The notes under the pieces: model-generated | Database searches by the model: none | Told to the model about the DNA's origin: nothing | What the model saw: the letters and a program-made list of their open reading frames with translations, nothing else | Source: Bacteroidales bacterium | GTDB lineage: Bacteria > Bacteroidota > Bacteroidia > Bacteroidales > JAEINX01 | DNA: 44,097 nt | Direction: 5' to 3' | NCBI GenBank assembly: GCA_016342645.1 | Contig: JAEINX010000021.1 | Coordinates: forward strand, 1 to 44,097 | In this document: piece by piece, positions 1-44,097 of the stretch | Layout of the letters: each line of letters begins with the position of its first letter | Numbering within the stretch: position 1 is the first letter of the stretch | Translations under genes and position numbers: made by a program

Positions 1-234
1 TTTGACATCAAACCGGAAGATGTCGGGTTTTGTAACTCGCTGAATACCTGTTGTGAAATTTGACGTTAGTTGGAATTGAAAACGAAGACATATTGGGGCA
101 ATCATTTTTGGTCAAGGGGATATTGTGTTGATACAATTGGTCTTGACGAAGAAAAGATTAAAAAGTACGTCAAATATCAGGAAAAACAAGAGCGTTTAGA
201 AGAGCAACAGCGACTCGATTTTGGCCACTTATAG
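1..234 (+). pseudogene. 3' remnant of an IS200/IS605-type transposase (TnpA)
   Basis: The last 54 codons before the TAG at 232-234 read as the C-terminus of a Y1 (IS200-like) transposase: HFWSRGYCVDTIGLDEEKI followed by a charged KYVKYQEKQERLEEQQ tail. The frame is closed just upstream by a TAG at 67-69, and the preceding bases give transposase-like residues (SNRKMSGFVTR) only in another frame, so at least one frameshift and one stop separate them. The 5' part lies outside the window. No intact catalytic HUH motif or Tyr is visible here. The piece looks like a decayed insertion, and the hairpin just downstream is typical of the right side of such elements. Confidence 0.75.
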
Positions 235-249
235 GGGCCTTTTACAAAT

Positions 250-275
250 CCACCTTCTCAGAAGGTGGTTTTTTT
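250..275 (+). terminator. Hairpin plus T-tract after the transposase remnant
   Basis: An 8-bp perfect stem (CCACCTTC / GAAGGTGG, 3-nt loop) at 250-268 is followed by seven T. It is either an intrinsic terminator or the subterminal hairpin of the IS200/IS605-type right end; both readings fit its position 16 nt after the transposase stop. Bases 276-450 hold nothing else I can identify. Confidence 0.7.
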
Positions 276-450
276 ATAACAATAATAAAAAATTAATGCC
301 TGTTTGCATCCATGTTAATCACGCACTTATGGATGGGTTTCATGTGAGTAAATATCTTGAATTATTTCAAAATTTTTTAAATGAATAATAATCCAAATAA
401 ATAATCGTAGATTTACAACGTAAATATTAATTAAAAAAATCATTTAACCC

Positions 451-948
451 ATGAAAAAGTATTGTTTAGTTATTTTATTTGTTTTTGCATTTTCGGGACT
501 GATTAAAGCCCAAAATTATGAAACCGGTATCGGACTCAGAGGAGGTTTTGCTTCAGGCATAACTGTAAAGCATTTTCTTACCGAAAAAACTGCCGTCGAA
601 GGTATTTTCAGCACTCGATGGGGTGGTTTTATGATTACCGGTCTTTACGAAATAGAAGCACCCGCCTTTGAAACCGAAGGATTAAGTTGGTATTATGGCG
701 GAGGAGCGCACATTGGTTTTTGGAACTCTAATAACAGTGGAAATTCTTGGTGGGAAGACGACCATACTGGAAACTATACAGTTCTCGGGATTGACGGAAT
801 CATTGGGCTTTCTTATACTTTTTCTGAAGCACCGATAAATATTTCATTAGATTGGAAACCAATGATAAATTTTGTGGGATATTCGGGCGTTTGGGGCGAT
901 ATGGCTGCAATTTCTGTCAGATATACGATTAAAAGTAAAAGGTATTAG
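451..948 (+). CDS. Small secreted, probably outer-membrane beta-barrel protein
   Basis: This 165-residue protein starts with a clear signal peptide (Lys-Lys, a hydrophobic stretch to about residue 17, cleavage likely after KAQ at 19-21). The mature part is rich in Gly and aromatic residues arranged as short alternating strands (GIGLRGGFASGITVKHF, WYYGGGAHIGFW, ISVRYTIKSKRY), as in the small eight-stranded outer-membrane barrels common in Bacteroidota. I see no enzymatic motif and cannot name a family with certainty. It stands alone, 228 nt downstream of the hairpin, with an octamer-periodic array directly after its stop. Confidence 0.7.
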   Translation: MKKYCLVILFVFAFSGLIKAQNYETGIGLRGGFASGITVKHFLTEKTAVEGIFSTRWGGFMITGLYEIEAPAFETEGLSWYYGGGAHIGFWNSNNSGNSWWEDDHTGNYTVLGIDGIIGLSYTFSEAPINISLDWKPMINFVGYSGVWGDMAAISVRYTIKSKRY

Positions 949-962
949 GCTTTTGATTATGA

Positions 963-994
963 AATGAGTGAATGATAGAACACTAAAATAGTTT
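963..994 (+). repeat. AATGNNNN octamer array, copy 1 (degenerate)
   Basis: Read in 8-bp steps the bases are aatgagtg, aatgatag, aacactaa, aatagttt: two units keep the AATG head and two are decayed. The same register and the same units (aatgagtg, aatgatag) recur in the gaps at 6077-6116 and 6737-6800. Confidence 0.55.
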
Positions 995-1081
995 TTCATT
1001 CATTAATCATTTTTTCTAAAGTATTAATAAAAAATTGATTAAGGAGTTTCGGGATGTAATTTGAATAAAAAAACAACACCC

Positions 1082-2128
1082 ATGAAAATAGGCAATAATG
1101 ATTATAAAACAGTTTGGATGGAAGGCCATGATGTGTTCTTAATTGAGCAAAATCTTCTGCCATTTAAATTTGAAATTTATAAATCGACTACATACTTTGA
1201 AACAGCGAATGCCATAAAAACCATGATTGTCAGAGGTGCCGGTGCAATAGGAGTTGCTGCCGGATATGCTATGGCACAAGCTTTTTTACAAGCACCTGAA
1301 AACGATCTTTTGAATTTTGTTACAAAAGCAAAAAACGAAATTGAAGCAACCAGGCCTACTGCCCGAAATTTATTTTATGCAACGGAATTGGTTTTCGAGG
1401 CAGGAAAAATATCTATTCAAAACGCTGTTGAAAAAGCAAATGAAATTGCTTCGAAAGATGTCGATGATACGAGAAAAATAGGTGAATTCGGAAACGAATT
1501 AATTAAAGACGGTTTTTCCATCCAAACTCATTGCAATGCAGGTTGGCTTGCTTTCGTTGATTACGGAACAGCCTTGTCACCAATTTATTATGCAAACCAT
1601 GTGGGGAAAAAGATATTTGTTTATGTTGATGAAACAAGGCCGAGAAGTCAGGGTGCACGACTTACAGCCTGGGAACTAAAAAACGAAAACATTCCACATG
1701 TAATAGTCCCAGACAATGCCGGAGCATATTTAATGTCGAAGGGAAAAGTTGATTTAATGATAGTTGGCGCCGATCGTATTGCTGCTAACGGCGATGTCGC
1801 AAACAAAATCGGGACATTCGAAAAAGCTATTCTTGCTAAGGAATTCGGTATTCCTTTTTATGTGGCGGCACCAACTTCTACTTTCGATGACAAATGTAAT
1901 TCGGGCAACGAAATAATTATTGAAAACCGCAACCAGGATGAAGTCTTGTTCCAAACCGGCCTGAATGTTAAAGGTGAATTGGAAAAAGTTCTTGTCTGCT
2001 CCCCGGGTTCTAATGCCCTGAATCCTGCTTTTGATGTTACTCTCGCAAAATATATCAGCGGAATTATTACCGAAAAAGGAATTATTAAGGCTGAAAAAGA
2101 GTCAATCGCTTTGCTATTAAAATCATAA
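1082..2128 (+). CDS. mtnA: S-methyl-5-thioribose-1-phosphate isomerase
   Basis: MtnA interconverts methylthioribose-1-phosphate and methylthioribulose-1-phosphate in methionine salvage. The 348-residue length is normal for this aIF2B-related family. Visible hallmarks are RGAGAIG (51-57), THCNAG with the expected catalytic Cys151, DETRPRSQGARLTAWEL (183-199) and VGADRIAANGD with the expected catalytic Asp231. A TTG seven codons upstream (1061) is also open and lies 14 nt after an AAGGAG, but the family N-terminus fits the ATG at 1082. No other salvage gene (mtnP, mtnK, mtnBCD) is in the window, so the enzyme probably works with genes elsewhere. It converges on comEC with about 98 nt between them. 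Confidence 0.93.
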   Translation: MKIGNNDYKTVWMEGHDVFLIEQNLLPFKFEIYKSTTYFETANAIKTMIVRGAGAIGVAAGYAMAQAFLQAPENDLLNFVTKAKNEIEATRPTARNLFYATELVFEAGKISIQNAVEKANEIASKDVDDTRKIGEFGNELIKDGFSIQTHCNAGWLAFVDYGTALSPIYYANHVGKKIFVYVDETRPRSQGARLTAWELKNENIPHVIVPDNAGAYLMSKGKVDLMIVGADRIAANGDVANKIGTFEKAILAKEFGIPFYVAAPTSTFDDKCNSGNEIIIENRNQDEVLFQTGLNVKGELEKVLVCSPGSNALNPAFDVTLAKYISGIITEKGIIKAEKESIALLLKS

Positions 2129-2226
2129 ATCAAATAGTCCCATTTTCTTACGAATTCACTAATTTTTTCATTAGTCAATTAGCGGCATCTATCCAATTCA
2201 TTGGCAGAATAGACAAAATTTTTCGT

Positions 2227-4344
2227 TTAAATATCAACTACAAATGCTCCCGATTCGGGAACCGAATAATAACTGATATTGTTTTTGATACATTCTTTTT
2301 TCCATTTTCTTATCGAATAAAATGAATTTGATGAATCAAAAATCAATAAATCAAACTCGTACAATTTTGTTAACTCGTCGATTTTTAAATATGGGTTTTC
2401 TGTAATTATCAAATAATTAAGCTTCAATTTTTTCAAGTCTTCGTTTTTAAAAGCTGGCCTTTTATCTATTAAAACGATTGTTTTATCAAAAAACTGAAAA
2501 TAATTTCTGTTTTTAAAAATTAAATTATCATAGCAATAATCATTTATTGAAAGATGTAAAGAATGATTTTTTATATTATTGATTCCTAAATTACAATGGT
2601 TGTTTTTAATTCGATACGACAATGTTTTCGAATCATTCATTAATATTGAATCGGCAAAGAAATAACTTGTTTTACCGGAAATAAAATCAAATGCAGAACT
2701 TTTATTTACGTTATAAACTATGAATTTTTTGTTGGAATAATTTTGAATACTTTTTAATGAAAATGAAAACATTAAAAAAATCAATACTACTAAGCCAAAA
2801 TATAAATGTTTCTTTTTTGTCTTCAATAAAAAAATAGCAAAGCAAATTATTAAGGCATAAAACATTATTACTTCAGGAATGTTTAATGAAATATCAGTAA
2901 GTTTTGAAAAAGGAAGACTGTCAATGATTCGAACAGAAGTATTTAAAAACCAAAGTAGAGAAATTAATATTTTTGAAACAAAATATGAAATGAAATTGAT
3001 AGGAGATGTTATCAATACCAAAAAACCTGTACTGATAATTGCAAATGAAAGTGGGATGACAATTAAATTTGTGATAATAAAATAATCGGGAAATTGGTGA
3101 AAATAAAAAATTGCTATTGGAAATGTGCCTAATTGAGCAGCAATAGAAACTGTAATTATTGCCCATGTTTTGTCGGCAAACCAATTACTAAAAACAAATA
3201 AACGATACATTGGAGGTTGTAAAGCAACAATTCCAAGCACGGCAGCATATGATAGTTGAAACCCGACTTCAGTTATTATAAATGGGTTGATTAACAATAA
3301 AACAAAAGCAGAAACAGCAAGGCTATTGTAAATATCTGAATGTCTTTTTATTGCCTTGCCTGCAATTACAAAACTTAGCATTGTTGCAGCTCTCATCACC
3401 GAGGGCGATAAACCGGTAATTAAGGCATACAGCCACAAAGAAAGTATCAGAATAACAAAATACAAAATCCTTCCAAATTTGTTCTTTCTTAAGAAACCTA
3501 ATAAAATAGTTAGAAACAAGCAAACTATCCCAACATGCAAACCCGAAACACATAAAATGTGCATTGCTCCTGCTCCTGTAAATTCACTTCTTAACTCAGG
3601 ATCTAATTTATCATCGTAACCCAACAAAATTGCGGATGCAATCGCGTATTCATTTCCTTCAATTTTGTTTTTTCTTAAAATTGATAGAAATAAACCTCGT
3701 AGTTTATATGAGAATTTGAATAATGGATTCCCTTGGTTCTTTTCGCAGATTTCCCAATTGTTTGCTTTCACAAAACCTTGATAATAAACACCTTTTCTAT
3801 ACAAATAACTTTTATAATCAAATTCACCGGGATTTTGTGGAGGCTTGATTATATTGATATATGTTTTCAATATCAATCTATCGCCATAGGCAATTTTTGA
3901 ACTTAAGCTGTCTTTTTGAAAATAGAATAAACATTTTGGGCTTTTTTGTAAAACTATACTATCGTCTGTAATATAGAGCATTCTTGCTAAAACTTTATAT
4001 GATCTTTCAGTTTCAGAAGCAGGTTCAAGAACTTCACACTTTATATTTTGCTCGTAACTAAGTGCCGGCAAATTTTTATTTTCAAAAAATTTTTCTGTGT
4101 TCTGAATTGTTAATTCAAAACCAATTACGAAAAACAAAATGTTAATTACAAAACCATAAATCCATCTGAAGTTAAACGAAATAAATTTTTCTAAGAAAAA
4201 AACAGATGAAAAAATTACAACAAACAAACCGGCAAACATTATAAACGGAATATGTATTTCTTTTTCAAAAAATATAGCCGCAATTATTCCTAACATAAAA
4301 GGGATTAGTATCCGAACAAATGGTAACTTTCTCCAGTAATTCAT
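2227..4344 (-). CDS. comEC: ComEC/Rec2-family membrane protein
   Basis: This is a 705-residue polytopic protein. An N-terminal part with membrane segments near residues 10-80 and a soluble DUF4131-like region (about 95-200) leads to the competence domain, whose signature HILCVSGLHVG is at 262-272, followed by many hydrophobic helices to about residue 520. ComEC forms the inner-membrane channel for DNA uptake in naturally competent bacteria. The C-terminal 180 residues sit where many ComEC proteins carry a metallo-beta-lactamase domain, but no HxHxDH motif is present, so this region is either degenerate or a different fold. Whether the organism takes up DNA cannot be judged from one gene. Confidence 0.88.
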   Translation of the reverse strand: MNYWRKLPFVRILIPFMLGIIAAIFFEKEIHIPFIMFAGLFVVIFSSVFFLEKFISFNFRWIYGFVINILFFVIGFELTIQNTEKFFENKNLPALSYEQNIKCEVLEPASETERSYKVLARMLYITDDSIVLQKSPKCLFYFQKDSLSSKIAYGDRLILKTYINIIKPPQNPGEFDYKSYLYRKGVYYQGFVKANNWEICEKNQGNPLFKFSYKLRGLFLSILRKNKIEGNEYAIASAILLGYDDKLDPELRSEFTGAGAMHILCVSGLHVGIVCLFLTILLGFLRKNKFGRILYFVILILSLWLYALITGLSPSVMRAATMLSFVIAGKAIKRHSDIYNSLAVSAFVLLLINPFIITEVGFQLSYAAVLGIVALQPPMYRLFVFSNWFADKTWAIITVSIAAQLGTFPIAIFYFHQFPDYFIITNLIVIPLSFAIISTGFLVLITSPINFISYFVSKILISLLWFLNTSVRIIDSLPFSKLTDISLNIPEVIMFYALIICFAIFLLKTKKKHLYFGLVVLIFLMFSFSLKSIQNYSNKKFIVYNVNKSSAFDFISGKTSYFFADSILMNDSKTLSYRIKNNHCNLGINNIKNHSLHLSINDYCYDNLIFKNRNYFQFFDKTIVLIDKRPAFKNEDLKKLKLNYLIITENPYLKIDELTKLYEFDLLIFDSSNSFYSIRKWKKECIKNNISYYSVPESGAFVVDI

Positions 4345-4561
4345 AGTTTTTTTATTTATTTTGCTTCATAAAAACTTCTGTTTTTATCTATTAATACCAA
4401 AATTTTGATTTTGTTATCAAAAGGCATATGTATATGTTTTTTAAACATAAGTTATTCTGTGAGTTAGGATGCGAAAAAAAATTTTTTTTTGAAAAAAATT
4501 GCAACAATTATTTCCAAATACCGGCTCAAAAAAAACAATCAAGTTTCTATCAATGTTTTTT

Positions 4562-4569
4562 TAATTTTG
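4562..4569 (+). promoter_or_regulatory. Possible -7 element of moaC (TAATTTTG)
   Basis: TAATTTTG matches the Bacteroidota -7 consensus TAnnTTTG and lies 42 nt before the moaC ATG. No convincing TTG -33 box is found 17-23 nt upstream, so the call is tentative. Confidence 0.3.
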
Positions 4570-4611
4570 TAAAAAAATCTGCTTATAATCGCACTGAAAA
4601 AATATTTTATT

Positions 4612-5076
4612 ATGAAAAAATTTAGCCATACTGATAAAGAGGGAAAAGCCAAAATGGTTGATGTGGGATATAAAAAGATGCAAGTCAGAACGGCTGAAGC
4701 AATTGGGACAATTTCGATGAGTGAACAAACAATTAAACTTATCGAAGAAAATAATATGAAAAAAGGTGATGTGCTTACGGTTTCAGAAATTGCAGGTATT
4801 CAGGGAGGTAAGCGGACTTCTGATTTAATTCCGCTTTGTCATCCTTTACAAATCACAAAAATTGGTGTTAAAGCTGAAATTGAAGAAAATTCGATAGTTG
4901 TTCGTAGCTTTGCAAAATGTATAGGGCAAACCGGAATAGAAATGGAAGCACTTACGGCGGTCAATATAGCTTTATTAACTGTTTATGACATGTGTAAAGC
5001 AGTTGATAAAAATATGCAAATTGAAGGAATTAGGTTAGTTAGCAAGGAGAAGCAAGACTTGGAAGAGCCTTTATAA
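4612..5076 (+). CDS. moaC: Cyclic pyranopterin monophosphate synthase
   Basis: MoaC converts 3',8-cyclo-7,8-dihydro-GTP, made by MoaA, to cyclic pyranopterin monophosphate in molybdenum cofactor synthesis. The 154 residues match the family in length and motifs: KRTSDLIPLCHPL (67-79, including His77), GQTGIEMEAL (105-114) and DMCKAVDK (126-133, the active-site Asp and Lys). It is followed after 51 nt by a second molybdenum cofactor gene on the same strand, which suggests a short operon. moaA, moaD, moaE and moeA are not in the window. Confidence 0.96.
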   Translation: MKKFSHTDKEGKAKMVDVGYKKMQVRTAEAIGTISMSEQTIKLIEENNMKKGDVLTVSEIAGIQGGKRTSDLIPLCHPLQITKIGVKAEIEENSIVVRSFAKCIGQTGIEMEALTAVNIALLTVYDMCKAVDKNMQIEGIRLVSKEKQDLEEPL

Positions 5077-5127
5077 TAACAAAGAAATTCCGAATATAAA
5101 TTTATTTTAACCATTGGAAAGTTAATA

Positions 5128-6069
5128 ATGAAAAATAAAAAACAAGTAGAAATAATTTCCGTAAACATTTCAGAAAAAAAAGGAACAATAAAAAAAGCTG
5201 TTGATGAGATTGTTCTTGATGAAAATGGAATTAAAAATGATGCTCATGCAGCACCCTGGCACCGTCAAATTAGCTTGCTCGGAGTTGAGAGTTTTGAAAA
5301 ATTTGAAATCATTGCAAGCAGAAAAGTAAATTACGGCGAATTTGCCGAAAATATTACAACAAAAGGAATTGAACTTTATAAAACCCATCCTCTCGATAGA
5401 TTTATTTTAGACAGTATTGAACTTGAGGTTACGCAAATAGGTAAAAAATGCCATGGCGATTCTTGTGCAATTTATCGTGAAGTCGGTAGTTGCGTTATGC
5501 CGAAAGAAGGAATTTTTTGTAGAGTAATAAAGCCGGGTACAATCAAGCCCGGACAAACTATGACATATATTCCAAAAGTTTTTAAGGTTCTTATAATTAC
5601 TTTAAGCGATAGAGCGTTTAAAGGAATTTATCCTGATAAAAGTGGCCCGAAAATTAAGGATTTGACGGAAGAATTTTTCAGTAAAACAAATCGGGAATTT
5701 GAGATCGGATCAACAATTATTCCGGATGACAAAGAGCAACTTCAGAGCATTTTATTAGAAGCTAAGAAAAATAAAATTGACTTTATTTTTACGACAGGAG
5801 GAACAGGTATAGGCACTCGGGATTTCACTCCCGAAATAGTTTCCGGACTCTTGGATAAAGAAATTCCGGGGATAATGGAAAGTATCAGAATTAAGTTTGG
5901 TAGCGAAAAACCAAATGCTTTATTAAGTCGAGGAGTTGCCGGTGTAATGGATAATTCATTGATTTACACGTTACCCGGAAGTGTCAAAGCTGTTCAGGAA
6001 TATCTTTCTGAAATTTTTAAAACGCTTTTGCATTTGAAATTTATGCTGCATAATCTTGATGTTCATTGA
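5128..6069 (+). CDS. MOSC domain - MogA/MoaB-like molybdopterin adenylyltransferase fusion
   Basis: Two domains are joined in 313 residues. Residues 1-147 are MOSC-like (HRQISLLGVES, YGEFAENITTKGI, a GKKCHGDSC segment; Cys at 108, 113, 122, 131). Residues 152-305 are a MogA/MoaB-type domain: LSDRAFKGIYPDKSG, TTGGTGIGTRDFTPE (222-236) and TLPGS (281-285). MogA-like enzymes adenylylate molybdopterin before metal insertion, while MOSC domains are associated with sulfur transfer to, or handling of, the cofactor. Its place directly after moaC supports the assignment. The order of domains and the linker, where KVFKVLIITLS begins the second domain, suggest a true fusion and not a misread stop. Which substrate the MOSC half acts on is not visible. 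Confidence 0.88.
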   Translation: MKNKKQVEIISVNISEKKGTIKKAVDEIVLDENGIKNDAHAAPWHRQISLLGVESFEKFEIIASRKVNYGEFAENITTKGIELYKTHPLDRFILDSIELEVTQIGKKCHGDSCAIYREVGSCVMPKEGIFCRVIKPGTIKPGQTMTYIPKVFKVLIITLSDRAFKGIYPDKSGPKIKDLTEEFFSKTNREFEIGSTIIPDDKEQLQSILLEAKKNKIDFIFTTGGTGIGTRDFTPEIVSGLLDKEIPGIMESIRIKFGSEKPNALLSRGVAGVMDNSLIYTLPGSVKAVQEYLSEIFKTLLHLKFMLHNLDVH

Positions 6070-6076
6070 TTAGGAG

Positions 6077-6116
6077 AATGATTTAATGCTAAAATGAGAG
6101 AATGATAGAATACAAA
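6077..6116 (+). repeat. AATGNNNN octamer array, copy 2 (five units)
   Basis: In strict 8-bp register the bases read aatgattt, aatgctaa, aatgagag, aatgatag, aatacaaa. Four of five units begin with AATG. It fills the gap between the MOSC-MogA stop and the HD-domain gene. Confidence 0.65.
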
Positions 6117-6153
6117 AATTAAAGTGGAACTATCCATACAAATAAATAAAAAC

Positions 6154-6714
6154 ATGTCAATCACAAGAGAAGAAGCAATAATATTATTAAATCAATATAT
6201 CAAAAAAGAAAATATGCTTAATCATTGCTTAGCAAGCGAGGCTGTTATGAAAGCAATTGCAAAAAAGCTCGGGAAAGACGAAGAAAAATGGGGGCTTGCA
6301 GGACTTTTACACGATCTTGATGTTGAGATTGTTAATGCAGATCCAAAAATTCATGGCCTCGAAACAGCAAGAATATTAAGCGATAAAAATGTGGACGAAG
6401 ATATTATTGACGCAATAAAAATGCATAATAAAGCAGCAACCGGAATCGAAAGACATACTGATTTTCAGCATGCTTTGGCTGCCGGTGAAACAATTACAGG
6501 CTTAATTGTAGCTACAACTTTGGTCTATCCTGATAAGAAACTTCAAAGTGTTAAACCAAAATCTGTGACTAAACGAATGAAACAAAAAGCTTTTGCAGCA
6601 AAAGTAAGTCGTGAAAACATTTTAGAATGTGAAAAAATAGGTATTCCGCTAAATGAATTTGCCGAACTTTGCGTTGATGCAATGAAAGAAATTAGTGATG
6701 ATATAGGACTATGA
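6154..6714 (+). CDS. HD-domain (HDIG-type) phosphohydrolase family protein
   Basis: This small soluble protein of 186 residues belongs to the HD superfamily of metal-dependent phosphohydrolases. Conserved metal-site candidates are His24 (NHCLASEA), the His-Asp pair at 53-54 (GLLHDLDVE), His67 and His91 (KMHNKAA). The region around GETITGLIVATTLV corresponds to the D-x-x-x-GLI segment of related proteins, but the usual Asp is replaced. The start at ATG 6154 (MSITREEAI) aligns with the family N-terminus; a GTG at 6124 would add ten residues that look like repeat-derived sequence. The substrate is unknown; related proteins are annotated only as HDIG-domain proteins. Confidence 0.8.
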   Translation: MSITREEAIILLNQYIKKENMLNHCLASEAVMKAIAKKLGKDEEKWGLAGLLHDLDVEIVNADPKIHGLETARILSDKNVDEDIIDAIKMHNKAATGIERHTDFQHALAAGETITGLIVATTLVYPDKKLQSVKPKSVTKRMKQKAFAAKVSRENILECEKIGIPLNEFAELCVDAMKEISDDIGL

Positions 6715-6736
6715 TAAATTTAAAACATTTGATTTT

Positions 6737-6800
6737 AATGCTACAATGAGTGAATGAGTAAATGAGTGAATGAGATAATGATTTAATGTTGTAATAATAA
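6737..6800 (+). repeat. AATGNNNN octamer array, copy 3 (eight units)
   Basis: Eight consecutive 8-bp units in register: aatgctac, aatgagtg, aatgagta, aatgagtg, aatgagat, aatgattt, aatgttgt, aataataa. Seven begin with AATG. The array ends 11 nt before the four-helix-bundle gene, and its aatgattt-aatgttgt part is the reverse complement of the repeat unit found after that gene. Confidence 0.75.
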
Positions 6801-6811
6801 TTAGAATAGAT

Positions 6812-7177
6812 ATGACTGAAAAAGAAATATTCATTGAAAAGATGAAAAAAAGAACTAAGAAATTTGCTGTGGATGTGATTCAGTTTTGCGATTCATTAAA
6901 AAATAGCAAGGCTTCTTCTGTGATTACATACCAACTAGTTAAATCAGCAACATCAACTGGAGCAAATTATCGGGCAGCATGCAAAGCAAGATCTAAAAAT
7001 GAATTCTTCAGTAAAATATGCATTGTTGTTGAAGAAGCTGATGAGTCAGAATATTGGCTGGAAGTAATAAAAGATGTAAATTTGTCAAATGACGAGATAG
7101 AGCTTGAAAGACTTCTTAAAGAAACAATTGAAATAACTAAAATAATGTCAAAAGCAAAAAGTTCAGCCTATAGTTAA
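6812..7177 (+). CDS. Four-helix-bundle protein (23S rRNA intervening-sequence / bAvd-like family)
   Basis: The 121 residues match the small all-helical family first noted as proteins encoded in 23S rRNA intervening sequences and related to the accessory protein bAvd of diversity-generating retroelements. The family signature is clear: KRTKKFAVDVIQFCDSL, then QLVKSATSTGANYRAACKARS and the acidic helix EEADESEYWLEVI. No reverse transcriptase, template/variable repeat pair or rRNA sequence is nearby, so a retroelement role is not supported here. The gene is flanked by AATG-type octamer arrays pointing inward from both sides, which suggests it may have moved as a unit. Its function in free-standing form is unknown. 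Confidence 0.9.
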   Translation: MTEKEIFIEKMKKRTKKFAVDVIQFCDSLKNSKASSVITYQLVKSATSTGANYRAACKARSKNEFFSKICIVVEEADESEYWLEVIKDVNLSNDEIELERLLKETIEITKIMSKAKSSAYS

Positions 7178-7202
7178 TTCTAATAACTATCTAACCAATG
7201 TA

Positions 7203-7280
7203 ACATTAAATCATTATAACATTAAATCATTATAACATTAAATCATTATAACATTATAACATTATATCATTATATCATTT
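7203..7280 (-). repeat. Inverted octamer array: three 16-bp repeats plus three 8-bp half units
   Basis: The 16-mer acattaaatcattata occurs three times without mismatch at 7203-7218, 7219-7234 and 7235-7250, followed by acattata (7251), acattata (7259), tcattata (7267) and a partial tcattt. Each 16-mer is two octamers whose reverse complements are tataatga and tttaatgt, the inverted counterpart of the array at 6737-6800. The array runs to within 5 nt of the next start codon, so any promoter or leader for that gene lies inside it or further upstream. Confidence 0.85.
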
Positions 7281-7284
7281 ACTT

Positions 7285-7578
7285 ATGAAAATCCCTTCTT
7301 TTTTAAAAAACAAATATTTCTATACTATTATCGGTTTCATTGTGTGGATGTTATTTTTTGATGGCAATAATATTATTTCACAAATAAAACTTAGTAATCA
7401 ACTCAAAGAATTAAAGCGAGAAGAAAATTATTATAAAAATCAAATCGAAAAAGATAAAGAAATAATTAAAGCACTTTCATCCGATTCATCTGCCTTGGAA
7501 AAACTAGCTCGAGAAAAGTATCTTATGAAAAAAGAAAATGAAGATATTTTTTTAATAATAGAAGATGATGAAAAATAA
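7285..7578 (+). CDS. Septum formation initiator (FtsB/DivIC family)
   Basis: The 97-residue bitopic membrane protein has a short cytoplasmic N-terminus, one transmembrane helix (about 10-28, FYTIIGFIVWMLFF) and a coiled coil (about 33-70) ending in the family segment LEKLAREKYLMKKENEDIFLI. FtsB/DivIC joins the divisome through its coiled coil with FtsL and FtsQ/DivIB. The match in length, topology and the AREKY motif is good. It is preceded directly by the octamer array, which is unusual for an essential cell-division gene. Confidence 0.9.
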   Translation: MKIPSFLKNKYFYTIIGFIVWMLFFDGNNIISQIKLSNQLKELKREENYYKNQIEKDKEIIKALSSDSSALEKLAREKYLMKKENEDIFLIIEDDEK

Positions 7579-7829
7579 CAAATCTTTAACAATTTATTAA
7601 CAATTTATTAACAATTCGGATAACAAATTAATATCCGGTAATTAAAACCGGTTTATGGTGATGATATTATTATATGGTTTTATTTGCAGGATATTAACCA
7701 ATTAGCTGGTTGTTTCACGAGCATCAAAAATATAGAGCTTTTTTTGTCGTTAAAAAGGCTTGTTAAACTAATATATTTTGATTAGGTTTTTCTTATTATT
7801 TTAGCTTTTTAAAATTGAACACAAAAAGA

Positions 7830-8798
7830 ATGAAAAAAAAATTTATTGTTCTTATAATATTTTTTTTGATTTTTAATAATTATTCGCAATTATTTGCTCA
7901 ATCAAGACATAAAACTACTGCCAAAGAATATATTGAAAAATATAAAGATATTGCCATTAAGGAAATGAAGAAACATAATATTCCTGCAAGCATTACAATT
8001 GCACAGGGAATGCTTGAATCGGGCTTGGGCCAAAGTAAACTGGCAACAAAAGCGAATAATCATTTTGGAATAAAATGTCATAAAGATTGGAATGGAAAAA
8101 CGTTTCGTAAAAATGATGATAAAAGAAGAGAATGTTTTCGAAAATACAATTCAGTAGAGGAATCTTTTTCAGATCATTCAATTTTTTTGAGTCAAAGAAA
8201 CAGATATAAATTTCTTTTTAATTATGAAATTTCCGATTATAAATCGTGGGCACGCGGACTAAGAAAAGCCGGATATTCAACCAATTCACGATACCCGAAA
8301 TTATTGATTGCAATTATTGAAGAACATGAACTTCATAAATTTGATAGCAAAAGACATAAAAATACAAAATCAAAAAAACAAAAGAGTAAGTATTTATCAA
8401 ATAGCAATTTTTCAAAAGAAACAAAATTTGAGTTTGTTTCAATTAACAGTAATAATAGAAAAATTTATAAAAATAATAATGTAAAACTTATTATCGCAGA
8501 ACAAAGTGATACGTATAAGAAAATCGCAGATGAATTCAATATTTATACATATCAACTTTATAAATATAATGATCTGAAAAAAACAAAAAAAATAACTCCG
8601 GGACAAATCATTTATGTTCAGTCAAAAAAGAAAAAGTGTGACATTAAATCTCATCAAGTAAAACAAAATGAAACAATGTACACAATTTCACAATTTTATG
8701 GAATCAAGTTGAACAAACTATATGCTCACAACAATATGATTTATGGTGAAAAAATTAAAGAGGGGCAAATATTATTGCTTGATAAACAAAATAGGTAA
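7830..8798 (+). CDS. Secreted glucosaminidase (GH73) with two LysM domains
   Basis: This predicted peptidoglycan hydrolase has 322 residues. A signal peptide covers residues 1-24 (cleavage near FAQ). Residues 33-172 are a GH73 / FlgJ-type N-acetylglucosaminidase domain with the expected catalytic Glu63 in AQGMLESGLGQSKLA, the NNHFGIKC segment and the AGYSTN motif (147-152). A Lys-rich linker leads to two LysM-like modules (about 219-264 and 274-317), which bind glycan. The ATG at 7830 starts the signal peptide; a TTG at 7815 is also in frame but adds nothing. A shared terminator separates it from the convergent DUF5723 gene. The 236-nt upstream gap shows no perfect promoter match. Confidence 0.9.
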   Translation: MKKKFIVLIIFFLIFNNYSQLFAQSRHKTTAKEYIEKYKDIAIKEMKKHNIPASITIAQGMLESGLGQSKLATKANNHFGIKCHKDWNGKTFRKNDDKRRECFRKYNSVEESFSDHSIFLSQRNRYKFLFNYEISDYKSWARGLRKAGYSTNSRYPKLLIAIIEEHELHKFDSKRHKNTKSKKQKSKYLSNSNFSKETKFEFVSINSNNRKIYKNNNVKLIIAEQSDTYKKIADEFNIYTYQLYKYNDLKKTKKITPGQIIYVQSKKKKCDIKSHQVKQNETMYTISQFYGIKLNKLYAHNNMIYGEKIKEGQILLLDKQNR

Positions 8799-8808
8799 AT
8801 AAAAAAAA

Positions 8809-8833
8809 GCCTGAAAATATTTCAGGCTTTTTT
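8809..8833. terminator. Bidirectional terminator
   Basis: An 8-bp perfect stem (GCCTGAAA / TTTCAGGC, 3-nt loop) at 8809-8827 is flanked by A8 on the left and T6 on the right, so it can end transcripts from both convergent genes. Confidence 0.85.
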
Positions 8834-8836
8834 ATT

Positions 8837-10441
8837 CTAATTATTTTTTGATTCATCTTTCTTTTTCTTCTGACTTTTTTTGTACTCTCGTCTTTGTTGT
8901 TGCAATTGCTTATCCTTCAAACGTTGTTCTTCCTCTATTTTCTTTTGTGCGTCTAATTCTTTTCTTTTCAGATCTTTTTGTTTTTGCTTGTTTGCTTTTC
9001 TTTCGTTTTTGTCAAGAATTTTGTTTTCGTCAATTCTTTCTTTTTTGAGTTTTTTGTCTAATTCTCCTTTTATTTGAAGATCGGGAGTAGATAAAACTGT
9101 TTCTTCTTTATCAAAAATAGCAACATTAAAACCAAGCCTGAAATGTAATTGCCTTGTATCAAAAGGAGCAAACAACCCAATTATATTATTGCTAACAAAA
9201 TATGCTTGTATGGGCCCCATATTAAAAGATAGTCCTAAACCTATATTCGCATAAGTACTATTTATAACAGAATAAGAACCTTTTACATGAATGCTCTTAG
9301 TAAAGCTTCTTGTATAACTTAAGCTAAACGAAGAAGCAAAATGACTACAATAGTTTCTGCCGAAAAATACAAATCCGGCGCTGCTTTTATTATCAATTTT
9401 ATAAGAACCACCAAGAAAGAAATTTGTTGGAAGATTTGTTTTATATGAATCTACAGTTTCTGAAAAATGAAAAATCTCCGTTAAACTATCTTTAAAGATA
9501 CTCCAAATATCAGTTGAATCATTTTGTTCATCTAAATAAATGCCATTAAATTTGTAATTGGCATTATCACTTTTATAATTCTTTACTCTTGATTTCCAAT
9601 TTATGGATCCGATATCAAGAACACTTGCCGAGAGTTTGATTTTTTCATTGAGTGAATAAGTAGCACCCAAATCAAAGGCAAATCCATTATTTTTATTATC
9701 CGAAAAATAATCGGAAAATGTTAATTCCTTTTTATCAAATTGAACTCCTGAAGTATTTATTAAAATATCCGATCTTCCTTCGATTGAATAAAATGTATTT
9801 TCGTCAGGTTTTGTAAAAAACGAAGCATCAAATTTTTCAACATTTACGCTTGCAAATCCTTTCAAATACTTCAGACGAACACCCACCTCAAGCTTCTCAA
9901 AATTAGGTATTGGCATTGAATAACCAACATGGAAGGCAATGTAACTAAGAGTGTTGAAATCGGTATTACTGAAATCAACCAATTTATTTTTAAATCTGGT
10001 ATCGGCATTTCCATACCAAACAAATTCTATTAATTCTTTTGGATATTTGAATTTTAAATCAAAATTATCGTAAGCTCCAACTGTTAAAAAGCCTTTTTTA
10101 GTTTTAAAGCCTACAAATAAAAAATCATTATGAATATTGGTGAGGAAATAATTATTATCATCAAGTTTTGAAATAACATTTCCAATATCTACTTTTAATG
10201 AATCGTCGTGCGATCTTTTAACTAATAGATCATTAATACCAAAAATGCTATTGTGATAAGATGTTGAAATTGATGAAATTCCCGGAAATCCCACAACTAA
10301 TTTATATTTAGGAGTAACAGAAGGATTTGAAAATGATGATTGAGGTATAACATCAAAATCATATAAAAGAATGTTTTGTTGTGCAAAACCAATAGTTGAA
10401 AATAAAACAACTAATATTGAAGTATATAATATCTTTTTCAT
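8837..10441 (-). CDS. DUF5723-family outer-membrane protein with a charged C-terminal tail
   Basis: This 534-residue protein has a signal peptide (cleavage after FAQ, 18-20) and an early segment, DVIPQSSFSNPSVTPKYKL, typical of the DUF5723 family of Bacteroidota envelope proteins. The body alternates short amphipathic strands with loops, consistent with an outer-membrane beta barrel (for example VGYSMPIPNFEKLEVGVRLKYL). The last ~70 residues are very different: almost only Lys, Glu, Arg, Gln and Asp with a coiled-coil pattern (KKLKKERIDENKILDKNER and on). That tail would lie in the periplasm. It is the second gene of an operon with the lipoprotein upstream, only 2 nt apart. The molecular function is unknown. 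Confidence 0.78.
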   Translation of the reverse strand: MKKILYTSILVVLFSTIGFAQQNILLYDFDVIPQSSFSNPSVTPKYKLVVGFPGISSISTSYHNSIFGINDLLVKRSHDDSLKVDIGNVISKLDDNNYFLTNIHNDFLFVGFKTKKGFLTVGAYDNFDLKFKYPKELIEFVWYGNADTRFKNKLVDFSNTDFNTLSYIAFHVGYSMPIPNFEKLEVGVRLKYLKGFASVNVEKFDASFFTKPDENTFYSIEGRSDILINTSGVQFDKKELTFSDYFSDNKNNGFAFDLGATYSLNEKIKLSASVLDIGSINWKSRVKNYKSDNANYKFNGIYLDEQNDSTDIWSIFKDSLTEIFHFSETVDSYKTNLPTNFFLGGSYKIDNKSSAGFVFFGRNYCSHFASSFSLSYTRSFTKSIHVKGSYSVINSTYANIGLGLSFNMGPIQAYFVSNNIIGLFAPFDTRQLHFRLGFNVAIFDKEETVLSTPDLQIKGELDKKLKKERIDENKILDKNERKANKQKQKDLKRKELDAQKKIEEEQRLKDKQLQQQRREYKKSQKKKKDESKNN

Positions 10442-10443
10442 AA

Positions 10444-12597
10444 TTAATCAATTTTAAATTTACCATCAATTGCAATGTAGGCTTTAATATAGTAATTAGT
10501 GTATAATTTAGCAATACCAGATTCATAAGTGCTCATTTTTGAAGTGAATGTTAATTGATTCGCTTTTGAAAATGAATCTAATTGATGATCGTTTAAATCT
10601 ATTGTTAAGCTACAGTTTGTAGTTTCAATTACTTTTCCTACCGCGTTTGTTTTAGCTGCAATTAAACCGCCCTCAACGGAAATTGTATCAAGAGCAACAA
10701 TATTTTCAGGACTGATTGAATCTTTTAACACAAGTAAAAAATCTGCGCTAAAAGGGAAGCCATTAATTGCATTTATTTTCAAGCTTGCCGATTCAACATT
10801 TTTGCTAAAATCATCACCAAGGTTAACATCAACAGTTTCATAAATTTCCAAGTCGCTTGTTTCGAGGCTAAGTGGAAGCTTCATATCAACTCCAAGAGTA
10901 AATTTATCCGAAATATTTGCAAAATTATAAACAGGTGTTCCAATTGGTGTATTTGTTAAGCCGGCACCTGAATAAGTAATTCCTTTAGGTGGTAATGCAA
11001 GAAAATCTTGAATTTTTGAATTTTCTTTATTAATTATAAACGAGCTTAAAATAATTTCACCGGGGATTTTAGGATATTCAAATCGAATAGTATCTTCACC
11101 ATCAATCAGAATATCTATATTTTGTTCTTTACCGGTTTTTGATTTTCCTGTCATATTCAGGTTAACAGCAATTGGTACACCAATTGAATTAGAATAATTT
11201 AAACTTATTTCAGGATCACTAAATATTAAACCTCCCGAAATTTGATCTAAAAAGTCAATATTAAGATCCAATGAATCAAGATCAACTTCAAATAATTGGT
11301 TACCAAAATATCCATCAACAAATGAAAAATCAATATTATCTAAAGAATAAATCATTTCTACATATTCATTTTGATCAAATTCAACCAAATTTTCACCTGT
11401 AGGTTGCGATGTTACTTCATAAGCAATATGAACGGCATTATATGGCTTCAGAGGATCGGTTGTTAAATCGAACTCAACGCCATCAAGATTCCATGTATCA
11501 TTTACAGTTCCGAGAGGTGGAATTGTAATATTTCGAGGTGTAACCGGATTCCCATCAATAGTTGCATCCGGCAACATAAGTTTTAAATCAATTGTAGTCT
11601 TTATTGTGGAATTTATTTCATAGATCAGGTTTACTTTTGATAGTGTAATATGTTGTAATTCTGAACCGCTTGGAACATCAAAACCTATTGTTGTATCATT
11701 ATTATAAATTGGTTTTGATTGGTAAGGTATTTTTGCAAAACCGCTGGTTGCTTTAATGTTGCTGGTTGTTGCTTCAACATAAAAATTATCAATATTTACC
11801 TCGACTAAAACAAACTTTGAAGGGTCAGGGATACTATCAGGTGGAGGATTTGGATTAGCCATTAGCCCGCTACCGGGAGAAGTAAAATCAGATATTCTTG
11901 CCCGAAGGGAATTCGACATTTCAACACCGGCAAGAGATATTGAATCTTTTACAGTTGCCATTGAATCAATTTGTGGTATTAAAATAGTGCCAATATCTAT
12001 ACTGTTTATTATATCTTCAATAACAATATTGATATTTTGGAACGGAACTCTTATATTATTTGTAATTGAAAGCACTAAATAACCTTCTGATAATACTACA
12101 CTTGAAAAATTATTAAATTCCGGAAGGTTAACCAACACAGGTTGTGACGGAGGATCAGTTGCAGGGAAAAAATCAACTGTTCCATCATGTGCAAGAATTG
12201 AATCTCGCTGATGAGATGGAATATTTTGAATCATATCATATAAAACCACCTGTTCATTTATTGAAACATTATCTATTTCAACTTTCCCAAGATCAAAATG
12301 TTCAACTACTTCTTCTTGTTCGGGGATCTCAATAATTTCATCTACACCAATTGAAAATAATGAGTCGTCACTATAAACAATTTTAATAGAACTGTCAGAA
12401 TTATAAATTAAATTTGAATCCTGTTCGAGTAAGTGGCCTAAGGTAAGATTTGTATTTAGTAAAGGAACCGACATTGTGGGATTCAATGTTGGGGTTACTA
12501 TTTTATTCAAATCCTTCTTACATGACTGAAATGCCATTAACAGCATAAACAGAATGATAAATATCGAAAATATCGATTTTGTAAATTTTCTCATCAT
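10444..12597 (-). CDS. Large predicted lipoprotein of unknown function
   Basis: The 717-residue protein begins with a lipoprotein signal: a hydrophobic stretch ending in AFQSC with Cys26 as the lipidated residue. The rest is rich in Asp, Ile and Ser and looks all-beta, with repeated segments built like VEVNIDNFYVEAT and VDLDSLDLNIDFLDQ. I see no catalytic motif and do not recognise a named domain. It is transcribed first in a two-gene operon with the DUF5723 protein from a near-consensus promoter at 12633-12663. The pairing suggests an outer-membrane barrel working with an attached lipoprotein, but that is inference. Confidence 0.7.
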   Translation of the reverse strand: MMRKFTKSIFSIFIILFMLLMAFQSCKKDLNKIVTPTLNPTMSVPLLNTNLTLGHLLEQDSNLIYNSDSSIKIVYSDDSLFSIGVDEIIEIPEQEEVVEHFDLGKVEIDNVSINEQVVLYDMIQNIPSHQRDSILAHDGTVDFFPATDPPSQPVLVNLPEFNNFSSVVLSEGYLVLSITNNIRVPFQNINIVIEDIINSIDIGTILIPQIDSMATVKDSISLAGVEMSNSLRARISDFTSPGSGLMANPNPPPDSIPDPSKFVLVEVNIDNFYVEATTSNIKATSGFAKIPYQSKPIYNNDTTIGFDVPSGSELQHITLSKVNLIYEINSTIKTTIDLKLMLPDATIDGNPVTPRNITIPPLGTVNDTWNLDGVEFDLTTDPLKPYNAVHIAYEVTSQPTGENLVEFDQNEYVEMIYSLDNIDFSFVDGYFGNQLFEVDLDSLDLNIDFLDQISGGLIFSDPEISLNYSNSIGVPIAVNLNMTGKSKTGKEQNIDILIDGEDTIRFEYPKIPGEIILSSFIINKENSKIQDFLALPPKGITYSGAGLTNTPIGTPVYNFANISDKFTLGVDMKLPLSLETSDLEIYETVDVNLGDDFSKNVESASLKINAINGFPFSADFLLVLKDSISPENIVALDTISVEGGLIAAKTNAVGKVIETTNCSLTIDLNDHQLDSFSKANQLTFTSKMSTYESGIAKLYTNYYIKAYIAIDGKFKID

Positions 12598-12632
12598 AAA
12601 ATTATTTTAGTTAATTAATAGTTTTCATATTA

Positions 12633-12663
12633 CAAAAATATAATATTTTTTACTTTAGTCAAA
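12633..12663 (-). promoter_or_regulatory. Promoter of the lipoprotein-DUF5723 operon
   Basis: Read on the minus strand, TTTG (12660-12663) is followed by exactly 19 nt and then TATTTTTG (12633-12640), a full match to the Bacteroidota consensus TTTG-N19-TAnnTTTG. The start codon is 35 nt downstream. Confidence 0.8.
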
Positions 12664-12675
12664 AAAAACGTCTTT

Positions 12676-14979
12676 TTATTTTTCAATGTTTTGATAAATC
12701 AAAACATCTGAATTATTCATATTAATTAAGTAGCCTTCATTAGGAATAATATTACCAATTCCATTAACCCAGTTTGGGCCGATTTTCACTATCATTAATC
12801 CATCTGAATTCCTTATAAAGTTTAAATTATCGTTTAAAATTGTTTCAAAGGCGCCTAAGGCATTAGTTGGTGTGTTAAGTAAACAGCTAATAATTTGATA
12901 GCCTAAATTTAATTCTATAGGGGTTTGGGGATCAATAATTTCACCTTCAATATGTAAAACTTCCAGGTTGTTCATTTTAAATAAATATCCTTCGGTGAGT
13001 ATCCAGTCACCAATTCCATTTACCCAAACGGGGCCTATTTTCCTAAACATTTGTCCATCCGAATTTCGAACAAAATCAAGGTTATCGTTTAAAATTTCAT
13101 CAAGTACGATTATCATATCAGGATTTTCGGGTAATAAATAAGATGAAACAAATTGGTATCCGTTAGCAAGTTCAATAGTTTGAGTAATTGTTACTGAGTT
13201 TACAAAAATCTCAATCAAGCTATTTGCAGTATTTTCCTCCGAATCGGTTACGGTAAGTGTGTAAATAGTTGTGTTTTCAGGGGAGGCAATAGGGTTTTGA
13301 ATACTTGGGTTGCTTAAGCCTTCGACAGGCAGCCATTGAAAACTATAAGGTTGTGCTCCACCATAAGCAAAAGAATTCAAGCTAACTGCATCACCTGATG
13401 AAATTGTGTCGTTTTCGCCTGCATTTGCCATAAGCTGTTTATAAACAAGATAATTGCCTTCAAGAAATCTTTCTTTTGCAGGAATTGTCCCTGAATTTAA
13501 AGCATTTGGAATTCCAATTGTCGGGAGTTCGGAAGCGACATTCCAAAATTCAGGGGTAGCGTTTAAATAATATGAGGTATCTGGTAAATAATTAGTGTTT
13601 GGAGGCAAAATTTCTCCATCAATATTATTTCCATGAGCAAAATGATTTGTACCGGTTAAAATATAATAAAGTCCGTAGAAAAGTTCAATGAAAAAATTAT
13701 AACCACCTTCTGTAACTTCGTTTCCTACAAAGTTTTGATCATTAGTTGGAGCACCTTCGGGCGGTGTCATAATTATTCCATACCAATCAATTCTGTTTCT
13801 GAAAAAAGTATTAAATGGTCCTGCAGGCCCCCAATAATGATCAATTATTAGGTTTTGAACAATATTTCCTTCAAAGAGATTTGAAAACGGATAATGCCCA
13901 TGCAATGAAATATCCCCGGAAAAATCATTTATTGGTTCTGAGCGAATCGGTTCAATTGAATAATTATATGAAAAAACATTTCCGTTTGCTCCGGTTTTCA
14001 CCATCATGGCATGACGCAAATGTTTAAAAATATTATTTTCAATTAAACAATCGCCGCAATGGTGGTTTAAAGTTACTCCATATCCGTGAGTTCCTACTCC
14101 GTCATATAAAAAAGCGTCATGAATAAAACAACCACTGATTTCAATTCCCATACTTGTTGTGATATAAATGTGACTTCCGGCACTTACATCACTTTCAACT
14201 CCGCTAACCCAACAATTATTTGAATACCCCAAATAAATGTTATAGCCGTTTCCTTCTCCGGGATTATCTTCTCTGACAATTTTTAAACATTCAATTCCAA
14301 CATTTGATCGTGGATTAATTTTTCGGATTTCCGGATTTAATCCTGCCTCATAATCAATTCTTAAAGCTTCCTCTATTTCGATTTCGTTACCGGAAATATT
14401 AATAATTTTTACAATTTGGCCTACAGAATAGTCGCCCCAGCTTATTGGGTTTGAATCCCATGAACCGTTTTCCTCTCTGATTTCAGCAAAATCACCAATC
14501 GAAAAAACAGAGGCATCAGTTATTGTAATTAAATTCGATCCTTTCAAATAATTTGAAATAATGGGCTGAAAATCACCTGATACACTTCCTGAAACAGAGA
14601 TACAACTTGCAGAAACACCACCGAGATTAAAGCTTAAAGTTGTAAACTCAGGCATTTCACCTCTTAAAATAACATTATCAGGTAGAGATAAAGTTGACTG
14701 AACTAAATAATTTCCCTGAGGGAAAAAAACAACTCCCTCTATTCCGTTTAAGGCATTGATTGCATCAATAATCGCTTGATAATCGTTAGTAGTTCCATTG
14801 CCTAAGGCTCCAAAATCCATTACATTCAAAACAAGGGAAGGATTAGGAATCTCACCCGAATATCCGGTATTTGTCCAATTAACCCTTTTAGATTCAGGGA
14901 TTATCTGTGCTTGAACACTGGCTGAAATGGCAATGGTTATTATTAATATTATAAATTTCCGTATTTCTATAGTTTTCAT
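12676..14979 (-). CDS. Secreted right-handed beta-helix (pectate-lyase-superfamily) protein with PKD-like and tandem C-terminal modules
   Basis: The 767 residues start with a signal peptide (cleavage after VQAQ). Residues ~50-510 form a beta-helix: the opening VMDFGALGNGTTNDYQAI is the hallmark of the pectate lyase superfamily / Pfam Pectate_lyase_3 group, and later turns read like CLIENNIFKHLRHAMMVKTG. Residues ~530-595 are a PKD/Ig-like domain (ANAGENDTISSGD ... YTLTVTDSEENTA). The C-terminus has two copies of an unassigned ~75-residue module (603-680 and 688-767) that also occurs twice in the protein at 22823-24067. It probably acts on, or binds, a polysaccharide outside the cell; the substrate is not visible. 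No standard T9SS sorting domain is seen at the end. Confidence 0.82.
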   Translation of the reverse strand: MKTIEIRKFIILIITIAISASVQAQIIPESKRVNWTNTGYSGEIPNPSLVLNVMDFGALGNGTTNDYQAIIDAINALNGIEGVVFFPQGNYLVQSTLSLPDNVILRGEMPEFTTLSFNLGGVSASCISVSGSVSGDFQPIISNYLKGSNLITITDASVFSIGDFAEIREENGSWDSNPISWGDYSVGQIVKIINISGNEIEIEEALRIDYEAGLNPEIRKINPRSNVGIECLKIVREDNPGEGNGYNIYLGYSNNCWVSGVESDVSAGSHIYITTSMGIEISGCFIHDAFLYDGVGTHGYGVTLNHHCGDCLIENNIFKHLRHAMMVKTGANGNVFSYNYSIEPIRSEPINDFSGDISLHGHYPFSNLFEGNIVQNLIIDHYWGPAGPFNTFFRNRIDWYGIIMTPPEGAPTNDQNFVGNEVTEGGYNFFIELFYGLYYILTGTNHFAHGNNIDGEILPPNTNYLPDTSYYLNATPEFWNVASELPTIGIPNALNSGTIPAKERFLEGNYLVYKQLMANAGENDTISSGDAVSLNSFAYGGAQPYSFQWLPVEGLSNPSIQNPIASPENTTIYTLTVTDSEENTANSLIEIFVNSVTITQTIELANGYQFVSSYLLPENPDMIIVLDEILNDNLDFVRNSDGQMFRKIGPVWVNGIGDWILTEGYLFKMNNLEVLHIEGEIIDPQTPIELNLGYQIISCLLNTPTNALGAFETILNDNLNFIRNSDGLMIVKIGPNWVNGIGNIIPNEGYLINMNNSDVLIYQNIEK
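12679..13173 (-). repeat. Tandem pair of the RNSxGxM-KIGPNWVNGIG module
   Basis: Copy 1 covers about 12940-13173 and copy 2 about 12679-12918. Shared positions are a GYQ(F/I) start, an IL-NDNL-F block, RNSDG(Q/L)M, KIGP-WVNGIG and EGYL--MNN. The nucleotide sequence around the KIGP-WVNGIG segment is still clearly similar between the copies and to the pair at 23474-23959. Confidence 0.85.
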
Positions 14980-15365
14980 TACAATAGTTTTAAGTTAGCA
15001 TAATACTTTTCCGTAATATTCAAATTTCGTTGCAATATACGACAATTATGCACAAAAGGCAATACAAGTTTCAAAAAGTTAATCAATAATTTTTTTTCAG
15101 CAGATGAAAAACATTATACTAATAGTTCGTTATTAAATTTTTAAAGCGATTTAAATTCAATTTCATTATCATTGGAAAAAGAATAATGAAAATATTATTC
15201 ATTTCAAAATTCGATTAAGGTTTTATAATTAATCGTTTATATAACCACTAAAGCAAATATGTTAATATATAGTTTTAAAAGTATTTGGAAATATAATGAA
15301 ATGTTATATTTTTGTCAAAAAAAAATATTTAAAGATTTTATTAACGAGTTACAATATAAAAAGAT
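14980..15365. other. Intergenic region between divergent genes
   Basis: These 386 AT-rich bases lie between the beta-helix gene (minus) and dsrC (plus). They hold the dsrC promoter at 15284-15314. On the minus strand a weaker element, TATATTGC about 50 nt before the beta-helix gene, is possible but not a full match. I see no small gene, RNA or repeat here. Confidence 0.6.
15284..15314 (+). promoter_or_regulatory. Promoter of dsrC
   Basis: TTTG (15284-15287), a 19-nt spacer and TATTTTTG (15307-15314) form a perfect Bacteroidota housekeeping promoter. The start codon lies 51 nt downstream of the -7 box. Confidence 0.82.
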
Positions 15366-15683
15366 ATGCCAGAAATAGATATTAATGGGAAGAAATTTGA
15401 AGTTGATGGAGACGGTTTCCTTCAGAAACCTGAAATATGGAATGAAGAAGTAGCAATTTTATTTGCAAATAGTGATGGTACAGGTGAGCTCAATGAAAAA
15501 CATTGGGCCGTTGTAAACTATATCAGATCACATTGGTTGGAAAATGATATGGCCCCTATGGTTAGAAATATTTGTAAAAATACGGGTTTGAGATTACGCG
15601 AAATTTATCAACTTTTTCCATTAGGTCCTGCCAGGGGTGCTTGTAGAATTGCCGGACTTCCAAAACCTGATGGTTGCGTTTAA
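15366..15683 (+). CDS. dsrC: DsrC/TusE-family sulfur carrier with both C-terminal cysteines
   Basis: This 105-residue protein matches DsrC/TusE along its whole length: EIDINGKKFEVDGDGFLQ, the acidic W-NEEVA segment, NYIRSHWLEND and the arm RGACRIAGLPKPDGCV. Two cysteines are present in the flexible arm, Cys93 and the penultimate Cys104, eleven residues apart, as in true DsrC; TusE proteins of tRNA thiolation usually keep only the last one. In sulfate reducers DsrC receives sulfur from DsrAB as a trisulfide that the DsrMK membrane complex then reduces. Here DsrMK-like genes follow, but no dsrAB, tusBCD or tusA is in the window. The sulfur donor is therefore unknown. Confidence 0.93.
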   Translation: MPEIDINGKKFEVDGDGFLQKPEIWNEEVAILFANSDGTGELNEKHWAVVNYIRSHWLENDMAPMVRNICKNTGLRLREIYQLFPLGPARGACRIAGLPKPDGCV

Positions 15684-15870
15684 AATAAAAAATGGTTAAA
15701 TTGTTGATATGGAGCAAAAGAATTTAAAAATTGTGTAATCTAATCGCAATTACTCAAATAAAAAATTAGCAATTTATTCATTTGACAATATAACAATTTT
15801 AGCATAATAATTTAACTTAGAGTGCAAATGCTTACAAGTATTTATTGATTGTTTTTTAAAATTTATTCAA

Positions 15871-16500
15871 ATGTTTACAATTTATCATTGGATTTTTCTT
15901 GCAGGGTTTGCAATATGCTTAATCTCTTGCCTTGTCCAATTTTTTAAAGTCATTTTATCCGGTTTACCAAAAGATTTTTCTCACCCTCTTGGCAAAACCT
16001 TGCCGGCAATATTTTATTCATTTACGGGTGCAATGTCACCAACAAAAAAGGAAACCGCTTATCTTCATCTACCAACTTATACTGCCGGAATAATTTTTCA
16101 TATCGGTACTTTTTGGGGACTTTTTTATTTAATTGTTTTATTTTTCAATATTCAATTACCTGAATGGTTAGGATATTCTTCAACAGTACTATTAATTATC
16201 TCAGCAATTTGCGGTTTATCAATTTTAATAAAAAGAAGAATAGTATCAAAATTAAGAAACCTTTCAAATCCAGATGATTATATTAGTAATATTCTTGTAA
16301 CCGGTTTTCAAATTTTATTGGCAGTTACTATTTTGAATAATCAAATCCTTACTGTTTTACTTATCTATTCGACCGTGTTATTTCTTTATTTGCCTATTGG
16401 GAAGCTTCGACACACGATTTATTTTTTTACATCACGAATTCATCTTGGTTTCTTTTACGGGTGGCGAGGAGTATGGCCAATCCGAAAACATAATACTTAA
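15871..16500 (+). CDS. DsrM-like cytochrome b membrane subunit (NarI-type fold)
   Basis: The 209 residues contain about five transmembrane helices (near 5-28, 68-92, 100-120, 138-158, 160-178), and the short C-terminal part ends in a basic stretch. Four histidines are placed as haem b ligands, two near one helix (His66 and His77, LHLPTYTAGIIFHIGTF) and two near the other end (His181 and His191), reminiscent of NarI/DsrM subunits. Such proteins move electrons between the quinone pool and a partner enzyme. The partner is the Fe-S protein that starts 2 nt later. It is shorter than a typical DsrM of sulfate reducers, so an automatic annotation might read nitrate reductase gamma subunit; no NarG/NarH is present. 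Confidence 0.8.
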   Translation: MFTIYHWIFLAGFAICLISCLVQFFKVILSGLPKDFSHPLGKTLPAIFYSFTGAMSPTKKETAYLHLPTYTAGIIFHIGTFWGLFYLIVLFFNIQLPEWLGYSSTVLLIISAICGLSILIKRRIVSKLRNLSNPDDYISNILVTGFQILLAVTILNNQILTVLLIYSTVLFLYLPIGKLRHTIYFFTSRIHLGFFYGWRGVWPIRKHNT

Positions 16501-16502
16501 AA

Positions 16503-17804
16503 ATGAGAGCAAAATTATCAGATAAACATCAAAAAGCATTAAATTTTTTTGACAGCAAACTTAACGGGAAATTTATTACACATTTAAATTCATGTGTTCA
16601 TTGCGGACTTTGCGGTGAATCTTGTCATTATTATCTTGCTACTAAAGATGAGCGTTTTATGCCAGCAAGGAAGGTGGATTTGGTTGCAAGTATTTACAGG
16701 AGATACCACACTTTTGCCGGTCGATTTTTACCAAAACTTGTTGGGGCAAGAGACCTTAACGACGAAACAATCGAAGAAATGGTCGATGTTTTATTTGGTG
16801 CTTGCACAATGTGTGGCCGATGTTCGGTGCATTGTTCAATAGGTGTTGATGTTCCTTTTCTTGTACGAACAGCAAGGAGTATGCTTGTTGAAATGGATCT
16901 TGTTCCAAAAGGATTACAATCAACTGTTGATGCAGCAATTAATACGGGAAATAATATGGGTATTCCTCGCAACGAGTTTGTTGACACCCTGGAATGGTTG
17001 GAAGAAGACCTTCAAATGGAGGTGGAAGATGATAATGCAGAAATCCCGCGAGACCAAAAAGGGAAGAAAATCATGTACACCTTAAATCCTCGTGAACCAA
17101 AATTCTTTCCACTTTCGATAAGTGCAATGGCAAAAATATATTATGCTGCAAAAGAAAGCTGGACAATATCAACAAACACTTATGATGTAACAAATTATTC
17201 ATATTATTCGGGCGATAACGAAGGAGCTCGTGAGCTGACCGATCGTCTTTGTAAAGAAATGAAGAATCTGGACGCAGAAACTCTTGTACTTGCTGAATGC
17301 GGACATGGTTCAAGAGCAATAAGATGGGAGGGGCCCAATTGGGTTGAAAAAGAATATCCTTTTAAAGTTATTACTGTTATTGAGGTAATTGCTGATTATA
17401 TTCGATCAGGAAGAATTAAACTTGATCCTTCAAAAAACACTCAACTTATTACCCTTCACGATCCATGCAACTTGGTGCGAGCTGGAGGCATAATTGAAGA
17501 ACAGCGATTTATTTTAAAAAATGCTGTCGAAAATTTTATCGAAATGACTCCAAACCGTGAAAACAATTATTGTTGTGGAGGCGGTGGCGGTCAGCTTGCC
17601 ATGAGCGAATATAATGAAAGGAGAGTTGAATCGGGAAGAATTAAAGCCGATCAAATCAGGGCTACGGGTGCAAAAATTGTTGCAACGCCATGTCATAATT
17701 GCATCGACCAACTAATGGGTTTAAACAGCGATTATAAACTTGGTGTAGAAATTATGACAATTGGTGAAATTGTTGCAAATGCTCTTATTCTTGGAGTAGA
17801 ATAA
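16503..17804 (+). CDS. DsrK/HdrD-like Fe-S oxidoreductase
   Basis: This 433-residue soluble protein has two CxxCxxCxxxC [4Fe-4S] sites (Cys31/34/37/41 and Cys101/104/107/111) and a C-terminal CCG domain (Cys322, Cys357-Cys358, Cys397 and Cys400). That is the arrangement of DsrK and HdrD, where the CCG cysteines hold a special cubane that cleaves a disulfide. An earlier segment, LVLAECGHGSRA (261-272), looks like a degenerate first CCG repeat. It is translationally close to the dsrM-like gene and shares the dsrC direction. The inferred job is quinone-linked reduction or oxidation of the DsrC disulfide or trisulfide. Lactate or glycolate oxidase Fe-S subunits share the CCG domain, but the neighbouring dsrC argues for DsrK. 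Confidence 0.85.
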   Translation: MRAKLSDKHQKALNFFDSKLNGKFITHLNSCVHCGLCGESCHYYLATKDERFMPARKVDLVASIYRRYHTFAGRFLPKLVGARDLNDETIEEMVDVLFGACTMCGRCSVHCSIGVDVPFLVRTARSMLVEMDLVPKGLQSTVDAAINTGNNMGIPRNEFVDTLEWLEEDLQMEVEDDNAEIPRDQKGKKIMYTLNPREPKFFPLSISAMAKIYYAAKESWTISTNTYDVTNYSYYSGDNEGARELTDRLCKEMKNLDAETLVLAECGHGSRAIRWEGPNWVEKEYPFKVITVIEVIADYIRSGRIKLDPSKNTQLITLHDPCNLVRAGGIIEEQRFILKNAVENFIEMTPNRENNYCCGGGGGQLAMSEYNERRVESGRIKADQIRATGAKIVATPCHNCIDQLMGLNSDYKLGVEIMTIGEIVANALILGVE

Positions 17805-17816
17805 AATTTATTTGTC

Positions 17817-17842
17817 AAAAAAAAACTTCTTGCAAAACAAGA
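17817..17842 (-). terminator. Weak terminator of the cysteine desulfurase gene
   Basis: A 5-bp stem (TCTTG / CAAGA, 5-nt loop) at 17828-17842 is followed on the minus strand by nine T (17817-17825). The stem is short, so this is tentative. Confidence 0.4.
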
Positions 17843-17869
17843 GATTATTTGTTTAAGTATATTGAAAAA

Positions 17870-19030
17870 CTAATTTTTCATAGAAGCAATTTCACCGACA
17901 GCTTCAATGGCTTTATTGATATGATCATCGGTTGAAAATGGCCCTAAACTAAACCTGACAGTTCCATGTATTTTTTCAGTGCCGATATAGCGATGAACCA
18001 GTGGAGCACATTGTAAACCTGTCCGGCTTGCAATATTATAATCGACATCAAGCATAGTGCCAACATCACCGGCTTCCCAGCCATTTACATTGAAACTAAG
18101 AACGGCATTTTGGTTTTTAGTGTCATCTGCACAATAGGTTGTAACTCCATCAATATTTTGTAAACCTAATCTTAATTTATCCCATAATGCGATTTCCTGA
18201 GCATGAATTTTTTTAATACCTTGTTCGCGTATCCACTTCTGTCCGGCAAATAAACCTGCAACTCCAAGAACATTTAATGTACCACATTCCATGCGATAAG
18301 GAAATTCTTCAAGATGAAAAGGATAGGCTGAACGAACACCGGTTCCGCCAAAACGAGTTCCTTTAATAGGAACATTTTCTCCAACATATGATCCTCCGAT
18401 TCCGGTTGGGCCCATTAAACATTTATGGCCGGTAAAAGCCAAAAGATCAATATTCATTTTTTTAATATCAATTTCAATAATTCCTGCAGTCTGACTTGCA
18501 TCAACAGCAAAATAAATTCCGGCATCTCTACATAATTTCCCTACTTCCTCTATGGGTTGAACAGTACCAATTATGTTTGAGCCATGATTCATGATCACAA
18601 GTTTGGTGTTTTTCTTAAATGCTTTCTTGAAATCATCAGGATTAACATATCCTTTTTTGTTAAATGGAATATAGGTAAGCTCAATCTCACCGGCATCCAT
18701 TTTATGATATAAAGGTCTTAAAACTGAATTATGTTCAAGATTTGTGGTGATAACATGATCTCCTTTTTCAGCCATTCCTTGAATAATCATGTTTAATGAA
18801 TCGCTTGCATTATAACTAAAAGTTAAATAATTAGGATTTTCTCCGTTAAAAAACTCCGTAAGCATTTTTCTTGTTCCATGAACCACTTCTTCGGTTTCAA
18901 TTGCTTTATCGAAACCTGAACGGCCGGGATTAACTCCATTTTTTCGATAGAAATCAATCATAAAATCATACACTTCCTTGGGTTTTGGAAATGTGGTTGC
19001 ACCATTATCTAAGTAGATTAAATCATCCAT
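17870..19030 (-). CDS. Class V aminotransferase-fold cysteine desulfurase
   Basis: These 386 residues belong to the PLP-dependent cysteine desulfurase group (SufS/IscS relatives). The start IYLDNGATTFPKP, His100 in NLEHNS, Asp177 in AVDASQ, the PLP lysine Lys203 in FTGHKCLMGP and the presumed sulfur-accepting Cys341 in SRTGLQCAPLVH are all present. The short C-terminal SRTGLQCAPL motif is typical of the stand-alone 'cysteine desulfurase family protein' type and not of the SufS in suf operons. The enzyme would release sulfur from cysteine as a protein persulfide. It converges with the dsrK-like gene with 65 nt between them; a role as sulfur donor to DsrC is possible but not shown by gene order alone. 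Confidence 0.9.
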   Translation of the reverse strand: MDDLIYLDNGATTFPKPKEVYDFMIDFYRKNGVNPGRSGFDKAIETEEVVHGTRKMLTEFFNGENPNYLTFSYNASDSLNMIIQGMAEKGDHVITTNLEHNSVLRPLYHKMDAGEIELTYIPFNKKGYVNPDDFKKAFKKNTKLVIMNHGSNIIGTVQPIEEVGKLCRDAGIYFAVDASQTAGIIEIDIKKMNIDLLAFTGHKCLMGPTGIGGSYVGENVPIKGTRFGGTGVRSAYPFHLEEFPYRMECGTLNVLGVAGLFAGQKWIREQGIKKIHAQEIALWDKLRLGLQNIDGVTTYCADDTKNQNAVLSFNVNGWEAGDVGTMLDVDYNIASRTGLQCAPLVHRYIGTEKIHGTVRFSLGPFSTDDHINKAIEAVGEIASMKN

Positions 19031-19329
19031 TATATTAAGTTTTAATCAATATTTTTGTGGTTATTACTATTTAAATATCTATTTATATAAATAAATGCAA
19101 AACTAAAGGATTTTATTTAAATTGCAATTCTAAATAGCTCTCAAAAAAAACAAATTTTGATTAAAACTTAATATGATTAAACTTTGAATTGAAAAAATAA
19201 TTTTTATTATCCTTTTCTTCAGGAAAATGTAAAATAAAAAAAAATCAGCAAAAAAGAATTTTGTAATAATTTTTCTTAATATTGCTAACAATTAAGGAAG
19301 ATATAAGTTTAACATAAAAATTTGAAATC
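19031..19329. other. Intergenic region between divergent desulfurase and purB genes
   Basis: About 300 very AT-rich bases. I find no full TTTG/TAnnTTTG promoter for either gene, no RNA gene and no repeat. Confidence 0.5.
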
Positions 19330-20682
19330 ATGGACTTAACACCATTTAATGCAATTTCGCCGATTGACGGAAGATATAGAAAACAAACAGAAGCTTTATG
19401 TTATTATTTTTCGGAAGCTGCTTTTATTAATTACAGGGTTTTTGTTGAAATCGAATATTTTATAGCTTTAAGCCAAATTCCTTTGCCGCAGTTGAAAGAT
19501 ATTGATTCCAATATTCATGACCAATTACGTTCAATCAGCAAAGTATTTACTTTTAAGGATGCAAACGAAGTAAAGGAAATTGAAAAAAAGACAAATCATG
19601 ATGTTAAAGCGGTTGAATATTATCTTAGAAAGAAGTTCGATAAATTAGGATTTGGCCAATACAAAGAATTTATTCATTTTGGATTAACATCTCAGGATAT
19701 TAATAATACTGCTATTCCCTATGCTTTAAAATTAGGACTTAATGATGTTATGTTTCCTTTGCTTAACGAGCTTATTAACAAACTTGAACAAAAAGCAAAA
19801 GAATGGAAAAAAATTCCTATGCTTGCTCGAACACATGGACAAGCTGCTTCCCCAACTTATGTCGGAAAAGAAATTTATGTTTTTGTTGATAGGTTAAAAC
19901 AGCAAGTTAAACAGATGAGATTTATTCCAATAACTGCAAAATTTGGAGGTGCTATCGGAAATTTCAATGCTCATTTTGCTGCTTATCCCCAAATTGATTG
20001 GATAAATTTTTCAAATAATTTTGTGAAGGAAAATTTGGGACTCGAACGCCAAAAAATTACTACACAAATTGAACATTACGATGATCTTGCTGCTCTTTTC
20101 GATTGTTTTAAAAGAATTAATACAATTTTGATTGACCTTACTCGTGATTTCTGGCAATATATTTCAATGGATTATTTTAAGCAAAAAATTGCAACTGACG
20201 AAGTCGGTTCTTCAGCTATGCCGCATAAAATTAATCCTATTGATTTTGAAAATTCAGAAGGGAATCTCGGAATTGCCAATTCATTTTTTGAATTTTTATC
20301 AGCAAAACTTCCCATCTCACGACTGCAAAGAGATTTAACAGATTCAACGGTTTCGAGAAATATTGGCGTTCCGTTTGCTCATACTCTCATTTCGATTAAA
20401 TCTTTATTAAAAGGCCTTAATAAATTATTGATTAACGAAAATGCAATTAAAAATGATTTGCAAAATAATTGGGAAGTTGTATCTGAAGGAATTCAAACTA
20501 TTTTGAGAAGAGAAAATTACCCGAATCCTTACGATGCATTGAAAAAACTTACACGAACAAATGATAAAATCACAAAGGAGGCTATTTCTGTTTTTATAAA
20601 TAAATTGCATGTGCCGGAATCGGTTAAAGATGAATTAAGACAACTAACTCCCGAAAATTATACGGGAATAAATTCTTTTTAA
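19330..20682 (+). CDS. purB: Adenylosuccinate lyase
   Basis: PurB catalyses two steps of purine synthesis, release of fumarate from SAICAR and from adenylosuccinate. The 450-residue length and motifs fit the E. coli-type subgroup: the start FNAISPIDGRY, TSQDINNTAIP (120-130), ARTHGQAASP with His169, and the fumarase/aspartase-superfamily signature SSAMPHKINP (294-303) that carries the catalytic Ser. It appears monocistronic, with 184 nt to the next gene, which has its own promoter. Confidence 0.97.
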   Translation: MDLTPFNAISPIDGRYRKQTEALCYYFSEAAFINYRVFVEIEYFIALSQIPLPQLKDIDSNIHDQLRSISKVFTFKDANEVKEIEKKTNHDVKAVEYYLRKKFDKLGFGQYKEFIHFGLTSQDINNTAIPYALKLGLNDVMFPLLNELINKLEQKAKEWKKIPMLARTHGQAASPTYVGKEIYVFVDRLKQQVKQMRFIPITAKFGGAIGNFNAHFAAYPQIDWINFSNNFVKENLGLERQKITTQIEHYDDLAALFDCFKRINTILIDLTRDFWQYISMDYFKQKIATDEVGSSAMPHKINPIDFENSEGNLGIANSFFEFLSAKLPISRLQRDLTDSTVSRNIGVPFAHTLISIKSLLKGLNKLLINENAIKNDLQNNWEVVSEGIQTILRRENYPNPYDALKKLTRTNDKITKEAISVFINKLHVPESVKDELRQLTPENYTGINSF

Positions 20683-20819
20683 TTTGACTATAAGTCATTT
20701 GGGCATTATTATAACCCTGAAAAGACTTGAACACCGAATATGTTTTTTTCGATAATTTCTCATTTTAAAGTTGAGTTGTTTTAGGTGATAATCTGCAGAA
20801 TCTGTCGGAAATATTTTAA

Positions 20820-20849
20820 TTTGCATATAATTCTTAAAGTTTATCTTTG
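20820..20849 (+). promoter_or_regulatory. Promoter of the ABC exporter gene
   Basis: TTTG (20820-20823), an 18-nt spacer and TATCTTTG (20842-20849) match the Bacteroidota promoter consensus. The ATG at 20867 is 17 nt downstream of the -7 box, so the leader is very short. Confidence 0.75.
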
Positions 20850-20866
20850 CGGTAAAGTTGATAAAA

Positions 20867-22687
20867 ATGAAAAAATTTTATAGAATACTGAGATACATAC
20901 GACCTTATTCGGGATATGCTGTATTGAATATCATCTCTAATATTTTTGCAACTGTATTTTCATTGTTCTCTTTTGTGATGCTTGTGCCTTTTTTAAGCCT
21001 GCTTTTTGGGAAAGATGAACTTGTTAGCTCAGCACCTGAATTTTCATTCCATTATGATACTTTAATTCAATATTTGAACTATCAAATAAGTCAAATAATT
21101 ATTGAAAAAGGGGAAATAGATGCCTTAATTTTTATTTGTTTATTTCTTCTATTCTCATTTTTTCTACGCAATTTATTTCGCTTTTTTGCAATGGTTTTAC
21201 TTGCCATAATCAGGGGCGGAGCAATTAAAAACATTCGAGATGATGTTTATAAAAAAATATTGATTCTTCCACTTTCATTCTATTCAAAGAGAAAAAAAGG
21301 AGATGTAATTGCACGCATAACTACCGATGTTCAGGAAGTTGAGGTTTCAATTCTGAATTATCTCGAAATGATTATACGTGATCCTATTCAGATAATTGCA
21401 TACTTTACGGCTATGGTAATGATGAGTCCGCAACTAACATTGTTTGTTATCATTATTCTACCGATTGGTGGGTTTATAATAGGAAGAATAGGAAAAAGCT
21501 TAAGAAAAACATCGAAAGTTGGACAGGCAAAATTGGCTGGCATGCTTTCTGTTATCGAAGAAACAATTTCTGGCCTCAGAATTATAAAAGCATTTAATGC
21601 GATAAATTTTACAAATAAGCGATTTAAGGGACTAAATCAATCATACACTAAATTAATGATCGGATTGAATATTCGAAGAGATTTATCATCGCCGTTAAGC
21701 GAGTTTATGTCCTCAATGGTAATTGTTATTGTACTTTGGTTTGGTGGAAAACTTGTGCTAGACGAACATCCTTCGATTTCTGCCGAAGTTTTCATAACTT
21801 ATATTGTAATATTTTCACAAATTATTCCTCCGATAAAAACATTTGCCACCGGTTTTTTCAACATACAAAAAGGAATTGCTTCGGCTGAAAGAATATTTGA
21901 AGTAATAGATGCCGAAGAGGTTATTACCGAAAAACCTGATGCAAAACGCATTGATTCTTTTGAAAAAGAAATAGAATACAGAAATGTTAATTTCAAATAT
22001 GCTAAGGATTGGGTATTAAAAGATGTTAATATTAAAATTCCGAAAGGGAAAATTATTGCCCTAGTCGGACAATCGGGAGGCGGAAAATCAACATTTGTTG
22101 ACCTGCTACCAAGATTTTATGACTGTGTTAAAGGGGAAATTCTAATTGATAATATTCCTTTGACAGATTATCGCATCAATGATATTCGAGGTTTGATGGG
22201 AATGGTTAGCCAGGAATCAATACTTTTTAATGATACGATTTATAATAATATAGTTTTCGGAATGGAAGGCGTTAAAGAAAATGATGTTGTTGAAGCTGCA
22301 AAAGTTGCTAATGCACATGAGTTTATTTCCAAACTTGAAGATGGTTATTATTCAAACATCGGCGATCGCGGTACAAAACTATCGGGTGGCCAGCGACAAC
22401 GACTAAGTATTGCCCGTGCCGTACTTCGTAATCCGCCAATTTTAATTCTCGATGAAGCAACCTCATCCCTCGACACCGAATCGGAAAGATTAGTTCAGGA
22501 TGCTTTGGCAAAAGTTATGAGTAACAGAACCTCAATAGTAATAGCCCACCGATTATCAACTATTCAATTTGCCGACGAAATTGTAGTAATTCAAAAAGGC
22601 GAAATTGTTGAAAGAGGAACTCACGAAAAACTTCTAAAACAAAAAGGGGTTTATAAAAAACTTTACGATTTGCAGACGTTTGCGTAA
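20867..22687 (+). CDS. ABC exporter, MsbA/type I fusion (TM domain plus ATPase)
   Basis: This 606-residue half-transporter has six predicted membrane helices in the first ~330 residues and a C-terminal nucleotide-binding domain: Walker A GQSGGGKST (about 401-409), signature LSGGQRQRLS, Walker B ILILDEATSSLD and the H-loop IAHRLST. Dimers of this type flip lipids or export hydrophobic compounds across the inner membrane; an MsbA-like lipid A-core flippase is the likeliest role in this phylum, but substrate cannot be read from sequence. The ATG at 20867 is preferred over a TTG at 20858 because the promoter sits immediately upstream. Confidence 0.92.
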   Translation: MKKFYRILRYIRPYSGYAVLNIISNIFATVFSLFSFVMLVPFLSLLFGKDELVSSAPEFSFHYDTLIQYLNYQISQIIIEKGEIDALIFICLFLLFSFFLRNLFRFFAMVLLAIIRGGAIKNIRDDVYKKILILPLSFYSKRKKGDVIARITTDVQEVEVSILNYLEMIIRDPIQIIAYFTAMVMMSPQLTLFVIIILPIGGFIIGRIGKSLRKTSKVGQAKLAGMLSVIEETISGLRIIKAFNAINFTNKRFKGLNQSYTKLMIGLNIRRDLSSPLSEFMSSMVIVIVLWFGGKLVLDEHPSISAEVFITYIVIFSQIIPPIKTFATGFFNIQKGIASAERIFEVIDAEEVITEKPDAKRIDSFEKEIEYRNVNFKYAKDWVLKDVNIKIPKGKIIALVGQSGGGKSTFVDLLPRFYDCVKGEILIDNIPLTDYRINDIRGLMGMVSQESILFNDTIYNNIVFGMEGVKENDVVEAAKVANAHEFISKLEDGYYSNIGDRGTKLSGGQRQRLSIARAVLRNPPILILDEATSSLDTESERLVQDALAKVMSNRTSIVIAHRLSTIQFADEIVVIQKGEIVERGTHEKLLKQKGVYKKLYDLQTFA

Positions 22688-22822
22688 GGTTAAATTTTCA
22701 AATCTGTTTTCTTTTATTTTACGAAACTGTTTCGTCAAAGGCAAGTACTCCAAACCTAATTTCGCTTTCTCAGCTTAGTAGTACATTTTGCCTTTGTATC
22801 CTTATTAAACTTCAGTGTACAT

Positions 22823-24067
22823 TTAATTCTTTACACAACGAACCGAAAAAGCATGGTCATTACCGTAGTTTTTACGGTAAACTCCATTGAATGTATTGTG
22901 GAGAACCCTGTTCCAAGAATTATCAACATTATTCTCAGTAGAAGTCCAAAAACCTGCTATGGTACCAATATCCAAGAAATCACTTTTATAATCACAGAAG
23001 CCACCCGGAATTGCAGTGAATCCAAAGTCATTTGTTCCGGTTCCACCGGCATTCCAACCACTTGTTGATTTTAGTTTTTCTCCTGCATCAAAACCACGCC
23101 ATCCGGTGCCGTTCCATATAGGGTCACCTACAGAATATTGGCTGTCAACAGTGCCTTCCAATATCTTCCATTCATCATCGGTAGGAAGATGCCAATCTTC
23201 AGGGCAAATACCTTGCACGCCTTGTGTAGTCGAATATTGCATCATTTCCCACCATTGATATAATCCACCATAAACATCACAATTTATGGTACTATCATTA
23301 TAACAATATTTTTCAAATACTCCATTGTCAGTCATATCAATATCTCCATCTATCCTTTCACCTAAATTAAGGTTTTCGGCCATCCAACATTGATCGCCAA
23401 TTTGTACTGTGCTGTATGTTTGATCGTCACGTGGATCAGTGAACGTATCACCACAAGTAAATGGTGAAGAACCGGGGTAGATTAAAACATTATCGGCAAG
23501 CATTTTTACAAGATAGCCTTCACCGGGTTTGCAATTGCCAATTCCATTAATCCAATTCGGGCCGATTTTTCTAAGCATACCTCCTACGGAGTTTCTTATA
23601 TATGCTAAATCATCTCCAATGATTGAATTAAAGGCTTCTAAAGCATCTATTTCGTTAGCCGGCAAATAACTGACAAATTGAAAACCTGAAGTAAGTTCGA
23701 TAGGAGTATCCTGAGGAATAAGTGTGCCTTCAATTGTAAATTGGCCGGCAACATTTGTTTTTATCAAATAACCTTCAACACCAATCCAATCACCAATCCC
23801 ATTAACCCAATTTGGGCCGATTTTTCTTAACATCGCTCCAACAGAGTTTCTTATATAGTCAAGATCATCAGTAAGAATTTCCTGAACAACTGCTACCATA
23901 TCCGGATACTCAGGAATAAATCGCGTAGAAACGAAACTAAAGCCTTCAGAAATTTCAATTTGCTGTTCACCTGTTAAAGGATTTTTTGGGTTTTGCTTTT
24001 GTGGGAAAGCCTGTTGTGAAATGATCAAAGCTAAAATCATTAAACATACCATATAATTTTTTTTCAT
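22823..24067 (-). CDS. Secreted FISUMP-domain protein with two copies of the RNSxGxM-KIGPNWVNGIG module
   Basis: The 414-residue protein has a signal peptide (cleavage near AFPQ). Residues 37-115 and 122-198 are two copies of a module also found at the end of the beta-helix protein (12676-14979). Residues ~209-414 match the Fibrobacter succinogenes major paralogous (FISUMP) domain: YSTVQIGDQCWMAENLNLG, CPEDWHLPTDDEW and a C-terminal FSVRCVKN. FISUMP domains are found on surface or secreted proteins of Bacteroidota and Fibrobacteres, with unclear function. A T9SS C-terminal domain is not apparent. The 135-nt gap after it contains a small hairpin (ACGAAA / TTTCGT, 22721-22735) that lacks a T-tract. 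Confidence 0.85.
   Translation of the reverse strand: MKKNYMVCLMILALIISQQAFPQKQNPKNPLTGEQQIEISEGFSFVSTRFIPEYPDMVAVVQEILTDDLDYIRNSVGAMLRKIGPNWVNGIGDWIGVEGYLIKTNVAGQFTIEGTLIPQDTPIELTSGFQFVSYLPANEIDALEAFNSIIGDDLAYIRNSVGGMLRKIGPNWINGIGNCKPGEGYLVKMLADNVLIYPGSSPFTCGDTFTDPRDDQTYSTVQIGDQCWMAENLNLGERIDGDIDMTDNGVFEKYCYNDSTINCDVYGGLYQWWEMMQYSTTQGVQGICPEDWHLPTDDEWKILEGTVDSQYSVGDPIWNGTGWRGFDAGEKLKSTSGWNAGGTGTNDFGFTAIPGGFCDYKSDFLDIGTIAGFWTSTENNVDNSWNRVLHNTFNGVYRKNYGNDHAFSVRCVKN
23474..23959 (-). repeat. Second tandem pair of the RNSxGxM-KIGPNWVNGIG module
   Basis: Copies at about 23723-23959 and 23474-23704. They share GF(S/Q)FVS, a DDL-YIRNSVG-ML block, RKIGPNW(V/I)NGIG and EGYL(I/V)K. This pair is closer to each other than to the pair in the beta-helix gene. 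Confidence 0.85.
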
Positions 24068-24339
24068 AATTTTAATTTTTTAATAAACATTGAATTTTAT
24101 AAATATACAAAAATCCAATAATGTTATGGATTTATTTGCAATTATACAAAATTATTCATTCCTATAAAAAAACAGAAAAAAAAATGAATCTCATTGAGTA
24201 TCTACCTTGAGAGAGTTCATTCATGAACAAGGTACACCGATTAGCAGTTTACGAAGTGATTAAAATTCAACACGAAACATCTAAAATCGTTTATCTTTAT
24301 TCGATATTCAATTATAAATTGTTTTCGCATTAACCAAAC

Positions 24340-27300
24340 TCATCTTAACAAAGTCACACTCCCCTTTTTAACTATTTGGTAGCCACTTATACAGGTGCCT
24401 TTCAAAAAATACATATAAACATCAACTTCTTGTTTTTGTCCTTTATATGTTCCGTCCCAACCGTTGCTACTTTTATTTGTTTGAAACATCATCTCACCTA
24501 AGCGGTTAAAGATTTGCAGTTCAAACTCTGCAAATCCATCACCTCGAACATACAAAACATCATTATGGTTATCTCCATTTGGTGAAAAAGCAGAAGGAAC
24601 AGCGATAATACAATGAGGATGTTCGCTAATAAAAATTGTGTCGTACCCAAAACATCCGTCTTTTTCTACTTCAACCCAAATTGTCTGATTTCCGCTTACG
24701 GTGATAATTTGCGAAGTATCACCGTTTGACCAAAAATAATTCGCCCCCGGATTATGAGCATTTAAGCTAATTTGATCATTGGAATTTAAGGTTGTGTCAT
24801 TTCCAATAAATACATAAGGATTAGGAATGCTAACTAAAATTATGCTATCGGCAGCTTTACATCCATTATTAGCGGTAACCATAACTCTGTAAATTCCACT
24901 TTCGGAAACAAAATTGATTGAATCAGTTGATCCATCATTCCATAAATAACTTAAATTGTTTGATTTAATAGGAATAAATATAGTGTCGCTAAAACACATA
25001 GAACGATTCCCACCAAGATCAATATAGGGAGAAGGGTTTCTATAAATTATGATTGAATCAGTGTATGAGCAATTGTCAGCATAATTTATCCTAAGCCATA
25101 AAGTGTCTTCATTTGTAATTGTGAAATTACTACCCGTACTACCGTCTTGCCATAAATATGTTGTGTTTTTGCCGGTGTTAAAACTTTCTGTTCCAATAAC
25201 AGTAACATCATTTGAGCAAATTGTAGTATCATGTGGGAAACCAAATATATATCCGGGGGAGTTAGTAAAATCCCAACCAGTATTATTAGAGATATCTGTG
25301 CTATAATTACCAGAATAGAATTTGGCTCCTCCTGTAGCCTGAATATCTCTCATTTCAATAAAATCACCACTAACTGTATCTATCGGTACCGAAATTATTG
25401 CTTGAAAGCCTTCGTTTTGAGATCGTAATGTTATCGGAAAGCAATTATTTCCACGAATATAAAAATGTTCATTTACAGTTTGAATTTTTGATGCCTCTAA
25501 TTCGTAAGTGTTTCCGGGAGTAAACTTTAATGAATTAAAACTATTATAATCTTTTAAGATGCCGTCATCCTGTAGAATAGCATAATTAATATTATTATTC
25601 CCCGAAATATTTGCTTTTCCCAAAATTAATAATGAATCAATTGAGTTATTGCCACTAATATTTCCGGTGTTTTCAAAAATTAATGTATTTATTTCATGAT
25701 TTCCTCCTATTAAATTCCCTGTTGAACCCCAAATATGTGCATAATTTATTTTATTCGAACCATATATGCTTCCTGAACCATTAAAAATCACAGAGTCTAT
25801 TAGACAATTACCATTGATTTCACCATTTGTGTTAAACTCAATTAAATTATACCTTGTAAATGCATTTGTGTTATTAATTTCTGAATTTTTTAAAAATCTA
25901 ATATTATTGTATTTAAAAGAATTTCCATTCTCATTTCTTAAATATGCATTTTCCGAATTAAATATAATTAAGGAATTTTGTGCAGAAAAATCTAAATTAG
26001 TTCCGTCTAAAATCCATGTTGTCATTCCTGAACCATTGACAATTATTGTAGATGAAGTAATATCTAAATCTCGGTGATTCGAATTATTAGACCAAATTGC
26101 ATTACAAATTACAGGCTTTTCGTTTGTATTTAGGCTTCCATGGATCAAAGAGATATTATAAATGCAAGATAAAGTGTCATCTAAAATCCATTCTCCATTT
26201 ATACCCTGAAAGAAAATATCATGATGAAAACTATTTCCATTGCTTTTAATATGATTATTTGTTTCTATTGATTCAAAGAAAACCGGGCCATTGAATGAAA
26301 AAAACATGTTTTTAGTTAAATATAATGAGCCAAAGATTCTTAAATTATTTGTTTCGTTGCCTGAAAATACAGGATGGAGTTCCAAATCTGTCCAGTCCAT
26401 ATTATGACACATTGCATTTCCAATATTAATTTTAACAGTATCGTTTTGATTAATAAAAGAATTACTGTCAAAATTTACGTTGTCGATAGGAGTGGGAATA
26501 CAATATCCACCTGATCCACCTGAAGTTCCTGCCCAATGTAAGGAATCGGTCCAGTTTCCCGTACCATCAACCCAATATAATTCTTTAGGTTCGCTTGTAA
26601 TAATATTCCAATTTGAATTATTTCCAAGATCAACGGAATTAAATGCAACATATGGAACTCCATTGCCATACACATGTATATCGCGCAGTATTAAATAGTC
26701 AGCCTCAATGGTACCGGTAATTATATCAATTCCGGCAAATTTGGTGTTTTCATTAGAGTGAATTATTATAGGGCCCGTACAAGAACCAACTGTACTAAAA
26801 TTATTAATTATGGTTTGAGTATGGTTTTTTTCAAGGTAGTAAGACCGCATCTTAGAAAATGTCAAATCACCGAAAATGTTATCGCCATAAATTTTTCCAT
26901 CTCCGAAAAGAGTAGTTGTTCTAATTGAATTTTCACCGGAAATTTGGGCTTCATTATAAATTATTGTTGTATCAATTGTGTTTTTACCAATTATTTTACC
27001 ATTTTTAAAAAACAGGGCAGTGTCAATTGTATTACTTCCCGAAACTTCTCCATCGCCATGAAATACGGCAATTTCAATTATATGATTGCTACTATTCAGC
27101 TTACCTCCTTTTTCATAAAATAAAGCAGCTTTTATTGTATCATTACCAAATATTGTCCCATATTTTCCATAAAAACTAGCTGTATCTATTGTACATTCTC
27201 CAACTATTGAGCCGGAATAATTAAAAAAACTGACTAAATTATATTTACTAAATGTCACATTATGTAATTTAGAGCCAATTCCATAAAATTCTATAATATT

Positions 27301-29433
27301 ATAAATAAACTTATTTCCATTATAATTGTATATTTCTCCATAAGAGTTATTTGAAATAATTAATGATGAATCGGCAGAAAGGCTAAGATTTTTCCCGCTT
27401 ATTCCCCATACAATTTTACCACTCCCAAATAGTGAAATAGTTGAAGTACTTAGGTTTAAAGTTCTATCTGTGGTATCAATGGAACTGAAATTATCACATG
27501 AAATATCATTAGCCTGAGTATAGATTTCACCTTGTTGAAATAAAATTGCATTCTGGCTCGTAAAATTATCAGTCAGATACCAACTTCCACCTCTTCCATT
27601 AAACCAAACATTATTTCTGAATTCATGATTTGCAGAAGTTATTGTTTGGCCCAATTCTGTTGCTTCAAAAAATGTTTCTCCTTCATAAACAACGTTCATT
27701 TGCTCAATAAATGTAAGAGAACCATAGATTCTTAAGTTATTATTGTAACTTCCCGATAACACCGTTGACCAGCCTACACCTTCCCAGCTCATATCTTTAC
27801 AAACGGCATTACTAACATTTATATTTACTTCTGAATTTGAATCAACAAAAGAATTCTGATCAAAATGAGTATTATCTAATTCGTTTGGAGGGCAATGACC
27901 TCCGGGACCACCGGATATAATATCCCAGTGATCGGGATCATTCCAATCACCTGAGCCCTTAACCCAATAAAGATCTATTCCGTTTGTGGTTTCAATAGTC
28001 CAGTTTGTATTATTGCCGAGGTCAACTGAGTTATTTGCAATAAATGGGCTGCTGCCAACTGCATTTAAATCTCTTAATGATAAATAATCTCCAATCACCA
28101 AACCATTTACTTTAACAATATTTGCTTGTAATCCATTTGTGTCGCTCAACATTCTTATTGGCCGGTAACAATTAGCCGAAATATTGAATTCATCATTTAA
28201 AGTTTGCGTTGAATTATTGGCAAAAGTGTAAGTATTTCCTGGTGTAAATGTTAATATATCAAAAGTGTTATCCCCCCTAAGTGTGTCATTACCTTCTAAA
28301 TTTGCCTGATGAATAATATTATTTCCATCAATAATTCCGCTTAATTTAATTATTAATTCTTCTATTTTGTTATTTCCTAAAACATAAGCTCTTTGAAAAA
28401 AATGCAAAGTATCAATTTCATTATTACCTTCAACGATTCCCTTATTTTGAAATATTGCCTTATTAATCACATGATTTCCTCCGGAAATACTTCCATTTTT
28501 CTCAAATAAAACATAATTAATCGAATCGTTTTCGGATATAAACCCCTGATCATAAAAAATTACTGAATCTATTTTGCAATCACCGAAAATATTACCCTTA
28601 GCAAGAAATTCAATATTGTTGTAAATTACATAAACATTATTATTAGATAATAAGCCATTAGGCCCGGTAAAACTAATGTCGTTATAAGTCAAATTATTGC
28701 CATAAAAATTAATTAAAGTATCTGTTAAAATAAAATCGGATGAGGAAGCATTAAAATCAAGATTTCTTCCATCAATATTCCAGTAATCCAATTCAATTAA
28801 AGAGTTGCTTATATCTAATTTTCTAATGTGATTATTATCTGAGTAAAATCTTTCACAACTTAATCTATGGCCATTAGTTGATAATTTTCCATGAATAAAG
28901 TAAATATTTTTCAATGTTGAGAAATCATCATTAAATTGCCAACCTCCTCCATTTCCTTGAAAATAAACATTATTAATAAAACTTTTTCCTGATAAAGAAA
29001 TGGTTTTCCCTGTATTTGTTGCTTCAAAAGCAACAACTCCATCATAGTTTTGAATCAAATTAGTTACGAATTTTAACGAACCATAAATACGTAAACTTGT
29101 AGTATCATGCCCTGTAAGCCTGGGATTAAAAGCAGCTCCGGTCCAATCCATATCATTACAAATTGCATTTTTTGAGTTAATAGTAACAGTACAATTTCCT
29201 GATAAAAAAGAATTAGCATCGAAATATACATTATCATTTACAGTCGGTACCTGAGCATGAAGAATCCCCCCACCTGATGTTGTTGCCCAATGATTAATAT
29301 CTGACCACTCTCCAGTTCCTCCAACCCAATAATAATCACTTGCATACATTATTCCACATGAAGAAATAAATAGGAATAGTATGAAATACTTCAGGTTAAA
29401 AATTCCGGATTCTATTTTTATGTTTTTCGTCAT
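24340..29433 (-). CDS. Giant T9SS type B cargo protein with three ~460-residue repeats
   Basis: The 1697 residues start with a secretion signal and contain three long homologous blocks (about 35-487, 488-951, 952-1395), each opening with YWV-G-G-W-D--HW and closing with a (V/T)D--NN--W segment. Within each block lies a ladder of five or six 17-18-residue units of the pattern I(D/N)xxxFxxxGxIxGxNx, probably a beta-solenoid. Three Ig/PKD-like domains follow (about 1400-1610, such as YLWQDGSTG and YLWNDGSTD), then the gliding-motility-type C-terminal domain (PSAFSPNGDNHNDVLYVRG to the end), which directs type IX secretion and surface attachment. It is the last gene of an operon with PorP/SprF and a C25 peptidase. 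An adhesin or surface-layer role is likely; the ligand is unknown. Confidence 0.9.
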   Translation of the reverse strand: MTKNIKIESGIFNLKYFILFLFISSCGIMYASDYYWVGGTGEWSDINHWATTSGGGILHAQVPTVNDNVYFDANSFLSGNCTVTINSKNAICNDMDWTGAAFNPRLTGHDTTSLRIYGSLKFVTNLIQNYDGVVAFEATNTGKTISLSGKSFINNVYFQGNGGGWQFNDDFSTLKNIYFIHGKLSTNGHRLSCERFYSDNNHIRKLDISNSLIELDYWNIDGRNLDFNASSSDFILTDTLINFYGNNLTYNDISFTGPNGLLSNNNVYVIYNNIEFLAKGNIFGDCKIDSVIFYDQGFISENDSINYVLFEKNGSISGGNHVINKAIFQNKGIVEGNNEIDTLHFFQRAYVLGNNKIEELIIKLSGIIDGNNIIHQANLEGNDTLRGDNTFDILTFTPGNTYTFANNSTQTLNDEFNISANCYRPIRMLSDTNGLQANIVKVNGLVIGDYLSLRDLNAVGSSPFIANNSVDLGNNTNWTIETTNGIDLYWVKGSGDWNDPDHWDIISGGPGGHCPPNELDNTHFDQNSFVDSNSEVNINVSNAVCKDMSWEGVGWSTVLSGSYNNNLRIYGSLTFIEQMNVVYEGETFFEATELGQTITSANHEFRNNVWFNGRGGSWYLTDNFTSQNAILFQQGEIYTQANDISCDNFSSIDTTDRTLNLSTSTISLFGSGKIVWGISGKNLSLSADSSLIISNNSYGEIYNYNGNKFIYNIIEFYGIGSKLHNVTFSKYNLVSFFNYSGSIVGECTIDTASFYGKYGTIFGNDTIKAALFYEKGGKLNSSNHIIEIAVFHGDGEVSGSNTIDTALFFKNGKIIGKNTIDTTIIYNEAQISGENSIRTTTLFGDGKIYGDNIFGDLTFSKMRSYYLEKNHTQTIINNFSTVGSCTGPIIIHSNENTKFAGIDIITGTIEADYLILRDIHVYGNGVPYVAFNSVDLGNNSNWNIITSEPKELYWVDGTGNWTDSLHWAGTSGGSGGYCIPTPIDNVNFDSNSFINQNDTVKINIGNAMCHNMDWTDLELHPVFSGNETNNLRIFGSLYLTKNMFFSFNGPVFFESIETNNHIKSNGNSFHHDIFFQGINGEWILDDTLSCIYNISLIHGSLNTNEKPVICNAIWSNNSNHRDLDITSSTIIVNGSGMTTWILDGTNLDFSAQNSLIIFNSENAYLRNENGNSFKYNNIRFLKNSEINNTNAFTRYNLIEFNTNGEINGNCLIDSVIFNGSGSIYGSNKINYAHIWGSTGNLIGGNHEINTLIFENTGNISGNNSIDSLLILGKANISGNNNINYAILQDDGILKDYNSFNSLKFTPGNTYELEASKIQTVNEHFYIRGNNCFPITLRSQNEGFQAIISVPIDTVSGDFIEMRDIQATGGAKFYSGNYSTDISNNTGWDFTNSPGYIFGFPHDTTICSNDVTVIGTESFNTGKNTTYLWQDGSTGSNFTITNEDTLWLRINYADNCSYTDSIIIYRNPSPYIDLGGNRSMCFSDTIFIPIKSNNLSYLWNDGSTDSINFVSESGIYRVMVTANNGCKAADSIILVSIPNPYVFIGNDTTLNSNDQISLNAHNPGANYFWSNGDTSQIITVSGNQTIWVEVEKDGCFGYDTIFISEHPHCIIAVPSAFSPNGDNHNDVLYVRGDGFAEFELQIFNRLGEMMFQTNKSSNGWDGTYKGQKQEVDVYMYFLKGTCISGYQIVKKGSVTLLR

Positions 29434-29503
29434 TAATCTAATTTAACATTTATTTAATAAGGAGGATTGAAGATGAACATATTTACAAAAAATCGGATTA
29501 AAA

Positions 29504-30496
29504 TTAGAAACTTCTGCATGGCAAATATTTTTTATTTATAGAAAATGATTTTATTAATGAAATTTCATATCCACCGCTATAATTTGAAGCTCTATGAAGG
29601 CTTGATATATTTACATTATAACTTATTGAAAGATAATAATTATCGTAAATTAATCCCACAACAGGTATAATGTCTCTCTCAAGCCTGTACCAAAGTCCGC
29701 AATTAATTTTCAAATCACTTTCACCAAAACTGATATTTGAACCAAAAAGGGCTTCATAATTTTCACCTTGGGTTGAATACATAAACCCCGGTGATATTGA
29801 TACAAAATTATTTATCTCAACTTTTACCTCTCCATGAAATATATATTTTTGATCTAATCTGTTAACTGAGTCATAAAAAGATACTTTAGGTTGATTTATG
29901 TGACTAATACTTGAGCCAATTTTTACAATTATTTTTGGAGAAAATGAATATGAAATCAATGCCCCAAAATTAAAGTTAATAGCAAAAACCGAATTATTTG
30001 TAATTGGTTCATTATTTGCAAGAGTGGGGTCAAAGATTGTTCCATTCCACTGATCATCAAACGTTAAATCTAAGAGATTTACACTCCTATTAAAGAAACC
30101 TACAGAAAAACCAATTGTTGCTAAAAAAGTATTATATCTGTTGAATCCCTTGGTTAACGAAGAAAAAAGCATTCCAGTTGAATTTTGCAAATTACCTTCA
30201 CCTGCATTATCATTGTAAAACAAACCTCCTATTCCAATTTCACTGTTTCTTAAAAAATTTGGTATTAGTTTGGCATCAAGAAACACCGAAAAGGTTTTAT
30301 AAGGAATCGTAATGCTCTCACCCTGATTTCGATAATTTATTCCGGCCCTAAATTCTTCATTAATATTTCCGGTTAATGCAGGATTAATAATTAATGGTGA
30401 ATTATAGAATTGTGAGAAATGAATATCCTGAGAAAATGAATGAATTGAAAAGATGATAATAATTTTAAAAACAAATATTGTTCGGAAAATATTCAA
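29504..30496 (-). CDS. PorP/SprF-family type IX secretion outer-membrane protein
   Basis: This 330-residue barrel protein has a signal peptide (cleavage near FSQ) and the characteristic mature start DIHFSQFYNSPLIINPALTG. Family members assist export of type B cargo, and the gene directly precedes such a cargo, 70 nt away, which fits the common pairing. The only start that keeps the signal peptide is a TTG at 30494-30496; no in-frame ATG lies between the previous stop and the signal peptide. It begins 15 nt after the C25 peptidase stop, so translation is probably coupled within the operon. Confidence 0.93.
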   Translation of the reverse strand: MNIFRTIFVFKIIIIFSIHSFSQDIHFSQFYNSPLIINPALTGNINEEFRAGINYRNQGESITIPYKTFSVFLDAKLIPNFLRNSEIGIGGLFYNDNAGEGNLQNSTGMLFSSLTKGFNRYNTFLATIGFSVGFFNRSVNLLDLTFDDQWNGTIFDPTLANNEPITNNSVFAINFNFGALISYSFSPKIIVKIGSSISHINQPKVSFYDSVNRLDQKYIFHGEVKVEINNFVSISPGFMYSTQGENYEALFGSNISFGESDLKINCGLWYRLERDIIPVVGLIYDNYYLSISYNVNISSLHRASNYSGGYEISLIKSFSINKKYLPCRSF

Positions 30497-30511
30497 AGCA
30501 TTAATTCATTT

Positions 30512-33500
30512 TTACAAAACAACTATTTTCTTAACTATTTGCTGATTTTTAGTATTGAAAACACAGAAATATACACCACTTTTTAGCATTTCAGTTTCAT
30601 AAGTTAGTGTATATCTTCCAAAATCTTTATTTTCATTTTCAATTAATGTGGCAATTCTAACGCATGAAGAATTATATATACTTAATGTTACCGGAGTGTG
30701 TTTCGGTAATTTATAAGTTATAGAAATCTGGTTTGAACAAGGGTTCGGATAACAAATTATGTCTTCTTTTTCAGGTTGGGTTAAAGTTTCAATAAATAAC
30801 AGTTTTGATACCGGAGGAAACAAAATATTATCAATCCATGCACAATCTTCACCCGAATTCTTAGAATAATCTTTGTCATATATCCATTTGAAGGCATGTT
30901 CACCTATATTGACAGGATAGGAAACTCTTTTCCAATCTTTCTCACCTGAAAAACTGTCAACTAAGTTTTCGTCAATATAGAATTCAAGAAAATCATGATC
31001 AAGTTCGGAAGATGTTTTGCAGAAAAAGGAAATCGAATCATTAATAAGAACATTGAATCCAATTATTAAGGCCGATGTTTGCATTTTTTCAATAACTCCC
31101 GATCTTGCACAAAATTCTCCGGATTGTGTATTTTCGTTAGTTATAATCCATTGGCTTGTGCTTCCTTCAGGGTTTTTTACCCATTCAATAGTCGAAAAAT
31201 CGCCTGATTCAAAATCCTCAAAAATCAATCCGGCTTTAAGAATAAAACTTTTAGTGAATGTGTAATCACCCGAAATCACATCATAATTTAATTCAACAAT
31301 GCTTCCCTTAGGTGTTTTAGCATTAAGTGAAACATTAAAACCCCCTTCTGTAAAAACATCCGGCTCAAGCAAATGGAAATTAAATTGTGGTTGGGTTATT
31401 GAAAGATTCTCTGCTTCCGAAGAAATAATCCCGATCGTACTATCAGCATCACAGTGCCCTACATTTGCAGTAACGATAAAAATATTTGCTGATTCTCCGG
31501 GGTCTAAAATCCCATTTCCGTTTCCGGTAAACTGATCATCAATTATTAAATTTCCGGCTGTCAATCGAGGAGCATTTAAAAATAAGGCAAAAACCGAATT
31601 CCATGAATTATTTAAAGAATCGTTGATTTCCAAATTTAAAATCACACGATGGCGGTCAGGAATCAAATTTTCTACGATAAAAGAAAATGAATTTAAAATC
31701 AATGTTGAGTCTTGAGATTGAATATTGCCAAAATCTTTGAAACTATCAATTATCGTAATATTTTCATCAAGGCTAAGCAGATTTACAGCTACCTTTTTAG
31801 CAATTGTATTGCCATAATTTTTAATTTCAATATTTAAGGAAATTGTTTCGCCGAATTCAATTATACCATTATTATTACCGGCTTCGTCATTGATTGAATA
31901 ATTGTTTAAAATAACATAAGGTGGTTCCGGTGAATTAATTATTATGCTGTCAACAAATGGTTTGAAGTTTTGTTTTGTAATCACAATATCAACATATCCA
32001 CATGTATTTATCGGTATTAATGACACTTCTGCTTCACCAAAAGAATTAGCTTGAGTTGCTCCATGGAGCACTCCATCTTTTGAAATTCCAACATAAGCAT
32101 AAGGTTCCGTAATTACGGTAAATTGCTGTGTTCCGAGAGGCATTACAGAATCAAAAATAGCAACTAAGGGTTCAGGATTAGAAAAATAAATACTAAGAGA
32201 TGGGTCTCCGAGTAAATTATAAACTTCCCAATAATACTCATCATAAATTCCTGATTGACTCACGGCAAGATTACCGCCAAAAATCATTTGTCCCTGGCTT
32301 ACATACCAATCTGAGTAAACTTCACCATTATCATGAAAAACTCTGTCGTACATTCCAAGTCCCGTGATTTCATAAGTTGGGTTTTCGGAAATTTCTCCGA
32401 GGCCAACACTCCAATAAAAATCAGGATCCCAGTGAGTAACATTCGAAGCACCAATAAACCCAATTGCTCCTTTGTTTTCAGCTCTAAGCAAAGCTTCACC
32501 AAAACATTCGTAATTTTGAAACTCACCCGTAGAACAAGCATTACTTACAATTAAAGGATATTTTCCATCATTTTGAAGATCTGAAATATCGGAAGTTTTA
32601 AAGGACGGGCCTTCCCAACCACCCGAACTTCCATGTGCAGTATAGTTCACAAAAGCCACTCCATCACTAATATTTTGCTTGATTTCAGCCGAATATGATC
32701 CGGATTCAGGATAGAGATATGTGAAGGCATCAATATTGTGTTCAGGATTATAATAATTTAATGTCTCATAATTTATTTGACCGTTTCCATAAACTTGACC
32801 ATGGTCGGAATCCATTCCGGCAATTAATACAGCTTTATTTAAAAATGAAGTTTCAGGCATTAAAAACTTTTCATATTCCAATGTTTTATCAATTTGTGAT
32901 TGAAGCTCTTCGGTATTATTTGCCGAAAACCTTCCATAAAACAATTCCGGTAAATAATCTCCCGTATATTCACAATAATATAAGTCGGTAATATGGGATA
33001 AATTTCCGGTTGTTCCCTGAAACGAAGGTATTAAACCAACATCACCGACAATTAATAGAAAAGTTGGAGGCGGATCATCCGGTGTACCCAAGTTATAAAG
33101 CGATTGTAAATATAATTTTATTGATTCGGTAGAGTTTCCGACTTCCTGTTGATTGGTATAAGCTTCAATTACCTTAAAACCCTTTTTGGTCTTCCATGCA
33201 ATAAACGGCTGTAATTGCTCTTTGAATATTGAATCGGAAAGAACCACAAATTTTATCGGAAAGTTAGGGATATTATCGGAATTTTTAAGTTTCTTTGAAT
33301 TTAAAAATAATGTGTTAATGTTTTTAAAATAAGGAGTTTGATTAAGATAGTTTAATCGCTTTGTTTTTTCAATATTTGCATTTTTAAACTCAATTTCAAA
33401 TTCAATTTTTTCATAAACTTTAATAGAATTCAAAACCGGATTATATTGAATTGGTGAAATATTGAGGCGAGCAAGCCTTTTCCCTCTTAAAATTCCAAGT

Positions 33501-34003
33501 ATTTCAACACTTACAATTTCTGAAGGTGAAAAAGAATTCTGAAGATACACATCTGTGTTGAGTATCAATTTTGATTGAAAAGAGGAATCTTTCGGTACAG
33601 GATGTTGAACCGGAATGATTTGATTAAAAAATCCTAAATCGCTAAATTGATATTCTTTAACTTCATAGCTTAGAATATTGATTTCTATTTCGGCATTGAA
33701 AGGCAATTCAATTAATTCTTTTTTTTCAGGTAGTTTTGGGTTCCCAATAATTGTTGAAAAAGCATATCCCGGAATATTTATTATTGAAAATTTATTGTTT
33801 TCAATTTCTTCTAAATTAAATGTTGATAAAAAATTTGAAACAGTTAATTTCGTATCAGTATTTTCTTTAATTGTTAGTTTGTTTTTATTGTCTTGATTTA
33901 CTTGGATTTGCTCACTAAAAGCATGTTTTTTTTGAAACAAAAATATTTGAAAAATAATCAAAACGAAAATTATAAGCTTGTATGATTTATTTTGATTGTT
34001 CAT
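30512..34003 (-). CDS. C25 (gingipain-like) cysteine peptidase with type A T9SS C-terminal domain
   Basis: The 1163-residue protein has an N-terminal signal, a propeptide-like region (about 50-230) and a C25 peptidase domain (about 250-600). The catalytic dyad is visible as His457 in YTAHGSSGGWE and Cys490 in SNACSTGEFQ, matching gingipains. CARDB/Ig-like beta domains follow (for example NYGNTIAKKVAVNLLS), then a segment containing FEDFESGDFSTIEW, and finally a type A sorting domain (YPNPCSNQISITYKL ... SGVYFCVFN). It would be secreted and attached to the surface. It could process neighbouring cargo or digest proteins; PorU is a relative but that identity is not supported by context. Confidence 0.9.
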   Translation of the reverse strand: MNNQNKSYKLIIFVLIIFQIFLFQKKHAFSEQIQVNQDNKNKLTIKENTDTKLTVSNFLSTFNLEEIENNKFSIINIPGYAFSTIIGNPKLPEKKELIELPFNAEIEINILSYEVKEYQFSDLGFFNQIIPVQHPVPKDSSFQSKLILNTDVYLQNSFSPSEIVSVEILGILRGKRLARLNISPIQYNPVLNSIKVYEKIEFEIEFKNANIEKTKRLNYLNQTPYFKNINTLFLNSKKLKNSDNIPNFPIKFVVLSDSIFKEQLQPFIAWKTKKGFKVIEAYTNQQEVGNSTESIKLYLQSLYNLGTPDDPPPTFLLIVGDVGLIPSFQGTTGNLSHITDLYYCEYTGDYLPELFYGRFSANNTEELQSQIDKTLEYEKFLMPETSFLNKAVLIAGMDSDHGQVYGNGQINYETLNYYNPEHNIDAFTYLYPESGSYSAEIKQNISDGVAFVNYTAHGSSGGWEGPSFKTSDISDLQNDGKYPLIVSNACSTGEFQNYECFGEALLRAENKGAIGFIGASNVTHWDPDFYWSVGLGEISENPTYEITGLGMYDRVFHDNGEVYSDWYVSQGQMIFGGNLAVSQSGIYDEYYWEVYNLLGDPSLSIYFSNPEPLVAIFDSVMPLGTQQFTVITEPYAYVGISKDGVLHGATQANSFGEAEVSLIPINTCGYVDIVITKQNFKPFVDSIIINSPEPPYVILNNYSINDEAGNNNGIIEFGETISLNIEIKNYGNTIAKKVAVNLLSLDENITIIDSFKDFGNIQSQDSTLILNSFSFIVENLIPDRHRVILNLEINDSLNNSWNSVFALFLNAPRLTAGNLIIDDQFTGNGNGILDPGESANIFIVTANVGHCDADSTIGIISSEAENLSITQPQFNFHLLEPDVFTEGGFNVSLNAKTPKGSIVELNYDVISGDYTFTKSFILKAGLIFEDFESGDFSTIEWVKNPEGSTSQWIITNENTQSGEFCARSGVIEKMQTSALIIGFNVLINDSISFFCKTSSELDHDFLEFYIDENLVDSFSGEKDWKRVSYPVNIGEHAFKWIYDKDYSKNSGEDCAWIDNILFPPVSKLLFIETLTQPEKEDIICYPNPCSNQISITYKLPKHTPVTLSIYNSSCVRIATLIENENKDFGRYTLTYETEMLKSGVYFCVFNTKNQQIVKKIVVL

Positions 34004-34024
34004 CAGATATGATTATATAACTTA

Positions 34025-34057
34025 CAAAGGTACAAAATCATTTTAACAAAGCACAAA
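34025..34057 (-). promoter_or_regulatory. Promoter of the C25 peptidase-PorP-cargo operon
   Basis: On the minus strand TTTG (34054-34057), 21 nt and TACCTTTG (34025-34032) fit the Bacteroidota consensus. The start codon is 21 nt downstream of the -7 box. It is the only full promoter match found for the three-gene unit. Confidence 0.7.
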
Positions 34058-34190
34058 AATTTATTTTAGGGAGTCGTGAGAGAAATTTTTCACCTTTTTA
34101 TGTTAAAAATACTTAATTTTAAAATTTTTAAAATAATTAATTCTTAAAATTCTTATTTTCGCTGAGAATTTTTTATTAAAAATAGCTAAA

Positions 34191-37100
34191 ATGAATAATT
34201 ATAAAAAGCTAAACACATATTTGGGATGGTTGGCATTCGCAATTGCTACCATAGTTTACCTGTTTACTGTTGAACGCACAGCAAGTTGGTGGGATTGCGG
34301 AGAATATATTGCAACTGCCTATAAATTACAGGTTGGTCATCCACCGGGAGCTCCACTTTTTCAACTTGTTGGACGAGTTTTCTCGCTCTTTGCATTTGGT
34401 AATACAGCTAATGTTGCTTTGATGATTAACATTATGTCTGTTCTTTCAAGTAGCTTTACTATCCTTTTCCTGTTTTGGACAATCAGCATTCTTGCTAAAA
34501 AAATTGTTGAAAAACAAGGGGAAATGAATACTGGCAAAATGTATGCTGTTCTCGGTAGTGCTTTTGTTGGATCATTAGCTTATACTTTTTCCGATTCATT
34601 TTGGTTTTCAGCTGTTGAAGGTGAAGTTTATGCTATGTCGGCATTCTTTACGGCATTAGTTTTTTGGGCTATCTTACGATGGGAGTTAGTTGCCGACAAG
34701 CGACATGGCTTTCGTTGGATTATTTTAATTGCCTATCTGATAGGATTATCTATTGGAGTTCACTTGCTCAATTTACTTGCAATTCCGGCAATTGCATTCG
34801 TATATTATTTTAAAAAATATAAAGTGAGTGCAAAAGGGGTCATATATACTTCAATAATTTCAATTGTGATATTATTTTCAATTATGTATATTATTGTTCC
34901 TTGGGTTGTTAAATTGGCCGGTTTATTTGAAATATTCTTTGTGAATTCAATTGGGTTACCATTTAATTCAGGCACAATAATTTATTTTATTCTATTAATT
35001 TCATTAATTGTCTGGGGTTTAAGATATTCAATTAGAAACAAAAAAGTGATCCTTAACACAATTATAATAGCAATTGTTTTCATATTAATAGGTTATTCGT
35101 CATTCTTTATGCTTGTTATCAGAGCAAATGCCAATACTCCCATAAACGAAAATAATCCGAGTGATGCTATTAGTTTATTATCATATTTAAACAGGGAACA
35201 ATATGGAGATTGGCCAATAGTTTACGGTCAATATTATAATGCTCCGGTATCGGATTTTGAAGATGGTTCACCTATTTACATCAAGGATAAAAAGAAAGGG
35301 AAATATGTTATTACTGATGACCGCACAGGATTTTCTCCGATTTATGACCCCGAATTTTCAACAATTTTCCCAAGGATGTGGAGTAATCAAAAAACCAGTC
35401 ATATAAATGCATATAAGTACTGGGGTGAAATCAAAGGTAATCCTATCAGAGTTACAAATCCTGACGGTTCAACAGAAGTAATTGTGAAACCTACTTTTGG
35501 TGAAAACCTTAGGTACTTCTTTAAATATCAGTTAGGACATATGTATTTTCGATATTTTATGTGGAATTTTGTTGGAAGACAAAATGATATTCAAGGGCAT
35601 GGCGGCCCCCAATATGGTAATTGGATTAGTGGAATTAACTTCATTGATAATTACTTGATTGGTAATCAAGATAATCTTCCGAAAAGCATGGAAAGTGCCG
35701 GAAGAAATGCTTTTTATTTCCTTCCATTTATTCTTGGTTTGATAGGCCTTTTGTACCAGATTTCAAAAAACGAAAAAAATGCAATAATAGTCGGTTTATT
35801 ATTTATAATGACCGGAATTGCAATTGTTGTTTATCTAAACCAATATCCTTACCAACCCCGTGAGCGTGATTATGCTTATGCAGGCTCGTTTTATGCTTTC
35901 GCAATATGGATAGGAATAGGTGTATTAGGTGTTTACGAGTTAATAAATAAATTTTTGAAACAGAAATCTTCAGCAATTATCGCCACAGTGATTTGTTTAT
36001 TGTTGGTTCCCGTAATTATGGCAAAAGATGGTTGGGACGATCACGATAGATCGGGAAAATATATTGCTCGCGATATTGCCGCAAATTATTTAAATTCCTG
36101 TGCGCCAAATGCCATTTTATTCACAAATGGTGATAATGACACTTTCCCATTATGGTACGCACAAGAAGTTGAGGGAATTAGAACAGACGTTAGAGTTGTT
36201 AATTATATGCTTGCCGGAAGCGATTGGTATGTTCACCAATTAGCCAATAAAATATATGATTCTGATCCTTTGCCTTTTACTTTAAAACCTGAACAATATA
36301 ATAAAGGTGTTAATCAATCGGTTCCTTTTTATGACAGAAATATTAAGGGCTACACCGAACTGAAAGACGTTATCGGTTTTATTGCAAACGAAAGCGATCA
36401 GACAAAGTTGCCATTGCAAAGTGGAAAAAAAATAAATTATTCGCCAACAAAAAAATTGAAATTAACAATTGATTCTGCTACAGTCGTAAACACGGGAACT
36501 GTTCCAATTGAATTAGCCGATAAAATTGTTCCTGAAATTAAATGGGACGCAAGACAAAGTTCATTATACAAAAATGATTTAATGTTGCTTGATTTTATTG
36601 CGACAAATAATTGGGAACGACCAATATATTTTGCTAATCCTTCGGCAGTTAATAAAGTTTTTGATGTAGATAAATATTGTCACATGGAAGGATTTGTTTA
36701 TAGGTTTATACCTGTTGAAGCGAAATATCAAGTTTCAGGAATGGGAGGTGTAGCAACCGACAGAACTTATGATATTGTTATGAATAAATGCAAGTGGGGC
36801 AACCTTAATAAACCTGGAGTAACGGTTGACACTGAAAGCAGAAGGAATTCAGCCTTGCCAAAAAATATTTTCCTGAGATTATCACAGGCATTAATCGAAG
36901 AAAATAAAAATGATTCTGCTATTATTGTTGTTAATAAATATTTTGAGGAATTTCCTGAGGAAAAATACCCGCTTGATGTTTTTTCTTTGCCATTTGTCGA
37001 TATTTATTATGATGCTGATGATACTGCAAAGGGCAATGAATTAGTTAAAAAACTTCTTGATACTTACATTGATAATCTCGAATATTTTAACTCATTAGAT

Positions 37101-37250
37101 GATAGAAATTTTAAAATTTACGAAGAAGATATCCATCAGGCGATAGCCGTACTTCAACGATTATCGCAAATTGCTAAAGAAAATAAACAAGAAATGCTTT
37201 CTCAAGAAATTGATAGCCTTTTTTATAAGCAAATTGAGTATTTAAGGTAA
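34191..37250 (+). CDS. DUF2723 membrane protein (GT-C glycosyltransferase-like)
   Basis: The 1019-residue protein has about a dozen transmembrane helices in its first 600 residues and a soluble C-terminal part. The first loop ASWWDCGEYIATAYKL, with acidic Asp35 and Glu38 followed by GHPPGAPLFQLVGR, is the hallmark of DUF2723 and resembles the catalytic loop of GT-C protein O-glycosyltransferases. Another conserved block is QPRERDYAYAGSFYAF. The family is widespread in Bacteroidota and is thought to add sugars to secreted proteins or to polymers; the donor and acceptor are not visible here. It is divergent from the secreted peptidase operon, which fits a role in envelope protein modification. 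Confidence 0.88.
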   Translation: MNNYKKLNTYLGWLAFAIATIVYLFTVERTASWWDCGEYIATAYKLQVGHPPGAPLFQLVGRVFSLFAFGNTANVALMINIMSVLSSSFTILFLFWTISILAKKIVEKQGEMNTGKMYAVLGSAFVGSLAYTFSDSFWFSAVEGEVYAMSAFFTALVFWAILRWELVADKRHGFRWIILIAYLIGLSIGVHLLNLLAIPAIAFVYYFKKYKVSAKGVIYTSIISIVILFSIMYIIVPWVVKLAGLFEIFFVNSIGLPFNSGTIIYFILLISLIVWGLRYSIRNKKVILNTIIIAIVFILIGYSSFFMLVIRANANTPINENNPSDAISLLSYLNREQYGDWPIVYGQYYNAPVSDFEDGSPIYIKDKKKGKYVITDDRTGFSPIYDPEFSTIFPRMWSNQKTSHINAYKYWGEIKGNPIRVTNPDGSTEVIVKPTFGENLRYFFKYQLGHMYFRYFMWNFVGRQNDIQGHGGPQYGNWISGINFIDNYLIGNQDNLPKSMESAGRNAFYFLPFILGLIGLLYQISKNEKNAIIVGLLFIMTGIAIVVYLNQYPYQPRERDYAYAGSFYAFAIWIGIGVLGVYELINKFLKQKSSAIIATVICLLLVPVIMAKDGWDDHDRSGKYIARDIAANYLNSCAPNAILFTNGDNDTFPLWYAQEVEGIRTDVRVVNYMLAGSDWYVHQLANKIYDSDPLPFTLKPEQYNKGVNQSVPFYDRNIKGYTELKDVIGFIANESDQTKLPLQSGKKINYSPTKKLKLTIDSATVVNTGTVPIELADKIVPEIKWDARQSSLYKNDLMLLDFIATNNWERPIYFANPSAVNKVFDVDKYCHMEGFVYRFIPVEAKYQVSGMGGVATDRTYDIVMNKCKWGNLNKPGVTVDTESRRNSALPKNIFLRLSQALIEENKNDSAIIVVNKYFEEFPEEKYPLDVFSLPFVDIYYDADDTAKGNELVKKLLDTYIDNLEYFNSLDDRNFKIYEEDIHQAIAVLQRLSQIAKENKQEMLSQEIDSLFYKQIEYLR

Positions 37251-37279
37251 CAGATGGTAAGAAAATAAAATCGATTGCT

Positions 37280-39394
37280 TTACTTTAAGCCCCTTTTTTC
37301 CAACAAGGCATCAACCTTTGGTTCAGCACCTCGAAATGTTAAATAAAGTTTCATGGGGTCTTCTGTTCCTCCTCTTGAGATCACATTATCTCTGAATAAA
37401 GAAGCTGTTTTTTTATCGAATAAACCGTTTTCTTTAAATTCTTGAAAAGCATCCGTGTCGAGTACTGCCGACCAAATATAGCTATAATAACCTGAAGAGT
37501 ATCCGCCACTAAAAATATGTGCAAAATAAGGGCCTCGATATCTTACGACAATTTCAGGAATCATTCCCATCTTTTCCATCGATTTTTTTTCAAAGTCTTC
37601 AACATTAATTTCCTGTGGTTCGGAAAGAGTATGATAATCCATATCAAGTAGTGCGGCTGCAAGATATTCGGTTGTGACAAAACCTTGATTAAAGTGTCCG
37701 CTTGCTTGAATTTTATCGACGAGTTTCTGAGGTATAACTTCGCCTGTTTTATAATGCTTAGCAAAAATTTCCAGCATTTCGGGTTGTGGAACCCAGTTTT
37801 CCATTATCTGTGATGGCATCTCCACAAAATCTCTTGAAACAGAAGTTCCCGAAAGGTAATCATATTGGCAATTTGAAAGGAAACCGTGCAAAGCATGTCC
37901 AAATTCGTGAAAGAGAGTTTCAACTTCTTCGAAGCTGAGTAGAGCCGGTTGATCGCCAGAGGGTTTTGTGAAATTGCATACATTACAAATTATTGGGCTT
38001 ACTCTTTCATTTCCAAGTCCCGATTGCTTACGATAAGCTTCCATCCATGCACCGCCGCGCTTGCTTGGGCGAGGAAAATAATCTAAATAAAAAATACCTA
38101 CATGGCTTCCGTCTGCTTCACGAATTTCGAAAACCTGAACATCTTCGTGATAGGTCGGAATATCTGTACGTTCAATAAATTCAATACCATAAAGCCTGTT
38201 GGCCAATTCAAAAGCTCCATCTCTAACATTTTCCAATTGAAAATACGGCCTGATTTCTTCTTCATCAATAGCAAATTTTTCTTGCTTAAGCTTTGATGAA
38301 TAATACCACCAATCCCAGGGTTCAAGCTTGAATTTTTCGCCATTTTTATTAATCATTTTCTGTAATTCCTGTGCTTCTTTTTTTGCAACCGGCAATGCTG
38401 CTTCCCAAATTTCCATTAAAAGTTTATAAACATTATCAGGGTTTTTCGCCATGTTTTTTTCCAAAACAAATTCTGCATGATTATTATATCCGAGAAGGTG
38501 TGCCTTTTCTATTCTTAGATTAACAATTTCTGAAATAATTTTTTTGTTATCGTTTTCATTGCCATTATTTCCACGATTAATGTATGCTTTAAAGATGGTT
38601 TCTCTTAATCCTCGATTATCTGCATATTGCAAAAATGGAATCATACTTGGTTTATCAAGAGTAAAAACCCATTTATCTTGCACCCCTTTTTCTTTTGCAG
38701 TTTCGGCTGCGGCATTAATAGTTGATTGAGGAAGTCCTTTTAAATCGGTTTCTTTATCAATAATCAAAGTAAAATCATTAGTTTCGGCGAGAAGGTTTTC
38801 GCCAAATTTGATTGACAGAACTGATAATTTCTCATTAATTTTTCTAAGTTTTCCTTGTGATTCAGGGCTTAAATTCGCCCCACCTCTTACAAATTTTTTA
38901 TAAATTTTTTCAAGAAGTTGATTTTGTTCAGGTGACAGATCAAGTTTATCCTTTTGTTGGTAAACCGATTTAATTTTCTTGAAAAGTTTCTCGTTTAAAT
39001 TAATATCATCGTTATGTTTGGCTAATAATGGGGCAACTTTAATAGAAATTTCTTGAAGTTCTTCATTAGTATTTGCCTCGGTCATATTGTCAAATACCCC
39101 TTCAACTTTTCTTAGTAATGCACCGCTTTTTTCACAAGCTTCCAAAGTATTTTCAAAAGTTGGGGAATTGGGATTGTCAATTATTTCTTTAATTTCATTG
39201 TTTTGTTGTTTCATACCCTCTTTAAAAGCAGGCAAATAATGCTTAAGTTCAATAATATCGAAATCTGGAGTATTGAACGGAGTGTTGAATTCACTAAAAA
39301 ATGGGTTTGTGCTTTCTGATTTTTTCTCGTTTCCATTATTGCAGGAACCTAAAATTATACCAAATACTATTGTCATAAAAAATATTTTTTTCAT
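37280..39394 (-). CDS. M3-family peptidyl-dipeptidase/oligopeptidase lipoprotein
   Basis: This zinc metallopeptidase of 704 residues has the HEFGHALHG site (His496, Glu497, His500) and the third ligand Glu in DFVEMPSQ further on, as in Dcp and oligopeptidase A. The N-terminus MKKIFFMTIVFGIILGSC is a lipoprotein signal with Cys18 as anchor. An in-frame ATG at 39436 would add 14 residues but falls inside the -7 box at 39434-39441, so the start at 39394 (or the ATG one codon upstream, 39397) is chosen. The enzyme likely trims oligopeptides in the periplasm. It converges with the DUF2723 gene, 29 nt apart, with no visible terminator. Confidence 0.93.
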   Translation of the reverse strand: MKKIFFMTIVFGIILGSCNNGNEKKSESTNPFFSEFNTPFNTPDFDIIELKHYLPAFKEGMKQQNNEIKEIIDNPNSPTFENTLEACEKSGALLRKVEGVFDNMTEANTNEELQEISIKVAPLLAKHNDDINLNEKLFKKIKSVYQQKDKLDLSPEQNQLLEKIYKKFVRGGANLSPESQGKLRKINEKLSVLSIKFGENLLAETNDFTLIIDKETDLKGLPQSTINAAAETAKEKGVQDKWVFTLDKPSMIPFLQYADNRGLRETIFKAYINRGNNGNENDNKKIISEIVNLRIEKAHLLGYNNHAEFVLEKNMAKNPDNVYKLLMEIWEAALPVAKKEAQELQKMINKNGEKFKLEPWDWWYYSSKLKQEKFAIDEEEIRPYFQLENVRDGAFELANRLYGIEFIERTDIPTYHEDVQVFEIREADGSHVGIFYLDYFPRPSKRGGAWMEAYRKQSGLGNERVSPIICNVCNFTKPSGDQPALLSFEEVETLFHEFGHALHGFLSNCQYDYLSGTSVSRDFVEMPSQIMENWVPQPEMLEIFAKHYKTGEVIPQKLVDKIQASGHFNQGFVTTEYLAAALLDMDYHTLSEPQEINVEDFEKKSMEKMGMIPEIVVRYRGPYFAHIFSGGYSSGYYSYIWSAVLDTDAFQEFKENGLFDKKTASLFRDNVISRGGTEDPMKLYLTFRGAEPKVDALLEKRGLK

Positions 39395-39433
39395 CATTTT
39401 AAAATTTATTTTCAAGCTAATTAATTTATGCGG

Positions 39434-39441
39434 CAAAGTTA
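39434..39441 (-). promoter_or_regulatory. -7 element of the M3 peptidase gene (TAACTTTG)
   Basis: TAACTTTG on the minus strand matches TAnnTTTG and is followed by CCGC, as in many Bacteroidota promoters. No clear -33 box is present at 17-23 nt. It rules out the upstream ATG as start. Confidence 0.55.
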
Positions 39442-39492
39442 TATTTTTATTGAAAACCAGAGCTACAATAAAAGCAGTTCATTTAATAAACA

Positions 39493-39524
39493 AAATGGGG
39501 AATGAGAGTATAAAGGTATAATGG
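39493..39524 (+). repeat. Degenerate octamer array, copy 5
   Basis: In 8-bp steps: aaatgggg, aatgagag, tataaagg, tataatgg. The unit aatgagag is identical to one in copy 2 (6093-6100). Further ATGA/TCAT-rich sequence continues to about 39635, too decayed to divide reliably. Confidence 0.45.
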
Positions 39525-39660
39525 GACTTTCGGTGATTACTCAGTAGTTATTCGATTGTCATTCATGGTCATATAGTTGTCATTTTCCTATGAATTATTA
39601 ATGTATAATAATGTAATGAAGCGAATGACCTTATTTCCATTATTTCCCCTATTTTCTGAC

Positions 39661-40365
39661 TTATTTAATATTCATAACCAATTTAAAACCAACTCCATGA
39701 ACGTTTAACAGTTCAACTGAAGGATCGTTTTTAAGGTACTTTCTGAGTTTGGTGATATAAACGTCCATACTTCTGGCATTGAAATAACTATCATCACGCC
39801 AAATATTTTTCAAGGCTACGCTTCTGTCCATAACTTTATTTGCATTTATGCAGAGTAATTTTAGTAGATCTGCCTCTTTGGAAGTAAGCTTTAGTTCATC
39901 ATTGTTGAAAGTTAAAAGTTGTCGTGTGTAATCAAAATAATATTCCCCAATTTGAAAAACACTTTTTTCATTGATAGGCCCTTGTGAGTCTCCGGTTCTT
40001 CTAAGAATAGCTTTCATTCTAACAAGTAATTCTTCCATACTAAAAGGTTTGGTGATGTAATCATCAGCACCAATTTCGAAACCTTTTAATTTGTCTTCCT
40101 GTAGTGATTTAGCAGTCAGGAAAAGGATGGGGATGCTTAAATTATTTTTCCGAATTTCTTTAGCAAGCGTAAAACCATCCATCACAGGCATCATAACATC
40201 AATAATACAGAAATCAAAATTTTGACGCTTGTATAAAATATAAGCTTCTTGGCCATTAACACAAAGGCTGGTAGGAAATCCCTTAGCTTCGAGGTAAGCC
40301 TTTAGGATAGTTCCAAGATTTTTATCATCTTCAGCCAAAAGAATTTTAATTTTAGTTTTTTCCAT
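39661..40365 (-). CDS. rprY: Response regulator, OmpR family (RprY)
   Basis: The 234-residue protein has a receiver domain (about 6-118) with the acidic pair Asp13/Asp14, phosphoacceptor Asp56 in CIIDVMMPVMDG, Thr84 and Lys106, and a winged-helix DNA-binding domain of OmpR/PhoB type (about 138-232, ending in VHGVGFKLV). It follows its kinase by 29 nt on the same strand. The pair resembles RprX/RprY of Bacteroides, known to respond to stress and to control metabolic genes; the regulon here cannot be seen. Confidence 0.88.
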   Translation of the reverse strand: MEKTKIKILLAEDDKNLGTILKAYLEAKGFPTSLCVNGQEAYILYKRQNFDFCIIDVMMPVMDGFTLAKEIRKNNLSIPILFLTAKSLQEDKLKGFEIGADDYITKPFSMEELLVRMKAILRRTGDSQGPINEKSVFQIGEYYFDYTRQLLTFNNDELKLTSKEADLLKLLCINANKVMDRSVALKNIWRDDSYFNARSMDVYITKLRKYLKNDPSVELLNVHGVGFKLVMNIK

Positions 40366-40394
40366 CAGAATATTTTTTTCAAATTTATCTCTAT

Positions 40395-41822
40395 TTAATG
40401 TTTTTCTAAATAAAGAGGAAGAAATATTGTAAATCTTGAGCCGGTATTTAGCTCACTATCAACACTAATCTTGCCTCCATGTTTTTCGATGATTTTTTTT
40501 ACATAACTTAATCCCAAGCCATAGCCTTTAAAATCATGAACATCTCCGGTTGGAACCCTAAATAATTTTCCGAATATTTTTTTCTGATTGGCTTTACTGA
40601 TTCCAATTCCATTATCTTCTATTTTAATAATTATTCCTTTAGCAGAATTCTCCGTAATAACTTTTATTTCCGGCTTTTTTGGCGAATATTTATTTGCATT
40701 ATCAAGCAAATTATAAAACACATTTGTAATATGAATTTTATCGGCAACAATTTTAGAAAAATCCGCATTATAAAATTCTTCGATTTTCCCATCCTTGATT
40801 TCGACTTGTATTTTAATGTTTTTTACAACATCCGATATAATTTCATTAACATCAATTTCTTCTTTTTTAAGATTCAATTGTCCTTTTTCGAGAATAGCTG
40901 TTTGCAAAATTTTCTCGGCAATAACACCAAGCCGACTGTTTTCTTCACTTATAATTTTAATATAATTTGAATATAATTGTTCCGATTTTTTAATATCAGT
41001 ATCACTGAGTGCCTCACAAGCTAAAGAAACTGTTGAAATAGGGGTTTTAAATTCATGAGTCATATTGTTTATAAAGTCGTTTTTCATTTTCGACAATTTT
41101 TTCTGTCTGAAAATTGTTGAAATCGTCAGGGCAAATGAAACGATAATTATAATTATTAATATTGCCGAAACAAATAGTAAAACCCACATTTGACTTATAA
41201 TAAATTGTTTTTCGTTTGGAAAAAAAACAATCAAATAATTGGGATTTGCTATAATATCGTTTGGAAATAAAGTAAATACAAATCCGTGTTTCAATAATTT
41301 CTCAGGATATTTTCCTGTTTTTTGCATTATCATTGAATTCCTCGCCGAATTAAAAACTGCAAATTCAAACAGAGTATTTATTCCCTTTTTTCCCAATTCG
41401 GTATTTATTAATGAATCTAAAAAATCTTTATTTATTCTTTCATCAATCGGACGATTTTGTTTGATATTAAACATTTCTTCAATAAGATTTTGAGTCATAA
41501 AAGAACGTTTTACTAACTTTTGAAAATCATCATTGGTGTTGATTGATTGAATATCCTCGAGAAAAGAATTATTGATAGAATCAATTGATTGTAAAATTGA
41601 AGTTTTATTAGTTGAGTTTGTAAACCTATTTTTGATTTGCTCAGACATCTCAATTTTTTCAATCTGAAATATTACGTTCGAAACGGCTTCGTTAACATCT
41701 CTGACAAAAGTTGTTTGCCTAACAGTGATGGCATTATTTATCCAATGCACCTGAATAAACATTAAACCGATCAATGATAGGCTAATTAGTGTAATTATAA
41801 AAAAGATGATTTTTTTATTCAT
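40395..41822 (-). CDS. rprX: Sensor histidine kinase (RprX)
   Basis: This 475-residue inner-membrane kinase has transmembrane helices at about 5-24 and 212-236 flanking a ~190-residue periplasmic sensor, then a dimerisation helix with the phosphorylated His256 in NMTHEFKTPIS and an ATPase domain (N box around NVFYNLLDNANKY, G boxes EDNGIGIS and GYGLGLSYVKKI). It directly precedes the response regulator and probably forms one operon with it. The promoter lies so close that the mRNA leader would be only a few bases or absent. Confidence 0.9.
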   Translation of the reverse strand: MNKKIIFFIITLISLSLIGLMFIQVHWINNAITVRQTTFVRDVNEAVSNVIFQIEKIEMSEQIKNRFTNSTNKTSILQSIDSINNSFLEDIQSINTNDDFQKLVKRSFMTQNLIEEMFNIKQNRPIDERINKDFLDSLINTELGKKGINTLFEFAVFNSARNSMIMQKTGKYPEKLLKHGFVFTLFPNDIIANPNYLIVFFPNEKQFIISQMWVLLFVSAILIIIIIVSFALTISTIFRQKKLSKMKNDFINNMTHEFKTPISTVSLACEALSDTDIKKSEQLYSNYIKIISEENSRLGVIAEKILQTAILEKGQLNLKKEEIDVNEIISDVVKNIKIQVEIKDGKIEEFYNADFSKIVADKIHITNVFYNLLDNANKYSPKKPEIKVITENSAKGIIIKIEDNGIGISKANQKKIFGKLFRVPTGDVHDFKGYGLGLSYVKKIIEKHGGKISVDSELNTGSRFTIFLPLYLEKH

Positions 41823-41827
41823 TGATA

Positions 41828-41856
41828 CAAAGATACAGTTTGAAAAGCATATTCAA
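41828..41856 (-). promoter_or_regulatory. Promoter of rprXY, nearly leaderless
   Basis: Minus-strand TTG (41854-41856), an 18-nt spacer and TATCTTTG (41828-41835) lie just before the ATG at 41820-41822. Only five bases separate the -7 box from the start codon. Confidence 0.7.
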
Positions 41857-42038
41857 TTCTGTTTAACAAAATTTAACTTTTATTAATCTTACTTAACAAA
41901 AGGATTGGTTTTTCAGATGTACTTTTGTTTCGTTAATAAAAATTACAAAATGAGCAATTGATTTTCACAACTGTATAAATTTATGTAAGATTAACATTGT
42001 GCATAAAAAGATTTCTTACCTGACATTGATTATGGTTT

Positions 42039-42064
42039 AAAAAAATGCCCCAAAAGAGGGGCAT
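42039..42064 (-). terminator. Terminator of the amidohydrolase gene
   Basis: A 7-bp perfect stem (ATGCCCC / GGGGCAT, 6-nt loop) at 42045-42064 is followed on the minus strand by a run of seven T, the last one shared with the stem base. T residues on the other side would also stop plus-strand transcripts, but no plus-strand gene ends here. The rest of the 292-nt gap holds only the rprX promoter. Confidence 0.85.
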
Positions 42065-42114
42065 TTTTTTTGAATTAGATTTTCCGACACTTTGCCGGTT
42101 CTTGAACATTATTT

Positions 42115-43323
42115 TTAAATACCGATATTCTGGCTTTTTATTACCTTGATTTTACTTTCCTTAACAATTCTCATATTTGTCAAATCAAAATCCTCAATTA
42201 AATTAATTCCGGGGTTTTTCCCTTTTTCAAAACTTCCAAGCTTTTCATCAAATCCTAAGAATTCAGCTCCATTTATAGTTGACCATTTTAACAGTTCTTC
42301 CAAATGTATTTCAGAATATTTATTTGAAATTGTTTTTATTTCTTCTAAAACCGATAGAGTTTCATTTGAAGCATAACTATCGGTTCCAATTGTGATTTTA
42401 GCGTTTTTGTTAATAAACTCTGGGATATTCGGCAAACGGTTTTCGATAAATAAATTTGCATTAGGACAAAAACACCAATAAATATGCTTGAAATTTTCAA
42501 TAGCAAAATCAATATCTTCAGGTTTTGAAAATGTATTATGAACCAATAAAAGTTTATTTTGCTTTGGTAAAAACGAGGCAATTGATTGCAATGGACTCAA
42601 TCCTGTTGCTTTAAAATGCGATAAACTTATTCCGAGCTTCTTAAAATTCTCAACAATTTTGCCTGTTTTGTTTTTGAAAAATAAATTTTCATCATTGCTT
42701 TCCTGATGGTGAAAACTTAGCAAAGAATTGTTTTGTATAGAAAATTCTTTTATTTTTTTAAATAAAATTTCCGATACCGAATAAGGGGCATGTGGAACTA
42801 TTGATGCTTTATTATTTTTTTCCAAAATCGAAATTTGAGAATAGAGATCAAGATTTTTCTTAAATCTTTCTTTTGCAACATTTGGGTTAGAACCGTAAAT
42901 TTCGAGAAAAGTATAAAAATTCAACTTGCTTTTTTCTTTCATCGAAAACGAAAGGTTTGTATTTGAAACATCGCCAACTGCAACGGTTCCCGACAAAACC
43001 ATATCTTCTTCAGCTTTTTTGATGGCTTCAAGCATAAATTTTTTATCAAATTTCTTTTTTGATTTCTGAACTTCAATAACAAACTCACCCAGACCGGTAT
43101 TTTTTTTTATTAGATTTTTAAGATACGACAATTCAATATGCGAGTGAGTGTTGATAAAACCCGGACATAAAATTCCTTTATATTTTTTTATATCATCTTT
43201 TGTATTAATTTCCGAAGGTTTTAAAACATCAATGATTTTTCCATCAGTTTCAAAAATTAGAATTCCATTTTTTATTGGATTTGAAGTAATTGGAAAAATA
43301 TAATCGGCTGAAATTTTAATCAT
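42115..43323 (-). CDS. Amidohydrolase-family deaminase/hydrolase
   Basis: The 402-residue enzyme shows the amidohydrolase metal-site motifs: His60 and His62 in NTHSHIELS, the HHQES segment, VHNTF and the Asp of IGTDSYASNETLS. The order and spacing match the ATZ/TRZ-like (cytosine deaminase, chlorohydrolase) group. Some relatives in this phylum are annotated as aminodeoxyfutalosine deaminase of the futalosine menaquinone pathway, but no mqn gene is nearby and the substrate is unassigned. It follows the nuclease-like gene in direction but is separated from it by a strong palindromic terminator, so it is probably transcribed alone. Confidence 0.8.
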   Translation of the reverse strand: MIKISADYIFPITSNPIKNGILIFETDGKIIDVLKPSEINTKDDIKKYKGILCPGFINTHSHIELSYLKNLIKKNTGLGEFVIEVQKSKKKFDKKFMLEAIKKAEEDMVLSGTVAVGDVSNTNLSFSMKEKSKLNFYTFLEIYGSNPNVAKERFKKNLDLYSQISILEKNNKASIVPHAPYSVSEILFKKIKEFSIQNNSLLSFHHQESNDENLFFKNKTGKIVENFKKLGISLSHFKATGLSPLQSIASFLPKQNKLLLVHNTFSKPEDIDFAIENFKHIYWCFCPNANLFIENRLPNIPEFINKNAKITIGTDSYASNETLSVLEEIKTISNKYSEIHLEELLKWSTINGAEFLGFDEKLGSFEKGKNPGINLIEDFDLTNMRIVKESKIKVIKSQNIGI

Positions 43324-43373
43324 AATTTGAAATAATATTTGCCGAATTTAGAAAAATTTAGCAACATTGCATT

Positions 43374-43406
43374 AAAGATTCCATCTTTTGAAAAGATGGA
43401 ATCTTT
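43374..43406 (-). terminator. Long palindromic terminator
   Basis: Bases 43374-43389 are the exact reverse complement of 43391-43406 around a single central G, giving a 33-nt perfect palindrome (AAAGATTCCATC...). It lies 64 nt after the nuclease-like gene on its strand, with the T-rich arm at the end of the stem. Confidence 0.75.
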
Positions 43407-43470
43407 TATTTATTCGGCTCAAACCTGACAGCTTAAAATTAAAAAATCGTTCGATAAGCGGGAAAACGTA

Positions 43471-44079
43471 TTACCATTTTTTAGGCTTAAAATCCTTTTG
43501 ATTAACGATTGAAGCACTTCCCCCTGTTGCTTTAATTACATAGAATCCTTGTTTTTCTACCATGCGATCGCTGGCTCCATCGGCAGATATAAATGCAACA
43601 CATCCATAAATTACTTTATCTTTATAAGCCGACATATATTTTTTTGCTTTCCATATTTTTTCATGAAAATCCTTTACGTCTTGTGGCCGCAAAGTTGTTT
43701 TAACTTCTACAATAACAATTTCATCTCCGTTAACGGCAATTATATCATACTCATAATTTTCGCCTTCATGGTTTCCTTTAACCCTTTGCAATGTTTGCTC
43801 AACCGGAATACCTTTTTCTTTTAACAATTTTATCAAATCGCCTTCCACGAGCGACTCAACCAATTTCCCCCATTGTGATGTAAAAAGTGCCGACAACTTT
43901 TTGATTTCTTTGGCTGTTTCTTTCATTTGTTTGTCTGTTTCATTGAACTTCTCAGAAAGCATTCTGTCAGTTTCCTGAAACATCAACCAAACTTTTTCAA
44001 AATTTAATGTTTGTCCATACTTTTCAAGAGCTTCTTCTGCTTTGGAGCTTTCTTCTTTTCGATCTTTAAAAGTTGTCAT
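43471..44079 (-). CDS. PD-(D/E)XK nuclease-fold protein with N-terminal coiled coil
   Basis: The 202-residue protein begins with a charged helical region (about 1-65, coiled coil likely) followed by a nuclease-fold core: Glu75, Asp112 in YEYDIIAVNG and Glu125-x-Lys127 in IVIVEVKTTL make a complete PD-(D/E)XK catalytic set. Related proteins are often annotated as DUF3782-type or as uncharacterised nucleases. No restriction methylase, toxin or phage gene is next to it. The gene's upstream region is cut by the window end. Confidence 0.75.
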   Translation of the reverse strand: MTTFKDRKEESSKAEEALEKYGQTLNFEKVWLMFQETDRMLSEKFNETDKQMKETAKEIKKLSALFTSQWGKLVESLVEGDLIKLLKEKGIPVEQTLQRVKGNHEGENYEYDIIAVNGDEIVIVEVKTTLRPQDVKDFHEKIWKAKKYMSAYKDKVIYGCVAFISADGASDRMVEKQGFYVIKATGGSASIVNQKDFKPKKW

Positions 44080-44097
44080 TTTTTACTTTTTTACAAA

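Follow-up and report, generated by a model that had tools for sequence, protein, structure and literature searches.

The window, a 44,097-nucleotide stretch of a Bacteroidales bacterium (GenBank assembly GCA_016342645.1, contig JAEINX010000021.1; C178 among the 198 contigs of a 4.17 Mb genome that is 93.5% complete), carries a dsrC gene followed by genes for a membrane subunit, M, and an Fe-S protein, K, with a cysteine desulfurase family gene, Csd, on the opposite strand (Table 1). An earlier note, made from the letters of this DNA, had described the first three genes as a minimal, stand-alone, quinone-linked relay for DsrC behind a perfect promoter. The promoter match is found as described; the window holds five matches of this type against 3.5 by chance, so it is position that supports this one, and the promoter was discarded as a sign of special regulation. 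No Rfam element was found within 14900-19400, and counts of sigma-70 promoters and terminators were near chance. Neither dsrJOP beside dsrMK nor TusBCD beside the module was found in the window. Elsewhere, a small cysteine-rich protein (~83 aa, matching no Pfam family) is encoded directly upstream of DsrC (L057:8775-9032 and 11 other loci), a gene that the window does not have at this position, and a Bacteroidota subset (L050:7484-9004 and similar) features a larger class-V aminotransferase (~490-506 aa) upstream of DsrC, accompanied by a NifX-like protein and a CRP regulator.

Table 1. Positions of the module's genes, promoter match and key codons in the window
Feature	Position	Strand	Description
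Promoter match	15284..15314	+	TTTG-N19-TATTTTTG, Bacteroidota-type; 51 bases upstream of dsrC start
dsrC	15366..15683	+	105 aa; TIGR03342, PF04358
dsrC Cys70 codon	15573-15575		extra cysteine
dsrC Cys93 codon	15642-15644		arm cysteine
dsrC Cys104 codon	15675-15677		arm cysteine
M	15871..16500	+	209 aa; five-helix NarI-like cytochrome b-type quinone subunit (AlphaFold2, Foldseek)
K	16503..17804	+	433 aa; DsrK/HmcF/TmcB-like Fe-S and CCG protein
K cluster-site codons	16593-16625; 16803-16835; 17466-17702
Csd	17870..19030	-	386 aa; TIGR01977 cysteine desulfurase family protein, convergent with K

Cofactor and catalytic residues of the four proteins

DsrC belongs to both families against which it was scored, with 103 bits for TIGR03342 (cut-off 53.5) and 115 bits for PF04358 (cut-off 24.9). 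Its C-terminus, GACRIAGLPKPDGCV, holds the two arm cysteines that had been read from the sequence; Cys104 is kept in 63/63 module DsrCs and Cys93 in 60/63, being replaced by Ala in L091, L097 and L112. At two of these three loci an adjacent Csd is not visible. A third cysteine, Cys70, is invariant (63/63), and its position is occupied by Ser or Thr in the DsrC structures 2xsj, 2v4j and 1ji8. Within Zixibacteria, M and K can be followed by a ~216-aa protein (L158:3200-3850 on the minus strand; also L160, L161 and L163) that scores as a tandem pair of DsrC domains, with two PF04358 stretches (tested in L158).

The AlphaFold2 model of M (pLDDT 92.5) comprises five long membrane helices, and among known folds it resembles only NarI of NarGHI well (Foldseek probability 1.00, TM ~0.5, E ~0.05), so that the predicted structure has both features expected of a NarI/DsrM-like subunit. 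By sequence, M matched no Pfam family and none of the solved structures searched, and its best NCBIfam scores are to HmcE/TmcC. The earlier note had seen five helices with His pairs for two haems; the helices and four histidines (His66, His77, His181 and His191) are there, and across the family His77 and His181 are conserved in 67/67, His66 in 62/67 and His191 in 35/67. Since only His77 and His181 are invariant, one predicted haem b is well supported, and a putative second is not general to the family.

K bears the two ferredoxin-type sites (C31xxC34xxC37xxxC41 and C101xxC104xxC107xxxC111) and single CCG motif (C322...C357C358G...C397xxC400) first ascribed to it, and all thirteen cluster cysteines, together with Cys266, are invariant (81/81). 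A PF02754 match of 46 bits and a structure model resembling EtfD, LutA and HdrB (Foldseek), the CCG cluster fold, place K within the DsrK/HdrD superfamily. EtfD is also its only match among solved structures by sequence, and a plasmid search returned distant Fe-S proteins only. K remains outside the narrower families, scoring 300.9 bits for HmcF (cut-off 750), 300.2 for TmcB (cut-off 735) and 266.6 for NF045796, the DsrMKJOP-type DsrK model (cut-off 400), on which true DsrKs reach 724-748. Kinship with lactate or glycolate oxidases was rejected (LdhH 69.5 and GlcF 26.5 bits, vs 267-301), and K lies near DsrK, HmcF and TmcB. In a tree that has long branches between groups and contains no true TmcB, HmcF or archaeal/clostridial DsrMK, the module K proteins group by themselves (100/100), outside the Zixibacteria/Chlorobi DsrMKJOP-type DsrK clade (100/100), a Zixibacterial clade where DsrC comes after M-K, and a clade adjoining ferredoxin-like genes and resembling Hmc/Tmc.

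Csd, a predicted desulfurase, exceeds the TIGR01977 cut-off (430.3 vs 377 bits) and retains the PLP-binding Lys203 (at least 95%) and the active-site Cys341 (54/54). The runner-up model is the selenocysteine lyase SclA, where Csd scores 311 bits and misses the cut-off of 525.

Conservation of the locus across phyla

To catalogue related loci, 84,980 genomes were scanned with a two-sequence K alignment and the best 80 of 224 relatives were kept. These loci are found in Bacteroidota, Ignavibacteria, Aminicenantes, Zixibacteria, Acidobacteriota, KSB1 and Eisenbacteria, with a single record labelled Phycisphaerae; most derive from metagenome-assembled genomes, where lone odd taxon labels are possibly binning errors. 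Among these best 80, DsrC and M lie upstream of K in 58 of the 72 loci with enough upstream sequence, and Csd adjoins an intact DsrC-M-K in 47 of the 49 with enough flank on both sides: 31 times downstream on the same strand, 14 times downstream but on the other strand, which is the window's arrangement, and twice upstream of DsrC. Where DsrC is missing beside K, Csd occurs in just 1/13 loci (Fisher 5e-10 for the two proportions, with loci treated as independent, which they are not fully). Csd follows DsrC rather than K, and its retention despite rearrangement argues for a functional link with DsrC-M-K. The supposedly minimal set is a unit of four genes, of which Csd had been overlooked.

The same association holds within the window's order, sampled by 119 genomes that each represent a separate family. 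Of these, 11/119 have K, and Csd at 63-100% identity was found in 11/11 genomes with K vs 1/108 without it (Fisher p ~1e-14, ignoring kinship); the remaining Csd matches in the order reach 42% identity at most. K is also kept in host-associated Bacteroidales (termite, rumen, horse and similar; L084, L086, L087, L089, L090, L093, L096, L098, L103, L104 and L109-L111) with no adjacent DsrC or Csd and mostly no M, and the sampled members form one subclade of the K tree. This pattern suggests that the module's partners may have been lost jointly in this group, K being retained for another use.

Sulfur genes in genomes lacking a siroheme sulfite reductase

The siroheme sulfite/nitrite reductase domain, PF01077, was found neither in the window's genome nor in any of the 50 others with K that were searched; 42 of these 50 carry a two-Cys DsrC at the module. 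The same search recovered the domain in 11/14 control genomes. The prediction of a quinone-linked DsrC relay lacking the classical sulfite reductase is supported, a split classical Dsr locus is ruled out for the window's genome, and DsrAB is excluded as the module's general partner. PF01077 is uncommon in the order as a whole (7/119 genomes), and its anti-correlation with the module there is not significant (0/50 vs 7/108, p 0.10); given this low baseline we report the absence as fact, not as selection. ATP sulfurylase, whose gene the earlier note had also proposed to look for, is likewise lacking from the window's genome and was found in 8/51 K-bearing genomes. In published work the first DsrC arm cysteine occurs with DsrAB only, with few exceptions (PMC3397948). 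The expected co-occurrence fails in the window's genome and the 50 others, and the module DsrC family is a broad exception to this rule.

The supposed stand-alone character of the module is not supported, and other contigs of the same genome carry further sulfur loci. Contig C6 encodes CRP, TusA, a YedE-like transporter, three rhodaneses, DsrE, DsrE2 and a second TusA, along with an MvhD-like protein, two HdrA/Qmo-like flavoproteins and a QmoC-like protein (212 bits vs a cut-off of 300). Contig C183 encodes a type III SQR-family protein, DUF1641, a DsrC with the last cysteine only (DsrC') and DsrE. Several freshwater Bacteroidota have a large part or the whole of this gene set on the contig of the module; in several relatives such loci adjoin it, and there are several in which SQR-DUF1641-DsrC'-DsrE, DsrC-M-K-Csd and DsrE2-TusA-MvhD-Hdr/Qmo-like genes lie on a single contig. 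DsrE2 was found in only 17/51 K-bearing genomes, which makes Csd the more constant sulfur donor; the import route looks like an optional input and Csd the constant one. In the genomes that do have import genes, cysteine is possibly not the main sulfur source. The SQR of C183 (L033:8318-9559) scores 642 bits against a model named 'type III SQR, selenoprotein subtype' and reads full length with no in-frame stop. Genes resembling SelA, SelB, YedF and SelD lie on contig C53 (L183).

A proposed sulfane-sulfur cycle, its rivals and its relatives

These data describe a real, conserved, DsrAB-independent variant of DsrC-DsrMK that is tied to a cysteine desulfurase, and of the candidate partners named from the sequence it is cysteine-derived persulfide that the conserved Csd picks out. 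We give about even chances to a model in which DsrC, M, K and the adjacent Csd act together as a unit to reduce sulfane sulfur, with no sulfite reductase involved. Csd would strip L-cysteine of its sulfur, carry it as a Cys341 persulfide and hand it to DsrC Cys104, yielding DsrC-S-SH and alanine. Attack by Cys93 would then expel H2S and leave a Cys93-Cys104 disulfide or, alternatively, a trisulfide would form and be cleaved by K. This second step requires no DsrAB chemistry; we know of no demonstration of sulfide release by Cys93 attack in any DsrC. Finally, as homology to DsrMK suggests, menaquinol electrons would pass through the haem b of M to the non-cubane CCG cluster of K and re-reduce DsrC, such that cysteine (or other sulfane sulfur) and MKH2 would give alanine, H2S and MK overall. 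In the window's genome and some relatives, sulfane sulfur imported via SQR or rhodanese, TusA and DsrE2 may feed the same DsrC. The cycle might serve respiration, sulfur supply or persulfide removal. Two of the steps have biochemical precedent: given cysteine, IscS persulfurates the penultimate Cys of DsrC in vitro (PMC3397948), and DsrMK(JOP) reduces the trisulfide form of DsrC in a reaction that is coupled to energy conservation (PMC10504309).

The conserved arm cysteines of DsrC, cluster cysteines of K, His77 and His181 of M and Cys341 and Lys203 of Csd support this single-unit model. The Ala that replaces Cys93 in three DsrCs counts against it, as do the host-associated K genes that have neither DsrC nor Csd beside them and the window's own Csd, which is convergent with K and outside its operon; the import genes of 17/51 genomes could also point to a main source other than cysteine in those genomes. 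A more specific reading, possible and offered only tentatively, is that the module is a menaquinol-dependent cysteine-sulfur reductase for which cysteine sulfur loaded on DsrC is the terminal electron acceptor of an anaerobic respiration spanning uncultured Bacteroidota, Ignavibacteria, Aminicenantes, Zixibacteria and Acidobacteriota.

Gene linkage gives no direction of electron flow, and the reverse direction is the main rival, if an unlikely one. Here MK would oxidise DsrC thiols or persulfide to a disulfide or trisulfide, pass the electrons to menaquinone and form the front end of sulfide or sulfane-sulfur oxidation with SQR, TusA, DsrE2 and the Hdr/Qmo-like complex. The same proteins work in reverse in sulfur oxidisers (PMC13293266), the window's genome has all three gene sets and several relatives have them on one contig; there is, however, no DsrAB, and in the window's genome no ATP sulfurylase, to take the sulfur onward, and across genomes it is Csd that is nearly constant, rather than DsrE2. 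The next rival, a biosynthetic relay, is less probable again. Fe-S clusters, tRNA thiolation or thiocofactors would draw their sulfide or persulfide from Csd and DsrC, with MK merely a quinol-powered reductant; a desulfurase-to-DsrC-family path is known in IscS-TusA-TusBCD-TusE (PMC3397948), and the present genomes, being devoid of siroheme sulfite reductases, probably take up cysteine or sulfide. The last cysteine suffices for TusE-type relays, however, whereas nearly all DsrCs here keep both, and the module's restriction to a minority of the order is unlike the distribution of essential thiolation genes; nor was any scaffold or tRNA-thiolation gene recognised among the recurrent neighbours.

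The DsrC fold is helix-turn-helix-like, which together with three conserved cysteines, including the family-specific Cys70, would suit a thioredoxin-like carrier or regulator held reduced by MK, with Csd incidental. We regard such thiol-redox control as very improbable, since Csd is conserved and is absent nearly wherever DsrC is absent. Least probable of all, and hardly to be expected, is a module for selenium metabolism whose Csd would be a selenocysteine lyase: SclA is its second-best model, the genome has SelA-, SelB-, YedF- and SelD-like proteins and its SQR fits the selenoprotein-subtype model, but Csd scores above the cut-off for TIGR01977 and below that for SclA.

Among the open-access papers searched in full text on DsrC with cysteine desulfurase, and on DsrC with DsrMK and Bacteroidales, none was found that describes the module. 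DsrC and DsrMK are usually seen as parts of sulfite and sulfate metabolism; the pairing, in several phyla, of a two-Cys DsrC with a cysteine desulfurase where the genome encodes no siroheme sulfite reductase at all suggests a quinone-linked DsrC cycle able to run on desulfurase-made persulfide. Such a cycle would add another way for H2S to form in anoxic habitats and is a candidate DsrAB-free state of the pathway, and it cautions that dsrC or dsrMK alone are unsafe for calling sulfate reducers.

Amongst known systems, the module shares with DsrC-DsrMK(JOP), known from sulfate reducers and sulfur oxidisers, the two-Cys DsrC, the NarI-like M, a K that combines a pair of ferredoxin-type sites with a single CCG motif and, by inference here, quinone-linked thiol chemistry. 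It differs in having no DsrAB, no JOP beside it, a K in a separate clade (267 bits vs a cut-off of 400), an extra cysteine, Cys70, in DsrC, and a cysteine desulfurase in place of the sulfite reductase. The DsrMK-only clades also have dsrMK without dsrJOP, and a few published assemblies lack DsrAB; members of their basal clade are archaea, deltaproteobacteria and clostridia, mostly with DsrAB, and the word 'cysteine' does not occur in the text describing them (PMC10504309). HmcEF/TmcBC, the Desulfovibrio-type transmembrane complexes, provide the top NCBIfam models of M and K, but K falls far under their cut-offs (301 and 300 vs 750 and 735), no other Hmc/Tmc subunits lie beside the module, and its partners are instead DsrC and Csd. 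With YedE-TusA-DsrE (YTD, DsrEFH type II) sulfur-import clusters the window's genome has in common the TusA, YedE-like and DsrE2 genes of C6, whereas DsrE2 was found in only a third of the tested K-bearing genomes, and DsrAB is lacking. Finally, the IscS-TusA-TusBCD-TusE tRNA-thiolation relay likewise has a cysteine desulfurase feeding a DsrC-family protein; the module DsrC has neither the TusBCD partner nor the single Cys of TusE, and instead retains the second redox cysteine and is accompanied by a quinone-linked reductase.
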